Assembly (NCBI GenBank): GCA_016744995.1
Contig: JADGDG010000021.1
Coordinates: forward strand, 1-64,000
Source: Gammaproteobacteria bacterium
GTDB taxonomy: Bacteria > Pseudomonadota > Gammaproteobacteria > GRL18
DNA length: 64,000 bases
Direction: 5' to 3'
Shown here: positions 1 through 64,000 of the stretch, in pieces
How the letters are laid out: each line of letters begins with the position of its first letter
Position numbering within the stretch: position 1 is the first letter of the stretch
Translations under genes and position numbers: made by a program
Notes under the pieces: generated by a model
Seen by the model: the letters and a program-made list of their open reading frames with translations, nothing else
What the model was told of the DNA's origin: nothing
The model's database searches: none

Positions 1-63
1 AGCTGTTGTTCCTTCAGTAGTTTTTCTTGCTTTAAAACAAGAGTACCGCTGAGTGAGATGTGT

Positions 64-91
64 ATTATACGCAGTAATTATCTGTCGTCAA
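64..91 (-). promoter_or_regulatory. sigma70-type promoter reading out of the left edge
   Basis: On the minus strand a TTGACG -35 (86-91) is followed after 16 bp by a perfect TATAAT -10 (64-69). It lies downstream of ptsP and points left, so it probably drives a gene whose coding region begins beyond position 1; a purine-rich GAAGGAA near positions 12-20 could belong to its leader. The target gene is not visible. Confidence 0.5.
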
Positions 92-183
92 CACTTTTTC
101 CTAATTAATTAACTTATTTTTAAGAAAAATTAAAAATGTTTATTTTTTTACCAGTTAAGATCTATTGCTATGGAAATTTTTGT

Positions 184-2466
184 CTATCGTCCAGCTCTGA
201 TAAGGCCACCTAAGCCTTTCTTTTCAATACAATCTGTGAGCATTTTTCTGATCACATAAGCATCTTTCATCAGTAGCGCTTTTTCTAACAGCTCTTTTGC
301 TTCTGTCTGTGTAAAGTTTCTAATTAACCATTTAACTCTAGGCAAGGAAGCAGCACTGGTGCTTAATGAATCAATAGGCATCCCCAGTAGAAGAATAGCA
401 GCCAATGGATCGCCTGCCATCTCCCCACAGACACTCACTGGGATCTGTTCTTTATGAGATTCATCAATAACCACTTTAATGGCTGCCAGTACAGCTGGAT
501 TTAATGAGTCATAGAGTTCTGCAACATTGGCATTATTCCTGTCAACAGCCATGAGATATTGAATCAGATCATTGGTACCAATTGATACAAAATCGACCAT
601 TGAGGCGATTTGCCTCATTTGGAAAACCACAGAGGGAACTTCAACCATCACACCAACTTTTGGCATATTGACCTGGTATCCCTCTGTTAACAATTCTTCA
701 CAGGCACGTTTGAGTAAATTTATGGCGCCATCTACTTCTCTCGTAGTGCTGATCATGGGAAAAAGAATATGCAGATTGTTGAGCCCTATACTGGCAATCA
801 ACATAGCACGTAATTGAATCAAAAATATTTCCGGATGATCTAATGTCACTCGAATACCACGCCAGCCAAGAAATGGATTATCTTCTTTAATAGGAAAATA
901 ACTCAATGACTTATCACCACCAATGTCCAGTGTCCTCAGAACAACTGGTTTTGGTGCCATGGATTCCATCACTTCTCTATAAATTTCACTCTGTTCTTCT
1001 TCTCCAGGAAAACGTTGCCGGATCATAAATGGGTACTCTGTTCTATAGAGTCCTATGCCTTCAGCACCACTTTCTTTGCTAGGCGTGATATCAGCAACCA
1101 ATCCCGTGTTGGCATACAATGGGATATTTATCTTATCCTGAGTCGTTGCAGGCTTGTCTGTCAGTGCCTTTAATTCCTCAGAAAGCTCTTCTTCCTGAGA
1201 GATCAGGCGTGAATATTCTCTGATAATATGCTCAGGAGGAGAAATATATACCTTACCACTATAGCCATCAGCGACTAACTGGCTGCCATCAAGCTGCATT
1301 ATAGGTAATTCACTCACACCAACGACGGTGGGAATTCCCATTGCTCTTGCAAGAATTGCAACATGGGAAGTCCTTGAGCCACTTTTGAGAACAATACCTG
1401 ATATGTTTGCTTCTGCTATTTCAGCAAGCAGTGTCGCAGAGATATCCTCAGCAACAATAATGGTCTCTTTGGAGAGCTTGTCAACAGGCAGCTCATTGAT
1501 CTCTTCCATTTGATTAAAAATGCTTTGCCCCAGATCCCGAATATCTTTAGCTCGCTCCTGGAGGTATGGGTTATCCATTTCACCAAATAACTTAATATGT
1601 TCTGAGATTGTTTCTCTTAAAGCACCAGCAGCCCAGTTACCTGTTTCAATTTTAGAAATGGTACTCTCAATTAAAGTATTCGAGTCCAACATAAGAAGGT
1701 AAGCATCAAAAACAGCCACATCTTCTGTCGGCAAACCATCTGAAAGTAATTGAAAAGACAATGACTTGATATCTTGCCGCACTGACTCTAATGCCACGCG
1801 AAAGATATTGATTTCATCATCAACATCTTTTGCGGGTCGATCAGGCACGGCACTAAGTGAAACAGATGAGGCAATAGAAACCGCCTTTCCAACGGCCACA
1901 CCAGGTGAACCAGGCTGACCTATCATTGGTCGGTAATCTCTGCGAATGTTAGAGACTTCCTGGGTAGAATAAATGGGAATTTGTCTGCTTGCCTGGGCAT
2001 TGATAATTGCCCCGGCTAATTGAGCGGCAATGGTAACCAGAAAATTAACAACATCCTGAGAAAAGCGATTATCTGACTTGGACTGTACAACTAAAACGCC
2101 TAATACTTCACGGTGATGAGTAATGGGTATTCCTGTAAAACCGTGGTAACGTTCTTCATTCAGTGAAGTAAAAAGCTCAAATCGGGGATGTTCCTGGGCA
2201 TTATCAAGATTGAGGGGATCAGTTCTTTGTGCAACCAGACCAACAAGCCCGGAACTATGTGACATTGTCACCTGACCGACCAGTTCAGCATTGAGTCCAT
2301 CAGTGGCCATAAGAGTAAACCCATCTTCATCACTATCAAATAAGTAGATTGAGCAGACATCTGCACTGATGGCTTTTTTTACTCTTTGAACAATGATTTC
2401 CAGAACCTGATTCAGATCCCGAGTTGAATTGACTTCCTGGACAATACGCCGCAAGGTCTGCAACAT
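184..2466 (-). CDS. ptsP: Phosphoenolpyruvate-protein phosphotransferase PtsP (EI-Ntr)
   Basis: First enzyme of the nitrogen phosphotransferase relay: it takes phosphate from PEP and passes it to NPr. The 760-residue cytoplasmic protein has an N-terminal GAF domain (about residues 1-160), then the EI N-terminal and swivelling domains with the phosphohistidine motif TSHVAILAR near residue 365, then a PEP-binding TIM barrel (SGAEGIGLYRTEYPFM, VMVEVPSV, SIGTNDLIQY, VCGEMAGD). Length matches full-length E. coli-type PtsP. The gene lies 42 bp downstream of rppH on the same strand, the common gammaproteobacterial order, so the two are likely co-transcribed. NPr and EIIA-Ntr genes are not in the window. 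The GAF domain is where glutamine/2-oxoglutarate act in characterised PtsP proteins; that is family knowledge. Confidence 0.96.
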   Translation of the reverse strand: MLQTLRRIVQEVNSTRDLNQVLEIIVQRVKKAISADVCSIYLFDSDEDGFTLMATDGLNAELVGQVTMSHSSGLVGLVAQRTDPLNLDNAQEHPRFELFTSLNEERYHGFTGIPITHHREVLGVLVVQSKSDNRFSQDVVNFLVTIAAQLAGAIINAQASRQIPIYSTQEVSNIRRDYRPMIGQPGSPGVAVGKAVSIASSVSLSAVPDRPAKDVDDEINIFRVALESVRQDIKSLSFQLLSDGLPTEDVAVFDAYLLMLDSNTLIESTISKIETGNWAAGALRETISEHIKLFGEMDNPYLQERAKDIRDLGQSIFNQMEEINELPVDKLSKETIIVAEDISATLLAEIAEANISGIVLKSGSRTSHVAILARAMGIPTVVGVSELPIMQLDGSQLVADGYSGKVYISPPEHIIREYSRLISQEEELSEELKALTDKPATTQDKINIPLYANTGLVADITPSKESGAEGIGLYRTEYPFMIRQRFPGEEEQSEIYREVMESMAPKPVVLRTLDIGGDKSLSYFPIKEDNPFLGWRGIRVTLDHPEIFLIQLRAMLIASIGLNNLHILFPMISTTREVDGAINLLKRACEELLTEGYQVNMPKVGVMVEVPSVVFQMRQIASMVDFVSIGTNDLIQYLMAVDRNNANVAELYDSLNPAVLAAIKVVIDESHKEQIPVSVCGEMAGDPLAAILLLGMPIDSLSTSAASLPRVKWLIRNFTQTEAKELLEKALLMKDAYVIRKMLTDCIEKKGLGGLIRAGR

Positions 2467-2508
2467 AAAAAAACTTTCCCCTCTGTTAAATAACCCCTTG
2501 AAACTAAA

Positions 2509-3036
2509 TTAAAATTGTTCTTTTTGTTTACCAGGCTCTTCTTTACAATTGAGCTGCTGGCTGAGCAAAGTTGGCTCAAAAAATTCCAGGGCCTGCTTGT
2601 AGACTTCCCGCTTAAAGGAGATAACCTCTTTCAAGGGTGTCCAATAATCTGTCCATTTCCATATATCAAATTCAGGTCGCTTATTTTGATCAAGTGCAAA
2701 CGATGTTTCATTTGCGAGTAAACGAAGCATAAACCATTTTTGTTTTTGACCAATACAGACAGGATGCTTATAACGGCGTACAAGATGCTCTGGCAAATTG
2801 TATCGCAGCCAACCCTCTGTTTGAGCAACAATTATTACATCTTTTTCTGTAAGCCCCGTTTCTTCGTATAATTCCCTATAAACTGCTTGCTCTGGAGATT
2901 CAGATTGAGCAATTCCTCCCTGAGGAAACTGCCAGGCATCCTGACCTACTCTACGCGCCCAGAACAATTTGCCATCATCATTAAAAATAATAATGCCAAC
3001 ATTTGCTCGATAGCCTTCTGAATCAATCAAAATCAC
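2509..3036 (-). CDS. rppH: RNA pyrophosphohydrolase RppH
   Basis: Nudix hydrolase that removes pyrophosphate from the 5' end of triphosphorylated mRNA and so starts RNase E-dependent decay. The Nudix box is clear: GGIAQSESPEQAVYRELYEE followed by TG (residues about 40-62) has the G-x5-E-x7-REUxEExGU pattern. The N-terminus IDSEGYRANVGIIIF and the segment KHPVCIGQKQKWF are typical of RppH rather than other Nudix proteins. The length of 175 residues is usual. The chosen ATG adds two residues (Met-Ile-Leu-Ile) compared with the common MID start; no alternative ATG is available nearby. It precedes ptsP in a probable operon. Confidence 0.95.
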   Translation of the reverse strand: MILIDSEGYRANVGIIIFNDDGKLFWARRVGQDAWQFPQGGIAQSESPEQAVYRELYEETGLTEKDVIIVAQTEGWLRYNLPEHLVRRYKHPVCIGQKQKWFMLRLLANETSFALDQNKRPEFDIWKWTDYWTPLKEVISFKREVYKQALEFFEPTLLSQQLNCKEEPGKQKEQF

Positions 3037-3232
3037 ACACCATCTAAATCACGCACCATCATATAGTCAAGACAAATAAAATTTTCCGACACCCTACTTA
3101 ATAACATACAATTTCAAAGAGGTTCATTGATAATTTTACCTTAGTTAAGAAATTTAAGATAAATTATATCACTGTTTATTTCAAGAAAAGTGGTAAAATC
3201 GCACTCTTTTCGTTTAAAAATAGGCAAAACAA

Positions 3233-3886
3233 GTGAATTTAGCAATATTTGATCTGGATAATACACTGATTGGTGGTGATAGCGATTATCTTTGGGGACA
3301 ATTTTTAGTTGAAAAAGCATTGGTTGATCCGGTTTTTTATGAACAGGAAAACCAACGATTTTATGATGAATATAAGGCTGGAACACTTAATATCTTCGAC
3401 TTTCTTAAGTTCAGTCTGGCGCCTCTAAGCCATCATTCTCTGGAAACATTATCTGAATTGCATCAAGAATTTATGCTGAATAAAATTAATTCCATCTGGC
3501 TTCCAAAAGCTGAAACATTATTAAATAAGCATCGGCAAAATAATGATTACCTGTTGATTATTACTGCAACCAACCATTTTGTCACAGCACCTATTGCAAA
3601 AAAACTGGGGGTTGATGATATTATTGCAACACTTCCTGAACAAAAAAATAAGAGGTACACAGGTAATGTTACAGGTATACCCTGTTTTCAGGAAGGCAAG
3701 GTTGAGCGCCTTTCTATGTGGCTAAAGGAAAACGATTTTTCTTTACACGATAGTCACTTTTATAGTGATTCAATTAACGATTTACCGTTGTTATTAAAAG
3801 TAACTCATCCTGTTGTCGTCGATGCGGATGAAAAATTATCAAACTATGCTGCTGAGCATAATTGGCCTGCCATTTCTTTACGATAA
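3233..3886 (+). CDS. HAD-superfamily phosphatase (subclass IB, SerB/CicA-like)
   Basis: A cytoplasmic phosphatase of 217 residues. Motif I is FDLDNTLIGGDSD (residues 6-18) with the nucleophile Asp and the acid/base Asp; motif II is the threonine in LIITATN; the C-terminal motif YSDSINDLPLL supplies the Mg-binding aspartates. A cap region of helices lies between motifs I and II, as in HAD-IB proteins that include phosphoserine phosphatase-like and histidinol-phosphatase-like enzymes. The substrate cannot be assigned. The start is GTG at 3233, the only suitable start before motif I. It is divergent from rppH, about 200 bp away, and followed by the two-component genes. Confidence 0.85.
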   Translation: MNLAIFDLDNTLIGGDSDYLWGQFLVEKALVDPVFYEQENQRFYDEYKAGTLNIFDFLKFSLAPLSHHSLETLSELHQEFMLNKINSIWLPKAETLLNKHRQNNDYLLIITATNHFVTAPIAKKLGVDDIIATLPEQKNKRYTGNVTGIPCFQEGKVERLSMWLKENDFSLHDSHFYSDSINDLPLLLKVTHPVVVDADEKLSNYAAEHNWPAISLR

Positions 3887-3964
3887 AGCTTCACTTTTGT
3901 TTCGTTAATTCATGTGCTTTAATAAATTAATATTAAAGGCTGTAGTAACAATAATTAATCACTC

Positions 3965-4294
3965 ATGCTAAAAAAACTCACTCGCTTACTGACTCTGGTT
4001 ATTTTGCTGTTTATAGCACCAACTATTTCAGCATCTCCAGAGCAAAGCCAACAAACTGAAAATTTAGCCCCGTCCTCGCTTCCTGAAAGAGTTCTTTCTC
4101 TTATTGATGCTAAACTAGCAGCATTTAATTCTTTATTCACCGCCAGTACCTGGTTTATCTTTTTCAGTACTCTGATCATTGCTTTAAGTGTTGTTTATTA
4201 TTTATCTTCTCACAATAAAGACACTGGTAATCGAAAAGTAGCCCTTATTTTTGTCATATTATTTATGGTCTCATTTACAAATATTGTCATCTGA
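3965..4294 (+). CDS. N-terminal membrane part of a sensor kinase, cut off by an in-frame TGA
   Basis: This 109-residue ORF has a signal-like N-terminus (LLTLVILLFIAPTISAS), a membrane segment at about residues 57-78 (STWFIFFSTLIIALSVVYYL) and a second at about 91-109 (VALIFVILFMVSFTNIVI), then stops at TGA 4292-4294. The same reading frame remains open from 4295 through the histidine kinase that ends at 6451, with no ATG in between. By itself it could be a small membrane protein. The continuity of frame and the fit of its last membrane segment to a periplasmic sensor domain argue that it is the 5' part of the kinase gene, interrupted by a nonsense codon or read through. Confidence 0.65.
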   Translation: MLKKLTRLLTLVILLFIAPTISASPEQSQQTENLAPSSLPERVLSLIDAKLAAFNSLFTASTWFIFFSTLIIALSVVYYLSSHNKDTGNRKVALIFVILFMVSFTNIVI

Positions 4295-4618
4295 TCAACT
4301 CTAACAAATATTAATAAATTTAAAGATTATCAAATACAGCTCGGTATAACTTCAGTCAACAGCACCAAAAAAAGTATTGAGCAATATTTACAGAAAAAAC
4401 AAAATTCTCTCAATACATTCACCCACTATTTTAAACCCCAGCTATTACAACTACTTGAGATATCAGAAGGCAGTGAAATCCTTGAACGGCTTCGATTTGA
4501 AATAACAACTCATTTCCCCAATTATTATACTTACAACCTTATTAGCTCTGATGGAATTCCTCTTATTTCTCAACAATCTATAAAAATTGGTCCCATCTGC
4601 CGCACTGAATTAAATTCT

Positions 4619-6451
4619 GTGTTTAAAAACCATCAATTAGACATTCCTTTTTCTCTTCATGGAAAAACTGATGACAATTTTCATTTTGACATACGCAACA
4701 TTCTTTATGATAACGAAGATGAAATGTTTATTTTCTTTATCCACTTCAAAATGGATGACTTAATTCGTCTTCTTAAGCACAGCCAACTATCAAACCAGGT
4801 TTTATTAATCACTCACCAAAAATCCCCTGATCACATCATTATCAGTGCTGACGGAGTTGAAACCAGTCAGACATTTGGCGCTCAGCTTAATTACGCAAAC
4901 AGACAGCACCAGTTATTTCAGGCTCCAATAGAACAGACAGAATGGGTTATATCCGTTTATTCTCAGAGTAATTTCACAAAAGACTATATTATCTCTCAGT
5001 GGATTAATGCTGCAATATTATTGGTCTCTCTATTACTGATCTCACTGGCTTTTTTAGTTAAACTCTTTCGGGAAGAACAAAACCGTTTAAACGTTGAGAG
5101 GGAACTGAAAGAAAATCAGCAGCTCCTTGAAGATGAAATTTTTAAGCGTACACTTGATTTACGCAAGGCAAATGAACTACTTAAATTAGAAGTTCGAGAT
5201 AAAAGTGAAACACAGCATGCATTACTTGAAAGCCAGGAAAGGCTTAAGTTTGCTCTTGAAGGAAGTAATGACGCCTTATGGGACATTGATATAATCACAG
5301 GTAAGCTCTATGTCAGTCCACGCTGGGCAACCATGATGGCCTACCGAGTTGGTGAAATCCCTAATGATCTGATGTCCTGGAAAAAATTATTACACCCTGA
5401 TGATGAAAAAAAGGTCTACCAGCTTTTCGAATCAATCAAAAAAGGCAACATTAATTTTTTTCAACTGGAATATCGTTTTAAAACCCGAACAGGTCAATAT
5501 AAATGGATTTTAAACCGAGGAAAAATTGTACAGGTTGATACTAAGGGAAAACCATTGAGAGCAGTTGGTACCCATAGTGATATTACTATAAGAAAAAATG
5601 CTGAGCGGGAACTCAACAGAAACCGCAGTCACCTGGAAGAGCTTATTAGTGTGCAGACATCTGACTTAAAGCTGGCTAAGGAGAATGCAGAAAAAGCAAA
5701 CCATACCAAATCTGAATTTCTTGCTAATATTTCACATGAATTACGTACCCCCATGCACGGCATTCTCAGCTTCTCCAGTATCGGTATAAAAAACAGCAAT
5801 AAAAGCCCCCGAGACAAACTCAGTAATTATTTTGATCGCATTCATCAAAGCGGTCAGCGTTTATTATTACTCCTCAATGACTTATTAGATCTGTCAAAAC
5901 TCGAAGCAGAAAAAATGGAATTTAATATCAGTTTTCATTCACTCGATAATTTAATATCTCTGGTCATGTCAGAATTAAATGCCCTATTTGAAGAAAAGAA
6001 ATTAAACGTTAAGATGATTGGTAATGAGATTGATACCACTGTGGCTTGTGACAAGGAGCGGATCATGCAGGTTATTCACAATTTACTTTCAAATGCCATA
6101 AAATTTTCACACCCCGACTCAACTATTACAATTGCATTTTCATACACAACCATTGAAGATAAAAAGAGTTTGGATAAACGCTTGATTAATAAGCAGTCAG
6201 CAATAAGAGTGGATGTAAAGGATGAAGGCATTGGCGTGCCTGTAAATGAGCTGGAAACGATATTTGATCAATTTGCACAAAGTAGTAAAACCAATACAGG
6301 TGCAGGAGGTACAGGTCTGGGCCTGGCTATTTGCAAAGAAATTATTGAAGGCCACCATGGCATCATCAAAGCTCAGAGCATTTATGGTCATGGCACAACA
6401 GTTTCATTCAGTATCCCGCTTCAATCTCAAAAAAATAATCCACTAATATGA
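4619..6451 (+). CDS. Membrane sensor histidine kinase with PAS domain (5' end interrupted)
   Basis: A transmitter kinase. From the GTG at 4619: the rest of a periplasmic sensor region, a membrane segment at about residues 128-150, a coiled coil, a PAS/PAC fold (about 208-335, ending VGTHSDITIRK), the H-box SEFLANISHELRTP with phospho-accepting His373, N-box VIHNLLSNAIKFS, G1 VKDEGIGVP and G2 GGTGLGLAI. There is no receiver domain. The GTG has no Shine-Dalgarno sequence and falls inside the sensor domain. The 108 codons upstream (4295-4618) are open in the same frame and read like a Cache-type sensor, and the ORF 3965-4294 supplies the missing first membrane segments. The natural gene is probably 3965-6451 (828 residues) with one TGA at codon 110. 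The partner is the response regulator at 6521. Confidence 0.85.
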   Translation: MFKNHQLDIPFSLHGKTDDNFHFDIRNILYDNEDEMFIFFIHFKMDDLIRLLKHSQLSNQVLLITHQKSPDHIIISADGVETSQTFGAQLNYANRQHQLFQAPIEQTEWVISVYSQSNFTKDYIISQWINAAILLVSLLLISLAFLVKLFREEQNRLNVERELKENQQLLEDEIFKRTLDLRKANELLKLEVRDKSETQHALLESQERLKFALEGSNDALWDIDIITGKLYVSPRWATMMAYRVGEIPNDLMSWKKLLHPDDEKKVYQLFESIKKGNINFFQLEYRFKTRTGQYKWILNRGKIVQVDTKGKPLRAVGTHSDITIRKNAERELNRNRSHLEELISVQTSDLKLAKENAEKANHTKSEFLANISHELRTPMHGILSFSSIGIKNSNKSPRDKLSNYFDRIHQSGQRLLLLLNDLLDLSKLEAEKMEFNISFHSLDNLISLVMSELNALFEEKKLNVKMIGNEIDTTVACDKERIMQVIHNLLSNAIKFSHPDSTITIAFSYTTIEDKKSLDKRLINKQSAIRVDVKDEGIGVPVNELETIFDQFAQSSKTNTGAGGTGLGLAICKEIIEGHHGIIKAQSIYGHGTTVSFSIPLQSQKNNPLI

Positions 6452-6520
6452 GATTATTGGAAATAAATGACCTATACTTTTAAATTAAGCAATGTAACTA
6501 TTATATAAAATATTCAAACT

Positions 6521-7633
6521 ATGCATAAATTACTCTCTGTAGATGATGAACCAATTAATCAGGCAATTATAGAAGAATTATTTGCTGATAAATTTGATGT
6601 TGCTCTAGTCTCATCTGGAAAAGAATGCATACAAAATATTGAAAATATAAAACCTGATTTGATCCTTTTAGATGTATCCATGGAAGGTATGGATGGTTAT
6701 GAAACCTGTCGCCGGCTAAAGCAAATGACAGCAACTCGAGACATTCCTGTTATATTTGTCTCCGCCCGCGGCTCTTTTGAAGACAAAGTCAAAGCGTATG
6801 AAGCGGGGGGACAGGATTACATTATTAAACCATTCAGTCATTCAGCACTTGAAGAGACTATTGAACAAACGATAATAGCAGTTCAAAGCCTGCCCATAGA
6901 AAGCCAACAAAAAAAAGGCATTTATGAATATAGCAATTCGATGGCGACTTATCATTTCGAGGAAAAATCCACTCCTATTATTACATTTTTAAGCGCTTGC
7001 TGTGTCTGTGCATCAGTGGATAATTTAGGCGAGATCTTCTTAAATTTATGTCAGGAAATAGGTCTGGATTGTATTTTACAATTAAGATTGCTCACCAAAA
7101 GCTTTAATTTTTCAAAGCAAACAAATATATCATCTCTCGAACAATCCTTACTTGAATATAGCGGGAACATCAATCAATTTTTTAATTTTAATTCAAAAAC
7201 TATCATCACTTTTCCTCATGTTTCAATATTAATAAAAAACACGCCGATTAAAAGCAATCAGCATAATGTCTTGAAGCACTTATTCGGGCTTATAACACAA
7301 GCAATAGAAGCCAGAATTAAGTCACTGAACAATAAAGATGCAGTCAGTCAACAATACGAACAGTTTTTGAAAATAATAAAAAGCAACCTTTCTGAATTTG
7401 AACATTATTCCAGAACAATTGATGAAAAAAGACAAGCAATTATTCAGGCTTACTTAAACAGGATAGAACAAAACATTACAAGTTTCAGACAGGATGAATC
7501 TCAGACAGAACTTTTAAAATCGATCACCCGGGACTTTTTATTGGAAAGTAATGCTCTCTCAGAGAGTAGGCAGTCGCTGGAAGAAAAAATACAAATCATT
7601 GAAAATGCTATGCAGAAAACAACGATTCTTTAG
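6521..7633 (+). CDS. Response regulator with receiver domain and unassigned output region
   Basis: Residues 1-120 form a CheY-like receiver: VDDEP near the start, phospho-acceptor Asp51 in LILLDVSMEGMDGYE, the Ser/Thr position in IFVSARG, and Lys in YIIKPFS. The remaining 250 residues match no domain I recognise. They include a Cys-containing segment (FLSACCVCASVDNLGEIF, about 155-172) that could begin a degenerate GAF-like fold, and end in a long helical, probably coiled-coil stretch (about 280-365). There is no DNA-binding helix-turn-helix. The gene is 69 bp downstream of the sensor kinase on the same strand and is its likely partner. The frame continues open for 22 codons past the TAG, through a 12-bp tandem repeat. 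Confidence 0.85.
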   Translation: MHKLLSVDDEPINQAIIEELFADKFDVALVSSGKECIQNIENIKPDLILLDVSMEGMDGYETCRRLKQMTATRDIPVIFVSARGSFEDKVKAYEAGGQDYIIKPFSHSALEETIEQTIIAVQSLPIESQQKKGIYEYSNSMATYHFEEKSTPIITFLSACCVCASVDNLGEIFLNLCQEIGLDCILQLRLLTKSFNFSKQTNISSLEQSLLEYSGNINQFFNFNSKTIITFPHVSILIKNTPIKSNQHNVLKHLFGLITQAIEARIKSLNNKDAVSQQYEQFLKIIKSNLSEFEHYSRTIDEKRQAIIQAYLNRIEQNITSFRQDESQTELLKSITRDFLLESNALSESRQSLEEKIQIIENAMQKTTIL

Positions 7634-7648
7634 CGACAAGCATTAGAG

Positions 7649-7700
7649 ACATTATTGAAAACATTATTGAAAACATTATTGAAAACATTATTGAAAACAT
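7649..7700. repeat. 12-bp tandem repeat, four perfect copies
   Basis: ACATTATTGAAA is repeated four times without change (7649-7696), followed by a partial fifth copy (ACAT). It begins 16 bp after the stop of the response regulator, and its unit length keeps the reading frame of that gene, where it would encode repeats of Thr-Leu-Leu-Lys before a TAG at 7700-7702. It lies between two convergent genes and looks like slippage-prone DNA. Confidence 0.9.
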
Positions 7701-7709
7701 AGGCTCGAA

Positions 7710-8615
7710 CTAGGTTTTACTCCCCTGAATAATCAGTTCTACTTTATTGCCGCAACCCTGAAAATTTATTTCATCAACACTAATCATTTTTGCCATAGCG
7801 ATACCACGGCCATGTGAATCAAATGCACGCTGAGGGTCTAGTTCGAGGTAATTTTGCCATTCAAAGCCACAGCCTTCATCCTCGATAAGTATCGTATTCA
7901 TTGAATTCTGACGCTGAAACCACACAAGTACTTTTCTATCTTTATATTCTGGTGACTGCAGACGCCTCTTAACCTCATCCTTCCAATCATCTTTAGCCAC
8001 GAGCCGTGACTTGTCTTCATAACAAATTTCAAGATTTCCATGCTCAACGGCATTAATTAATAACTCAGAAATCCCGGTTACTGCACGGTTCGGATAAGCA
8101 CAGGCATTAGCCAGAACCTTTGCCAGATCATTGGCTTCATCAATTGTTCGAAATTCAAAATAAGCTTCCTGCATCATTGCCAGGCCTCTGACGCTTTCTT
8201 CTAACTCCGAGGTCAACAAATCGTAACGGATTTTATCTTCTATTGCCGTTCTAACAATAGAACGTAACATTTCATCATCAAAGGGTTTTGTCAGATAGTA
8301 ATAAGCACCTGAATTCATACCTTCAATGATATTCTGCTGTGAAGCTTTAGCAGTTTGTAAAATAACTGGAGTTGATTTAAGCTTTCGATGATTTTTAATT
8401 TTTCCCAGAACCTCCATACCATCAAGCTTCGGCATCATACGATCGAGTAAAATAACATCAAATTTGTCAGGCTCATTATCAAGCTGAGTCCAGGCATCAA
8501 GACCATCTACAGCAGTAAACAGCTCATAACCTTCACCATCAAGATATTCTTCTATAATTTCAAGGTTGAATGGTTCATCATCAACCACCAATACTGTTGC
8601 TTGTAAACGACTCAT
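7710..8615 (-). CDS. Response regulator with C-terminal RsbW-like ATPase domain
   Basis: A 301-residue cytoplasmic protein. The N-terminal receiver has VVDDEP, phospho-acceptor Asp58 in VILLDRMMP, and Lys in YYLTKPFDD. After a helical linker (about 125-165) comes a GHKL-type ATPase fold of the anti-sigma/serine kinase kind, with N-box GISELLINAVEHGNLE, G1-like EDEGCGFEW and a glycine loop DSHGRGIAMAK. There is no dimerisation H-box, so it is not a classical histidine kinase. Family knowledge suggests partner switching with an anti-sigma-factor antagonist, but no STAS protein or sigma factor is encoded nearby. It is convergent with the two-component pair at 3965-7633, so it could act in the same circuit; that is inference. 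Confidence 0.85.
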   Translation of the reverse strand: MSRLQATVLVVDDEPFNLEIIEEYLDGEGYELFTAVDGLDAWTQLDNEPDKFDVILLDRMMPKLDGMEVLGKIKNHRKLKSTPVILQTAKASQQNIIEGMNSGAYYYLTKPFDDEMLRSIVRTAIEDKIRYDLLTSELEESVRGLAMMQEAYFEFRTIDEANDLAKVLANACAYPNRAVTGISELLINAVEHGNLEICYEDKSRLVAKDDWKDEVKRRLQSPEYKDRKVLVWFQRQNSMNTILIEDEGCGFEWQNYLELDPQRAFDSHGRGIAMAKMISVDEINFQGCGNKVELIIQGSKT

Positions 8616-8700
8616 AATATGAAACCTGTAGAACTACCCATTAAAAGTGCAGTTCCAACATTAAAAAGAACCTTAACCTGCATCAGGGCTTATTGAGACT

Positions 8701-9930
8701 TCAGACTAACTTCTGAAAAACCAGGCATGCATTGGTTCCACCAAAACCAAAGTTATTGCTCATAACCGTCTCTAATGACTGATTATCTCTCATTTTTGTC
8801 ACAATCGGCATGTCCGAAACCTTTTCATCCATATGATCAATATCAGCATTAGCAGAGGCAGCAATAAAATTATTTTCCATCATTAGCAAGCAGTAAATGG
8901 CTTCGTGAACACCTGCAGCGCCAAGTGAGTGGCCAGTCAATGATTTGGTTGAGCTTAGAGGCGGTATCTTTGTACCTGATAAAGAAAAGGTCTCTCGAAT
9001 CGCCTGAATTTCCTTGACATCCCCCACGGGAGTGCTTGTACCATGGGTATTAATATAATCAACAGGTTTATTCACTGTACTGAGTGCCTGCTGCATGCAG
9101 CGAACAGCCCCTTCACCCGAAGGTGCAACCATATCAACACCATCGGATGAAGCACCATAGCCCGTGACTTCAGCATAAATTTTTGCACCACGTGCCCTGG
9201 CATGTTCTAGCTCTTCCAGGACCAGCATACCGCCGCCGCCAGCAATAACAAAACCATCACGAGTAGCATCATAAGGTCTCGAAGCCGTTTGCGGTGTTTC
9301 ATTATACTTACTCGACAGCGCTCCCATGCCATCAAACAGCATACTAAGAGTCCAGTGCTCTTCTTCACCACCACCAGCAAAAACAATATCCTGTTTGCCA
9401 AACTGAATTTGTTCAACGGCATTGCCAATACAATGAGTGCTGGTCGCACAGGCTGAGCTGATAGAATAATTCACGCCTTTTATTTTAAAGGGCGTTGCCA
9501 GACATGCTGAGACCGTACTGGCCATTGTTCTGGGCACCATATAGGGGCCCACTCGACGAATACCTTTCTCTCTGAGAATATCCGCAGCCAGAACCTGATT
9601 TTCTGATGAAGCACCACCAGAACCGGCAATAAGCCCGGTTCGGTTATTTGAAACATCTTCGTCAGAGAGTCCTGAATCAGCAATTGCCTGCTGCATTGAA
9701 ATATAGGCATAAGCAGCAGCATTTCCCATGAAACGTTTTACTTTTCGATCAATAAACTCATCAGGATCAATTTGAATACTACCTGCCACATGGCTGCGCA
9801 TACCCAGTTCTTTATATTCATCTTTAAAATGAATACCGGATTGACCATTACGAAGAGATTCTAAAACGGCCTGTTTATCATTCCCAAGACACGATACAAT
9901 GCCCAGTCCAGTTACAACTACTCGCTTCAT
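8701..9930 (-). CDS. fabB: 3-oxoacyl-[acyl-carrier-protein] synthase I (FabB)
   Basis: A condensing enzyme of fatty acid elongation, needed in gammaproteobacteria for unsaturated fatty acids. It has the nucleophile Cys in [15 protein letters not shown], the two catalytic histidines in [11 protein letters not shown] and [12 protein letters not shown], and the C-terminal [10 protein letters not shown]. The start at 9930 gives [17 protein letters not shown], matching the family N-terminus, and a protein of 409 residues; an ATG five codons upstream (9945) is possible but has no better ribosome site. fabA is not adjacent. Upstream, at 9961-10101, lies a copy of a TIR-bounded repeat which may contain or displace its promoter. 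Confidence 0.95.
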
Positions 9931-9945
9931 TATTTGTTCTACCAT

Positions 9946-10428
9946 TACTTATATTTAATCGTAACTACTCAGCGTATTCATCTTTTACCCGATTTCTGCG
10001 TTATTTTTGTACTCAAATGGTCACATATACTTATATGCTCACATTCTCCGTGCAAAAATGCCTTGAACTCGGGCAAAATCTAAAACACTCTGAGTAGTTA
10101 CATTTCATCTTCGATATAGACACTATTTTAGCCTTGTTGAAGCAGTTCGTCATTAATTCTTGTAAAAAAAGTACTTATGCAGGCTTATTATTATTAATAT
10201 TCTTCCTGACAGGGCAATAATTCAGTGATATAGAGCAAATATCATTTCAAATTGAATGCTTTTTAATTTATTGGATCTATTACAGATATCAATCTAGAAT
10301 TAAGGATATCATTAGATATTAATAACTCATCCAAACTCAGGTTAAGATTTTTTGACTATGACCGATATACTGGATGAGACCGTCAGTTTTAACTGATTTA
10401 TTTAGGTTTAAGAACTCAGGATTTGTAC
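9946..10428. other. Intergenic region between fabB and the vWA gene
   Basis: These roughly 480 bp separate divergent genes. The first part (9961-10101) is the short TIR-bounded repeat described separately. The rest (10102-10428) is AT-rich, with no convincing ORF, RNA gene or strong promoter that I can see, apart from the CAGG ribosome site at 10417-10420 before the vWA gene. Confidence 0.6.
9961..10101 (+). mobile_element. MITE-like dispersed repeat, copy 1 (141 bp)
   Basis: The element starts GTAACTACTCAG (9961-9972) and ends with the exact inverse CTGAGTAGTTAC (10090-10101). Its interior matches the reverse complement of 19834-20016, including GTATTCATCTTTTA, TTTCTGCGTTATTTT, ATGGTCACATATACTTAT, GCTCACATTCTCCGTGC and GCCTTGAACTCGGGCAAAAT. 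Copy 1 lacks two inserts present in copy 2. It has no coding capacity. No clear target duplication is visible. Confidence 0.85.
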
Positions 10429-12333
10429 ATGCCAATAACATCGGCTTCAGCAAAGAAAAAAACAACTCATTTGTACAAATTTTTATTGACCTTTTTTGGT
10501 TTTTTACTGCTATCTTACGCCGGACTTTCCTCTATAGCATGGGCAGCTCAACAAGTCGAAGCACCAAATCAAAGCAGTGACATCAGAGTACTTATTGATG
10601 TTTCGGGTAGTATGAAAAAAAATGATCCAAAAAATTTGCGTCTGCCCGCTTTACGTCTGCTCACCGGATTACTGCCTCCTGATACAACTGCTGCAGTCTG
10701 GAATTTTGGCACAAAAACAGTACCTCTTGTCCCACTGGGTCTGACCAATGAAAAATGGAAAAAAAATGCTCAACAGGCCAGTAATAAAATTCATTCTCAC
10801 GATCTTTTCACCAATATTGGTCTGGCATTGGAAACAGCCATCGCTGACTGGGGTAAAAAGCCTTCTAAGTTAAATCAGCGGAGTATTATTCTTTTAACCG
10901 ATGGTATGGTTGATATCGGCAAGGACGATGCAAAAAATTCGCAGGAGCGAGCCCGTATATTAAAAAAATTATTACCTGAAATTATGAAAACAGGTGCAAA
11001 AATTCATACTATTGCACTCTCCAGTAATGCAGATCATCAATTTTTAAAAGAACTGTCAACTAAAACGGATGGTGGTTTTGAACAGACTGACAGCGCTGAG
11101 CAACTTGAAAGAATTTTTCTGCGTCTCTTTGAAAAAACCACAAAACCTGATACGGTGCCCCTCATTGATAACAAGTTTGTCATTGATGAATCAATATTTG
11201 AACTAACCTTATTAGTATTTAAACCTCAGGATGCCAGACCAACAGAGGTCATTGAACCCGACAAAAAAAAATATACCCTGAAAACAGCCCCCTCATATGT
11301 AAAATGGCAATCAGAAAAAAATTATGATCTCATTACCATCACTCGACCCAAAACGGGTGAATGGTCCATCAATGCACAAACCGATCCCGACAATCGAGTC
11401 TTAGTAGTCACTAACCTGCAAATCCAGACCAGTCGAATTCCTAACAATTTATTTCTTGGTGAACATTTTAATATCACGCTTTTTATGACGGATAATAATA
11501 AACAAATAACCGATGACAACTTTATCCAGTTTATTTCCATGTCTATTATACAAAAAGATAGTTCAATAAAAGAAGCAGCTAATAAGAAAAAACGCTGGTT
11601 CTTACGTGATAATGGTTTGCGTGGTGATTCTGAAGCTTATGACGGCTTCTTTAATTTAAAAGTCAGAAGCACTTTAGAGCTTGGTAAAAATCAGTTTACC
11701 TTTAAAGCAAGCACAGACACATTACAACGTGAAATAAATCATTCAGTCATGGTACATGATATAAAGCTGATCAATACCCGAGTCGAGCAATTACAAAAAA
11801 ACAATAAAAACTATCATCAAATTTTAGTCAGCCCTAATATTGAGTTTGTTGATCCCCGAAAAATGAAAATGAGTGCTTCATTAATAGAAGGTGGGATATT
11901 GCAGGACAGTAGCATGGGTGAAGCAATTGAATTACAGCAGACAAATCCAAAGGTACTGGAATGGACCTATGAAAGTGAAGATCTGGATCCTGAAAAAGAT
12001 TATCATATCATTGTACACATGCAGACTAAAACTCGCACCGGACGCCTTATTGATTATACCTCACAACCGATTCAACTTAATTTACCAACTTTTGATAACT
12101 TAATATTGTCTCCTGATCAACTATTATCAGAGGAAACCTCTCAAGAGCCTGTTGAAGAAATTCCGGAAGCAATGCCTGAAGATGTAATAGAGGAAGAACC
12201 TGATTGGCTCATGGGGGCAATCATTGCAATTATCGTTAATATCATCATCGGTATTGGTGGATGGTTTGGCTATCGTAAATGGAAAAAAACACGCGAGACT
12301 GCTTTTGATGAGTTGACAGGAGAACTTGAATAA
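10429..12333 (+). CDS. Membrane-anchored von Willebrand factor A protein (TIGR03503-like)
   Basis: A protein of 634 residues from the ATG at 10429, which has CAGG eight bases upstream. It has an N-terminal signal/membrane segment (about residues 19-40, FLLTFFGFLLLSYAGLSSIA), then a vWA domain (about 50-230) with MIDAS-like motif DVSGSMKK, the threonine of LFTNIG and LLTDGMVDIG. A long periplasmic beta-rich region follows, then a C-terminal membrane helix near residue 600 (WLMGAIIAIIVNIIIGIGGWFG) with a short charged tail. The layout resembles a gammaproteobacterial conserved family annotated TIGR03503; I am fairly but not fully sure of that name. Its stop overlaps the start of the next gene by one base, implying coupled translation. 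Function unknown. Confidence 0.8.
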   Translation: MPITSASAKKKTTHLYKFLLTFFGFLLLSYAGLSSIAWAAQQVEAPNQSSDIRVLIDVSGSMKKNDPKNLRLPALRLLTGLLPPDTTAAVWNFGTKTVPLVPLGLTNEKWKKNAQQASNKIHSHDLFTNIGLALETAIADWGKKPSKLNQRSIILLTDGMVDIGKDDAKNSQERARILKKLLPEIMKTGAKIHTIALSSNADHQFLKELSTKTDGGFEQTDSAEQLERIFLRLFEKTTKPDTVPLIDNKFVIDESIFELTLLVFKPQDARPTEVIEPDKKKYTLKTAPSYVKWQSEKNYDLITITRPKTGEWSINAQTDPDNRVLVVTNLQIQTSRIPNNLFLGEHFNITLFMTDNNKQITDDNFIQFISMSIIQKDSSIKEAANKKKRWFLRDNGLRGDSEAYDGFFNLKVRSTLELGKNQFTFKASTDTLQREINHSVMVHDIKLINTRVEQLQKNNKNYHQILVSPNIEFVDPRKMKMSASLIEGGILQDSSMGEAIELQQTNPKVLEWTYESEDLDPEKDYHIIVHMQTKTRTGRLIDYTSQPIQLNLPTFDNLILSPDQLLSEETSQEPVEEIPEAMPEDVIEEEPDWLMGAIIAIIVNIIIGIGGWFGYRKWKKTRETAFDELTGELE

Positions 12334-13775
12334 TGGAAGCCTTAATCCCTAAGTTGTTTATCCTTACGGCAGAAGCCAGTATTGTGCTTTTATTAATATT
12401 AATCATTATGATAATTTTTAATATAAAAGCAAAACGTAAGGATATGAAAGCCGCTAATGAATTAGTCAGTAACTATACCGGAAGTAAAGAGGAGAGAATT
12501 GCTGCTTTAAAAAAACAATTAGCAGCCCTCGGTTTTAAAGGCAATAGTGATGAGCAAGCTGAAAAGCTCTTTCAAGTTGAAAAAAATGTCATTAAGGAAT
12601 TTGTAACGCTCTATCTTCGTCATGACATTTATCGTTTATTGGACTATCCGGAAAACATCATTGATAATAATGATGTTTTCCTTAAAACCAGTGGTTCAGG
12701 TCAGTCTGCAACAGTGACTGCTGCTCCAGAATCAGTCGATATTGAAACAAGCAATAGTGAAGAAACAGCTAACGCAACCATCCTGGCCCGTGAGCAGGCT
12801 GAATCCAATGACGCCCATTTAAAAGAATTATCTGAACTCAGACTGAAAAACACTGAACTTAATGAGCACCTGTTTGAAGCTTTGGAAACGATTACAACAT
12901 TAATGACGGAACATGGCCGCAAAACTGGACAGGAAGTAGAATCTAACGCCCAAAAAGTATTAGAAGCAATAATCTACCTTCGAGATCAACGTCTTGAAAA
13001 CAGCACTGATCCAGGTAAGTTAGCCCCCTCAGCAAGTGATGATCATGATCAGGTGGATAGTTTTAATCTGGATTCTATTAATGACCTTGAGGAGAACACT
13101 GCTGTTGCAGTCAATTTAGATGACAATGATGCAACCTTAGACGATAGTACTGCAGTTAACTTAGGTATCAATGACGAACTCAATATGGATCTTGATGCCT
13201 TAGACGATGAAACTCAGCAGAGCAAAGAACCAGAAACAGTTGAACCCGCAGCGGGTGATGAGTCCAAAACTGCCAGTAATGCTGAAGCTGAAATACAACC
13301 TGTCGAAGAAGCTGAAGGAGATCCATGGGCTGATGCTCTGGCTGAACAAGCCTCCAGTGAAACCGAGGTAGAAACACAACCCGCTGAAGAAACTGAAGAA
13401 GATCCATGGGCTGACGCCCTGGCTGAACAAGCTTCCAGTGAAACCGAGGTAAAAACACAACCCGCTGAAGAAACTGAAGAAGATCCATGGGCTGACGCTC
13501 TGGCTGAACAAGCTTCCAGTGAAACCGAGGTAAAAACACAACCCGCTGAAGAAGCTGAAGAAGATCCATGGGCTGACGCTCTGGCTGAACAAGCAACAGC
13601 TGAAGCTGAAATAGAAACTCAGCCCGCTGAGGAAACAGAAGAAGATCCATGGGCTGATGCTCTGGCTGAACAAGCAACAGCTGAAGCCGAAGCAGAAACA
13701 CAACCCGCGGAAGAAGCTGAAAAAGATCCCTGGGCAGCAGCTCTGGCTGAACAGGAAGAATCAGAAAAGAAATAA
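12333..13775 (+). CDS. Membrane protein with acidic DPWADALAEQ tandem repeats
   Basis: I do not recognise this 480-residue protein as a named family. Residues about 8-30 form one membrane helix (LFILTAEASIVLLLILIIMIIF). A basic/helical stretch follows, with a probable coiled coil at about 150-215, and then a long acidic region. From residue 330 the C-terminus has six DPWA units on a 27-residue (81-bp) period, each close to DPWADALAEQ followed by Ala/Ser/Glu/Thr-rich acid sequence and QPAEE. The gene is translationally coupled to the vWA gene and precedes sbcB by 29 bp. Topology predicts a cytoplasmic tail exposing repeated Trp-containing motifs, as in a multivalent docking protein; that role is inference. 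Confidence 0.75.
   Translation: MEALIPKLFILTAEASIVLLLILIIMIIFNIKAKRKDMKAANELVSNYTGSKEERIAALKKQLAALGFKGNSDEQAEKLFQVEKNVIKEFVTLYLRHDIYRLLDYPENIIDNNDVFLKTSGSGQSATVTAAPESVDIETSNSEETANATILAREQAESNDAHLKELSELRLKNTELNEHLFEALETITTLMTEHGRKTGQEVESNAQKVLEAIIYLRDQRLENSTDPGKLAPSASDDHDQVDSFNLDSINDLEENTAVAVNLDDNDATLDDSTAVNLGINDELNMDLDALDDETQQSKEPETVEPAAGDESKTASNAEAEIQPVEEAEGDPWADALAEQASSETEVETQPAEETEEDPWADALAEQASSETEVKTQPAEETEEDPWADALAEQASSETEVKTQPAEEAEEDPWADALAEQATAEAEIETQPAEETEEDPWADALAEQATAEAEAETQPAEEAEKDPWAAALAEQEESEKK
13320..13769 (+). repeat. 81-bp coding tandem repeat (six units)
   Basis: Units beginning GATCC(A/C)TGGG start at 13320, 13401, 13482, 13563, 13644 and 13725, exactly 81 bp apart. The inner copies are nearly identical in DNA, including synonymous sites, so the array expanded recently. 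The last unit is shortened before the stop. The repeat also creates long open frames on the opposite strand which are not genes. Confidence 0.95.
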
Positions 13776-13804
13776 ACTCATACTTGAAGAAGCAGAAGTA
13801 AACA

Positions 13805-15265
13805 ATGCATAATAAAAATGCAGCAGCAAATAAAACCAATACATTATACTGGCATGATTATGAAACTTTCGGCCTCGATCCAAAACGCGATCGACCAGTA
13901 CAGTTTGCAGGCATTCGCACCGATGAAGAGCTGAATATTATCGGTGAACCTCTGGTCATCTATTGTCAACCTGCCAATGATTTTTTACCGAATCCACAAG
14001 CCTGTCTGGTCACTGGCATAACACCACAACTGGCTTTAAATGAAGGTTTAATCGAAGCTGAATTTATTGCTAAGATTCATGCTGAGTTTTCGCGCCCCGG
14101 AACCTGTACAGTAGGTTATAACAATATCCGCTTTGATGATGAATTTACCCGTTACACTCTATATCGGAATTTTTATGATCCCTATGCCCGCGAATGGCAA
14201 AATGGTAATTCACGATGGGATATCATTGATTTATTAAGACTAACCAGAGCACTTCGTCCCGATGGGATTCAGTGGCCAAAACGTGATGACGAACAAACCA
14301 GTTTCAGGCTGGAAGAATTGAGTCAGGCCAATAATATTGCCCATGAATCCGCTCATGATGCACTGTCTGATGTACTGGCAACAATAGAGGTGGCCAGAAT
14401 GGTAAAAAATCATCAACCTCGTCTATACCAATATACTTATGAACATCGTTTAAAATACAAAGTTCAGGATTTAATCAATGTCCAGAGACAAACACCTCTG
14501 ATCCATGTTAGTGGAATGTACCCTGCTGAAAAAGGACATATGGGCATAGTAGTCCCTATTGCAATGGATGCTGCTAATAAAAATGCCGTTATAGTTTATG
14601 AGTTACACAGCAATCCTGAAGCACTTCTAAAAATGAGCATTGAGCAAATCAAACACCTTAGCTTTACTAAAAATAGTGATTTACTCGAAAGTGAGCAAAG
14701 ATTGCCTTTAAAAACAATTCACTTAAATAAATGCCCTGTTCTGGTTCCTCTAAAAACACTAACAGAAAAAAATATTAAAGAATGGTCTATTAACCTTGAA
14801 CAATGTGAAGAAAATCTCAAACAGCTCATAACGGATCAAAGTCTGCCTGAGCGAATTAAAGAAGCATTTAAACCTAGCTATTCAACACCATCTGAGGATC
14901 CAGATCAATGCCTGTATTCTGGTGGTTTTTTCTCCACAAATGACAGAGAAAAAATGAATATAATCTTAAAAACAAGAGAAACCGAGCTTGGTGACTTAAG
15001 CCTTAACTTTGAAGATGAACGATTAAAAGAAATGTTGTTTCGGTATCGTTGTCGTAACTACCCTGACACTCTTTTTATGGAGGAGATCCAACGCTGGGAT
15101 AATTATAGAATTCAACGAATGATAAGCCCTGAAGGTGATGCCAGTATTAAACTTGATGAATACCAGCAAGAATTGCAACAATTAAAAAAACCGGATATTC
15201 CTGAAAAAAGCCAACAACTTCTCCAGCAACTTGATGCCTATCCGGCACTGATAGGCTTAAAATAA
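13805..15265 (+). CDS. sbcB: Exodeoxyribonuclease I (SbcB)
   Basis: A 3'-5' single-strand DNA exonuclease acting in mismatch repair and in suppression of RecF-pathway defects. The 486 residues show the DEDDh fold: ExoI (WHDYETFGLDPKRDRPVQFA) with catalytic Asp and Glu, ExoII (TVGYNNIRFDDEFTRY) and ExoIII (HESAHDALSDVLATIEVA) with His and Asp. The SH3-like and C-terminal helical domains follow (LYSGGFFSTNDREKMN; FRYRCRNYPDT). Length is normal. It follows the two membrane protein genes on the same strand and is 20 bp upstream of rluA. Confidence 0.96.
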   Translation: MHNKNAAANKTNTLYWHDYETFGLDPKRDRPVQFAGIRTDEELNIIGEPLVIYCQPANDFLPNPQACLVTGITPQLALNEGLIEAEFIAKIHAEFSRPGTCTVGYNNIRFDDEFTRYTLYRNFYDPYAREWQNGNSRWDIIDLLRLTRALRPDGIQWPKRDDEQTSFRLEELSQANNIAHESAHDALSDVLATIEVARMVKNHQPRLYQYTYEHRLKYKVQDLINVQRQTPLIHVSGMYPAEKGHMGIVVPIAMDAANKNAVIVYELHSNPEALLKMSIEQIKHLSFTKNSDLLESEQRLPLKTIHLNKCPVLVPLKTLTEKNIKEWSINLEQCEENLKQLITDQSLPERIKEAFKPSYSTPSEDPDQCLYSGGFFSTNDREKMNIILKTRETELGDLSLNFEDERLKEMLFRYRCRNYPDTLFMEEIQRWDNYRIQRMISPEGDASIKLDEYQQELQQLKKPDIPEKSQQLLQQLDAYPALIGLK

Positions 15266-15285
15266 ACCAGTATAACAGGAACAAT

Positions 15286-15936
15286 GTGAGCAGACCTTAT
15301 TATGCAAGCACAGAAGCTATCGATATTATTTATGCTGATAAGTTTCTAATAGTAGTCAATAAACCCACGTTGTTACTTTCCGTTCCTGGCCGAGGCGAAG
15401 AAAAGCAGGACTGCCTCATCAGTCGACTCCGCTCTGATTTCCCAGATATTTTAACCGTTCATCGATTAGACTGGGAAACATCAGGGCTCACTGTGCTGGC
15501 ATTAAATAAAGAAGTTCACCGCCACCTGAGCCGTCAGTTCCAGGAACGTCAGGTACACAAACACTATACCGCAGTCGTTTATGGCAAACCAACTACAGAC
15601 AGTGGTGAAGTTAACTTACCACTACGTTGCGATTGGGATAACCGCCCTCGACAAATGGTTGATCATCAACAGGGTAAGCCCTCTCAGACTCACTGGCAGA
15701 TTATTGATTACAGTAAAAATACCACACGACTGCGCTTAACTCCTATAACTGGTCGTTCTCATCAGCTTAGAGTCCATATGCTTGCGCTCGGACATCCCAT
15801 TATAGGTGATCCACTTTATGCTTACCCTGAAGCTCTCAATCTGGCTGAGCGACTACTGCTGCATGCAACATATTTAAAATTTACACATCCTGACACTAAC
15901 AGGCAAGTTGAGTTCTATTGCCGCTGCCCTTTTTAA
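15286..15936 (+). CDS. rluA: RluA-type pseudouridine synthase (23S rRNA 746 / tRNA 32)
   Basis: Converts uridine to pseudouridine; E. coli RluA acts on 23S rRNA U746 and several tRNAs at U32. The 216-residue protein has the catalytic HRLDWETSG motif, the substrate-loop LLSVPGRGEEKQD, LRCDWDNRPRQ and the ITGRSHQLRVHMLALGHPI core, which agree closely with RluA rather than RluC/D. The start is GTG at 15286, with AGGAAC six bases before it; an overlapping ATG at 15284 is out of frame. It is closely spaced after sbcB. Confidence 0.93.
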   Translation: MSRPYYASTEAIDIIYADKFLIVVNKPTLLLSVPGRGEEKQDCLISRLRSDFPDILTVHRLDWETSGLTVLALNKEVHRHLSRQFQERQVHKHYTAVVYGKPTTDSGEVNLPLRCDWDNRPRQMVDHQQGKPSQTHWQIIDYSKNTTRLRLTPITGRSHQLRVHMLALGHPIIGDPLYAYPEALNLAERLLLHATYLKFTHPDTNRQVEFYCRCPF

Positions 15937-15980
15937 ACTACAGAAAGCATTACCCTACAGTTTTAGTCTAGTTTTATTTG

Positions 15981-16005
15981 AGTGCAATTTTCTCAAGCTT
16001 GCACT
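15981..16005. promoter_or_regulatory. Inverted repeat upstream of haoA (possible activator site)
   Basis: AGTGCAA (15981-15987) and TTGCACT (15999-16005) form a 7-bp inverted repeat with an 11-bp spacer. It lies about 90 bp upstream of the sigma54-like promoter, a usual distance for an enhancer-binding activator. It could instead be a weak terminator for rluA, although no T-run follows it. Confidence 0.35.
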
Positions 16006-16094
16006 GCTATAGAACAAATTCATTCTATTATTATATTCATAAACATCAAGCCATATATATAAACTCTTTTAAATCAAATAATTAAATAATATTT

Positions 16095-16111
16095 TTGGCA
16101 TATAAATTGCT
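16095..16111 (+). promoter_or_regulatory. sigma54-like (-24/-12) promoter of haoA
   Basis: TTGGCATATAAATTGCT has the GG (-25/-24) and GC (-13/-12) pairs at the required spacing and matches TGGCA-N6-TTGC closely. It is 90 bp before the haoA start codon. Sigma54 control would need an enhancer-binding protein; no such gene is in the window. Confidence 0.5.
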
Positions 16112-16200
16112 CAGGGTTAAGCAATATTTTTAGTCATTCTTAGCCTTTGTTCGCTAAGACTCATTAGCCCCTGCTTTGCCATTTGAGAGGTATTTATTCG

Positions 16201-17688
16201 ATGAAATTTAACTATTTGCGAACCATCAAGCGAGCTGCCTTTAGTGCTTCCTTGCTTTTATTCGCTTTATCTAACCCAATACATGCAAATACTTCTGCAA
16301 CATCCACAGAAGATGAGCCATTTAAAATCAATAAAGGTCTCAGCCATCTCAGCGATGAAACCAAGACCTGTGCATCATGCCATAAGGAAAAAACCCCCGC
16401 AATTTATAAGCAGTGGGGTCGCTCCAAGCACTATGGTGCTAATGTAGGCTGTTACGAATGCCATGAAGCAAAAAAATCAGATAAAGATGCCATTATGCAT
16501 AAAGATTTTGTTATCTCACCTCTGGTTTCACCCAAGGACTGCTCCCAATGTCATGAAAAAACAACTAAAGAATTTGAAGCGAGTCATCATGCCTCTGCAG
16601 GTGATATCCTGGGTTCCTTAGATAATCGCCTCGCTGAAGTTGTTGAAGGTGGTCCAAACCTCAATGGTACTTCTCCTGTAACAACTATCGGGTGTGCAGG
16701 TTGTCACGGATCAATTGTCCGGGTTAACTCAGACGGTACATTAAATTCTTCAAGTTGGCCTAACACTGGGATTGGCCGGATTAATCCAGATGGTTCAAGA
16801 GGCTCTTGTTCAGCTTGTCACTTACGCCATACCTTTAGTTCTGAGCAAGCTCGTCATCCTGATAACTGTGGCCGCTGTCATCTGGGGCCTGATCATCCGC
16901 AGAAAGAAATTTACGAAGAGTCTGCCCATGGTGTTGCTTTCAGAGCCAATATCGACAAGATGAATATGGATTCAGCAAAATGGGTTGTCGGTGAAGATTA
17001 TGACTCAGCTCCCACTTGTGCCACCTGTCATATGGCAGCAACACCTGACTTACCCAGCACCCATGATATTGGTGCTCGTATTTCATGGAACCTGAGAGCA
17101 CCAATTTCTACCAAAATTGATGCCAAGGCGATTAAACAGGGCAAAAAAGTAAAACCCTGGTTACAACGTCGCAAAGACATGAAAAATGTCTGTATGAATT
17201 GCCATGCCACCAGTACTGTTGATAATCATTTCGAACAACTGGACGCCTTTGTTGATAACTACAACAACAAATTTGCTATCCCGACTAAAGCATTAATTAA
17301 AGCCATGCTGGATCATGAACTACTGGACAAAGTAAAATTCAATGAAGAATTAGAATGGAAATGGTTCCTGTTATGGCATCACGAAGGTCGTCGTGCACGT
17401 CATGGTGCTGCAATGTTTGCCCCGGACTATGCTCACTGGGAAGGAATGTTTGTTATGGCGGAACGTTTCTATATAGAAATTGTGCCTTCTATCAAACATC
17501 GTATTAAAGAAGCACGCGCAGAAGGCAATATCAAAGGCGCTGATGCCGTTGAGAAACTTCTCGATGAAACGCTTAACTCGCCATTACATCGCTGGTATCT
17601 GGGTAAAAAGCCACCCAAGTTCTGGCGCCCTATTGACACCGATGATCACGGTTTCAAAGATAGTAAGAGCAGTTCAGCAAAGAAGTAA
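16201..17688 (+). CDS. haoA: Octaheme cytochrome c of the hydroxylamine oxidoreductase family
   Basis: A periplasmic enzyme of 495 residues with signal peptide (ending near LSNPIHA). Eight CxxCH haem sites begin at residues 57, 84, 114, 165, 203, 223, 273 and 331, in the spacing of HAO-family octahaem cytochromes; the fourth is the position of the catalytic haem. Near the C-terminus RRARHGAAMFAPDYAHWEG carries Tyr410, which may correspond to the tyrosine that cross-links the P460 haem in oxidising HAOs, but only an alignment can settle this. Without a functional cross-link the family acts as a nitrite/hydroxylamine reductase. The ATG at 16201 has GAGAGG ten bases upstream; a longer TTG start at 16183 is unlikely. 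The next gene is a membrane multiheme cytochrome; haoB is absent. Confidence 0.9.
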   Translation: MKFNYLRTIKRAAFSASLLLFALSNPIHANTSATSTEDEPFKINKGLSHLSDETKTCASCHKEKTPAIYKQWGRSKHYGANVGCYECHEAKKSDKDAIMHKDFVISPLVSPKDCSQCHEKTTKEFEASHHASAGDILGSLDNRLAEVVEGGPNLNGTSPVTTIGCAGCHGSIVRVNSDGTLNSSSWPNTGIGRINPDGSRGSCSACHLRHTFSSEQARHPDNCGRCHLGPDHPQKEIYEESAHGVAFRANIDKMNMDSAKWVVGEDYDSAPTCATCHMAATPDLPSTHDIGARISWNLRAPISTKIDAKAIKQGKKVKPWLQRRKDMKNVCMNCHATSTVDNHFEQLDAFVDNYNNKFAIPTKALIKAMLDHELLDKVKFNEELEWKWFLLWHHEGRRARHGAAMFAPDYAHWEGMFVMAERFYIEIVPSIKHRIKEARAEGNIKGADAVEKLLDETLNSPLHRWYLGKKPPKFWRPIDTDDHGFKDSKSSSAKK

Positions 17689-17701
17689 TCTTTAGCTTCA
17701 T

Positions 17702-17735
17702 CTTCTCAACTCCGGTTTTCTCCGGGATTGAGAAG
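17702..17735 (+). terminator. Stem-loop after haoA
   Basis: CTTCTCAA-x-TCCGG pairs with CCGGG-x-TTGAGAAG around a short T-rich loop. There is no long U-tract, so it may be a partial terminator or an mRNA-stabilising hairpin between haoA and the cytochrome c/b gene. Confidence 0.5.
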
Positions 17736-17855
17736 ACTTATTGAAATATCTCTTCTGTGACTCCAGATCAGCTTCACCTCAGGTAAGGGACGCTCAATGC
17801 AGACATAAAAGGGTTATTTCAATAGGTTGTTTTCATAAAAAAAATTTTTCAAAGA

Positions 17856-19817
17856 ATGTTATCTCAATATATGCACATACTCAAAATTTTACCGGTTTTA
17901 CTAACCTTAGTCTTTTTTATTGCAGGCAGCAGTTCATTACAGGCAAAATCTTTCCCTGATCCTGAATGTACTGAATGTCATGGTGAACGTGGATTTAGCG
18001 TACCACTTGGAGAGCATGGTGCATTAGGTAAACAAGAATTATTCATTGATACCAGCACATTTAAAGAGAGTGTTCATGGTAACAACCAGTGTACTGACTG
18101 CCATACGGATATCGAGGAAGTTCCTCATAGAAAAAAAGGTCTGAGCACTGTTGACTGCATTTCCTGCCATGAAAAGTTAACTGAAGAAGACACCGTTGCC
18201 GCCAAGAAGCGAAATTCTCTTTTTGGCGGGCCACCACCCAAAAGAATTGTCACCTATACTAATGAGTATAAAGTATCAGCACATGGTGATCAGGGCGTCA
18301 AAAATAATGCAAAATGCTCTACCTGCCACACCGCTCACTATGTCTTTCCATCGGAAGATAAGCGTGCAAATACTTATCGTCTGAAATCCCCTGAAGTCTG
18401 TGGCTCCTGTCATGAAAAAGCCTTAAAAGAATACCGTCAGTCACTACATGGTGCAGCATTAAATACTCCATGGAAGGGTGATTCAGCCACCTGTTCTGAT
18501 TGTCACTCATCGCATAAAATCAGTGATACAGAAAAACTACCTGCCCATAGAATTATTACCGAAGGCTGTGGTGAATGTCATCAGGCAGAATTAGATGGCT
18601 ATATGGCCAGCCCTCATGGTCAACTTGCCTGGCATGGTGGCAATGAAGCCCCCAGATGTGTTGACTGCCATGACAGCCATAACATCACTCATGCTGACAG
18701 CAAGGCTTCTCCTGTGAACCAGCAAAATATTATAAAAACTTGTCAAAAATGTCACGACAATGCCAATGAGAATTTTGTTAAATATCATCCGCACGGCACA
18801 ACGCGCAATTTTGACAAATACCCTGAGCTCTGGATCCTTGGTAAAGGTATGGGAGCACTGGTTATTATCGTATTAATTTTCTTCTATATGCATTCCGTCC
18901 TATGGTTCTGGCGAGAAAAGAAAGAGCGCCCTGTGATCTATCAGCATAGTGAGTCACGCAGTTATCCTATTCGTATAAAGCCAGAGAAAAAGCTCAGCGG
19001 TATCTATTTCCAGCGCTTTAAATGGTATTGGAGAGTTAACCATTGGATACTCGCTTTATCACTGATGTTTCTTGTATTAACAGGTATGGTCGTTATGTAT
19101 CCCAGTACTGAATGGGCAATGCTGCTGGTGCCAATGCTTGGAGGCTCTGAACACCTCAATACATTACATCACTGGGCTGGAATTATTTTCCTTCTGGCTA
19201 TTTTTGGTCATGCTGCTGTAGTTCTGTTTCGAATATTCAGAAGTGGAGATTTTGACTGGTTTGGCCCTGACTCCCTGCTGCCCAGAATGAAAGACTGGGA
19301 AGATATGAAAGGTCAGTTTCGCTGGTACTTCGGCAAGGGTAAACAGCCGCACTTTGATCGTTGGACGTATTGGGAAAAATTTGATTACTGGGCCGTTTAC
19401 TGGGGTGCATTTGTCATTGGCAGTTCTGGAATTTTACTCTGGTTTTATGAAGATGTTGGTCAATATATCCCTGGCTGGATATTTAATCTGGCCACAATTG
19501 CCCATGGTCTGGAAGCATTCCTGGCAGTGTTAACACTGTTTGTGGTTCACTTTTTTAATAACCACTTCAGACCTGCAAAATTTCCACTGGATACTGTCAT
19601 GTTTACTGGCGTCTGGGATTTGGAAGAGCTGAAAGAAGAACGTCCTGAGGAGTATGAACGCCTGAAAGCATCCGGCGAACTGGAAAAACGTCTGGTGAAA
19701 GGTCCCTCAAAACGGTGGAATATTATTTCTCATATTCTTGGATTTACCTTACTCGGCATCGGGCTTATTTTGCTAATTCTAGTTATTGATGGCTTTTTTA
19801 CACGAGGATTATTCTAA
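17856..19817 (+). CDS. Nonaheme cytochrome c fused to a membrane cytochrome b domain
   Basis: A 653-residue electron carrier. After a signal segment (ILPVLLTLVFFIAGSSSLQA), nine CxxCH motifs occur in the periplasmic half: CTECH, CTDCH, CISCH, CSTCH, CGSCH, CSDCH, CGECH, CVDCH and CQKCH. From about residue 325 there are five or six membrane helices with histidines at haem-b positions (VNHWILALS, LHHWAGIIF, FGHAAVVLF, IAHGLEAFL, VVHFFNNHF), resembling Ni/Fe-hydrogenase or formate dehydrogenase b subunits. The protein should pass electrons between quinones and a periplasmic acceptor, most likely the HAO-like enzyme encoded upstream. Translation may start at 17856 or at Met6 (17871). The cytochrome c plus cytochrome b fusion replaces the NrfH/CycB-type partner seen in other HAO systems. 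Confidence 0.88.
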   Translation: MLSQYMHILKILPVLLTLVFFIAGSSSLQAKSFPDPECTECHGERGFSVPLGEHGALGKQELFIDTSTFKESVHGNNQCTDCHTDIEEVPHRKKGLSTVDCISCHEKLTEEDTVAAKKRNSLFGGPPPKRIVTYTNEYKVSAHGDQGVKNNAKCSTCHTAHYVFPSEDKRANTYRLKSPEVCGSCHEKALKEYRQSLHGAALNTPWKGDSATCSDCHSSHKISDTEKLPAHRIITEGCGECHQAELDGYMASPHGQLAWHGGNEAPRCVDCHDSHNITHADSKASPVNQQNIIKTCQKCHDNANENFVKYHPHGTTRNFDKYPELWILGKGMGALVIIVLIFFYMHSVLWFWREKKERPVIYQHSESRSYPIRIKPEKKLSGIYFQRFKWYWRVNHWILALSLMFLVLTGMVVMYPSTEWAMLLVPMLGGSEHLNTLHHWAGIIFLLAIFGHAAVVLFRIFRSGDFDWFGPDSLLPRMKDWEDMKGQFRWYFGKGKQPHFDRWTYWEKFDYWAVYWGAFVIGSSGILLWFYEDVGQYIPGWIFNLATIAHGLEAFLAVLTLFVVHFFNNHFRPAKFPLDTVMFTGVWDLEELKEERPEEYERLKASGELEKRLVKGPSKRWNIISHILGFTLLGIGLILLILVIDGFFTRGLF

Positions 19818-19833
19818 ACACACAAACCAAATT

Positions 19834-20016
19834 GTAACTACTCAGGCGTGTTTAGATTTTGCCCGAGTTCAAGGCACAATGCCTACGGCACCTCAAAGAG
19901 GCGCACGGAGAATGTGAGCATAATAAGTATATGTGACCATTTCCAGGTGCCCCTTGTGGGTAGAGTACGAAAATAACGCAGAAATTGGATAAAAGATGAA
20001 TACACTGAGTAGTTAC
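19834..20016 (-). mobile_element. MITE-like dispersed repeat, copy 2 (183 bp)
   Basis: Begins GTAACTACTCAG (19834-19845) and ends CTGAGTAGTTAC (20005-20016). Read on the minus strand it aligns with copy 1 at 9961-10101 across the whole length, with two extra segments: around 19944-19963 (containing a GGTGCCCCTTG stretch) and around 19887-19912. It lies between the convergent cytochrome gene and gshA, and could form a hairpin serving as a terminator. Confidence 0.85.
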
Positions 20017-20022
20017 AACAAA

Positions 20023-21609
20023 TTAATCTAACTTCTGAGAGAAATATGCTTCAAGATATTCCTCAAAACTGATATTATCTGCACGCTCTATAGCTTCTTG
20101 TTTCAGCTTTGATTGCCGGGCTTCGTTTTCATAAAATTGTTCCTGCTCTGCATTCAAATGTAAACTCTTATAATAATGAAAGTGCTGCCGGGACATACGT
20201 TCAGCAAATCGATGAAAACTCTCACTATCCTGGCACATATCATCCAACATCCTTGCTGAAGGGGTCATATCAGGATCAGCAACACGTTCAGTCTGTTTTT
20301 TAAGACTGGCACTATAGAGTTTTTCTGGATCATCACCATCAAGCAGTTCACAGATAGCCACCATTTCCTGCATAATTTCCATGGCCCAGCTTTTAAGCCC
20401 CTGATTTTTTCTATTTCTGGATAATTGCAGGCCGGGTTTACGACCTTGATGTGCAGTAAGCATTTCATTATGATCCACTTCCTGACGTTCAGGCATCTCA
20501 ATGACAGGACTTTCATGTAATAAACAAAAAAGTAAAAATGCTTCTAAAAAATGAAGTTGGCTTTCATTAACACCTAACGGATCGTAAGCATTCACATCAA
20601 GCGAACGCAGTTCAACATATTTTACCCCTCGCTTTCTCAAGGCAATCGTTGGTTTTTCATTGCCCTGTAAGATTTGTTTTGGGCGAATAGTTGAATAGTA
20701 TTCATTTTCAATTTGCAGAATATTGGTATTCAACTGCTGGTATTTGCCATCTTTAAGCAAGCCAAATTTTTCATAGCCTTTATAGGGTGTATTGATAGCC
20801 CAGTCCAGGCTGCTGATATAACTATCAATATTTTTATAACAGGCTTTGATACCCGATTCATTTTCTTTATTATTCTGATAGCCGATATCTCCCATACGCA
20901 ATGAAGTTGCATAGGGCTCATAATAAGTGCTTTCATCAAACTCAGCGAGTGTTGTCGAGCCACCCAGTAAAAATGATTTACACACAGCGGGTGATGCACC
21001 GAATAAATAGGGTACCAGCCAGCCAAGACGCTGGCTGTTTCGAATCAGGTCAAAATATCGGCTATTAATAAAATCCTGCAGACTTTGTTTATCTTCTTCC
21101 AGGTCTTGCAATACCGGCCAAAAAGACTCTGCCAGTGAAAAATTGAAATGGACACCAGCAATCAACTGCATCACCCGACCATAACGATGCCCCAGTCCCC
21201 TGCGATAAACATTTTTCATGGTGCCCGCATTGGAATGTCCATAGCGTGCAAGAGGAATGCTTGATTCACCAGCAACAACACAGGGCATGCTGGTTGCCCA
21301 GAGAAGTTCATCTTCAAGATTTTTATAAACAAATTTTTGAGTATTCTGCAGAAACGCCAGAGCCTCATTAATTTGGCTAAATGGTGGGGTAATAAATTCA
21401 CTCAGAGCTTCAGAGTAATCAGTGGTAATGTAAGGATGTGTTAATGGTGCCCCCAGCACATCAGGGTGAGGCGTCTGGGAAATTCCCCCGGTTATATTAA
21501 CCCTCAAACTTTCTTTTTCAAGGCCAATTTTATTCCCCGTCAGCAATTGGGCTTCAGATGATGCGGAGATAGCAATCAGACGCTTTCTAAGAATATGATA
21601 ATCTGACAT
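20023..21609 (-). CDS. gshA: Glutamate-cysteine ligase (proteobacterial type)
   Basis: Catalyses the ATP-dependent joining of glutamate and cysteine, the first step of glutathione synthesis. The 528-residue protein has the proteobacterial-class signatures GLEKESLRV, TDYSEALSEFITPP, RYGHSNAGTMKNVYRRGLGHRYGR, GVHFNFS and RGVKYVELRSLDVNAYDPLG. Length and motifs agree with E. coli GshA. It is downstream of the PerM-type gene on the same strand with a 20-bp gap; gshB is not in the window. Confidence 0.96.
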   Translation of the reverse strand: MSDYHILRKRLIAISASSEAQLLTGNKIGLEKESLRVNITGGISQTPHPDVLGAPLTHPYITTDYSEALSEFITPPFSQINEALAFLQNTQKFVYKNLEDELLWATSMPCVVAGESSIPLARYGHSNAGTMKNVYRRGLGHRYGRVMQLIAGVHFNFSLAESFWPVLQDLEEDKQSLQDFINSRYFDLIRNSQRLGWLVPYLFGASPAVCKSFLLGGSTTLAEFDESTYYEPYATSLRMGDIGYQNNKENESGIKACYKNIDSYISSLDWAINTPYKGYEKFGLLKDGKYQQLNTNILQIENEYYSTIRPKQILQGNEKPTIALRKRGVKYVELRSLDVNAYDPLGVNESQLHFLEAFLLFCLLHESPVIEMPERQEVDHNEMLTAHQGRKPGLQLSRNRKNQGLKSWAMEIMQEMVAICELLDGDDPEKLYSASLKKQTERVADPDMTPSARMLDDMCQDSESFHRFAERMSRQHFHYYKSLHLNAEQEQFYENEARQSKLKQEAIERADNISFEEYLEAYFSQKLD

Positions 21610-21629
21610 GTAAGAATGTATTCCTGAAC

Positions 21630-22739
21630 TTATTTCGTGTTTTTCGGGTGAGCTTTAGTTTCATTTTCGCTTTGTGTGCCATAGAGCCCGCTGGCAACAT
21701 AGCTTCGATAAAGAAAGCGTAATAAAACCATCACCACAGCAGAGACAGGCAAAGCAACTAAAATACCGACAAAGCCAAATAACTGACCTCCAACCATAAT
21801 GGCAAAAATAACGGCAACCGGATGCAGTCCAATTCGATCACCCACCAATAGGGGGGTCAGCAACATACTTTCAAGTAACTGGCCAATACCAAACACAATC
21901 GAAATATGCATTAATAAGCTTAAATCATGAAATTGGATGAGAGAAGCAATTACTGCGGCTAAGATGCCGACAATAAATCCCAGATACGGAACAAAGCTGA
22001 CCAATCCAGCCAGTAGTCCAACCAACAAGCCCAGCTCCAGGCCAGCAATCCATAAGCCTGTAGAATAGATACCTGCCAGGCAGGCCATGACTAATAACTG
22101 TCCACGCATAAAGGCAGCAAGTACTTCATCAGATTCTTTGGCTAAGCGAGTCACTAATGGTTCAATGTGTCGAGGTATCAGATGAGCAACTTTATCAACC
22201 AGGATGTCCCAATCACGCATAAAATAAAAAGCGATCACTGGAATTAATACCAGGTTGGATACCCAGGCAATAATCAGCATACTGGAGCTTGATATAGAAT
22301 TAATCAGGTATCCGGCAAAACCACCAATACTCTGCCAGTTAGCACCAAGTGCTTTTTTCAATTCAGACAGATCCAGCCCCTGTGCAGCTTTTTTAGCATC
22401 CAGTCCGGTAATATTGAGAACCTGAGGAATTATGTTTGATTGAATATAATCGATAAACGAAGGTAATTTGTTAACTAATGCCACAATTTGGCTTTCTAAT
22501 AATGGTACCAGCAAAAGAATTGCGACAAACAGTATGATGGTAAAAAAAATAAAAACAATAGTGACCGACAGGCTTCGGGAAAGCTTGCGTGCTTCAAGCC
22601 TGTCCACAAGAGGATCACCCAGATAGCCTAGTAATGCAGCCACAAGAAAAGGCATTAAAATAGGAGAAAGCAGGTAAAACAACCAGCCTATTAATAACAC
22701 AATAGACAGCAGCATCCACTTTTGCGATTCAGTCATCAT
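21630..22739 (-). CDS. AI-2E/PerM family membrane permease
   Basis: A 369-residue polytopic membrane protein with about eight predicted helices: paired N-terminal helices (LLSIVLLIGWLFYLLSPILM; FLVAALLGYLGDPLVDRLE), a central soluble loop (about 95-150), and C-terminal helices including FVPYLGFIVGILAAVIASLI and the signature GQLLESMLLTPLLVGDRIGLHPVAVIFAIMVGG. Family members export AI-2 or act in ion exchange; the substrate here is unknown. It is 6 bp after the DUF2066 gene, a common gammaproteobacterial pairing next to purM. Confidence 0.88.
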   Translation of the reverse strand: MMTESQKWMLLSIVLLIGWLFYLLSPILMPFLVAALLGYLGDPLVDRLEARKLSRSLSVTIVFIFFTIILFVAILLLVPLLESQIVALVNKLPSFIDYIQSNIIPQVLNITGLDAKKAAQGLDLSELKKALGANWQSIGGFAGYLINSISSSSMLIIAWVSNLVLIPVIAFYFMRDWDILVDKVAHLIPRHIEPLVTRLAKESDEVLAAFMRGQLLVMACLAGIYSTGLWIAGLELGLLVGLLAGLVSFVPYLGFIVGILAAVIASLIQFHDLSLLMHISIVFGIGQLLESMLLTPLLVGDRIGLHPVAVIFAIMVGGQLFGFVGILVALPVSAVVMVLLRFLYRSYVASGLYGTQSENETKAHPKNTK

Positions 22740-22745
22740 TTCAGC

Positions 22746-24083
22746 CTAATTTGCCAGCCAATATTCCAGCTCAGGGAGCAGCACTTCAACAATTTTTTCC
22801 TGCGCCTTCATCTGACTATTTTGAGTAGAAGAGCCTTCAGCGGGTAAAGAGCCTTTAGCTGGTAAAGAGCCATCAGCAGGTAAAGAGCCTAATGCATTCA
22901 GAGCTTTCTCTCTATCACTCAGTGTCGTCTGCCCAGGCTCCTTACCATTCAGATCACCTAAAATAACAGGTTTATACTGACTGCCAGCATCAGCAGCCTG
23001 CCCGCTATCCACTCTGGTTCGTTCAACAGAATTTAATAAATCACCCAGACGAATTTCCTGAATCAATGAGCTTTTACTGCTGAGGTAACTAATCTGATAA
23101 ATGGCTCGATCCTGCTGTGTTTCCATCAGTGTAATTGATTTGACAGTAGCCAGATTGCGTAAATAATCATCCACTTCCTGAAAATCTTTAAATCCACTAA
23201 TATTATTTATCTGTATTAATATACCTGAATCATCATCTTCCCGGATCACTTGAGTAAACTGACGAGACAATTTATCGGCCAGTTCATCAATACCTGAAAC
23301 CAGCACTCTATCCAGATTTTCATCCCTTATTTCCCAGGACTGCACATCTCCCAGCATCAACAAATTCCATTGGCTCACCCATAAACCACTGGGTTCTTTA
23401 AACAATCTTACCGTCAGAGTTGACTGGGCCTGATATCGCCTTGATGCCAATAAAATTGCATCATTAAAATTACCCCAGATATCCGTTGCTGAAACACTGG
23501 ATTGATCCTGTAAGTCCATAAACGGAAAAATAAGAGAAATACCGCGCGCATCAGCCTGATGCTTAAAAACACCATAGATTTCAGGTTCATCATGCTGACT
23601 TTGCAAAAAACGTTTGCCTTTAACTTCCTGAGAAAACCAGATCAATGTCTCAGGCCTTATTTTCCCCCAAATTGGAATCTGCGCCTGTTTCAATAAATCA
23701 TCAATTGCTTTGACATTAAAGCGAACCCAAAACCATTTTTCCCTAGCTTCTTCTTCCTTTTGTTCATCTTGCACCAGCACGTCTTTGTAGTCATATCGAA
23801 ATTGAGAAATGCTGCTTTCAGCTTTTTTCAACATAGCACTATAAGCCGGTAAACTGGCAATATCTGAGCGACCTGAAACTTTAATAAGGACATGGGTGAA
23901 AGCGGCTGCAATCAGCTGGTTTTCTCCCTGCTCTTCAGATCCCGTTGAATCCACCTTAATACTGGATTCATAAAGCCCACTCACACTGCCAGCAAAGCCA
24001 GACTGAACCAGCAGTAGAGCGGTAAAAACAATGACGATGAACCGGCATAAAAAATAATAATTACTGGTTTGCTTACATTTCAA
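22746..24083 (-). CDS. DUF2066 protein with signal peptide
   Basis: A predicted exported protein of 445 residues. The N-terminus (FIVIVFTALLLVQSGFAGSVSG) is a signal peptide; the following region (LYESSIKVDSTG, FTHVLIKVSGRSDIA) is typical of DUF2066, found between purM and perM in many gammaproteobacteria. Near the C-terminus a six-residue unit GSLPA(D/K/E) is tandemly repeated three times (18-bp DNA repeat at 22831-22890), an unusual species-specific insertion. Function is unknown. Confidence 0.82.
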   Translation of the reverse strand: MKCKQTSNYYFLCRFIVIVFTALLLVQSGFAGSVSGLYESSIKVDSTGSEEQGENQLIAAAFTHVLIKVSGRSDIASLPAYSAMLKKAESSISQFRYDYKDVLVQDEQKEEEAREKWFWVRFNVKAIDDLLKQAQIPIWGKIRPETLIWFSQEVKGKRFLQSQHDEPEIYGVFKHQADARGISLIFPFMDLQDQSSVSATDIWGNFNDAILLASRRYQAQSTLTVRLFKEPSGLWVSQWNLLMLGDVQSWEIRDENLDRVLVSGIDELADKLSRQFTQVIREDDDSGILIQINNISGFKDFQEVDDYLRNLATVKSITLMETQQDRAIYQISYLSSKSSLIQEIRLGDLLNSVERTRVDSGQAADAGSQYKPVILGDLNGKEPGQTTLSDREKALNALGSLPADGSLPAKGSLPAEGSSTQNSQMKAQEKIVEVLLPELEYWLAN

Positions 24084-24404
24084 AGCACAGTTCCCTTTAT
24101 ATTTCTCATATTAGCCCGTTAGAATATCAAAAAAATCCCCGTTAGTATAATCATAAATTGTTCATCAGTACGGCAATAGAGAATAATTTTGAATTTTTAG
24201 TGCTTATTTTTTAATCAACATCAAAAGACAGAGAAAAAACCTTAAAAGACAAGTAATTGGATATGGTTTTTTTGACATTTCTTTTAATTAATAATTCAAT
24301 ATTTAACATTTAAAATTATTCCTTATAGTCGTTCTGGATTCTGTAATTGCATTTGCAGTATAATACCTCTTTTAAATTTCCCCATTAATATTTGGAGCAG
24401 TCAA
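24084..24404. other. Intergenic region upstream of purM
   Basis: The 320 bp between the divergent DUF2066 gene and purM are AT-rich. A TATAAT hexamer at 24359-24364 could be a -10 for purM but its -35 is poor, and GGAGCAG at 24393-24399 is the ribosome site of purM. I see no ORF, PurR-like palindrome or RNA gene. Confidence 0.5.
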
Positions 24405-25445
24405 GTGAGCAAGCAATCTCTCAGTTATCGTGATGCAGGTGTCGATATAGACGCGGGTAACTCACTTATCGAACGCATTAAACCTTATACCAGAGCAACA
24501 CAACGTCCTGGTGTACTGGGTGGTCTTGGCGGATTTGGAGCCCTGTTTGAGCTCCCTCTGGATCGATATAAAAACCCGGTTTTAGTTTCAGGCACCGATG
24601 GAGTTGGCACAAAATTAAAGCTTGCTCTGATGATTGGCAAACATGATACGATTGGTATCGATTTAGTCGCTATGTGCTCAAATGATTTGATTGTTTCTGG
24701 AGCAGAACCACTGTTCTTTTTAGATTATTATGCCACCGGTAAGCTGGATGTCGACACAGCAACCGATGTAATTAAAGGCATCAGTGAAGGGTGTATTCAG
24801 TCAGGCTGTGCCCTTACCGGTGGTGAAACAGCTGAAATGCCCGGTATGTACGATGGTGATGACTATGATTTAGCCGGGTTTTGTGTCGGGATTGTTGAAA
24901 AAGAGCAGATCATTGATGGCTCCAAAGTCAAGCAGGGTGATATTCTTCTCGGCCTGGCTTCCAGTGGTCCACACTCTAATGGCTACTCACTTATTCGTAA
25001 GGTCATCGAAGTTTCTGATGCTGATCTGGACAGTGCTTTTGATGGTGAAACTCTGGGCAGGCGTCTTTTAGAACCCACCCGCATTTACGTTAAATCACTA
25101 TTAGCTCTGTTTAAAGAAGTTGAAGTTCTGTCACTCTGTCATGTAACTGGCGGCGGTTTACTGGAAAATTTACCCCGGGTTATGCCAGCCAATACAACAG
25201 CAAAAATTGATGGTAAGAGCTGGGCAAGACCAGCCGTTTTTGACTGGTTACAGGAGCAGGGAAATATTGAAGCCAGTGAAATGTATCGAACATTTAACTG
25301 CGGCATTGGTATGGTGGTAGTGGTTTCACCCGAAAATCAGCAAAAAACCATTGATTTCCTTGAACAACAGGGCGAAACCGTATTCACACTGGGTTCCATT
25401 GAAGCCAGTACGGATGAAACCCCCAGTGTAATCATCAGTGGTTAA
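24405..25445 (+). CDS. purM: Phosphoribosylformylglycinamidine cyclo-ligase (AIR synthetase)
   Basis: Fifth step of purine synthesis: ATP-dependent closure of FGAM to AIR. The 346 residues have [12 protein letters not shown] at the N-terminus, [47 protein letters not shown], and [16 protein letters not shown] followed by [12 protein letters not shown]. The GTG start follows GGAGCAG by five bases. purN overlaps the 3' end by eight bases, so translation is coupled. Confidence 0.97.
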
Positions 25446-26058
25446 AGATAAACCACTACCGATTGTTGTTCTCATCTCAGGCAGTGGCAGTAACCTGCAA
25501 ACGATCATTGATCGCATTGCAGATAAAACACTGAATGCTGAGATTTGTGCCGTCATCAGTAATAAAGCCAATGCATTTGGTATTGAACGAGCTAAACAAG
25601 CCAATATTCCGACTGAAGTAATTGAGCATACTCAATATAATAGTCGGGAAAATTTTGATGCGGAACTAACACGTTGTATTGAAAAGTACCAACCGGAATT
25701 AATTGTCCTGGCTGGTTTTATGCGCATATTAAGCGATGATTTTGTAAATCATTTTTATGGCAAAATGATTAATATTCACCCTTCTTTACTACCAAAATAT
25801 CGCGGACTCCATACCCACAAACGAGCTCTGGAAGCTGGTGATCATGAGCATGGACTCAGCATTCACTATGTCAGCGCAAAATTAGATGGCGGGCCAGTTA
25901 TCTTACAAAAAAAAGTCCCTGTGCTTAAAAACGATACTGAAAACAGTCTGGCTGAAAGAGTATTAGCACAGGAACATATAGCCTACCCTCAGGTCATCCA
26001 GTGGTTCTCTCAAGCCCGTTTGCAATTAATAGATGATCAGGTTATTTTAAACAAATGA
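25438..26058 (+). CDS. purN: Phosphoribosylglycinamide formyltransferase
   Basis: Transfers a formyl group from 10-formyl-THF to GAR, the third step of purine synthesis. The 206 residues contain [15 protein letters not shown], the catalytic Asn-His-Asp set in [20 protein letters not shown] and the formyl-binding [14 protein letters not shown]. It starts at a GTG inside the end of purM and its own stop overlaps the next gene by four bases, so purM, purN and the DUF3108 gene form one operon. Confidence 0.96.
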
Positions 26059-26864
26059 AAACACAGATATTCCATAGAGTGATTTTCAGAGCAGTTTTTT
26101 ATTATGCTATGTTCATAATAATATTTACTGCCACTCACTCTATGGCTTCTGAGCTGACTAATGAGAGAATGGCTGATCAATCAAAGGGGAGACTAAAGCC
26201 CTTTGTTGCCACTTATCTGATCACTGCCATGGGGCTGGAAGGCATCAATGTCACAAATTCTCTCAGTATTGACCAATCTAAAGAAACTGAGCAAGCCTAT
26301 CATTTTAAATCATACTCGATGCCCATCGGTTTACTGGCATTTAAAAAAGATGAAACACGAGATGAACAGAGTACAGGCTTAATCAAAGACGGCAAGATCC
26401 AACCCGCAAATTATACCTATCTGCAAATCCGAAACAATAAGGCTCGCCGCAACGTAAAGATTAGTTTTGACTGGCAGGAAAACGAGGTCACAAACCATCA
26501 TATTCATAAAAATAGTAAGTGGAGCATGCCGATCCCACTGCAAACCATTGACAAGCTTTCATATCAACTCTCATTGATGCTAAAACTATCCGCAAACCCG
26601 GACAGGCATTTCAACTTTCCTGTCGCTGATGGCGGGAAATTAAAAAAATATCAATTTCAAATTATTGGTGAAGAGCGTGTTTATACTTCTCTAGGCAGTT
26701 ACAAAGCCATGAAAATTCAGCATACACGTTATAAAAAAGATAAAAATATTACCCTCTGGTGTGCACCTGAACTGAATTATCTGCCGGTAAAAATTATTCA
26801 GGAAGAAACTGGAAAACCAACCTTTATCTCAACCTTAATATCCTATCAGGAAGGCATGGAATGA
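26055..26864 (+). CDS. DUF3108 protein, exported
   Basis: A 269-residue protein with a signal-type N-terminus (VIFRAVFYYAMFIIIFTATH, then SMAS). The body (LKPFVATYLITAMGLEGINV; YSMPIGLLAFKKDETRDEQS; KIQPANYTYLQI; ITLWCAPELNYLPVKIIQEE) matches the DUF3108 pattern seen downstream of purN in many gammaproteobacteria. It is probably periplasmic and beta-rich. Its ATG overlaps the purN stop. No function is known to me. Confidence 0.8.
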   Translation: MKTQIFHRVIFRAVFYYAMFIIIFTATHSMASELTNERMADQSKGRLKPFVATYLITAMGLEGINVTNSLSIDQSKETEQAYHFKSYSMPIGLLAFKKDETRDEQSTGLIKDGKIQPANYTYLQIRNNKARRNVKISFDWQENEVTNHHIHKNSKWSMPIPLQTIDKLSYQLSLMLKLSANPDRHFNFPVADGGKLKKYQFQIIGEERVYTSLGSYKAMKIQHTRYKKDKNITLWCAPELNYLPVKIIQEETGKPTFISTLISYQEGME

Positions 26865-26903
26865 AAAAATAATGCTAACGGTAATTGAGTTATTCGTAAG
26901 AGC

Positions 26904-27470
26904 CTATGTTCTAGGAGTCACTACACCGGTCTGCCCCTGATATTTGCCATTTTTATCTTTATAGGAAATATCGCATTCCTCATCGGATTCAAAAAATAAC
27001 ATTTGCGCAACACCTTCATTGGCATAAATCTTTGCCGGCAATGGCGTCGTATTAGAAAACTCCAGTGTCACATGACCTTCCCATTCCGGCTCTAAAGGAG
27101 TGACATTAACAATAATACCGCAACGAGCATAGGTTGATTTGCCTAAGCAAACAGTGAGTACTTTTCTTGGAATGCGAAAATACTCCACTGTTCTTGCCAG
27201 AGCAAAAGAGTTAGGCGGGATGATACAAACGTCTGATTCAACATCCACAAAGCTGTTATCATCAAAGTCTTTAGGATCAACAATAGCTGAGTTTATATTA
27301 GTGAAGATTTTGAATTCTCTTGAGCAACGTACATCATAACCATAACTGGAAGTCCCATAAGAGACAATTCGTTCACCATTGGATTCTTTCACCTGATTAA
27401 ATTCAAAGGGTTCAATCATTCCCTCATTCTCAGCCATAGAACGGATCCAGTGATCGGACTTGATACTCAT
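26904..27470 (-). CDS. dcd: dCTP deaminase
   Basis: Deaminates dCTP to dUTP, feeding dUMP and thymidylate synthesis. The 188-residue protein has the trimeric dUTPase-like fold motifs [44 protein letters not shown] (the ARCG and the catalytic glutamate of LEPEWEG) and the C-terminal [10 protein letters not shown]. It is convergent with the purMN operon and has its own promoter region on the right. Confidence 0.96.
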
Positions 27471-27591
27471 AATAAAATGCTCTTGTTATTGATATTTTGC
27501 TGCATATTATCCCTGTGATAAGCAAGAAAAACAAGCTAAATAACTACTCTTAAAGAGTGAACAGAGCAGACACTTAGTGTGATCTTCACCT

Positions 27592-28299
27592 TTAAACAGA
27601 AATATTTTTACTATGGCGAATATCCTGCCCTTTAACCAGATAAACTAAATATTCACAAATATTGCATGCATGATCGCCTATCCGTTCCAAAGCTCGAATT
27701 GCCCACAAAACATCCAGTGAACTATTAATTGAGCGAGGATCTTCCATCATATAGGTAATATGCTGACGCATAATGGCTTCATATTCATAGTCGACATTCA
27801 CATCATCTGCAATGACATTGAGTGCTAGTTCTTCGTCACCACGAGCATAGGCATCCAGAGCATCATGGAACATTTTTTGCACATGCTGCGCTAATTGATA
27901 CACTTCATGGTAATTATTTTTTGGCCGGGGATGTTCAGCCAGTTGAGATGCAAACCGAGCCAGACGCTCAGCCTGATCGCCGACACGTTCAATATCACTC
28001 ACCGCCTTAATAACGGTAACAATTAAACGTAAATCACCTGCCGCAGGCTGACGTCGAGCAAGACATTGAGCACTTTCTTCATCAATCAGTTTCTCAAGGG
28101 CATTGACCTGACTGCCTTCTTTATAAACTTCATTGATCAGTTTAGTATCGCCTTCAACTAAAGCAATGGATGCTTTTTCAAGTTGCTGCTCAACCAGCCC
28201 CCCCATAGTTAATAAGTGATTTTTTATTTCATTAAGCTCATCACTGTATTGCTGAGAAATGTGTTTCCCTGTTCTAAAATCATCCATATTTTTGCTCAT
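27592..28299 (-). CDS. phoU: Phosphate signalling regulator PhoU
   Basis: Links the PstSCAB transporter with PhoR and keeps the Pho regulon off when phosphate is plentiful. The 235-residue all-helical protein has two PhoU repeats with the metal-binding E/DxxxD signatures (VSDIERVGDQAERLA; IRALERIGDHACNICEYLVYLV). It is the last gene of pstC-pstA-pstB-phoU, 11 bp after pstB. Confidence 0.96.
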   Translation of the reverse strand: MSKNMDDFRTGKHISQQYSDELNEIKNHLLTMGGLVEQQLEKASIALVEGDTKLINEVYKEGSQVNALEKLIDEESAQCLARRQPAAGDLRLIVTVIKAVSDIERVGDQAERLARFASQLAEHPRPKNNYHEVYQLAQHVQKMFHDALDAYARGDEELALNVIADDVNVDYEYEAIMRQHITYMMEDPRSINSSLDVLWAIRALERIGDHACNICEYLVYLVKGQDIRHSKNISV

Positions 28300-28310
28300 T
28301 ACCTTTAATT

Positions 28311-29081
28311 TTAGCCATACCGGCCAGTAATATAATCTTCTGTTTGCTTTTCACGCGGATTGGTAAAAAGACTTCGAGTATTTGAGAATTCAACCATGGT
28401 GCCCATATTCATGAAAGCAGTATAGTCTGAAACCCGGCCTGCCTGCTGCATATTATGAGTCACAATAATAATAGTATAAGATTGTTTAAGCTCATAAATC
28501 AGTTCTTCAATTTTTAAAGTTGCAGTGGGATCAAGTGCTGATGCAGGTTCATCCAATAACAAAATTTCAGGTTCGATGGCAATAGCTCGGGCAATCACCA
28601 GGCGTTGTTGCTGACCACCGGACAGACCCAGTGCATTTTCATGCAATCTATCTTTGACCTCATCCCATAAAGCAGCATTTCGCAAAGATTTTTCAACCAC
28701 TTCATCCAGCAGCAGACGATTTTTTAAACCCTGTAAACGCAGTCCATATGCAACATTTTCATAAATACTTTTCGGAAAAGGATTAGGTTGTTGAAAAACC
28801 ATGCCGACTTTGCGCCGCAGATCAGCAACATTGACTGACTTGCTGTAAATATCCTGATCATCAATAATAATTTTACCCTGAACATTACAATAACTGATCA
28901 GATCATTCATACGATTAAAACAACGCAATAAGGTTGATTTACCACAGCCACTCGGACCTATAAAAGCAGTCACTTTATTTTTAGGAATTTGCAGGCTAAT
29001 GTTCTGCAAGGCCATTTTCCCTTCATATTTTAAATTGAGATCGGTTATTGAGATCGCAACATCTTCTTTATTGAAATTCAT
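28311..29081 (-). CDS. pstB: Phosphate ABC transporter ATP-binding protein PstB
   Basis: ATPase of the high-affinity phosphate importer. The 256 residues contain Walker [10 protein letters not shown], the Q-loop [17 protein letters not shown], signature LSGGQQQR, Walker [14 protein letters not shown] and the switch His in [20 protein letters not shown]. The C-terminal [10 protein letters not shown] is characteristic of PstB. It lies between pstA and phoU. Confidence 0.97.
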
Positions 29082-29120
29082 TTTTTTATTTTCTTAAACT
29101 AATTTATTTACTGCCTCGTG

Positions 29121-30794
29121 CTAATGAGGTTCAAGCTCTTTATATTTCTCTCTCATGCGGTTGCGGATAATAATTGCAGTAAGATTCAATACAATAATAA
29201 CAAATACGAGTAATAATGCTGTTGCATAGACAAGCGGTCTGGCTGCTTCAACATTAGGACTCTGAAAACCGACGTCATAGATATGGAATCCAAGGTGCAT
29301 AAACTTTCGCTCCAGATGTAAATACGGATAGTCTCCATCCAGTGCCAGAGCAGGTGCTAATTTAACCACGCCTACCAGCATCAGAGGAGCAACTTCACCT
29401 GCAGCACGTGCGACAGCAAGGATCAATCCGGTCATCATTGCCGGACTAACCATGGGCAAAACCGTATGCCAGAGTGTCTCAATTTTAGTAGCTCCAAGAG
29501 CAAGACTGCCTTCACGTATCGCTCCAGGTATACGAGAAAGACCTTCTTCGGTGGTGACGATCACCACCGGCAAAGTCAATAATGCCAGAGTCATTGAGGC
29601 CCATAATAGACCTGGAGTCCCATAAACAGGCGCTGGAGAGGCCTCAGGATAGAACAGATCGTCAATAGAACCACCAATGAAATAAACAAAAAATCCCAGA
29701 CCAAAAATACCATAGACAATAGAAGGAACACCCGCCAGATTATTCACAGCAATGCGAATAATTCTAACCATTATTCCCTGAGATGCATATTCATGCAGAT
29801 AAACAGCCGTTATAACACCCAGCGGCATAACCAGGATACTCATAATAATAACCATCAGGACAGTGCCAAATATTGCTGGGAAAATGCCCCCTTCCGTATT
29901 AGCTTCCCGTGGATCATCACTGATAAAAAGCCATATTTGATGAATATAGTGCCCCAGTTTTTCCAGGATATTCATTGAATTAGGCTTAATAACCTGAACA
30001 ATGTTTTCCATAGAAACTTCAATAATCTGACCAGATGCAATCTGTATCAGAATAGAATCTGATGCCATTATTTTATAGAGCTGTTGTACTTCAGCCTGAT
30101 ATTGACTAAATTTCTGATTGAGTAATTGACGCTGCTCTTCTATATTCGATAAAGTTTCACTCAGCTTACTTGTATCAAACTGTATTTTTTTTTCGTATAA
30201 ACGAAGAGTTTCCAGACGGGTATTAATCGGGCCAAGTTGCTGTTTTAAAAGCTCATTAACCTTTTTCTGTAATTGATGAACTTGTTTCAGGCGTGACTGC
30301 ATTTCCTGATAAAGCGTTTCTGTTTTAATGAACTGCCCATTTTCTTTTATGCCCGTCAATCGCCCATAAAGTTTCCCCCATTCCTTACGTTCTATCACCA
30401 GCAAATCTTTAGGATAATGTTTATTGGCAATATTTTTTTCCAGGATCCAGCGGAAATCCAGCCCATAAATGTCACGATTTCCCTGTTTTAGTAATATGCG
30501 TTTAAGCCATTGTTCTTCTTTGGTTAGTTGAATACCAGCCTCTCTGAGCTGTTGTGCCGGTACAGTTTCTGTTTCACGGATTTCACCCATAATGACTGTT
30601 TTTTTATCACCGTTAAGCAGTTCAGCTTCCATTAAATCTGCAGGCCAGAAATACCCCAGCCCGTTGTAGGCAATCAACGATAATAAGCCAAAGACCATCA
30701 TCAAACTCAAACTAACTGCCGCAGCACTAAGCCATACCCATGGTTCGCCAGTGCCAAAGCAGTCTTTAAGTTGAGTAATGGGATTTTTTATCAT
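29121..30794 (-). CDS. pstA: Phosphate ABC transporter permease PstA (long form)
   Basis: Inner-membrane permease subunit. At 557 residues it is about twice the E. coli length: after an N-terminal membrane helix (about 19-45) there is a roughly 250-residue periplasmic or coiled-coil insert (residues 50-290, with LKQVHQLQKKVNELLKQQL). The conserved permease core follows, with TVLMVIIMSILVMPLGVITAVYLHEYA, VNNLAGVPSIVYGIFGLGFFVYF and the EAA loop ALGATKIETLWHTVLP. Long PstA proteins with such inserts are known in other gammaproteobacteria. Its start overlaps the end of pstC by four bases. Confidence 0.93.
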   Translation of the reverse strand: MIKNPITQLKDCFGTGEPWVWLSAAAVSLSLMMVFGLLSLIAYNGLGYFWPADLMEAELLNGDKKTVIMGEIRETETVPAQQLREAGIQLTKEEQWLKRILLKQGNRDIYGLDFRWILEKNIANKHYPKDLLVIERKEWGKLYGRLTGIKENGQFIKTETLYQEMQSRLKQVHQLQKKVNELLKQQLGPINTRLETLRLYEKKIQFDTSKLSETLSNIEEQRQLLNQKFSQYQAEVQQLYKIMASDSILIQIASGQIIEVSMENIVQVIKPNSMNILEKLGHYIHQIWLFISDDPREANTEGGIFPAIFGTVLMVIIMSILVMPLGVITAVYLHEYASQGIMVRIIRIAVNNLAGVPSIVYGIFGLGFFVYFIGGSIDDLFYPEASPAPVYGTPGLLWASMTLALLTLPVVIVTTEEGLSRIPGAIREGSLALGATKIETLWHTVLPMVSPAMMTGLILAVARAAGEVAPLMLVGVVKLAPALALDGDYPYLHLERKFMHLGFHIYDVGFQSPNVEAARPLVYATALLLVFVIIVLNLTAIIIRNRMREKYKELEPH

Positions 30795-33163
30795 AATTGA
30801 CTGTATTTTTTGCGCAGGTTCTGTCGAATGAGTTCAGCAACCGTATTAAACAGAAAGGTAAAAACAAAAAGCATCAGGGCAGCCAGAAATAATATTCGAT
30901 AGTGACTACTGCCCACTTCTGATTCTGGTACTTCAATGGCAATATTGGCAGAGAGTGTCCTCATTCCCTGAAGAAAGCTGAAATCCATGATGGGTGTATT
31001 ACCAGTTGCCATTAATACAATCATTGTCTCACCAATCGCACGACCAAAACCTATCATCACCGCAGAAAAAATGGCCGGACTAGCGGTTAGAATCACCACC
31101 CGAATAAGGGTTTGCCAACGTGTCGCTCCAAGCGCTAATGAGCCCAGAGTCAAATGTTTCGGGACATTAAAAACCGCATCCTCGGTAATGGAAAAAATCG
31201 TTGGTATTACTGCAAAACCCATGGCAATTCCAATGACAATTGAATTTCTCTGGTTGAAACCAAGTCCCAGCTTATTGTTAAGCCAGCTTTGCATATCACC
31301 ATCAAAGAAAGCAGCTTCAATAGGCAATGATAAAGCAAATGATATCCAGATCATCAGCACCAAAAATGGGATAAGAATAAAGCCTTCCCAACCCTCTGGT
31401 ATCGCCTGCCGTATTTTTTCAGGCAAAAGTTGCCATAGCAAGGCAAAAAGTAAAATCGACACCGGTAAAACAAAGACCAGACTAAAGACTGCAGGCAGAT
31501 TATCTTCAACCAGAGGAGCCAGCCACAATCCTGCAAGAAAGCCTAAAATAACAGTCGGTAAGGCCTCCATTATTTCGATAGAAGGCTTGACAATGCCCCT
31601 GGCAGCAGGAGTCATAAAATAAGCTGTATAAACAGCCCCCATTATAGCGATAGGAATGGCAAATAACATGGCATAAAAAGCGGCTTTAAAAGTACCAAAT
31701 GCCAGAGGTGTTAAACTGAATTTAGGTTCGAAATCGCTACTGGCTGATGATGACTGCCAAGTATATTCAGCCTGAGGATGACTTTCATACCACACTTTCT
31801 GCCATAGTGAATGCCAGGAGATCTCTGGATATTCATTGCTCACTGACCAGAACATAGCTTTGTCCTGGGCATCAAGTGTCAGTAAAAAATTGGCCCTTGG
31901 TGCCAGAGCCAATTGTGTTCCTTGAGTAGTTGAAACCTGCTGGATAAGCAGTGTTTTTTCAGCAGTGCTATGATAAAGACCCATAACACCTTGCTTATCC
32001 AGAGCAATAAAGCCTTTGCGCTGCATTTCCGGAACAATCTGGATAATTGCAGCCTGTTGATTATTAAATTCACGCACAAACTTTAATTGGTAACCAATAT
32101 CCTCAAGATTGACAGGAAACCATTGAGAAATTCGACCGCTATCCTGGCCCACCAGAATAGATATCCCCCCCGTTAAAAAACTCACGTAGGTCACCGGATT
32201 TGATGCTTCAGCTAAAACTACCTGTTGAGTTAATTTCGCTGGGCTGTCGTCAATGAGAGATTTTTTATTTAATAACTTCTCTATCAAAAACCTCTCTATC
32301 AAAAAAAAGTCCACCATACTACGCCCGGAAATATCCTGATAAAAAACAAAAAGACGACGCTGATCCTTACTCAATAGAAGTTGTTGGATACCTTTATCAG
32401 GTTGATGAAGATTTAAAGGAATTTCAAAATCAAACCTTTTTGAGGATATTTCATTATCATATAAAGGACTATCTTTAACAAAACGGCTCATTAAAAGACG
32501 TTTGTCCTGGGTAAGTGCAATAATAGTTGCTTCATCTTTATTTTGTTCAAAAGCAACTTTTATGAGCGCCTGTCCAGAGGGATCAATTTTTAATGGTTTT
32601 TCACCCATAGGGAAAGTAATTTGAGGTGTGATTAAGCGTTTGTTTCCAGGAAAAGAAATCAGATATTCATGCCTGGCGACAACTAAAGAACCATTACTCA
32701 GTCCATAAACAATCCCTCGATCCTCAGCATCAGAAGCATAAAAACTACTGATCTGCTCTCCTTGAGGAATACTGATCTGAAACTTTTTCTTTATCCTGCC
32801 TGTTGGAGTGTCAAAAAATGAAATCTGACCTGAATGATCAAATTTTGCGGCAATTTCACCCTGTTCTTCAATCGTATAGTAGCTTTTTCCGATAGATAGT
32901 CTGGAATCAATTGAATATTCAGCAATTTTTTCAATCTCAGCTCCATTGAGTAAGGGGAGTGCTTCATAAATCAGATAGAAAAAAATCAATACAATTGCAA
33001 CAATCACTGAATTTCCACCCAGAGTGATGCTGTATTGAGCCAGTTTATCTTTGAAAACTCTGGTTTTCCAGGATGTGAGTTTCCAGCAGCGCACTTTCCC
33101 AGACTTTTCATCTGGAAGCAAATCACTGCTATCAGGTTGTATATTCGTCGATGTTTGCTTCAT
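30791..33163 (-). CDS. pstC: Phosphate ABC transporter permease PstC (long form)
   Basis: A 790-residue permease. A membrane helix at about 45-70 (GGNSVIVAIVLIFFYLIYEA) is followed by a large periplasmic region (about 75-480) with beta-propeller-like strands, and then the permease core (LAFGTFKAAFYAMLFAIPIA, EALPTVILGFLAGLWLAP, EAA loop ALGATRWQTLIRVVIL, IGFGRAIGETMIVLMATGN). The insert parallels that in PstA, suggesting the two extra domains meet in the periplasm. It is the first gene of the operon, behind a Pho box at 33249-33266. Confidence 0.93.
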   Translation of the reverse strand: MKQTSTNIQPDSSDLLPDEKSGKVRCWKLTSWKTRVFKDKLAQYSITLGGNSVIVAIVLIFFYLIYEALPLLNGAEIEKIAEYSIDSRLSIGKSYYTIEEQGEIAAKFDHSGQISFFDTPTGRIKKKFQISIPQGEQISSFYASDAEDRGIVYGLSNGSLVVARHEYLISFPGNKRLITPQITFPMGEKPLKIDPSGQALIKVAFEQNKDEATIIALTQDKRLLMSRFVKDSPLYDNEISSKRFDFEIPLNLHQPDKGIQQLLLSKDQRRLFVFYQDISGRSMVDFFLIERFLIEKLLNKKSLIDDSPAKLTQQVVLAEASNPVTYVSFLTGGISILVGQDSGRISQWFPVNLEDIGYQLKFVREFNNQQAAIIQIVPEMQRKGFIALDKQGVMGLYHSTAEKTLLIQQVSTTQGTQLALAPRANFLLTLDAQDKAMFWSVSNEYPEISWHSLWQKVWYESHPQAEYTWQSSSASSDFEPKFSLTPLAFGTFKAAFYAMLFAIPIAIMGAVYTAYFMTPAARGIVKPSIEIMEALPTVILGFLAGLWLAPLVEDNLPAVFSLVFVLPVSILLFALLWQLLPEKIRQAIPEGWEGFILIPFLVLMIWISFALSLPIEAAFFDGDMQSWLNNKLGLGFNQRNSIVIGIAMGFAVIPTIFSITEDAVFNVPKHLTLGSLALGATRWQTLIRVVILTASPAIFSAVMIGFGRAIGETMIVLMATGNTPIMDFSFLQGMRTLSANIAIEVPESEVGSSHYRILFLAALMLFVFTFLFNTVAELIRQNLRKKYSQL

Positions 33164-33232
33164 GTAAAGTGAGTCATTTAATAAACAGGTGCTTCAGCAA
33201 AATGAATTACTGCACATTCTACAGCATCCTGT

Positions 33233-33266
33233 AGTATATTGTTCTTATATGACAACTGTATGACAA
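33233..33266 (-). promoter_or_regulatory. Pho box and -10 of the pstCAB-phoU operon
   Basis: On the minus strand two TTGTCAT half-sites (33260-33266 and 33249-33255) are 11 bp apart, the PhoB half-site period, and a TATACT -10 (33233-33238) follows exactly 10 bp later. This is the standard architecture of a PhoB-activated promoter. It lies about 70 bp before the pstC start codon. Confidence 0.85.
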
Positions 33267-33390
33267 TTGATGAAGCGCCTGGCTTTTTTGGAAGCCTAAG
33301 ATTAAGCGTTATAAAAGAAAATAAACCAGAAAGAAGCACTTCCAATCATGAATAATTTTCTTTTGGTCCTCTAACCTCAGTCTTTAGCAC

Positions 33391-34521
33391 TTATTGATGA
33401 GCGCAAAGAAGTGACTTATTTGATTCCCCATTTTTTGACATGCTCTCAAGAGCTTCCAGAACATGAAGGCTGGCTCCTTCCATCTTCTCTAGAGAATTTA
33501 ATGCCTGACTAACATCATTATTATGTAAATGATGTAAAGCATCAATACCAGCCTGATGTACGAGTGTATGAGGTTGCTCAATATCTCTATAACCTGGTAA
33601 TTGGGAAAAACACTGCATTCCATCCCCCTCATAGTACCATTTGCCTAGCCGGCATTGTTTATGATCAGAAAAATCTGCCTCTGTTTTGCTGCTCATATTC
33701 ATAAACACTTTGTAAATATCAAATTTATAAACCAAATGATCAAGTTTGGCCAGTTCACAGAAACTTCTCAGAGCTGAAGCCGAAATAGTGCCTTCCATCT
33801 GTTGTGATAAATCAAGCAGACTATGCATACTGGAAACCGCTTCATCACCATTGATACCAAAGTTTTCAGATTCATCCGCAACAACCTCCATCTGCTTTCG
33901 GGCTGTTTCTGTATCTGATTGAATCACGTTGACAAGTGATGAGATTTCATTGGTTGCAATGCTGGCTCTTTCAGCCAGGGAACGAACTTCATCAGCAACC
34001 ACAGCAAAGCCTCGCCCCTGCTCTCCTGCCCGCGCCGCTTCAATCGCAGCATTGAGCGCCAATAAATTAGTTTGCTCAGAGATATCTCTAATGACTTTAA
34101 CAAAACCGCCAATGTTATCCGCATGTTTATTGAGTCCATTCACGGCCTCAGAGTTTGTTTTTGTGTCTCCGGACATTTTATGCAGACTGCTGGCAATCTT
34201 ATTAATATTGTCTCGTGTTGTTATTGAGACTTCAGCAGCTTGTATAGCCACTGATTTTTCATCTTTCAGAGTAATAGCCATAGTATTGAGCGACACCTGA
34301 AAATCTGCCAGCGATTGGCCAAAGGTCTTGAAGTTATTAAAAAGCCCCTGAGACAAAAGAAGCTGATTTTCATCCTGATGCAGTTGTTGCTCTAAAGCTT
34401 TATTTTTTAATTTTTCTTCCCTTAGCTCTATTTCAATTGCACTATAGTTTGTTTTTAGTGCTGCCAACTCTTCCTGAGTTTCTTGATGCTGTTGTTGTTT
34501 TTGTCTGGAAAAAATAAACAC
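33391..34521 (-). CDS. Soluble chemoreceptor with C-terminal CZB zinc-binding domain
   Basis: A 376-residue methyl-accepting-type protein without membrane segments. A coiled coil (about 5-60) leads into the signalling hairpin, with its tip [40 protein letters not shown] (given as a motif across residues about 145-185). The C-terminal region (about 250-365) has the CZB pattern: [27 protein letters not shown], and HTLVHQAG, supplying three His and one Cys that bind zinc in characterised CZB receptors. The receptor hairpin is short. It lies between the pst operon and phoBR-pstS, with its own sigma70 promoter at 34630-34658. Confidence 0.9.
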
Positions 34522-34629
34522 AATAATACCGCCTGGCTTATTAAATAAAAAGTTAAAGTAAATAGTTTTAACAGTGACTTCCCTGACGATCTGTTCTTCT
34601 AATACACAATAGATTAATATTAGTATTTT

Positions 34630-34658
34630 ATTATATACAATATATCGACCGTTGACAA
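34630..34658 (-). promoter_or_regulatory. sigma70 promoter of the chemoreceptor gene
   Basis: On the minus strand TTGTCA (34653-34658) and a perfect TATAAT (34630-34635) are separated by 17 bp. The promoter is directly downstream of pstS and about 110 bp before the chemoreceptor start. No Pho box overlaps it, so the receptor may be expressed independently of phosphate. Confidence 0.7.
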
Positions 34659-34687
34659 AAAAACTTTAATTTTAAAGTCTAAAAGTA

Positions 34688-35692
34688 TTATTCTATCATT
34701 TGTAAGGCGTTATTAAGCACTTGGGCTGGCAGGGGGACATAACCGTCCTTAAGGACAACATTTTGACCCTGTTGTGACAGTATCATTTTGATAAATTCTT
34801 TTTCTAAAGGCTGTAAAGATTGGTTGGGGGTTTTATTGACATAAACATATAAGTATCTGGATAGGGGATATTGACCTGATGACGCAGTTTCAAGGGTTGC
34901 AAGTATAAATGGCCTGCCTTCTTTTTTAGATAAAGGCACGGTTTTGACACCCGATGTTTTGTAGCCAAAACCAGAGTATCCGATACCGTTAATTGATGTC
35001 GCAATTGCTTGCACAACCGATGCAGAACCCGGTTGTTCATTAACATTATTTTTATAATCACCCTGACATAAAGCTGTTTTTTTAAAATACCCATAGGTAC
35101 CGGAAACTGAATTACGGCCGTATAACTGCATGCCCTTTGAAGTCCAGCTTCCGGTTAATCCCATATCACTCCATTGCGTAATATTTTTTTTATTACCACA
35201 CTTTCGAGTTGAAGAAAATATGGCGTCAAGCTGAACTAAGGTGATCCCTTTAATCGGATTATCTTTATTGACATAAACAGCTAAAGCATCAATGGCAACA
35301 GGGATTGCAGTGGGTTTATAGGAATATTTATCTTCAAATGCTGCCAGTTCTTTCAACTTCATTTTCCGACTCATGGGGCCAATAGTTGAAGTGCCTTCAG
35401 TAAGAGCCGGGGGAGCTGTTGATGATCCAGATGCCTGAATTTGAATATTGACATTAGGATACAGACGTTTATATTCTTCTGCCCAAAGAGTCATAAGATT
35501 GGCAAGGGTGTCTGAACCGACACTGGTTAAATTTCCCGATACACCACTGACTTTATTATAATCAGGAATATGAGTATCAATAACTGGAGGATCCATTGCT
35601 GAGATGCATGTACTAAGAAAACTCATAAGGATACATAAGAGTCCTTTGAGTATTATTTTTTCAAATTTTAAACCAACTATAATAAGCACCAA
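34688..35692 (-). CDS. pstS: Phosphate-binding protein PstS
   Basis: Periplasmic phosphate receptor of the Pst importer. The sequence after the signal region has [20 protein letters not shown], the phosphate loop [37 protein letters not shown] and a final YVPLPAQVL. The total is 334 residues; the N-terminal segment [20 protein letters not shown] is a signal peptide, and the first residues may be overextended because translation could start at a codon nearer to it. The gene lies 4 bp after phoR, so the transporter's receptor is expressed with the regulators rather than with pstCAB. Confidence 0.92.
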
Positions 35693-35696
35693 AAGC

Positions 35697-37031
35697 CTAT
35701 TTCATCATTTTTTGTAAAAATTCACAGCGAAATGTAGACCCCAGTCCTAACCGACTATCAATGATAAGTTTACCCTGATGATGAGTGATGACATGCTTAA
35801 CAATTGCCAGCCCAAGTCCCGTTCCTCCCGTATCTCTGGAACGACCGACATCAACACGGTAAAAACGCTCAGTTAATCGTTCGACATGATGTTCAGCGAT
35901 ACCATCCCCATCATCCTGTACCTCAAAACAGCCTTGCTTATTTGCATCAATAAACCATTTTATATTGATCAGCCCCCCTTCTGGAGTATATCGAATGGCA
36001 TTACTCACCAGGTTTGAAAAGGCACTTTGCAACTCATTTCTGTCACCCTTAAGCCATTTTAATCCAGAACTCTCTGCTGTAATACTATGTCTGCCATGAC
36101 TTAAAACAAGTGCCTCTTTTTTCAGCATCATGATAAGTGCATCCATATCGATAAAATCATTCTTTAAGACTCGCTGCTCATTACCTTCAATTGTAGACAA
36201 CAGCAGTAGATCCTCAACAATATGACACATACGATGTGACTGCTGCTGCATCAGGTGAATTGAGTTTGTATACACTGGTTCATCTTTAAGATGATCTTCC
36301 AGAGTTTCCAGATAGCCTGAAATAACTGTTAAAGGTGTTCTCAATTCATGGGAAACATTGGCAACAAAATCCCGACGCATAGTTTTTAGCTTTTGGATAC
36401 TAGTCACATCACGGGCAATTAATAAATATTTATTACCATAGGGGATCAGCCGGATTGATAATATTCTTTTATTATCAGGTGAAGGAAGTTCCAGGGTTTT
36501 CTGACTACTACCCATATCATCAAGTTTTGCATCAGCCTTGTTTTTACTGCTCTGCTTTTCAATAAAGGCCAATAAGCTTGGGCTACGGATCAAATTGGTA
36601 AACGGTTGACCGATATCCTGTTTTTTCTTTAAATCAAAATAGTTTTCACACTTTGAATTAAACCACTCTATTTCCCAATTTCGTCCCAGGATCAGAGTTG
36701 CATCCGGCATTGCTTCTGTTGATTCTTTATAACGGTTCAGGACAACCAGCAATTTTTCCTGACGGTGGCGGTTATGGCGCTGTATGCGATAAAGGTGGCG
36801 AAAAACATCCCCCCAGAATCCGCCTGCATCGGGCGGCATATCCAGCTCATTTTTTGACAACCAGAAGATCAGGCGAGTTAATTGTCTCAGATGCCAGAAA
36901 ATATAGGCCAGCAAACCAAGAGAAAAAAGAAACCAGGGATTGCCTGTTGCATAGCCCAAAAGGAGCAGACCTATAAGCCCCAGAGACATCCAGAAAATTT
37001 CATTGAAAAAATAGTAATTATCCTGGCTCAT
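35697..37031 (-). CDS. phoR: Phosphate regulon sensor kinase PhoR
   Basis: A 444-residue membrane histidine kinase. Two close N-terminal membrane helices (about 10-50) are followed by a basic linker, a PAS domain (about 95-210, [20 protein letters not shown]), the H-box [21 protein letters not shown]-box [14 protein letters not shown], and G boxes DDGDGIAE and [13 protein letters not shown]. It lacks a periplasmic sensing domain, as in E. coli PhoR, which is controlled through PhoU and PstB. The gene follows phoB by 10 bp. Confidence 0.95.
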
Positions 37032-37040
37032 TCTATTGGC

Positions 37041-37739
37041 TTACTCTGTTGAGAAGCGGTATCCCGCTCCACGTACAGTCTGAATAAGGTGTTCTACATT
37101 AAATTCAGTTAATACTTTTCTTAAACGCCTGATATGCACATCAACCGTTCGTTCTTCAATGTAAACATCACCACCCCAGACACGATCTAATAATTGGCTT
37201 CGACTATAGACTCGCTCCGAGTGAGTCATAAAAAAGTACAATAATTTATATTCAGTCGGACCCAGCTCAAAGGGTTTCCCCGTAACGAAAAGACGGTGTT
37301 TTTCAGTATCCATGCGAATACCACCCAAATCAAGAATTCCATCCTGCTCCGGTGCAACTCGCCTTAATACTGCTTTAATACGAGCCATTAATTCTCTGGG
37401 AGAAAACGGCTTGGTTACATAATCATCCGCACCAGCATCCAGCCCCCGAATCCGATCATTTTCTTCACCGCGGGCAGTAAGCATAATAATGGGAATTTCT
37501 TTGCTGCTGTCATGTTTTTTCAGTCGCTGGGCCAGTTCAAGCCCACTGATACCCGGCAGCATCCAATCCAGCAAAATCAAATCAGGCTGTTCATTCATGA
37601 TCATAACCTGAGCCTGCTCAGCATCTTCAGCTTCAAGTAAGAGGTAATCACTCTTAAAAAAAGCAAATTTCATCATTTCACGAATGGCAATCTCATCTTC
37701 AACCAGCAAGATCTTCTTTTGCGACATACCTGCTCCCAT
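37041..37739 (-). CDS. phoB: Phosphate regulon response regulator PhoB
   Basis: A transcription activator of 232 residues. The receiver has VEDEIAIRE, phospho-Asp in LILLDWMLPGISG and Lys in DDYVTKPFSPRELMARI. The C-terminal OmpR-type winged helix has ELGPTEYKLLYFFMTHSERVYSRSQLLDRVWG, EERTVDVHIRRLRK and TVRGAGYRF. A Pho box just upstream indicates autoregulation. The start shown includes Met-Gly-Ala-Gly before MSQKKILLVEDE; the inner ATG (37727) is equally likely. Confidence 0.96.
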   Translation of the reverse strand: MGAGMSQKKILLVEDEIAIREMMKFAFFKSDYLLLEAEDAEQAQVMIMNEQPDLILLDWMLPGISGLELAQRLKKHDSSKEIPIIMLTARGEENDRIRGLDAGADDYVTKPFSPRELMARIKAVLRRVAPEQDGILDLGGIRMDTEKHRLFVTGKPFELGPTEYKLLYFFMTHSERVYSRSQLLDRVWGGDVYIEERTVDVHIRRLRKVLTEFNVEHLIQTVRGAGYRFSTE

Positions 37740-37764
37740 AACGGCATTTTATCTTATCACTAAT

Positions 37765-37798
37765 ATTACACACTATAATTATGACATTTATATGACAA
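37765..37798 (-). promoter_or_regulatory. Pho box and -10 of phoBR-pstS
   Basis: On the minus strand TTGTCAT (37792-37798) and ATGTCAT (37781-37787) are 11 bp apart, followed after 10 bp by TGTAAT (37765-37770) as -10. The layout is the same as at pstC, so both operons should respond to PhoB. Confidence 0.8.
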
Positions 37799-37936
37799 TT
37801 AGGTAATCAATCAGTACAAATAAGACAATAGTTACTTTTTTATTTCATCAAGTTGAAAGGATATTACTGCAATCAACCTAAGCATTTATTCAAACGCCTC
37901 CCTTCTTTTTTTCTTGATTTAACAATCCAGAGCAAT

Positions 37937-37972
37937 AAAAAAGCTGGTTACATTTCTGTATACCAGCTTTTT
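37937..37972 (-). terminator. Rho-independent terminator after apbC
   Basis: AAAAAAGCTGGT (37937-37948) and ACCAGCTTTTT (37962-37972) form a stem with A/T tails on both sides. On the minus strand the hairpin ends in a U-run 30-70 bp after the apbC stop. It could also stop transcription from the other direction. Confidence 0.85.
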
Positions 37973-38004
37973 AACTCAGCTTCTATGATAAGTGAATGGC
38001 TTAA

Positions 38005-39090
38005 TTAGTCATTTTTAATCACAATTTTAGGAAACTTGTTAGTATAGTCACGTGCCTTAAGGGCAAGTTTAGCAGCAATTTTACGGGCAATGTCAGTATA
38101 CAATTCAGTAATACGGCTATCAGGTTCAGCAATAACCGTTGGCTTACCATCATCAGCCTGTTGACGAATACTTATATCCAGAGGTAATGCGCCTAATAAA
38201 GCAACATGCTCTTCTTCAGACATTCGCTGACCACCACCCTCACCAAAGATACGTTCTTCGTGTTGGCAATTGCTACAAATATGAATGGACATGTTTTCCA
38301 CCACACCCAGTACAGGCACATTTACTTTTTCAAACATTTTCAGACCTTTACGGGCATCCAACAAAGCAATATCCTGAGGTGTTGTTACAATGACAGCACC
38401 ACTAACAGGTATTTTCTGTGCCAGAGTCAACTGTACATCACCGGTACCTGGCGGCAAATCAACTACCAGATAATCAACATCTTTCCAGCGAGTATCTTTG
38501 AATAATTGTTCCAGAGCCTGAGTCACCATTGGACCACGCCAGATCATTGGGGTGTCATCATCAACCAGAAAACCAATCGACATGGTCTGAATATCATAAT
38601 TGACCAGAGGTTCCAGAGACTGACCGTCTTCAGATTCAGGCTTACCACTGATACCCAGCATTCTCGGCATACTTGGACCATAAATATCAGCATCAAGTAC
38701 GGCAACTCGTGCACCATCAGCAGCCAGTGCCAGGGCAATATTAACTGTGGTAGTGGATTTACCGACACCACCTTTGCCTGATGCCACAGCAATAATGTTT
38801 TTAACACCCTGAATTGGCTGGACGCCCTTTTGCACAGCATGAACAACAATTCGACTGCTGAGATTAATTTCTACAGCATCAATGCCGTCAACAGCAGTCA
38901 AAAGCGCAGTCAATTTTTCACTGAGTTCTTTTTCATAGCCTTTATGAGGGAAGCCTAATTCAATATCAACAATTGCCTTTGTGCCGTCAACCTGCGTGTT
39001 TTTAATACAATGGGCAGAGGCTAGATCACTTTCCAGGTAGGGGTCGATAAATTCTTTTAATTTTTCTTCAACTTGTTCAATAGTTGCCAT
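38005..39090 (-). CDS. apbC: Iron-sulfur cluster carrier ATPase ApbC/Mrp
   Basis: A P-loop ATPase that delivers Fe-S clusters. The 361-residue protein has an N-terminal MIP18/DUF59 domain (about 1-85), then deviant Walker A ASGKGGVGKSTTTVNIA, DADIYGPSMPRMLG, LPPGTGDVQLTLAQ, and the CxxC pair in MSIHICSNCQHEE that binds the bridging cluster. It is divergent from metG, the usual arrangement in gammaproteobacteria. Confidence 0.95.
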   Translation of the reverse strand: MATIEQVEEKLKEFIDPYLESDLASAHCIKNTQVDGTKAIVDIELGFPHKGYEKELSEKLTALLTAVDGIDAVEINLSSRIVVHAVQKGVQPIQGVKNIIAVASGKGGVGKSTTTVNIALALAADGARVAVLDADIYGPSMPRMLGISGKPESEDGQSLEPLVNYDIQTMSIGFLVDDDTPMIWRGPMVTQALEQLFKDTRWKDVDYLVVDLPPGTGDVQLTLAQKIPVSGAVIVTTPQDIALLDARKGLKMFEKVNVPVLGVVENMSIHICSNCQHEERIFGEGGGQRMSEEEHVALLGALPLDISIRQQADDGKPTVIAEPDSRITELYTDIARKIAAKLALKARDYTNKFPKIVIKND

Positions 39091-39319
39091 TTTTGAAAAC
39101 TCCAGCTATATTATTTCTGAAACAGATAAGTTCTTGAGTAAATTGGTCAGTTATTATACTGACTTTTAATAATTACTCAAATAAATTCAAATTACTTATA
39201 AATACCTTTGATTCTTATCAAGATGCAGCCTTAAGAGCTTCGGAACTTGAGTAAGAAGCGGTAAAATTGTTAAGATACCCTGTTTAACTTTTCAACTTAA
39301 TCTGCAGGCAGCTCAAGCG

Positions 39320-41479
39320 ATGGCAACACAAGAAAGCTCTAGTAACATAACCTCTGACAAAAGAAAGATCCTGGTTACCAGTGCATTGCCTTATGCCAAT
39401 GGTTCAATCCATTTAGGGCATCTTGTCGAATACATTCAGACAGATATATGGGTACGTTTTCAAAAAATGCAAGGTCATGAATGCTACTATGTCTGCGCTG
39501 ATGATGCCCATGGCACACCGATCATGCTACGTGCTCAGTCCGAGGGGATCACGCCTGAAAAACTAATCAGTGATACCAGTGAAGAGCACCAGGCTGATTT
39601 TAAAGATTTTGCTATCCAGTTTGATAATTACCACACGACACATTCTCCTGAAAATCGTTTTTTTGCTGAAACAATTTACAATCGTCTCAATAAAGCGGGT
39701 CATATCAGCAAACGAACAATTTCTCAGGCTTATGATCCAGAAAAGGAAATGTTTTTACCCGATCGCTTCATTAAAGGCACCTGCCCAAAATGTGATGCTG
39801 ATGATCAATACGGTGATAATTGTGAAGCCTGCGGTGCTACTTACAGCACCACTGAATTAAAAAATGCCGTCTCAGTTGTTTCCGGTGCAATACCAGTTGA
39901 AAAAGATTCCGAACACTATTTTTTCAAACTGCCTGATTTTGAAACCATGCTTAAAGACTGGACAAGTTCCGGGCACCTGCAGGATGAAGTCAGTAATAAA
40001 TTGCAGGAATGGTTTGAGGCCGGTTTACAGGAGTGGGACATTTCTCGTGATGCACCCTACTTTGGTTTTAAAATCCCCGATACTGATAATAAATTCTTTT
40101 ATGTCTGGCTGGATGCACCCATTGGTTATATTGCCAGCTTTAAGAACCTATGTGACAAGAAGGGCATTGACTTTGGCAGCTACTGGGAAGCTGACAGTGA
40201 AACAGAATTGTATCATTTCATTGGCAAGGACATTGTTTATTTCCATGGGTTGTTCTGGCCTGCCATGCTCCATGGTTCAGGCTTTAGAACACCCACGGCT
40301 ATTTTCTCACATGGTTTCTTAACCGTCGACGGCAAAAAAATGTCCAAATCACGCGGTACATTTATTAAAGCCCGTACTTATTTAGATGAATTAAATCCAG
40401 AATATCTACGCTACTATTTTTCTGCAAAATTAGGCAGCGGTGTGACCGATCTGGACTTGAACCTGGAAGACTTCCGCTTACGTGTTAATTCTGATCTGGT
40501 GGGCAAAGTTGTTAATATTGCCAGCCGCTGTGCCGGTTTTATAAAGAAGAAGTTTAACTCAACACTGTCTGAAAAGGTCAGCGAGCCCGATTTGTTTGCC
40601 CAGTTTGCACAGGCTTCCAACTCCATTGCAGGACATTATGAAGCCCGTGAATTCAGCAAAGCTATTCGTGAAATAATGACTCTGGCCGATCTGGCTAATC
40701 AGTATATTGATGAGAAAAAACCCTGGCAGGCAATTAAGGAAGAAGGTCGAGAGCAGGAAGTTCATGATGTCTGCAGTATGGGACTCAATCTATTTCGTCA
40801 ATTAATGATTTATCTGAGTCCCGTTTTACCCGTTATGGCAGAGAAAACCTGTGACTTTTTAAATATGGAAGCGATGCAGTGGGATGACGTAAAAACACCA
40901 CTGACGGAACATGAAATTAAAAAGTTCAAGCCGCTTATGATGCGTATTGAAGATGATAAAGTTCAGGCCATGGTTGATGCTTCGAAAGAAGAAATTAAGT
41001 TAAGCCAGAGCAGTACCCCAAAAGCCAGTAAAGAGAACAAGAAAGAAAAAGACACAAAATCTCAGAAAAAAGACACCACTGCGCCTAATCCAATAGCCAG
41101 TGAATGTGATGCTTCGCACTTACAGGCCGATCCCATCAGCGATACAATCAACTTTGATGATTTTGCAAAAATTGATTTACGCATTGCCAAAATTATTAAG
41201 GCTGAACAGGTAGAAAAAGCGGATAAATTACTGCAATTAACTCTGGATCTTGGTGGTGAAACCCGAAATGTCTTCGCTGGTATCAAATCCGCTTATGCTC
41301 CCGAAGATCTGGAAGGCAAGCTGACAGTGATGGTGGCTAATCTGGCGCCCAGAAAAATGCGCTTTGGCATTTCAGAAGGCATGGTATTAGCCGCAGGTCC
41401 CGGCGGTGAAGATTTATGGATACTGAATCCTGAAGGCGATCAGGACAAAGGCGCACAGCCTGGAATGAAGGTAAAGTAA
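39320..41479 (+). CDS. metG: Methionine-tRNA ligase
   Basis: Charges tRNA-Met. The 719-residue class I enzyme has the HIGH-type motif [14 protein letters not shown], zinc knuckle cysteines in [24 protein letters not shown] in [12 protein letters not shown], the anticodon-binding helical domain, a lysine-rich linker (about 555-600, [18 protein letters not shown]) and a C-terminal EMAP/tRNA-binding domain ([18 protein letters not shown] to the end), as in dimeric E. coli-type MetG. The long lysine-rich linker is the only unusual part. Confidence 0.97.
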
Positions 41480-41484
41480 AAAGA

Positions 41485-41541
41485 TGTCAGTAGTCGAGAG
41501 TCATTAGTCAAATATAAAAGCTAATGATTAACGACTGCTGA
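41485..41541 (+). terminator. Imperfect stem-loop after metG
   Basis: GTCAGTAGTCG...GTCATTAG (41485-41506) pairs imperfectly with CTAATGATTAACGACTGC (41520-41537) around an AT-rich loop. No U-run follows directly. It separates metG from the rnf operon and may terminate metG or form part of the rnf leader. Confidence 0.4.
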
Positions 41542-41578
41542 CTGATGACTAACAACACATGAGATATGACTTTTTTTT

Positions 41579-42166
41579 ATGAGTGAATATTTTTTATTAC
41601 TGGTTTCCACAATTTTTGTGAATAACTTTGTTCTGGTAAAGTTTCTTGGACTTTGCCCGTTTATGGGATCGTCACGAAAACTTGAAGTGGCCACAGGAAT
41701 GGCTCTGGCAACCACTTTTGTATTGACCTTGTCTTCTGCCTCCAGTTATCTGGTCAATCACTACATTCTTTTACCTCTTGAAATTGAATATTTAAGAACC
41801 ATTGCCTTTATTCTGGTCATTGCTGCCGTAGTTAACTTTACTGAAATGCTCGTTCATAAAACCAGCCCCATGCTGTATCAGGTTCTGGGCATGTTTTTAC
41901 CACTGATCACCACGAACTGCGCAGTCCTTGGGGTTGCTTTACTCAATATTCAAACAGGTTATGGTTTCTTTGAGTCCATATTATTCGGCTTCGGTGCTGC
42001 GGTAGGATTTTCAATGGTGATGATTATATTTGCTTCAATACGCGAACGTCTGGCAGCGGCTGATGTGCCTGAAATTTTTCAGGGAGCTCCTATCGGTTTG
42101 ATCACTGCGGGTCTCATGTCCATTGCTTTTCTTGGCTTTACCGGTCTTGATAAGGGGTTAAATTAA
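41579..42166 (+). CDS. rnfA: Rnf complex subunit A (RsxA)
   Basis: A membrane subunit of the Rnf ferredoxin:NAD+ oxidoreductase or SoxR-reducing complex. Its 195 residues form six membrane helices with the signatures [19 protein letters not shown] and [12 protein letters not shown], where a cysteine in each half binds an Fe-S cluster at the membrane in solved Rnf/Nqr structures. It is first in rnfABCDGE, and its stop overlaps the rnfB start (TAATG). Confidence 0.95.
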
Positions 42167-42768
42167 TGCTTGGCGGTATTCTGGCCTTTCTTGCTCTGGC
42201 TTCTTTTTTTGGTCTGGTACTTGGATTTGCAGCTGTTGTTTTTAAGGTAGAATCCAATCCGGTGGTGAATCAAATTGATGCTCTGCTGCCGCAAACTCAA
42301 TGTGGACAGTGTTCTTTTGCAGGTTGTCGTCCTTATGCTGAAGCAATTGCTGCAGGTGATGCACAAATAAATCTCTGCCCTCCAGGGGGTGCAAATTTAA
42401 TACAATCCCTTGCTGATCTGCTGGATCTCGAAGTCCTGCCTGTAGGTGAAGAAGAGATCTTTCAAGGCCCCATCGTTGCCATTATCATAGAAGAGATATG
42501 TATTGGTTGTACCCTTTGCATTCAGGCTTGCCCGGTTGATGCCATTCTAGGTGCAGCGAAACAAATGCATACGGTTATTGAAAGTGAATGCACTGGTTGT
42601 GAACTCTGTGTTGCACCCTGCCCGGTCGATTGTATTGAAATGCTCCCGGTGAAACAGACATTAAAAAACTGGCGCTGGCCGGAACCACAATATAATGTCA
42701 ACAATAAAGAGGCTGATACTATCTTTACAACACTTGATCAAGTTCTGACGGAGAATGTCAGACCATGA
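42166..42768 (+). CDS. rnfB: Rnf complex ferredoxin subunit B
   Basis: A 200-residue electron-entry subunit. One N-terminal membrane helix (about 3-27) is followed by the four-cysteine cluster motif [20 protein letters not shown]...CPPGG (residues about 45-72), then two 4Fe-4S ferredoxin motifs [16 protein letters not shown] and [16 protein letters not shown]. The length is typical of gammaproteobacterial RnfB. rnfC begins within its stop codon region (ATGA). Confidence 0.96.
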
Positions 42769-44501
42769 GCCTGTCCTCTACTTTAAGTCACCTGTGGCCA
42801 TTCCCCGGCGGAGTAAAATTAGCAGGCCATAAAACACTCACTAATCACCAGCCAATCACCACGGCTCATATAGCCCGACAACTTATTATTCCCTTATCCC
42901 AACATATTGGCCAGCCCGCTGAGCCCACAGTTAACGTTGGAGATAAAGTCCTTAAAGGACAGGTTCTGGGTTATGCGCATGGCCCGGTTAGTGCGCCCGT
43001 ACATGCATCTGGTTCAGGCGTTGTAACAGCAATTGAAGAACATCTTGTGCCTCATCCCTCTGGCCTGTCAGCACTCTGCATCTTTATTGATACTGATGGT
43101 TATGAACAATGGACAGAGCGTTCACCACTACTCAGTTCTCAGCAAAATATTTCAGAGTTAAGCAGTGAACAAATTCATGAACAGATTGCTAAAGCCGGTA
43201 TCGTCGGTTTAGGTGGTGCACTCTACCCCTCAGCAGTAAAATTGAAAACTGCAGAAAAAATGCATACGGATACCCTGATCATCAATGCAGCAGAGTGTGA
43301 ACCCTATATTACCTGCGATGATGTTCTAATGCAGAAACGTCCGGAAGAAGTGATCCTCGGAATACTGCTAATAAAAAAAGTCGTTGGTGCAAAGCAATGC
43401 CTGATTGGCATTGAAGACAACAAGACCGAGGCATATCAGACACTATTAAAAACCATTAGCGGCTACAATACTCCACACTGTGATACCCAAATTGAAATAG
43501 TACAGGTTCCAACTCGTTATCCTGCCGGCGGTGAAAAACAGCTGATTCAAGTGCTCACAGGCAAAGAAGTGCCTACCCAGGGTCTGCCTATGGATATTGG
43601 AATTATCTGCCACAATATTACCACTGCTGTTGCTATTTATAATGCTGTGTATCGTGATGAGCCACTGATTTCAAGAATTGTCACTCTCACAGGCGGTGCT
43701 ATTAAACAACCACAAAATATGGAAGTCCCCGTGGGCACACCCATCCGTGACATCCTCAACCAGGCCGGACTGGATGAAACAAAGATAGAAAAAATTATTA
43801 TGGGTGGTCCCATGATGGGATTTGCCTTGCCGTCAATTGATATCCCGATAACAAAAGCGACCAATTGTATTCTTGTCAGTGAAAAAGGTGAACTGGCTTC
43901 TCCACCACCAGCTATGCCCTGTATCCGCTGTGCTCGATGTTCCGACAGCTGTCCGATGTCATTACTGCCGCAGCAGATGTACTGGTATGCTAAAGCTCGT
44001 GATCTGGAAAAGGTTCAGGACTATAATCTCTTTGATTGTATTGAGTGCGGCTGTTGTTCCTACTCCTGTCCCAGTAATATTCCTCTGGTCCAGTATTTTC
44101 GCTATGCCAAGACAGAAATATGGGATGATGAGCTAGAACGCAATAAAGCCAATATAGCCCGTGATCGCCATGAGTTTCGTGAACAGCGTCTGGAAAAAGC
44201 CAAAGCAGCCAAGGCAGAAGCAGCCCGATTACGAAAAGAAAAGCTGCTGAAAAAGAAAGCACTTGATGCAAAAAAAGCTAAGGACAACGCTAAGGACAAT
44301 ACTAAGGGCAATGCTAAAGATAACGATGAAAAAAACCAGTCAGACAAGCATAGCAGTACTGATCTGATTCAGGAAGCTATTGCCAGAGCAAAAGCAAAAA
44401 AAGCTCAACAACAGTCTCAAAAGAAAAATACCGACAATTTATCAGAAGCTCAACAGAAACAGATTGATGAGGTCAATGAACGTCGTCGGAAAAGATCGTA
44501 G
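42765..44501 (+). CDS. rnfC: Rnf complex NADH-binding subunit C
   Basis: A 578-residue peripheral subunit that binds NADH/FMN and two 4Fe-4S clusters. Seen: the N-terminal [14 protein letters not shown], the Rossmann-like [30 protein letters not shown]-site [18 protein letters not shown], and cluster motifs [15 protein letters not shown] and [17 protein letters not shown]. The C-terminal 110 residues are a charged Ala/Lys-rich helix with repeats ([16 protein letters not shown]), a length-variable tail common in RnfC. It overlaps rnfB by four bases. An inverted repeat separates it from rnfD. Confidence 0.95.
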
Positions 44502-44530
44502 GGATAAAGATCCTGCATCTTAAAATATAA

Positions 44531-44570
44531 CCTGATTCATAATGATATAAACTAATCATTATGAATCAGG
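44531..44570 (+). other. Perfect 15-bp hairpin between rnfC and rnfD
   Basis: CCTGATTCATAATGA (44531-44545) and TCATTATGAATCAGG (44556-44570) are exact inverted repeats around a 10-base loop. There is no U-run, so it is not an ordinary terminator. It lies 30 bp after the rnfC stop and 27 bp before the rnfD start, and could be an mRNA processing or stabilising element. Confidence 0.85.
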
Positions 44571-44597
44571 GATCAACTCAGGAATCAAAAAAACACT

Positions 44598-45674
44598 ATG
44601 TTTTTAGCTCAAAGTTCACCTTTTCTAAAGCCGGGATTATCTGTATCAAAGATGATGACGGTTGTCACTCTGCTCATGCTCCCCGGCATTGTGACATCAA
44701 CCTATATCTTTGGCTATGGTGTTTTGGTGAATATTATTCTGGCCATTATCTTTGCCCTGGCATTTGAGGCCACTATTCTCTATCTGAGAAAACGACCCGT
44801 TGCAATTTATCTTAATGACAAAAGTGCTTTACTGACCGCAGTGATCATCGGCGTTGCTCTGCCGCCGCTTGCTCCCTGGTGGCTGACTTTTATCGGACTC
44901 TTTTTTGCCATTGTTATTGCCAAACAACTCTATGGCGGGCTGGGTTACAATACTTTTAACCCAGCCATGGTTGCTTATGCCATTCTACTGATTTCTTTTC
45001 CTGCAGAAATGACCACCTATTGGCAAACACCAGCCATGCTGGCTGCTCAATTCGACGGACAAACTCTCACTTTACTGGAAACACTTAACTTTCAGCTCTT
45101 TGGACAGCTACCCGCCGGAATGACGATTGATGCCTTAACATCAGCCACACCATTGGATATTGTTCGCACATCTGTGCTCAATGGTTCAGCAACAATTGAT
45201 GAAATCCATACAGAAGGCCATGCCTTTGGTCAGTTTGGCGGCATGGGATCTGAATGGGTTAACCTGGCTTTTCTGGCTGGTGGATTGTTTATAATGAAAA
45301 AAGGACTCATCAGTTGGCATATTCCACTGTCATTACTGGCCACACTAGGGTTTTTATCTTTATTATTCGGCAGTTTTGAACTGGACAGTAATCCTTCACC
45401 TTTATTTCACTTTTTTTCCGGAGCAACCATGCTCGGTGCTTTTTTTATTGCCACTGATCCGGTAACTGCACCAACAACACCCAAAGGCCGTATTTTCTAT
45501 GGTGCGGGAATTGGCGCACTGATTTATATTATTCGCACCTGGGGTGGTTATCCTGATGCCATTGCTTTTGCTGTCTTATTGATGAATATGTCTGCACCAT
45601 TACTGGATTATTACACACAACCAAGAGTGTATGGCCATAAAGCTGATGAACGAGATAATGAGGCATCCTCATGA
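44598..45674 (+). CDS. rnfD: Rnf complex subunit D
   Basis: A membrane subunit carrying a covalently attached FMN. The 358-residue protein has about nine or ten membrane helices; the flavinylation threonine is in LTSATPLDIVRTSV, and the C-terminal FSGATMLGAFFIATDPVTAPTTPKGR is the family signature. The ATG at 44598 gives the usual SSPFLKPGLSVSKMM start. rnfG overlaps by four bases. Confidence 0.95.
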   Translation: MFLAQSSPFLKPGLSVSKMMTVVTLLMLPGIVTSTYIFGYGVLVNIILAIIFALAFEATILYLRKRPVAIYLNDKSALLTAVIIGVALPPLAPWWLTFIGLFFAIVIAKQLYGGLGYNTFNPAMVAYAILLISFPAEMTTYWQTPAMLAAQFDGQTLTLLETLNFQLFGQLPAGMTIDALTSATPLDIVRTSVLNGSATIDEIHTEGHAFGQFGGMGSEWVNLAFLAGGLFIMKKGLISWHIPLSLLATLGFLSLLFGSFELDSNPSPLFHFFSGATMLGAFFIATDPVTAPTTPKGRIFYGAGIGALIYIIRTWGGYPDAIAFAVLLMNMSAPLLDYYTQPRVYGHKADERDNEASS

Positions 45675-46315
45675 AAGCTGGCATTCTGAGAAATATGATA
45701 ATGAGTGCCCTATTACTCGCTCTCTTTGCTGGTCTTGGTACGGCTTTAGTGATGAGCACATTTGAGGCAACTAAAGAAAAAATTGAAGCCAGCGAAAAAG
45801 CAAATTTATTAAAAAACTTAAATAACATCATCCCCGCTGATAGTTATAATAATAATCTTCTGGACAATAAACTCATAGTACCTGTTTCTACACAGCTGGG
45901 GAAAAAAGGACCAACAACGATTTATCAGGCCTGGAACGATAAAACACCTGTTGCAGTTGCCTTTTCTGTTATTTCCCATGATGGCTATAGCGGCGATATT
46001 AAACTGCTGGTGGCAATCAAAGCCTCTGGCGATATTTCTGGCGTTAGAGTCATCAGCCATAAAGAAACACCGGGACTAGGAGATAAAATTGACAAAACAA
46101 AAGATGACTGGATTTTAACTTTTAATGATAAAAATCTGTTGATCCCCAGCAGACAAAAATGGAAAGTAAAAAAAGATGGCGGTGTGTTTGACCAATTTAC
46201 AGGGGCTACAATTACCCCACGAGCAGTCGTCAGCGCAGTGTATAAAGCTCTGGATTATTATAATTACAATGAAAAGAAAATCTTTCTTAACCAGGCTGAA
46301 TATGACAAGCTGTAA
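45671..46315 (+). CDS. rnfG: Rnf complex subunit G
   Basis: A 214-residue protein with one N-terminal membrane helix (about 7-30) and a periplasmic FMN-binding domain. The FMN-linking threonine is in FDQFTGATITPRAVVSAV; GVRVISHKETPGLGDKI is also conserved. Translationally coupled to rnfD through an ATGA overlap. Confidence 0.95.
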   Translation: MKAGILRNMIMSALLLALFAGLGTALVMSTFEATKEKIEASEKANLLKNLNNIIPADSYNNNLLDNKLIVPVSTQLGKKGPTTIYQAWNDKTPVAVAFSVISHDGYSGDIKLLVAIKASGDISGVRVISHKETPGLGDKIDKTKDDWILTFNDKNLLIPSRQKWKVKKDGGVFDQFTGATITPRAVVSAVYKALDYYNYNEKKIFLNQAEYDKL

Positions 46316-46386
46316 AATATCGTTCCATTTAATAAGCAATTAAATAAGCGATAGATTGATCCCATAAATGCTAAGAGTAGACTCTC

Positions 46387-47142
46387 ATGCCAATAACTGA
46401 AACCGAAAGCGCAGCAGAAGATATAAGCACTGAGGAAACAAAACCTTCATTCATTGAAGAATACGCCCCCATTGCAAAAGACGGTTTGTGGAATAATAAT
46501 GCCGTGTTTGCCCAAATGCTCGGCCTTTGTCCGTTACTCGCTGTTTCCAACACAGTTATTAATGCACTGGGTTTAGGCATAGCCACTATGATGGTATTGA
46601 TCATTTCAAATATGTCTGTTTCATTAATTCGAAATATTGTACGCTCAGAGATCCGCCTGCCTGTTTTTGTGGTGATTATTGCTTCTGCCGTAACCGCAAT
46701 TGAGTTAGTAATTCACGCCTGGTTCCATGAACTTTATCTGGTTCTGGGCATTTTTATTCCACTCATTGTCACCAATTGCGCAATTATTGCCCGTGCTGAG
46801 GCCTTTGCATCAAAAAACACTCTGGGTAAATCATTCTTTGATGGCCTCATGATGGGATTAGGCTTTACTCTTGTTTTAGTGGCTTTAGGAACCCTGCGCG
46901 AGGTCATCGGCATGGGAACGGTTTTTGCAAATGCACATATTATGTTTGGTGATGGCATGCAATGGATGACCATTGAGGTGTTCCCAAACTATGAAGGGTT
47001 TCTCCTTGCTATTTTACCCCCTGGTGCCTTTATTGGGCTGGCCTTTCTTTTAGCTGCTCGTAATTATATCAATCAAAAGCAACAAGAGAAGAATAAGAAC
47101 CAGAAACAACAGGCTTTAAACCTTGAAGCTTCAGCGGTATAA
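46387..47142 (+). CDS. rnfE: Rnf complex subunit E
   Basis: A 251-residue membrane subunit homologous to RnfA, with six helices and the paired signatures NNAVFAQMLGLCPLLAVSNT and VTNCAIIARAEAFA. An N-terminal acidic extension of about 30 residues and a polar Gln/Lys-rich C-terminal tail are longer than usual. It ends the rnf operon, 37 bp before nth, the classical rnf-nth arrangement. Confidence 0.95.
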   Translation: MPITETESAAEDISTEETKPSFIEEYAPIAKDGLWNNNAVFAQMLGLCPLLAVSNTVINALGLGIATMMVLIISNMSVSLIRNIVRSEIRLPVFVVIIASAVTAIELVIHAWFHELYLVLGIFIPLIVTNCAIIARAEAFASKNTLGKSFFDGLMMGLGFTLVLVALGTLREVIGMGTVFANAHIMFGDGMQWMTIEVFPNYEGFLLAILPPGAFIGLAFLLAARNYINQKQQEKNKNQKQQALNLEASAV

Positions 47143-47179
47143 ACAATCATTATAATCTTTCTTTTATGAGCCCTTTTTT

Positions 47180-47815
47180 ATGAATAAGGAAAAGCGTATT
47201 GAGATTTTTTCCCGGCTTCGGGCAGATAATCCTCATCCGACCACTGAACTTAATTTTAGTAACCCTTTTGAACTACTTATTGCTGTCATTTTATCTGCTC
47301 AGGCAACCGATAAAGGAGTCAATAAAGCGACGGCTATTCTCTTCCCTGCTGCTAATACACCTGAAGCTATCTATCAGCTCGGTGAATCCGGGTTAAAGGA
47401 ATACATAAAAACCATAGGACTATACAATACCAAGGGCAAAAATATTATAAAGACCTGCCAAATGCTCATTGAGCTTCATGGAAGTATAGTCCCGGACAAT
47501 CGAATTTTTTTAGAGGCTCTGCCTGGTGTGGGCCGAAAAACAGCAAATGTTGTTCTCAATACAGCATTTGGCCATCCAACAATGGCGGTTGATACGCATA
47601 TTTTCAGAGTATCCAACCGCACTAAAATAGCCCATGGCAAAGATGTTGTTGAGGTTGAAAAACGTCTGGTCAGACTCATTCCTGATGAGTTTATGCAGGA
47701 TGCCCACCACTGGCTGATATTATTGGGTCGTTATATCTGCACCGCAAGAAAACCTAAATGCGGCGCCTGTCTTATTGAAGATTTGTGTGAATTTAAGAAA
47801 AAGATGTATGAGTAG
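47180..47815 (+). CDS. nth: Endonuclease III
   Basis: A DNA glycosylase/AP lyase that removes oxidised pyrimidines. The 211-residue protein has the HhH motif LPGVGRKTANVVLN with catalytic Lys, the catalytic Asp in AVDTHIFRVSNR and the 4Fe-4S loop C-x6-C-x2-C-x5-C in CTARKPKCGACLIEDLCEF. It follows rnfE, probably in the same transcript, and ends at a bidirectional terminator. Confidence 0.97.
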   Translation: MNKEKRIEIFSRLRADNPHPTTELNFSNPFELLIAVILSAQATDKGVNKATAILFPAANTPEAIYQLGESGLKEYIKTIGLYNTKGKNIIKTCQMLIELHGSIVPDNRIFLEALPGVGRKTANVVLNTAFGHPTMAVDTHIFRVSNRTKIAHGKDVVEVEKRLVRLIPDEFMQDAHHWLILLGRYICTARKPKCGACLIEDLCEFKKKMYE

Positions 47816-47838
47816 TTATAAAAAAAACAGAGCGACAA

Positions 47839-47868
47839 AATAAGCTCATCAAAATGAGCTTATTCTTT
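47839..47868. terminator. Bidirectional terminator between nth and pit
   Basis: AATAAGCTCAT (47839-47849) and ATGAGCTTATT (47854-47864) pair perfectly around CAAA, with an A-rich run before and CTTTT after. It serves both convergent genes. Confidence 0.9.
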
Positions 47869-47874
47869 TGCATC

Positions 47875-49452
47875 CTATGGCATCATCATCCCTCTGATGG
47901 TGAAATATAATATTGCAGCCATAAGACCTGATACAGGTACAGTAATAACCCAGGCAGCAGCAATTTTATACAGATGAGACCGTTTAACCAATTCAGTATT
48001 ATATATTTTCTTCAGCTGCTTACGCTCTTTTTTAGTTAAATGTGCTTTAGCTGACTTCATTTTTAAATCATGAAGCATTTCACGTTTTTTAGCCAAAGCT
48101 GCTTTTTTAAATTCCATTAAAAAGGCTTCAATTTCCTCAGGATTGTCACTTTCATGGTGATGTTTAATTTCTTCAACCATCTCACCATAAGAGGTTTTCA
48201 AATACTCACGGAGAAAACCAACACCAAAAATACCACCAACCGCAATATGTGTTGAACTGACTGGCAAGCCAAGCTGTGAGGCAATAATCACTGTAATAGA
48301 TGCCGCCATGGCAACACAAAAAGCGCGCATTTTATTCAGCTCGGTAATTTCACTACCAACTGTTTTAATGAGCTTTGGACCATAGAGAGCTAAACCTATG
48401 GCGATGCCAATTGCACCAATCATCATAACCCATAGTGGAATAGCCGCTTTAGCAGCCACTGCTCCAGTACTCAGAACTTCATTAATGGCAGCCAGAGGCC
48501 CCACAGCATTAGCAACATCATTGGCACCATGAGCAAAACTTAGTAGTGCTGCAGAAAAAATCAGAGGTACGGTAAAAAGTGAGTTCACGCTTTCTTTGTC
48601 ATTTACCAGTTTACCCGCAGCTCTGGCCAGTAAAGGTTTGACTAAAAGATAAACTGCAATGGCTATCATCAAGCCGACACCCAGTGCGGTTAAAAATTCA
48701 AGCTTTATTATTTTCTTCAGTCCTTTGACTATCAAATAGGTAGAAAAAGCCCAGGCCATCAGCGCCACTAACATCGGCACCATTTTTTTAGCGGCAGAAA
48801 GCATATCTTCCCGATAGGTAATGGTGCGTTTAATCAGATAGAGAAAAGCGGCGGCAATCAGTCCCCCCATCAATGGAGAAATTACCCAGCTGGCAGCAAT
48901 GGCAGCCATTTTATCCCAATTGGCTATTCCCATACCGCCTGCTGCAATTCCAGCACCCAGAACACCACCAACAATCGAGTGTGTTGTTGAAACGGGAGCA
49001 CCCAGAGCAGTCGCAATATTAAGCCAGATTGCCCCGGCCAACAAAGCAGCCATCATCATCCAGACAAAGGAGTCACTGCTTAACACTCCACTGGGATCAA
49101 TAATGCCTTTTTTAATGGTACTGACCACATCACCACCCGCAAGCAATGCGCCTGATGCTTCAAAAACAGCGGCAATGAGAATAGCCCCTGTTAATGTCAG
49201 AGCCTTTGAACCGACAGCAGGCCCTACATTGTTAGCCACATCATTGGCTCCAATGTTCATGGCCATATATCCGCCAATCATAGCCGCAATAATTAATAAG
49301 GTACTCGGACTGCCCTCAACACTGTTTTGTGAGATGGTGTAGAGCATAATACCGACAATAAATAAAAGGGCGATGCCAATGCGAAACATTTCTTTACGAG
49401 ATTGTCTGGTTGCATTATCTATAACATTTATATTTTCTAATTCCATAACCAC
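47875..49452 (-). CDS. pit: PiT-family inorganic phosphate transporter
   Basis: A low-affinity, ion-coupled phosphate transporter of 525 residues. It has two copies of the PiT signature: MAMNIGANDVANNVGPAVGSKAL in the first half and LLSFAHGANDVANAVGPLAA in the second, among about eleven membrane helices, and a charged cytoplasmic loop (about 420-485) before the last helix pair. It is not in the pst/pho clusters; its upstream region holds an inverted repeat and three 11-bp-spaced direct repeats that could be Pho-related. Confidence 0.93.
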   Translation of the reverse strand: MVMELENINVIDNATRQSRKEMFRIGIALLFIVGIMLYTISQNSVEGSPSTLLIIAAMIGGYMAMNIGANDVANNVGPAVGSKALTLTGAILIAAVFEASGALLAGGDVVSTIKKGIIDPSGVLSSDSFVWMMMAALLAGAIWLNIATALGAPVSTTHSIVGGVLGAGIAAGGMGIANWDKMAAIAASWVISPLMGGLIAAAFLYLIKRTITYREDMLSAAKKMVPMLVALMAWAFSTYLIVKGLKKIIKLEFLTALGVGLMIAIAVYLLVKPLLARAAGKLVNDKESVNSLFTVPLIFSAALLSFAHGANDVANAVGPLAAINEVLSTGAVAAKAAIPLWVMMIGAIGIAIGLALYGPKLIKTVGSEITELNKMRAFCVAMAASITVIIASQLGLPVSSTHIAVGGIFGVGFLREYLKTSYGEMVEEIKHHHESDNPEEIEAFLMEFKKAALAKKREMLHDLKMKSAKAHLTKKERKQLKKIYNTELVKRSHLYKIAAAWVITVPVSGLMAAILYFTIRGMMMP

Positions 49453-49549
49453 ATTATTCTATAATAAGTTTTCAGGAAAACCTTTTTCTTCGGTCTGTAG
49501 TTTCAGTTTTATTCAGATCCACTGTTTTAAAACGACAGAAAAAGATCGG

Positions 49550-49607
49550 TTTTATTACAATATATTTCTATTCGTATATTGTAATAAAACTGTAATAAAA
49601 ATGTAAC
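49550..49607. promoter_or_regulatory. Palindrome and triple 11-bp direct repeats between pit and the DUF1841 gene
   Basis: TTTTATTACAATATA (49550-49564) and TATATTGTAATAAAA (49575-49589) are exact inverted repeats around a 10-base spacer. The right arm runs into three direct repeats, TGTAAT at 49580, TGTAAT at 49591 and TGTAAC at 49602, spaced exactly 11 bp, the PhoB half-site period. The half-sites have A where the Pho consensus has C (TGTCAT). This looks like a regulatory region for one or both divergent genes. The rest of the gap 49453-49777 shows nothing else. Confidence 0.55.
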
Positions 49608-49777
49608 ATAAGAATGCAATCTCATTGTTTTATTTCACTTAAACAATGAGTTGTTGACTTTTATCAAAAACTTATTATTTTAAAAAAAAGCCGTAAAACT
49701 TATATCCCAATGTAAGTTCTTGCAATCATTAAATAAAAAGATAGAATGTGTATTTTAATAGGAAAAAGGGATTCTTA

Positions 49778-50206
49778 ATGCTTTTTGGTCAGGATCGAAA
49801 CCAGCTTCGTCAGGTCTATTTTAAAAGTTGGGATAAATTTAAGAAAAATCAGCCAATGGAGCCAATGGAATCCCTCATTGCAGGCCTTATCAGTAAACAT
49901 CCTGAATATCATGAGTTTTTTGACAAAATAGAGCAAAACCAGGCAAGGGATTTTACTCCAGAAATGGGACAAACCAACCCTTTCTTACACCTGGGTATGC
50001 ATATTTCCATTCATGAACAGATTAGTACTCAACGCCCTCCTGAAATTAGTACTCTTTATCAATCATTATGCAAAAAAAAAGGCGATGCTCACGAAGCAGA
50101 ACACTTGATCATGGAGTGTCTTGGAGAGATGCTCTGGAGCGCACAAAGGAATAATAAACAACCGGATGAAACTAGCTATTTGGAATGCATTAGAAAACTG
50201 TTATAA
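49778..50206 (+). CDS. DUF1841 family protein
   Basis: A 142-residue protein from the ATG at 49778, which has AAAAAGGG seven bases upstream; a GTG start ten codons earlier is less likely. The sequence MLFGQDRNQLRQVYFKSWDK, HPEYHEFF, NPFLHLGMHISIHEQ and HLIMECLGEMLW matches the proteobacterial DUF1841 family. It is probably a soluble helical protein. Conserved His and Glu residues (GMHISIHEQ; AEHLIMECLGE) could bind a metal, but no function is established that I know. Confidence 0.85.
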   Translation: MLFGQDRNQLRQVYFKSWDKFKKNQPMEPMESLIAGLISKHPEYHEFFDKIEQNQARDFTPEMGQTNPFLHLGMHISIHEQISTQRPPEISTLYQSLCKKKGDAHEAEHLIMECLGEMLWSAQRNNKQPDETSYLECIRKLL

Positions 50207-50257
50207 AGATAGTAATATTCAAATTATAAAAAAACACATTCATTTATGGAGAGAAAA

Positions 50258-50605
50258 ATGAAATTCATCAGCAGCCTGATTGCAGGCACTCTATTACTCA
50301 TATCAAATAATAGTTTTGCAGAGTATTTCTGTATTTCAGATCAAAGTAAACCTAAACATTGCGAACAAGGTGATATTATCCTTATCAAACCCACTATGGT
50401 TCCCAGAGTTTGTGATTTTGATGCGGAAATACTCAGAATGCCAAAATCAGAGAAAACAGCAGAATATCTGTGCCGTTATACAGGAGAAATTTTAGCTGTA
50501 AAAGAACTGAAAAATCGTCGCAGACCAGCAGCGAAACCAATGAATATGGCGCCGCCTCCGAAAAAAGATAATAAAATGTTCGGAAACATGCCATTTTTTA
50601 AATAA
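50258..50605 (+). CDS. Small secreted protein of unknown function
   Basis: I do not recognise this family. The 115-residue protein starts at the ATG at 50258, with GGAGAG six bases upstream, and has a clear signal peptide (MKFISSLIAGTLLLISNNSFA). The mature part has four cysteines (EYFCISD, PKHCEQGD, PRVCDFD, EYLCRYTG), suggesting two disulfides, and a basic, proline-rich tail. It is 51 bp after the DUF1841 gene and may be co-transcribed with it, ending at the terminator 50614-50645. Confidence 0.75.
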   Translation: MKFISSLIAGTLLLISNNSFAEYFCISDQSKPKHCEQGDIILIKPTMVPRVCDFDAEILRMPKSEKTAEYLCRYTGEILAVKELKNRRRPAAKPMNMAPPPKKDNKMFGNMPFFK

Positions 50606-50613
50606 TAAAGCAT

Positions 50614-50645
50614 AAAAAAGCAGGCTCTTCCTGAGCCTGCTTTTT
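50614..50645. terminator. Bidirectional rho-independent terminator
   Basis: AAAAAAGCAGGCTC (50614-50627) and GAGCCTGCTTTTT (50633-50645) form a strong stem around a 5-base loop, with an A-run on the left and a T-run on the right. It terminates the small secreted protein gene on the plus strand and the 42-residue membrane ORF on the minus strand. Confidence 0.95.
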
Positions 50646-50694
50646 ATAACCTTAAAAGAAAAATGAAACTGGCCCTAAATTATCTCTACTTAGA

Positions 50695-50823
50695 TTAGAG
50701 TCCAATGCCACTGAGAAGATAAAACATCCAGACCAGCAGCAATACTGTTAAAAAAGAGATGATTGCAACAGCATAAGTCTGGCAGGTTTTCTCAAAAAAA
50801 GTGACCAACTTAGATGGCTCCAT
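50695..50823 (-). CDS. 42-residue membrane protein
   Basis: A short ORF not long enough for ordinary gene finding. It begins at an ATG preceded by AGGAAAGG and reads MEPSKLVTFFEKTCQ, then one hydrophobic helix (about residues 18-39, VAIISFLTVLLLVWMFYLL) and ends LSGIGL. A well-placed ribosome site, a plausible single-span topology and a terminator directly downstream (50614-50645) support it. It lies 167 bp after argG on the same strand. Function unknown. Confidence 0.6.
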   Translation of the reverse strand: MEPSKLVTFFEKTCQTYAVAIISFLTVLLLVWMFYLLSGIGL

Positions 50824-50989
50824 TTCCTTTCCTGATTCGTTTCCGGGTGTAGTTGAATGCTTTCAACGGACTAGGAGTCTGTCCTAGGCTTTCAGGATAA
50901 GAGAAGGTAAAATTTATTTCTATAAGAGTTCACCCTAGACATCATTAGTGTTTTTACAGATGTCCAGAGTGGGTCATCACAGGGTGATA

Positions 50990-52204
50990 CTACTTTATAC
51001 GTTTTTTTGCTGCAATACGTAATCTCAGAGCATTAAGCTTAATAAAACCTTCAGCATCCTGCTGGTTATAAGCACCCTCATCATCTTCAAACGTCGCTAT
51101 AGTGTCATCATAGAGGCTGTCTGTTTCTGAATCACGACCAACAACAATTACATTCCCTTTATATAACTTAATTCGAACCTGACCGTTTACAACTTCCTGA
51201 GACTGATCAATCATGGCCTGAAGCATTTCACGCTCCGGTGACCACCAGTAGCCATTGTAAATCAGGCTGGCATATTTAGGCATGATTTCATCTTTAAGGT
51301 GGGCGGCTTCGCGATCCAGTGTAATAGACTCCATAGCACGGTGTGCCTTGAGCATAATGGTACCAGCTGGTGTTTCATAACAGCCTCGGGCTTTCATGCC
51401 CACATAGCGGTTTTCCACAATATCTGTGCGGCCAACACCATTTTCTCCACCAACCTTATTCAAGTACTCCATCACCGTAGCAGGGGACATTTTTTCACCG
51501 TTGATGGCAACAATATCTCCCTTAACATAATCAAACTCCAGATAAGTAGGTTCATCCGGTGCTTTTTCAGGTGAAACACTCCATAACCACATGGATTCTT
51601 CCGGCTCTGTCCATGGATTTTCAAGAATATCTCCTTCATAAGATATGTGCAGTAAATTTGCATCCATAGAGTACGGTGACTTTTTACCTCGTTTTTTCTC
51701 TACAGCGATGCCATGCTCATCCGCATATTGCATCAATGTATCTCTTGAATTTAGATCCCACTCACGCCAGGGGGCAATTACACGCACATCAGGTTTTAAG
51801 GCATAAGCACCCAACTCAAAACGAACCTGATCATTACCCTTGCCTGTTGCACCATGTGAAATAGCATCAGCACCAGTTTCATTAGCAATTTCTATCAGTC
51901 GCTTTGAGATCAGGGGCCGTGCAATCGAAGTACCTAACAGATACTCACCTTCATAAATGGTATTGCAGCGGAACATGGGGAACACAAAATCACGCGCAAA
52001 CTCTTCGCGCAGATCATCAATATAAATTTCTTTAATCCCTGCTGCCTCGGCTTTTGCGCGAGCAGGTTCAACTTCTTCGCCCTGCCCTACATCCGCAGTA
52101 AAGGTGACCACTTCACATTGATATTCGTCCTGCAGCCACTTCACAATAATTGAAGTGTCCAGACCACCGGAATAGGCTAAAACCACCTTTTTCACATCAG
52201 ACAT
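50990..52204 (-). CDS. argG: Argininosuccinate synthase
   Basis: Joins citrulline and aspartate using ATP, the penultimate step of arginine synthesis. The 404-residue protein has the P-loop [40 protein letters not shown], and [23 protein letters not shown]. The start at 52204 has GGGAGA eight bases upstream; the ATG six codons earlier overlaps this ribosome site and is unlikely. argH is not in the window. Confidence 0.97.
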
Positions 52205-52341
52205 CGAGAATTTCTCCCACATTCATTGCTTATAAATAAAATATTAGTTTAATAAAATAATATTTATAAAACAGATTTAGTTAAATAATACAAAAATAGA
52301 TTTTTGAAACGGGCAATTATAGCGGATTATTGACGTCTAAC

Positions 52342-53529
52342 CTACTTAGAATTGATTTTTTGATTATTTTTATCAACTAAATGGTCAAAATTAATGAAAT
52401 TTGGTGCAGGAGGTTCATCATCAACATAATCTTCCGTTGATTCTTCCGTGTCATCCTGAACTTCAGCTTCAGGCTTGCTTTTGTCAGGTTCAGCTTGAGG
52501 CTGATTATTTGGATCTGTTTTTTCTGAGGATAATTCCTTAGTTTCAGTATCAGACCGATTAAAAACAGACCGTTCAGTCAGTCGACGACGACGTTCAGCC
52601 TTTCTCTCAGCCTCAATGGCTTCACGCTCTTCTATAGTTGGAGGCGCAGTAGCCAGCAATTGCACATCAGCGCGACGGTTTTTAGCACGCCCAATCGATG
52701 TTTTATTAGTATTCTCAGGCTTTCTTTCACCATAACTCACCGTATAGAGCATTTCTGGTTTTGCTCCCACTGAAAGCAGATATTTCTCCACAGCCTTAGA
52801 GCGTTGTTCGGCGAGTTTATCATTAAAACGCCTTCTCCCACGGGCATCTGTATGGGCTTCAATTTTAATTTGCAAAATACTGGGGTCCATTTTCAGATAG
52901 GTCATAATATTTCTTAGATCACGTTTACTCCGTTTGGTTAAAATATCTTTATTGGTTGCAAAATAGAGTTTCAGCATTTTAATCTCTTCCAGATCAAAAT
53001 CCATCAGTGTTTTTTCACATTCACGATATTCAGCCAGAGCCTTACGGAATTTAATGGGCGACAGCATAACCACAATAATATCTCTGCCATCTGCCATATC
53101 ACGATAAATTACCACTGGTGACATACCATTTTCTACCTGCTGAAACATTCTTGAAGCATAGGGGGAATCGACGATAAGCGGATTATGACCTCGCTCAAAT
53201 TCAAACTGGCCAATTTCAAATACAGTATCATCATGACGCCAGGCTGGAGGCTCTGATTGAACAATGATTTTAACATTATCATCCATTACCGGCTCATCAC
53301 TAAGCAGGTTGAATTCAACCTTATGGCCAGACCTATGAATAAATTTTCCTTCACCATAAAAAGGGATTATTTGAGACAGACTGCATTCATAATTTTTCTT
53401 ACCACTACTGAGCCACTCTGTTTTTTCCATAGACACAATATATTCCCGCTCAGCCGCCTGGGTGAACGGGAGGTTAAACAGAGTGAAAAAACAAATAAAA
53501 ATTAAGTTTTGGCAGATACTTTTTTTCAT
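52342..53529 (-). CDS. OmpA-family outer membrane/periplasmic protein, MotY-like
   Basis: An exported protein of 395 residues. After a signal peptide (ending FNLPFTQA) comes a domain of about 170 residues resembling MotY_N (CSLSQIIPFYGEGKFIHRSGHKVEF), then an OmpA-type peptidoglycan-binding domain (about 195-305) with IKIEAHTDARGRRRFNDKLAEQRSKAVEKYL (motif spread over residues 230-262) and IGRAKNRRADVQLLA. The last 90 residues are charged and low-complexity (Glu/Lys/Pro-rich). In vibrios MotY is a T-ring component of the sodium-driven flagellum, but no flagellar genes are nearby, so it may be a general cell-wall-anchored protein. Confidence 0.82.
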   Translation of the reverse strand: MKKSICQNLIFICFFTLFNLPFTQAAEREYIVSMEKTEWLSSGKKNYECSLSQIIPFYGEGKFIHRSGHKVEFNLLSDEPVMDDNVKIIVQSEPPAWRHDDTVFEIGQFEFERGHNPLIVDSPYASRMFQQVENGMSPVVIYRDMADGRDIIVVMLSPIKFRKALAEYRECEKTLMDFDLEEIKMLKLYFATNKDILTKRSKRDLRNIMTYLKMDPSILQIKIEAHTDARGRRRFNDKLAEQRSKAVEKYLLSVGAKPEMLYTVSYGERKPENTNKTSIGRAKNRRADVQLLATAPPTIEEREAIEAERKAERRRRLTERSVFNRSDTETKELSSEKTDPNNQPQAEPDKSKPEAEVQDDTEESTEDYVDDEPPAPNFINFDHLVDKNNQKINSK

Positions 53530-53615
53530 GGTAGTAAATTTGATGCAATATTTAAGCCATTTGGCATGAATAACTGGGGATTCATACTATATAGTGATAT
53601 GTAATATCTACCTTG

Positions 53616-53844
53616 GGACGTAATTCATTGGTTGTTCGAAAATCAAAAGAAGGGGGTGCGTTCGGACAAAATGCTGAGCCTGTCGATTGCACCCGAGACT
53701 GGTTCGTCTAACTGGAGACGCTTTAAACACATCCATGTGACGCTTGCTGTCGCCGTCCATGGCTCCAAACACCCCAGTTAGACGAACCAGTCTCGCGTAC
53801 ACTCTTCTACCTCAGTTGTTCTCACTGGTGTTGTCCAAAAGCAA
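53616..53844 (+). repeat. Long-hairpin dispersed repeat, copy A
   Basis: A module of about 229 bp sharing 5' GTAATTCATTGGTTGTTCGA, a middle TGCTGAGCCTGTCGATTGCA, and 3' CTCTTCTACCTCAGTTGT with copy B. Its core is a perfect 22-bp inverted repeat (53694-53715 with 53774-53795) around a 58-base loop containing two CCATG motifs. It has no coding capacity. Confidence 0.9.
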
Positions 53845-53935
53845 GAGCAAAAGAAAAGTCAAAAGCGTAGGAGCCCATTTGCTTGAGCTATTGTGCTGTT
53901 ACTTCCCCCTTTTTCAAAGGGGGATTGAGGGGGTT

Positions 53936-54186
53936 GCTTTTTCTTTGCTTTTGATTTTGCACACTCCCAGAGAGAATAAATGCCTTAAGAGACTGTGAGG
54001 TATACTGGTGCAATCAATTGGGGTGTCTGAAAACATGGATGTTTTCATCAAGCGTTACATGGATGTACTTGCAGCGGCCCCAATTGGTTGCACCAGTATA
54101 CCTTGCAATCGTTTTATACGCACTTATTCGAACGCCGACACCTCTTTTTCTCTTGATTTTAAAACAATCAGCAAATTACGCCCTGG
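53936..54186 (-). repeat. Long-hairpin dispersed repeat, diverged copy C
   Basis: On the minus strand this follows the same order as copy A: GGGCGTAATT near 54184, a TTAAAATCAAGAGAA-type stretch, then the hairpin and a C/T-rich 3' part ending AAAAGCAAAGAAAAAGC. Its hairpin arms (54001-54023 and 54078-54100, 23 bp with one mismatch) have a different sequence from those of A and B but still pair. The loop keeps ACATCCATG and GAAAACATCCATGTTTTC. Confidence 0.8.
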
Positions 54187-54269
54187 AAGAAGTGCCCTTG
54201 GGGTGCGGCTTAGCTCGTAAAATAAACTATTAACAGCCCTGCTTTGTCATACAAACGGCAATAATTTTC

Positions 54270-56873
54270 CTACTTTCCTGGAAAAACATAAAAAACCTTA
54301 TTTTCAGGTGCTAGACAGACTTTATCACTACAGGTTTGATAGCTCACTTCAACTGGAATTGAGACTAATGCCTTTGATTCTTTATCCTCAGACACTGAGA
54401 CAGCCTCCAGAATAATTTTAATTGTTACAGACTTTTGGTAGAGAGATAATGGTGAATCATTAAATTTAAGCGTCACCTCTTCTCCCTCAGGGTATTCTGC
54501 CCGAACAATCTTCCAATGTCCTTTAGCCTTTTCACCAAGAGACACTGATGTCGCTTCCAGATCTTCATCATTAGGATAACGACTATTTATATGCCAGTTC
54601 TCATCCATAGTAAAAGAGGCTTCCAGTTCGATTGTCTGTTTTACATCATCATGATTCAAATCAGTTTTCTCAATACGTACATGTCCTTTGCCGCCATATT
54701 GAACCTCGGATAATTCGCCAAAATTAAGTTGATTTACAGCCATAAGAAAATACGAAAATGATGCAGGTGATACTTTTATCTTTGATGATAGTGAAGCAAT
54801 AAGCGCCATGGCCTTGGTTTTATAATTTTCATTACCTGTTCGATAATATAATTGTGATAACACCTCCAGTGCTACAGCATTAGATGATGGAATTGCGCCA
54901 TCATAAATATCCCTGGGGCGATCAAAAAGAAGAACATCAGATTGACTATTGTCTGGCAAAGAGTTTTTATTGCTTATCTGGGGGCTTTTATTTATTAGCT
55001 GAGGGCTCATATAAAAAGAGGCATCTTCTTTGTCCCAGAATAAAAGCAGCATTTCTCGAGTTAATTTCTCACTTCGTTGTAACCACTTCCTATCATCTGT
55101 AACATCAAAAAGTGCAATATAACTTTGTGCAAGGTAAGCATAGTCAGCCAGTATTGCCGTGACAGAAGGTTTGCCATTCAAACTGGCCCGCCATAATGTT
55201 CCAATACCGCCTTTTCCTTCAACATGGTGAATTTGCCAGAGAAAATCTCCGGCACGCCTGGCAACATCAATATACTTTTCTTCATCAAATTGTTTGCCCG
55301 CCTGGGCAAAGGCAGTGATCATCATGCCATTCCATGCGGTAACAACCTTTCGATCAATATCCGGAGCAATTCTGCTCTGACGTTTGTTGTAGAGAACTTT
55401 TCTTATTTCATCCACACTCTGATAAAGTGCATTAATATCCAGTTGGTTATTTTTTGCATACACAGCAATCGAATCCGACAGATTTAAAATTGTCGTGTCG
55501 GCTGACTCGGTCATTTCCTGTTCACTAAAATTACCCTCTCTGGTCACATTAAAGAGTTCTATTGCCAGATTAGCCTGTTCAGTACTTAATAACTGGCTGA
55601 GTTCATCATAAGTCCAGAGAAAAAACTTGCCTTCTTCACCTTCACTATCTGCATCACTGGCAGAGAAAAACCCGCCATTGCCCTCATGCATTTCCTGCAA
55701 AACATAATCCAGTGTTTGCGTCACAATGCGTTTGTAAGATTCTTTATGAGTTATCGAAAAAAGTTGCAGATAGGTCCGGCTTAGATGGGCCTGATTGTAA
55801 AGCATTTTTTCAAAATGAGGCACTAGCCAGTCGTTGTCCGTTGAATAACGATGAAAACCACCGCCAATTTGATCATAAATACCGCCTTGCGCCATCATAC
55901 CCATGGTTAATTCAAGTGCAGCGAGGACTTCTGAGTCCTGTTCTCTGATTGCAGTATCAAGTAATAAAAACAAATAGGTTTCATTGGGAAATTTCGGTGC
56001 AGAAGAAAATCCGCCCTGTATCTCATCAAAACGATTGAGCAGGTTAATCACTGCGATTTGGATGCGCTCTTTACCGATGTGTTCTGCCTGTTTTAGTCCT
56101 TTTTGGCGATTTTGTACCGCAAGTGCTATTTTATCAGCAATTTTCCGCAGTTCTAGCTCCTCATTCTGCCATAACTTATTGGCCTGCGTTAAGACTTGAA
56201 TAAACATTTCAGGAGGAAAATAGGTGCCGGAGAAAAAGGGCTTTCCTTCTGGTGTTAAAATAGAAGACATCGGCCAGCCTCCACTACCTTTAACCATCAT
56301 TAAAGCCGTCATATAGACCTTATCAACATCCGGTCTTCGTTCTCTATCGACTTTTATCGCAATGAAATGGTCATTGAGGTATTTAGCCATAAGTTTGTTA
56401 TCAAAGCTTTCTCTTTCCATGACGTGGCACCAATGACAGGTCGAATAACCAATGGAGAGAAAAATGGGTTTGTTTTCTCGTTTTGCTTTGTCAAATGCTT
56501 CTTTTCCCCATGCATACCAGTTCACCGGGTTATGTGCATGTTGAATGAGATAGGGAGATTCTTCAAGGATCAGGCAGTTTATATATTCAGGCGTGCCGTC
56601 AGCATTCAAATGCTCAGTTCTGGGCTGATAGTCGCTGCCTTTATTTTTATAGGCAGTTAACAATACCTCTTTTAGCTTGGCTTTTTTATCTAATGAAAAA
56701 CTATCATCATTTGCTTCAAGTACGTCAGAAAGAAATGTAAATATTATAATAGCCACGAAAACAGGACTGAGTGACGGTAAAAAGCGTTCAAGTTTCAATT
56801 TTTTGCCGTTAAAAGCCTCCTCTCCCTCAATTCCCCTTCTCAGGAAGGAAAAGGCTAAGAGTAGTTTGACCAA
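54270..56873 (-). CDS. DUF255 thioredoxin-fold protein with C-terminal DsbD-like domain, exported
   Basis: A large predicted periplasmic protein, 867 residues in the longest frame. It has the DUF255/YyaL (SSP411-like) core: [35 protein letters not shown], then thioredoxin motif [12 protein letters not shown] (motifs near residues 100-155), [37 protein letters not shown], and an alpha/alpha toroid ([24 protein letters not shown]). The last 115 residues resemble the DsbD N-terminal domain ([17 protein letters not shown]; the pair [10 protein letters not shown]). A signal-like stretch at about 34-53 is preceded by residues that look repeat-derived (FLRRGIEGE), so translation probably begins later, possibly at a TTG near codon 26. 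It may serve cysteine redox or thiol transfer outside the cytoplasm. Confidence 0.8.
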
Positions 56874-56924
56874 TCCTTTATTTGATAATAGCTTAAGCTT
56901 GTTAATTTTACTGCCCTCTTTGCA

Positions 56925-57165
56925 TTAATCAGTGCCCTGACAGCACTTATTCCAGGGCGTAATTTTCTGTAGTACGCCAGCCAGTGATTCCATCGTAAAT
57001 GGTTTTTGGATAAAAGCAATTACCCCTTCATCAAGCATTGCCTGAATTTCCTCATCAGCACAGGTTTCCTATTCATATGACCGTATTGCCCCAATAATTC
57101 TTTCGTATAGCTTCAAATTAAGTCTTCATCATCAATCAGTAAAGTATGGCATTTCCTTCAGACAA
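56925..57165 (-). pseudogene. Degraded receiver-domain remnant
   Basis: On the minus strand one frame reads HTLLIDDEDLI (about 57116-57150), the start of a CheY-like receiver, then hits stops. Another frame then reads ADEEIQAMLDEGVIAFIQKP followed by FTMESLAGVLQKI (to about 56960) and ends at TAA 56925-56927; this is the last third of a receiver, with the conserved KPF. The phospho-acceptor segment is missing and there are stops and frameshifts. It is a fossil of a response regulator or hybrid kinase. Confidence 0.7.
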
Positions 57166-57402
57166 AGAGTTTTTTTGTTGTTAATGACTCTGCTTTTGTT
57201 GTTGATGACTCTGCTTCTACTTTGACTATTGCACCCGCTGATGTTCTCTATATATCTATAGAATAAATTTTAAGCAGCATATAGAATATGACTTTTTTTC
57301 ATGTTAATTTAAATGTTAGTTTAGGCTATTTTTTACACATTATGTTAACCTGAATCTATATTTAAGTTTCAATAATTATAAAAATAACAAAAGGATCATC
57401 CT
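57166..57402. other. Intergenic region upstream of trpB, with a 21-bp tandem duplication
   Basis: TTTTGTTGTTAATGACTCTGC (57173-57193) is repeated directly with one change at 57194-57214 (given here as positions; unit of 21 bp). The rest is AT-rich leader DNA, with AAAAGGATC about ten bases before the trpB ATG as ribosome site. I see no leader peptide rich in Trp. Confidence 0.6.
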
Positions 57403-58608
57403 ATGAGCCAACCCAATTTCTTACCTATGCCCGATAAAAAAGGCTTTTTTGGTGAATATGGCGGGCAGCAATTACCTCCTGAACTGATTGAAATAATGGA
57501 TGGCATTAATGAAGCTTATCTGGAAATCAAAGACACTGATGCATTTAAAAATGAACTTGCTGATTTATTAACTCATTTTGTTGGGCGCCCCAGCCCTGTC
57601 TACCATGCAAAAAATCTCAGTGAAAAATGCGGCGGCGCACAGATTTATCTTAAAAGAGAAGATTTAAACCACACCGGTGCTCATAAAATCAATCATTGCC
57701 TGGGTGAAGCTCTGCTGGCTAAACATATGGGAAAAACAAAAGTACTGGCAGAAACAGGTGCCGGTCAACATGGTGTTGCCCTTGCCTCTGCCTGTTCTCT
57801 GGTGGGTATAAAATGTGAAATACACATGGGTGAAATTGATATAGAAAAAGAACATCCTAATGTGATCCGCATGAAAATTCTGGGCGCTGATCTCATCCCG
57901 GTCAGCCGGGGAACGAAAACTTTAAAAGATGCGGTTGATAGTGCTTTTGAAGCCTATCTTCAGGATCCCGTAAATTCTCTCTATGCCATTGGCTCAGTCG
58001 TCGGTCCACATCCTTTCCCAATGATGGTCAGAGATTTTCAGGCAATTGTTGGTACTGAAGCCCGGGCACAATTTATGGACATGGAAGACGTTTTACCTGA
58101 TTATCTGATCGCCTGTGTGGGCGGCGGCAGTAATGCCATGGGACTGTTTACGGCATTTCTGGATGACGATAAGGTACAAATGATTGGTGTTGAACCCTCT
58201 GGCAAAGGTCTGGATACACCAGAACATGCGGCAACCATAACCAAGGGAAGCCCTGGAGTAATTCATGGTTTCAGTTGCTATTTACTACAAAACAATGAAG
58301 GTGAACCTCTACCCGTTTATTCCATTGCTTCCGGTCTGGATTATCCCGGTATTGGTCCACAGCATTGTTATTTAAAAGACATAGAACGGGTTCAGTATGA
58401 AACAGCCACTGACCTGGAATGTCTGGATGCATTTATGGATCTATCCCGATATGAAGGCATCATTCCTGCATTGGAAAGTGCTCATGCGGTTGCTCATGCA
58501 ATGAAGTTGGCTGCAACTCTGGATAAAGATCAGCGTATTCTGGTCAACCTCAGTGGTCGGGGTGATAAAGATATTGATTTTGTTGCCAACAGGCTTAAGC
58601 TTGATTAA
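57403..58608 (+). CDS. trpB: Tryptophan synthase beta chain
   Basis: PLP enzyme joining indole and serine to make tryptophan. The 401-residue protein has [15 protein letters not shown], the PLP lysine in [12 protein letters not shown], catalytic Glu in [21 protein letters not shown] for the phosphate, and SGRGDKDI. This is the TrpB1 class, but trpA is not next to it. Instead it is followed after 9 bp by a thioredoxin-fold/HEAT gene and then a methyltransferase gene. The segment [18 protein letters not shown] differs from the usual form in trp operons. It may be an orphan TrpB used for indole salvage, or trpA may be elsewhere. Confidence 0.93.
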
Positions 58609-58617
58609 TCTCTCAAA

Positions 58618-59274
58618 ATGATTAGTGCCAAGTTAATTATCGCACCAGGCTGTCCTCACTGCCCCAATGTTCTGCAAGCTCTGTCTGAATTGATTAAAGA
58701 AGGAGCTATTGCTGAACTGGAAGTCAGCAATATGGCATTGGTGCCAGAAAAAGTTCAGGCTTTGAATATTCGCTCTGTACCCTGGATAAAAATCGGGCCT
58801 TTTGAATTGACCGGCTCTCATACAAAGGCTGAACTTCAGATGTGGATTGATCGTGTCCAGTCTGACACAGGAATGCAGGATTATTTTAGTGAATTACTGA
58901 CCATGGGTGAGCTAAAAAAAGTCATCCAACTGGTCAGAAAGAGTCCTGAGTTATTCCGGCATTTTCCCAAAATGATGCAAAATGAAGAAACACCACTGGG
59001 TGCAAAAATTGGTATTGGCGCTATATTTGAAGAGTTTCAGGGCAGCGCTCCGTTACAAACTCTGATCCCGATGCTGAGCGAATTGCTGCAGTCAAAAAAT
59101 GCTAATTTACGCAATGATGCCTGCTATTATCTGGGACTGACAGAAAGCTGCGATGCTGTTGCTGCCATTAAATCACTTGCCGATGATGAAACCCCTGAAG
59201 TTCGGGAAACTGTTCATGATGCGCTAAGCATTATCATGGCTAAAAATGACACTGATGCCGCACAAAATATCTAA
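58618..59274 (+). CDS. Thioredoxin-fold protein with HEAT-like C-terminus
   Basis: A 218-residue cytoplasmic protein. The first 80 residues resemble a glutaredoxin-like fold with a redox CPHC motif (IIAPGCPHCPNVL) and a cis-Pro loop (IRSVPWIKIG). The C-terminal part (about 115-210) is helical with HEAT-type repeats (LRNDACYYLGLTESCDAVAAIKSLADDETPEVRETVHDAL, spread over residues 164-203). It follows trpB by 9 bp and its end overlaps the next gene. Its partner and substrate are unknown. Confidence 0.75.
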   Translation: MISAKLIIAPGCPHCPNVLQALSELIKEGAIAELEVSNMALVPEKVQALNIRSVPWIKIGPFELTGSHTKAELQMWIDRVQSDTGMQDYFSELLTMGELKKVIQLVRKSPELFRHFPKMMQNEETPLGAKIGIGAIFEEFQGSAPLQTLIPMLSELLQSKNANLRNDACYYLGLTESCDAVAAIKSLADDETPEVRETVHDALSIIMAKNDTDAAQNI

Positions 59275-59938
59275 TTTAACTTGCCCTCTCTGTCAATCAG
59301 CCAATGGAACACTCTTCTTTCAGGATCCATCTTTACATCAGTCTTCCCCGCATAAGAACAGAGACTATTATCGTTGTCCTGTCTGCTTACTTGTTTTTGT
59401 TCCTCCAGAGCAGTTTTTAACCTTAGAAGAAGAAAAAGCACAATATGATCTTCATGAAAATTCTGCTGACGATCAGGGCTATCGACACTTTTTAAATCGA
59501 CTGTTCAGGCCATTATCAAAACTTATTCAAACAAATAGCTCCGGCCTTGATTTTGGCTCCGGCCCGGGGCCAACACTATCTCTCATGTTCAAAGGATCAG
59601 GTCATTCAGTAGAAATTTATGATTATTTCTATGCTCCGGATCTCACCCCCCTCACTCAGTCTTATGATTTCATTACTGCAACTGAAGTCATTGAGCACCT
59701 GCACCATCCACGTCAGGAACTGGAACGTTTATGGTCTTGTCTGAAACCCGGAGGAGTATTGGGCATTATGACTAAACGAGTCATTGACCAGGAATCATTC
59801 AAAAAGTGGCACTATAAAAATGATCCCACACATATTTGTTTTTTTTCAATAGAAACATTTAACTGGCTGGCCCAACATTGGGGTGCCGCATTCAGTGCAC
59901 CTGAAAAAGATGTTGTTATTTTTGTCAAAGCTAATTGA
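59246..59938 (+). CDS. Class I SAM-dependent methyltransferase with zinc-ribbon N-terminus
   Basis: A 230-residue enzyme. The N-terminal ribbon has two CxxC pairs (CPLCQS and CPVCLL). The Rossmann fold begins at GLDFGSGPGPTLSLM, with an acidic residue after beta-2 (VEIYDYFY) and motif post-I ATEVIEHLHHPRQEL, typical of the UbiG/Methyltransf_23 group. Its start lies inside the preceding gene (29 bp overlap, or 20 bp if the ATG at 59255 is used), implying an operon with trpB. The substrate is unknown. Confidence 0.82.
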   Translation: MTLMPHKISNLTCPLCQSANGTLFFQDPSLHQSSPHKNRDYYRCPVCLLVFVPPEQFLTLEEEKAQYDLHENSADDQGYRHFLNRLFRPLSKLIQTNSSGLDFGSGPGPTLSLMFKGSGHSVEIYDYFYAPDLTPLTQSYDFITATEVIEHLHHPRQELERLWSCLKPGGVLGIMTKRVIDQESFKKWHYKNDPTHICFFSIETFNWLAQHWGAAFSAPEKDVVIFVKAN

Positions 59939-59958
59939 GTTTATAAGTACCTAAAATA

Positions 59959-62112
59959 TCACTGCTCCGCAATTTTTTTAACAGACTGATAATCAACTTT
60001 GCCAGTGCCTAATAGTGGCAATTTTTCTACTTCAATAATATTCTTAGGGACATTAATTTCACCAATCTGGCTTTTTTTAGCAAAAGTGGAAAGCTCTTTC
60101 CTTTGAGTATTTTGCCGGGTTGTCACTAAAACAAGCTGCTCACCTTTACTGCGGTCAGGAATACTGACAACGGCATGAAGCTCATCAGGCCAGCATTGAG
60201 AAACCATTTCCTCCACCATCGAAAGAGACACCATCTCACCACCAATTTTTGCAAAGCGTTTCACTCGACCTTTAATACGAACAAAACCATCATCATCAAT
60301 GTCAACAATATCACCGGTATCATACCAGCCTGCTCCAAATTCTGATGTCGCTGGTTCAAGAACACCCGGCTTATCATGACGTAAATATCCTTTCATGACA
60401 TTAGGACCTTTAACAAAAAGCTGTCCTCCCGTTTCAATTCCGGGCACGGCTTTAAGCTGGTATTCCATGCCCGGCAACATCGTACCGACTGTACCTGTTT
60501 TATAATCCATTGGACAATTGATTGAAATGACAGGGCTGGTTTCGGTGGCACCATAACCCTCTAAAATCCTCAGACCAAATTTTTCAGCATAAAGATCTCT
60601 GGTTTCTTTCTGGACTGCCTCAGCACCTGCACAAACATAGCGGATACTATAAAAATCATAACTATGTGCAAATTTGGCATAACCTTTTAAAAAAGTATTT
60701 GTACCAAAAAGCATGGTCGCATTAATATCATAAGCAACTTCTGGAATAATTCTATAATGTAATGGCGAGGGATATAAAAAGACTTTCATGCCATTTAATA
60801 CAGAAACCAGGGTCGCTGTACTCAAACCAAAAGAATGAAATAATGGTAAGGCATTTAAGATGACATCATTTTTATTAAAATCAATTTTTGTACCCAGTTG
60901 TATCGTATTACTGATGATATTTTTATGAGAAAGTACAACCCCTTTGGGCACACCTTCTGAGCCGGAAGTAAATAACACAACCGCTGGATCGTCCGGCTGA
61001 ACAGACTGCCACTTCTGAGCATAAATCATTTTAGGAAGCAGACTGCAAAAAATCCCATAAGCCTTATCCTGCCATGTAATTTCGTCACGCAGCTCTTCAA
61101 GGTAAACAATATTAACCTGCTTTTCCAATAAACTGATCAAGTCACCCATTTTTCCCAATTCAATAAATCGTTTAGAGGTATAAACTGTTTTTATCTGTGC
61201 AGTTTCTAAGGCCGATAAAAGACCTTTATAACCTGCTGTATAATTCAGCATGGCAGGAACTCTGGCAATGCTCTGCAGAGCAAAAAAGCTCAACACGGTT
61301 ACATTGGTATTGGGTAACAGCAGTCCCACTATTTCACCTGAATGTGTTTTTTTAGCCATCAGACGCGAGAGCACACTGCTTCTTAAAATAAGTTTACGAT
61401 AATCCAGAGGCTGACGCTCAACATCCTCAAGAATGACTTGTCCTGAACCATGGATGCTACGAGCGTTTAATAATTTATCCATTATGGTCATGTGATTGTC
61501 ACTAGTGGAATAAATCATATCAGTCATAATTTTTTTTAGAATTTTACCTGCTTCAATCCGTTTGGCACGACCCACAATTGAATCATCCAGTTCAATTTTT
61601 TGAGGGGGTAAAATGGTTAATTTTATTTTTGGAAAAAGCTGTTGACGTTCAACATCTTTAAGACGTGAAAAAATAGAGTACTGTGCACCATCTATCCGTA
61701 TGGGTAATACCATCGCACCTGATTTCAAAGCAATTAAACCAGGTCCATCATATATTTTCATTAATGTGCCGGTAACAGTAATGCGGCCTTCCGGAAAGAT
61801 AACTGAGCGTTTATCTTGCTCTAAATCTTTAATAAAGGATTTTATTGATAGAGGATTAACTGGATCCATTGGAAAAAATCGAACTATCTGTCCAAATGGC
61901 TGAACCCACCATTTCTGTGCGATTTGAGTATTGATGGCATAAGTCAGCCGATTGGGTAAAAAGATAGATAACAATACCGCATCAAGAAATGAAGTATGAT
62001 TGGCAACAATCATAACCCGCTCACCGGCTTTATGATAATTTTCCAGCCCTTCAACTTCAACTCGAAACAATATTCGTAAAATAAAGCGTATAATTTGCTT
62101 TGTCAGCTCCAT
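59959..62112 (-). CDS. aas: Bifunctional acyl-ACP synthetase / 2-acylglycerophosphoethanolamine acyltransferase
   Basis: Recycles lysophospholipid: it activates a fatty acid onto ACP and transfers it to 2-acyl-GPE in the inner membrane. The 717-residue protein joins a PlsC-type acyltransferase (residues about 1-190, NHTSFLDAVLL with H-x4-D, and FPEGRITVTG) to an AMP-binding ligase (about 230-710, FTSGSEGVPKGVVLSH, LEGYGATETSPV, GWYDTGDIVDIDDDGFV). Length and fusion order match E. coli Aas (719 residues). It is transcribed toward the trpB operon, convergent with it. Confidence 0.94.
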   Translation of the reverse strand: MELTKQIIRFILRILFRVEVEGLENYHKAGERVMIVANHTSFLDAVLLSIFLPNRLTYAINTQIAQKWWVQPFGQIVRFFPMDPVNPLSIKSFIKDLEQDKRSVIFPEGRITVTGTLMKIYDGPGLIALKSGAMVLPIRIDGAQYSIFSRLKDVERQQLFPKIKLTILPPQKIELDDSIVGRAKRIEAGKILKKIMTDMIYSTSDNHMTIMDKLLNARSIHGSGQVILEDVERQPLDYRKLILRSSVLSRLMAKKTHSGEIVGLLLPNTNVTVLSFFALQSIARVPAMLNYTAGYKGLLSALETAQIKTVYTSKRFIELGKMGDLISLLEKQVNIVYLEELRDEITWQDKAYGIFCSLLPKMIYAQKWQSVQPDDPAVVLFTSGSEGVPKGVVLSHKNIISNTIQLGTKIDFNKNDVILNALPLFHSFGLSTATLVSVLNGMKVFLYPSPLHYRIIPEVAYDINATMLFGTNTFLKGYAKFAHSYDFYSIRYVCAGAEAVQKETRDLYAEKFGLRILEGYGATETSPVISINCPMDYKTGTVGTMLPGMEYQLKAVPGIETGGQLFVKGPNVMKGYLRHDKPGVLEPATSEFGAGWYDTGDIVDIDDDGFVRIKGRVKRFAKIGGEMVSLSMVEEMVSQCWPDELHAVVSIPDRSKGEQLVLVTTRQNTQRKELSTFAKKSQIGEINVPKNIIEVEKLPLLGTGKVDYQSVKKIAEQ

Positions 62113-62896
62113 ACTTCCCTTCTCCAGATATCATAAAATAGAATACATAAAACAGAATAAACTAAAAACAGTTAATTGCAATCATTCTAATTAAACAGTG
62201 ATTAATTGTCAATTGTATCTTATATTTTTGGTGAAAAACTGTATTTTGGACATAGTGACACCCCAAGGGAATTTCTTTCAGGGCGTAATTCATTGGTTGT
62301 TCGAAAATCAAAAGAAGGGGGATCGTTCGGACTAAATGCTGAGCCTGTCGATTGCACCCGACACTGGTTCATCTAACTGGGGACGCTTCTAGCCCGTCCA
62401 TGGGTCGCTTGACAGAAAACGTCCGTGTTTTCTGACACCCCAGTTAGACGAACCAGTCTCGCGCACACTCTTCTACCTCAGTTGTCCTCACTGGTGCTGT
62501 CCAAAAGCAAAGAAAAAGCAAGAGCAATCTATCTCAACAAGATATAGTAACGAGGATTTTACTTTTTTCTTTTACTGTAGGCGAGTTATAAAGATTCATA
62601 CTGAGCGTTAAAGTTTCATACTAATATCAGTCACGGCCTATACCTGCCATTGAGCATAATGTATCTTTTGAGTTAAACTCTTAAAAGCAGTAATATCTAA
62701 ATATAAAGATTCTTGGTTTCTACTGTGTGATATTTTAGTTTTATTTTCAAATAATCGAATTTTAGTACCAGGTAATACATAAAATCGAACAAAACTCATT
62801 GAAATTATGTTATTTTTGACTTAATCACCAATAATGTTTAATTGAGAAATACGGAAGCGGATATTGCCAATATGCGTGTTTCTTTAGATTTAACGG
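62113..62896. other. Intergenic region between aas and the first cassette
   Basis: About 780 bp. Positions 62281-62510 are copy B of the long-hairpin repeat. The AT-rich remainder (62511-62896) holds no ORF I can support and no attC partner for the crossover at 62896. It could contain an integron attI or a secondary insertion site; TTTAACGGTTAGA just at the boundary (62889-62901) forms a short inverted pair that resembles a simple integrase-binding site. Confidence 0.5.
62281..62510 (+). repeat. Long-hairpin dispersed repeat, copy B
   Basis: Strongly similar to copy A over its whole length (GTAATTCATTGGTTGTTCGA; TGCTGAGCCTGTCGATTGCA; CAGTTAGACGAACCAGTCTC). The hairpin arms pair with two mismatches. 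The loop differs from A and carries an extra inner stem TCAGAAAAC/GTTTTCTGA-type (CAGAAAACGTCCGTGTTTTCTG). Confidence 0.9.
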
Positions 62897-63546
62897 TTAG
62901 ATTAAAAATATATGAAAAAATATCATTTATCAATGAATGGAAGTAACTTTCTCATTCAAACTGAATCTGGATTGGAAAAACATGGTTTCTTTCAAAACAT
63001 ATTTATTGAGAGTGAAAACTCAGAAAATGCTGAAGATAAAGCGGTTGAAATTATTAGAAATAGCGATATAAGAGAAATAGTTAAAAATAAGCCTGATGAT
63101 CCTCCCATGATTTATCTGGAAGAAATAACAGAATTAGAAAATTTTGATGGAGTAGAGCAGCTTATTCAAGGTAGAAGCTTTTATTTGGAAAGCAAAGAAG
63201 AAGAACTATCTGAATCTGAACTCAAGGAGATTGATTGCAAATTGCTTGAAAATATTACTTTTCAATGGAGAAAAGTTGCAATGGTTGTAGCAACAACCAT
63301 GATTGACTTCAAAGATGATTTTACAGACATCTCCGATTCTTTTTTTTCAGAGAGAGTAAAAATGCTTGCCGAGCAAGGTATTATAGAATCACAAGGTGAC
63401 TTAGATTATATGAGATATAGCGAAGTACGAAAAACACAATATATTGATTCTAAAAAAAAATGATCTAACCAGTGCGCGCTGATGGAAGAGAAAAGCTTTG
63501 CTTGAAAAAATCTCAAGCAAAGCTTTTCTCTCCACAGACGCAGTCG
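62897..63546 (+). mobile_element. Integron-type gene cassette 1
   Basis: The segment starts with TTAGAT after a G (crossover between 62896 and 62897), contains a single ORF (62912-63463) with little non-coding DNA, and ends within the attC-like site at 63463-63552. The R'' box ATCTAAC is exactly complementary to the GTTAGAT at the left boundary, which would form R' in the circular cassette. This reciprocal match is the hallmark of a cassette. Confidence 0.75.
62912..63463 (+). CDS. Cassette-borne protein with DUF3658-like C-terminus
   Basis: A 183-residue soluble acidic protein. The N-terminal half (YHLSMNGSNFLIQTE, HGFFQNIFIESENSENAEDKAVEIIRN) is a small alpha/beta domain. The C-terminal half (WRKVAMVVATTMIDFKDDFTDISDSFFSERVKMLAEQG, then GDLDYMRYSEVR; residues about 120-178) resembles the DUF3658 pattern; that assignment is from memory. 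No signal peptide or membrane segment. Its stop codon overlaps the first base of the attC R'' box and its ATG is 15 bp from the cassette boundary, as usual for integron cassettes. Possible roles such as immunity or phage defence are guesses. Confidence 0.75.
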   Translation: MKKYHLSMNGSNFLIQTESGLEKHGFFQNIFIESENSENAEDKAVEIIRNSDIREIVKNKPDDPPMIYLEEITELENFDGVEQLIQGRSFYLESKEEELSESELKEIDCKLLENITFQWRKVAMVVATTMIDFKDDFTDISDSFFSERVKMLAEQGIIESQGDLDYMRYSEVRKTQYIDSKKK

Positions 63547-63552
63547 TTATGG
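63463..63552 (+). other. attC-like integron recombination site
   Basis: R'' ATCTAAC (63463-63469) and R' GTTATGG (63546-63552) flank an imperfect inverted repeat: AGTGCGCGCTG (63471-63481) pairs with CAGACGCAGT (63535-63544) with unpaired bases in the left arm, as in L''/L'. The centre is a long variable stem, AGAAAAGCTTTGCTTGA (63489-63505) with TCAAGCAAAGCTTTTCT (63513-63529). The size of 90 bp is within the attC range. Confidence 0.75.
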
Positions 63553-63564
63553 AATCTACAACCA

Positions 63565-64000
63565 ATGGATATTTATAAAATATATGATGATGGTATTATT
63601 GGCATTGTAGATATTGAAAAGTATAAAACATTTGTTCACAAAAATTGGGAATATGACCAATTAATTGATCATTTCAAAGTCCAAATGGCATCTATGTCAC
63701 TTCAAATTTGGGGTACAGGACATGAAGGTATTTGGAATGTTGGCTTGCAATACAATGATGACTTGCCAGCCTTTTTTAGAAAATTTACTGGTGGAATTTC
63801 TGTTGGAGAATCAGGTTTATTCATAACTACGTATTCTGAATTATCATCTGTAGCGATGTTTAGAGATGAAATACTACCTCATGAAGACTCTGTTGAAAAT
63901 TTGATTTCTATTGAGCCTGGAAATTATAAGATCATTGTTTCACAAATATTTGATCCTGAAAGTGAAAAATCATATGAAGAAAATTTGCTTCATTTCATTG
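63565..64000 (+). CDS. Second cassette ORF, truncated by the window edge
   Basis: Open from ATG 63565 to the last base (145 codons, no stop). It reads MDIYKIYDDGIIGIVDIEKY at the start, with KNWEYDQLIDHF, SLQIWGTGHEGIWNVG and a region rich in acidic residues. It begins 19 bp after the attC R' box. I do not recognise the family. It has no signal peptide, and is AT-rich like the first cassette. Confidence 0.7.
   Translation, partial: MDIYKIYDDGIIGIVDIEKYKTFVHKNWEYDQLIDHFKVQMASMSLQIWGTGHEGIWNVGLQYNDDLPAFFRKFTGGISVGESGLFITTYSELSSVAMFRDEILPHEDSVENLISIEPGNYKIIVSQIFDPESEKSYEENLLHFI

Follow-up and report, generated by a model that had tools for sequence, protein, structure and literature searches.

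The right edge of the window (the whole stretch analyzed here, the first 64,000 of the 67,496 bases of contig C33, with a further 3.5 kb of sequence to its right) raises the question of how integron-type cassettes came to lie where no integrase gene adjoins them. The initial annotation had offered three answers: a cluster lacking an integrase, a cassette inserted at an unrelated secondary site, or the distal end of an array. The full contig favors the first, with at least three cassettes (1, 2 and 3) stacked in one direction behind an attI-type site; the secondary site and the distal end are both disfavored, and the proximal end of an array is read instead, because positions 62797 to 62896 constitute an attI-type site with 12 strong copies. 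A cluster of attC sites lacking an integron-integrase is known as a CALIN (IntegronFinder, PMC9024848), and the array has the at least two attC sites expected of one (attC1 and attC2, plus a half site at C33:66124), with no integron-integrase nearby. IntegronFinder, whose detection of attI is limited to class 1 integrons (PMC9024848), would class it as a CALIN. Comparisons below are with a genus set of 16 genomes, in which G000 denotes the genome under study.

The lack of a neighboring integrase extends to the genome as assembled. No match to the integron integrase over the TIGR02249 or PRK15417 cutoff was found in the assembly, which is approximately 96% complete in 65 contigs and from which an intI gene could thus be missed. 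Together with the second attC described below, this bears out the initial view of integron-type cassettes without a neighboring integrase, and the locus is not a complete integron with an integron-integrase gene beside attI. Six relatives carry IntI over the TIGR02249 cutoff (intact genes of the genus lie, for example, on G012:C105 and G004:C219), and the sequence upstream of their intact intI genes differs from the attI-type repeat. None of the dozen or so attI copies in the genome under study adjoins an intact intI. Remnants of intI, divergent and upstream, are present at two of the 22 attI copies examined, on C56 and G012:C83. Tyrosine recombinases at C56 were considered as intI and rejected, being below the cutoffs; one of them (2203-2955) adjoins a transposase-like open reading frame. 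A 53-aa minus-strand open reading frame in the attI repeat was also rejected as an intI remnant, and matches no Pfam family.

The head of the array, at 62797 to 62896 on the plus strand, ends in the inverted core boxes ATTTAAC and GTTAGAT, with the presumed crossover between 62896 and 62897. The sequence up to 62896 is part of a repeat, and a profile built on the final 100 bases of that repeat defines a family of approximately 100 bp; it detects 12 strong copies in the genome under study, and 11 of the 16 genus genomes contain matches. Alignment of the copies holds as far as TTTAAC(T/G)G^TT, beyond which they run into different genes, most of which start within about 30 bp, such that most copies are followed by a different short gene or short operon. 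Among 33 copies, most of the junctions read G^TTR at one shared position. Behind attI, the R'/R'' boxes agree fully with those of a downstream attC on C33, C22 and C7; C43 shows a single mismatch. Because the copies align to the crossover and then diverge, and because R' and R'' match at some of them, the repeat at 62797 to 62896 probably functions as attI, as judged from its sequence, its junctions and the intI remnants adjoining two copies. Several copies (C61a, C61b, C17 and C35) are without a clear attC partner or GTT box, and for ten other copies the gene that comes first has no close counterpart in the remaining 15 genomes of the genus. A subset of copies shares a further upstream part, represented here by 62638 to 62796 on the plus strand, which is a possible promoter region, and where a promoter scan gave nothing above chance. 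Among relatives the 5' flank of aas varies, and no clean empty site was seen there. We note that an IS91-like element with a tyrosine recombinase (G000:C56:1-3232; L027) seems to begin directly at an attI junction, G^TTGAAC, and that the sequence at this junction, GTTGAACAAAACCGCTT, also follows an attI copy in G004:C124 (L118). The literature yielded no paper on orphan attI sites with the terms tried.

This repeated head weighs against the insertion of cassettes by an IntI encoded elsewhere into a secondary, non-attI chromosomal site, which would give a CALIN without attI. Such an event would account for an array with no adjoining intI, and off-target insertion is listed, together with intI loss and rearrangement, among the CALIN origins proposed by Cury et al. 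(as cited in PMC8618304); we nonetheless regard it as unlikely here, as the left flank belongs to a family of 12 copies that ends at the crossover, with intI remnants beside two copies. In this instance the attI head favors loss of intI, or duplication of attI.

A further alternative is that the 100-bp repeat is not attI: it could be a mobile promoter, or the terminus of some other mobile element, lying in front of cassettes and other genes by coincidence. The copies are indeed many and dispersed, some have neither GTT nor attC, and several are accompanied by a palindromic repeat; however, the constancy of the G^TTR junction across the 33 copies, the R'/R'' matches at four loci and the intI remnants at two make this explanation quite improbable. 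The palindromic repeat itself, at 62290 to 62530 on the plus strand upstream of the C33 attI, has 46 matches in the genome. It lies within 0.9 kb upstream of the attI copies on C33, C22, C43, C17 and C35, always in the same orientation, for which simple arithmetic gives a chance expectation of about 0.05, although some of the five may stem from a shared duplication. The palindrome ends in sequences similar to R boxes (ATCTAAC/GTTAGAC) yet lacks the bulges of attC. Its link to the cassette array is tentative.

Cassette 1 (62897-63546, plus strand) extends from its R' sequence TTAGAT (62897-62902) to the G of its attC, and contains an open reading frame (62912-63463) for a 183-aa protein with a DUF3658 domain (PF12395, 40.7 bits against a cutoff of 23.3) of unknown function, of which no relative was found in viral contigs. 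The imperfect palindrome attC1 (63463-63552, plus strand) has R'' ATCTAAC at 63463-63469 and R' GTTATGG at 63546-63552, and the long-range complementarity originally noted between TTAGAT and ATCTAA is present as described, in GTTAGAT (62896-62902) and the R'' box. As single-stranded DNA attC1 folds with a z of about -8 relative to shuffles, and it ranks first in the window in a score of arm pairing and R boxes, at 8.0. The mean best score of shuffled windows is 7.65, and since these score about as high the data internal to the window are suggestive, not decisive; the crude scan for R boxes plus arms gives many false attC matches among the loci, and alone, in the window, is not significant. A search of the window against Rfam gave no match.

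Three observations from beyond the window settle the identification of attC1. Firstly, a second attC (attC2), predicted to follow on rightward extension with an R'' of CCATAAC, was found at C33:64060-64135 with CCCTAAC, a match at six of seven positions. Secondly, contig G007:C199 of a related genome holds cassette 1 at 95% identity behind a different attC-like palindrome, and the homology there sets in precisely at G^TTAGAT and stops at GCAGTCG^TTA. Such exact G^TT ends are the way an integrase moves cassettes, and cassette 1 is therefore a mobile cassette, a G^TT-ended unit occupying more than one array context. Thirdly, related attC sites occur in 14 of the 16 genus genomes (by a profile search whose training set included some of these sites, and whose weakest matches may be chance), and in an alignment of 11 related sequences the stem covaries: both partners vary in nine of its pairs, and 92.6% of cells are paired, versus 36-47% when slid. 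The reading of attC1 as a common terminator hairpin or a dispersed palindrome, its TTAGAT match arising by chance, as a strong palindrome with an arm score within that of the shuffles could by itself suggest, can be dismissed given the exact ends of cassette 1 in two arrays, the covarying genus stem with its R boxes, the second attC, and the lack of a terminator call at this site.

Cassette 2 runs on the plus strand from 63547 to C33:64129 (63547-64000 within the window), and its open reading frame, starting at 63565 and encoding 166 aa, matched no family; attC2 is its attC. The further cassettes anticipated to the right are represented by cassette 3, past the window edge, whose R' sequence GTTAAGC is matched at seven of seven positions by R'' GCTTAAC at C33:66124, which we read as a truncated attC with its 5' half alone remaining. 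It encodes a SmaI-family endonuclease on the plus strand (PF17411, 269.6 bits, E 3e-80), an adjoining N6/N4 DNA methylase on the minus strand (PF01555, 189.5 bits) and a third, 109-aa open reading frame. The predicted endonuclease and adjacent methyltransferase, on opposite strands, are those of a SmaI type II restriction-modification system (PF17411 plus PF01555), from which the arrangement here differs in being integron cassette cargo and in including the third frame. No solved homologue of the SmaI-type protein was found by sequence. An 80% identical relative of this cassette is present in the genome of an endosymbiont of the tubeworm Lamellibrachia anaximandri (a MAG, contig L091), in which the third frame is conserved and the unit is followed by what reads as an intact attC, TGCTAAC...GTTAGCT. 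The gene after that attC resembles, by eye, the gene that comes first after the attI copy on C7 (L024:13084-14139).

To the right of the half site lies a gene for a 193-aa protein (L023:4409-4990) with a weak PADLOC match (PDC-S64, E 1.5e-6). Directly after a cassette open reading frame, Rfam identifies a group II intron domain V on the minus strand (C33:67005-67074; L023:5005-5074), and the contig ends about 400 bases beyond it. In G007:C199 (L049), group II intron-like 3' ends can be seen by eye twice after cassette open reading frames, in the position otherwise taken by the R'' box of attC (...CTAA followed by TCGGGTAGCC); Rfam calls the C33 example alone.

We conclude that the C33 array is very probably the attI-proximal end of an integron cassette array from which the integrase gene has been lost, and the best reading is that it is one of several integrase-less integron remnants, each of attI and cassettes, in this genome. 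IntI, whether its gene was still there at the time or it acted in trans, presumably made the insertions, and would have used the folded bottom strand of attC to recombine circular cassettes into the attI-type site, so that cassette 1 (DUF3658), cassette 2 (unknown) and cassette 3 (the SmaI-type endonuclease, methyltransferase and third frame) came to be stacked in one direction. A group II intron would have entered the right end later, and the attI copies may have spread by duplication or transposition. Counting against this explanation are the traces of intI at only two of 22 attI copies, the differing sequences upstream of relatives' IntI, the several copies with no clear attC partner or GTT box, and the incompleteness of the assembly. 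A tentative alternative, possible though doubtful, is a distributed integron, in which the dozen or so stand-alone attI sites have spread so that many chromosomal locations could receive cassettes, and express them, through one integrase supplied in trans; these sites would possibly be part of a unit with the palindromic repeat.

The array resembles other CALINs in its attC sites, its one-way cassettes and its lack of a nearby intI, but differs in having at its head a recognizable attI-type site, of which the genome contains about a dozen copies. As in sedentary chromosomal integrons, it is chromosomal, has attC sites related across the genus and carries mostly unknown cargo, whereas it is short, with no intact integrase in the assembly and several loci in place of one large array. 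CALINs are common, yet few descriptions exist of attI sites other than those of class 1 integrons, so that how a CALIN arose can seldom be told. With the head of an integrase-less array that is recognizable, repeated and shared across the genus, both its origin and any use of these sites in trans become testable. The SmaI-type restriction-modification cassette is an instance of defense cargo, present in two different bacteria. As cassettes, those of the array are of an ordinary kind; what is unusual is the dispersal of the attI sites.
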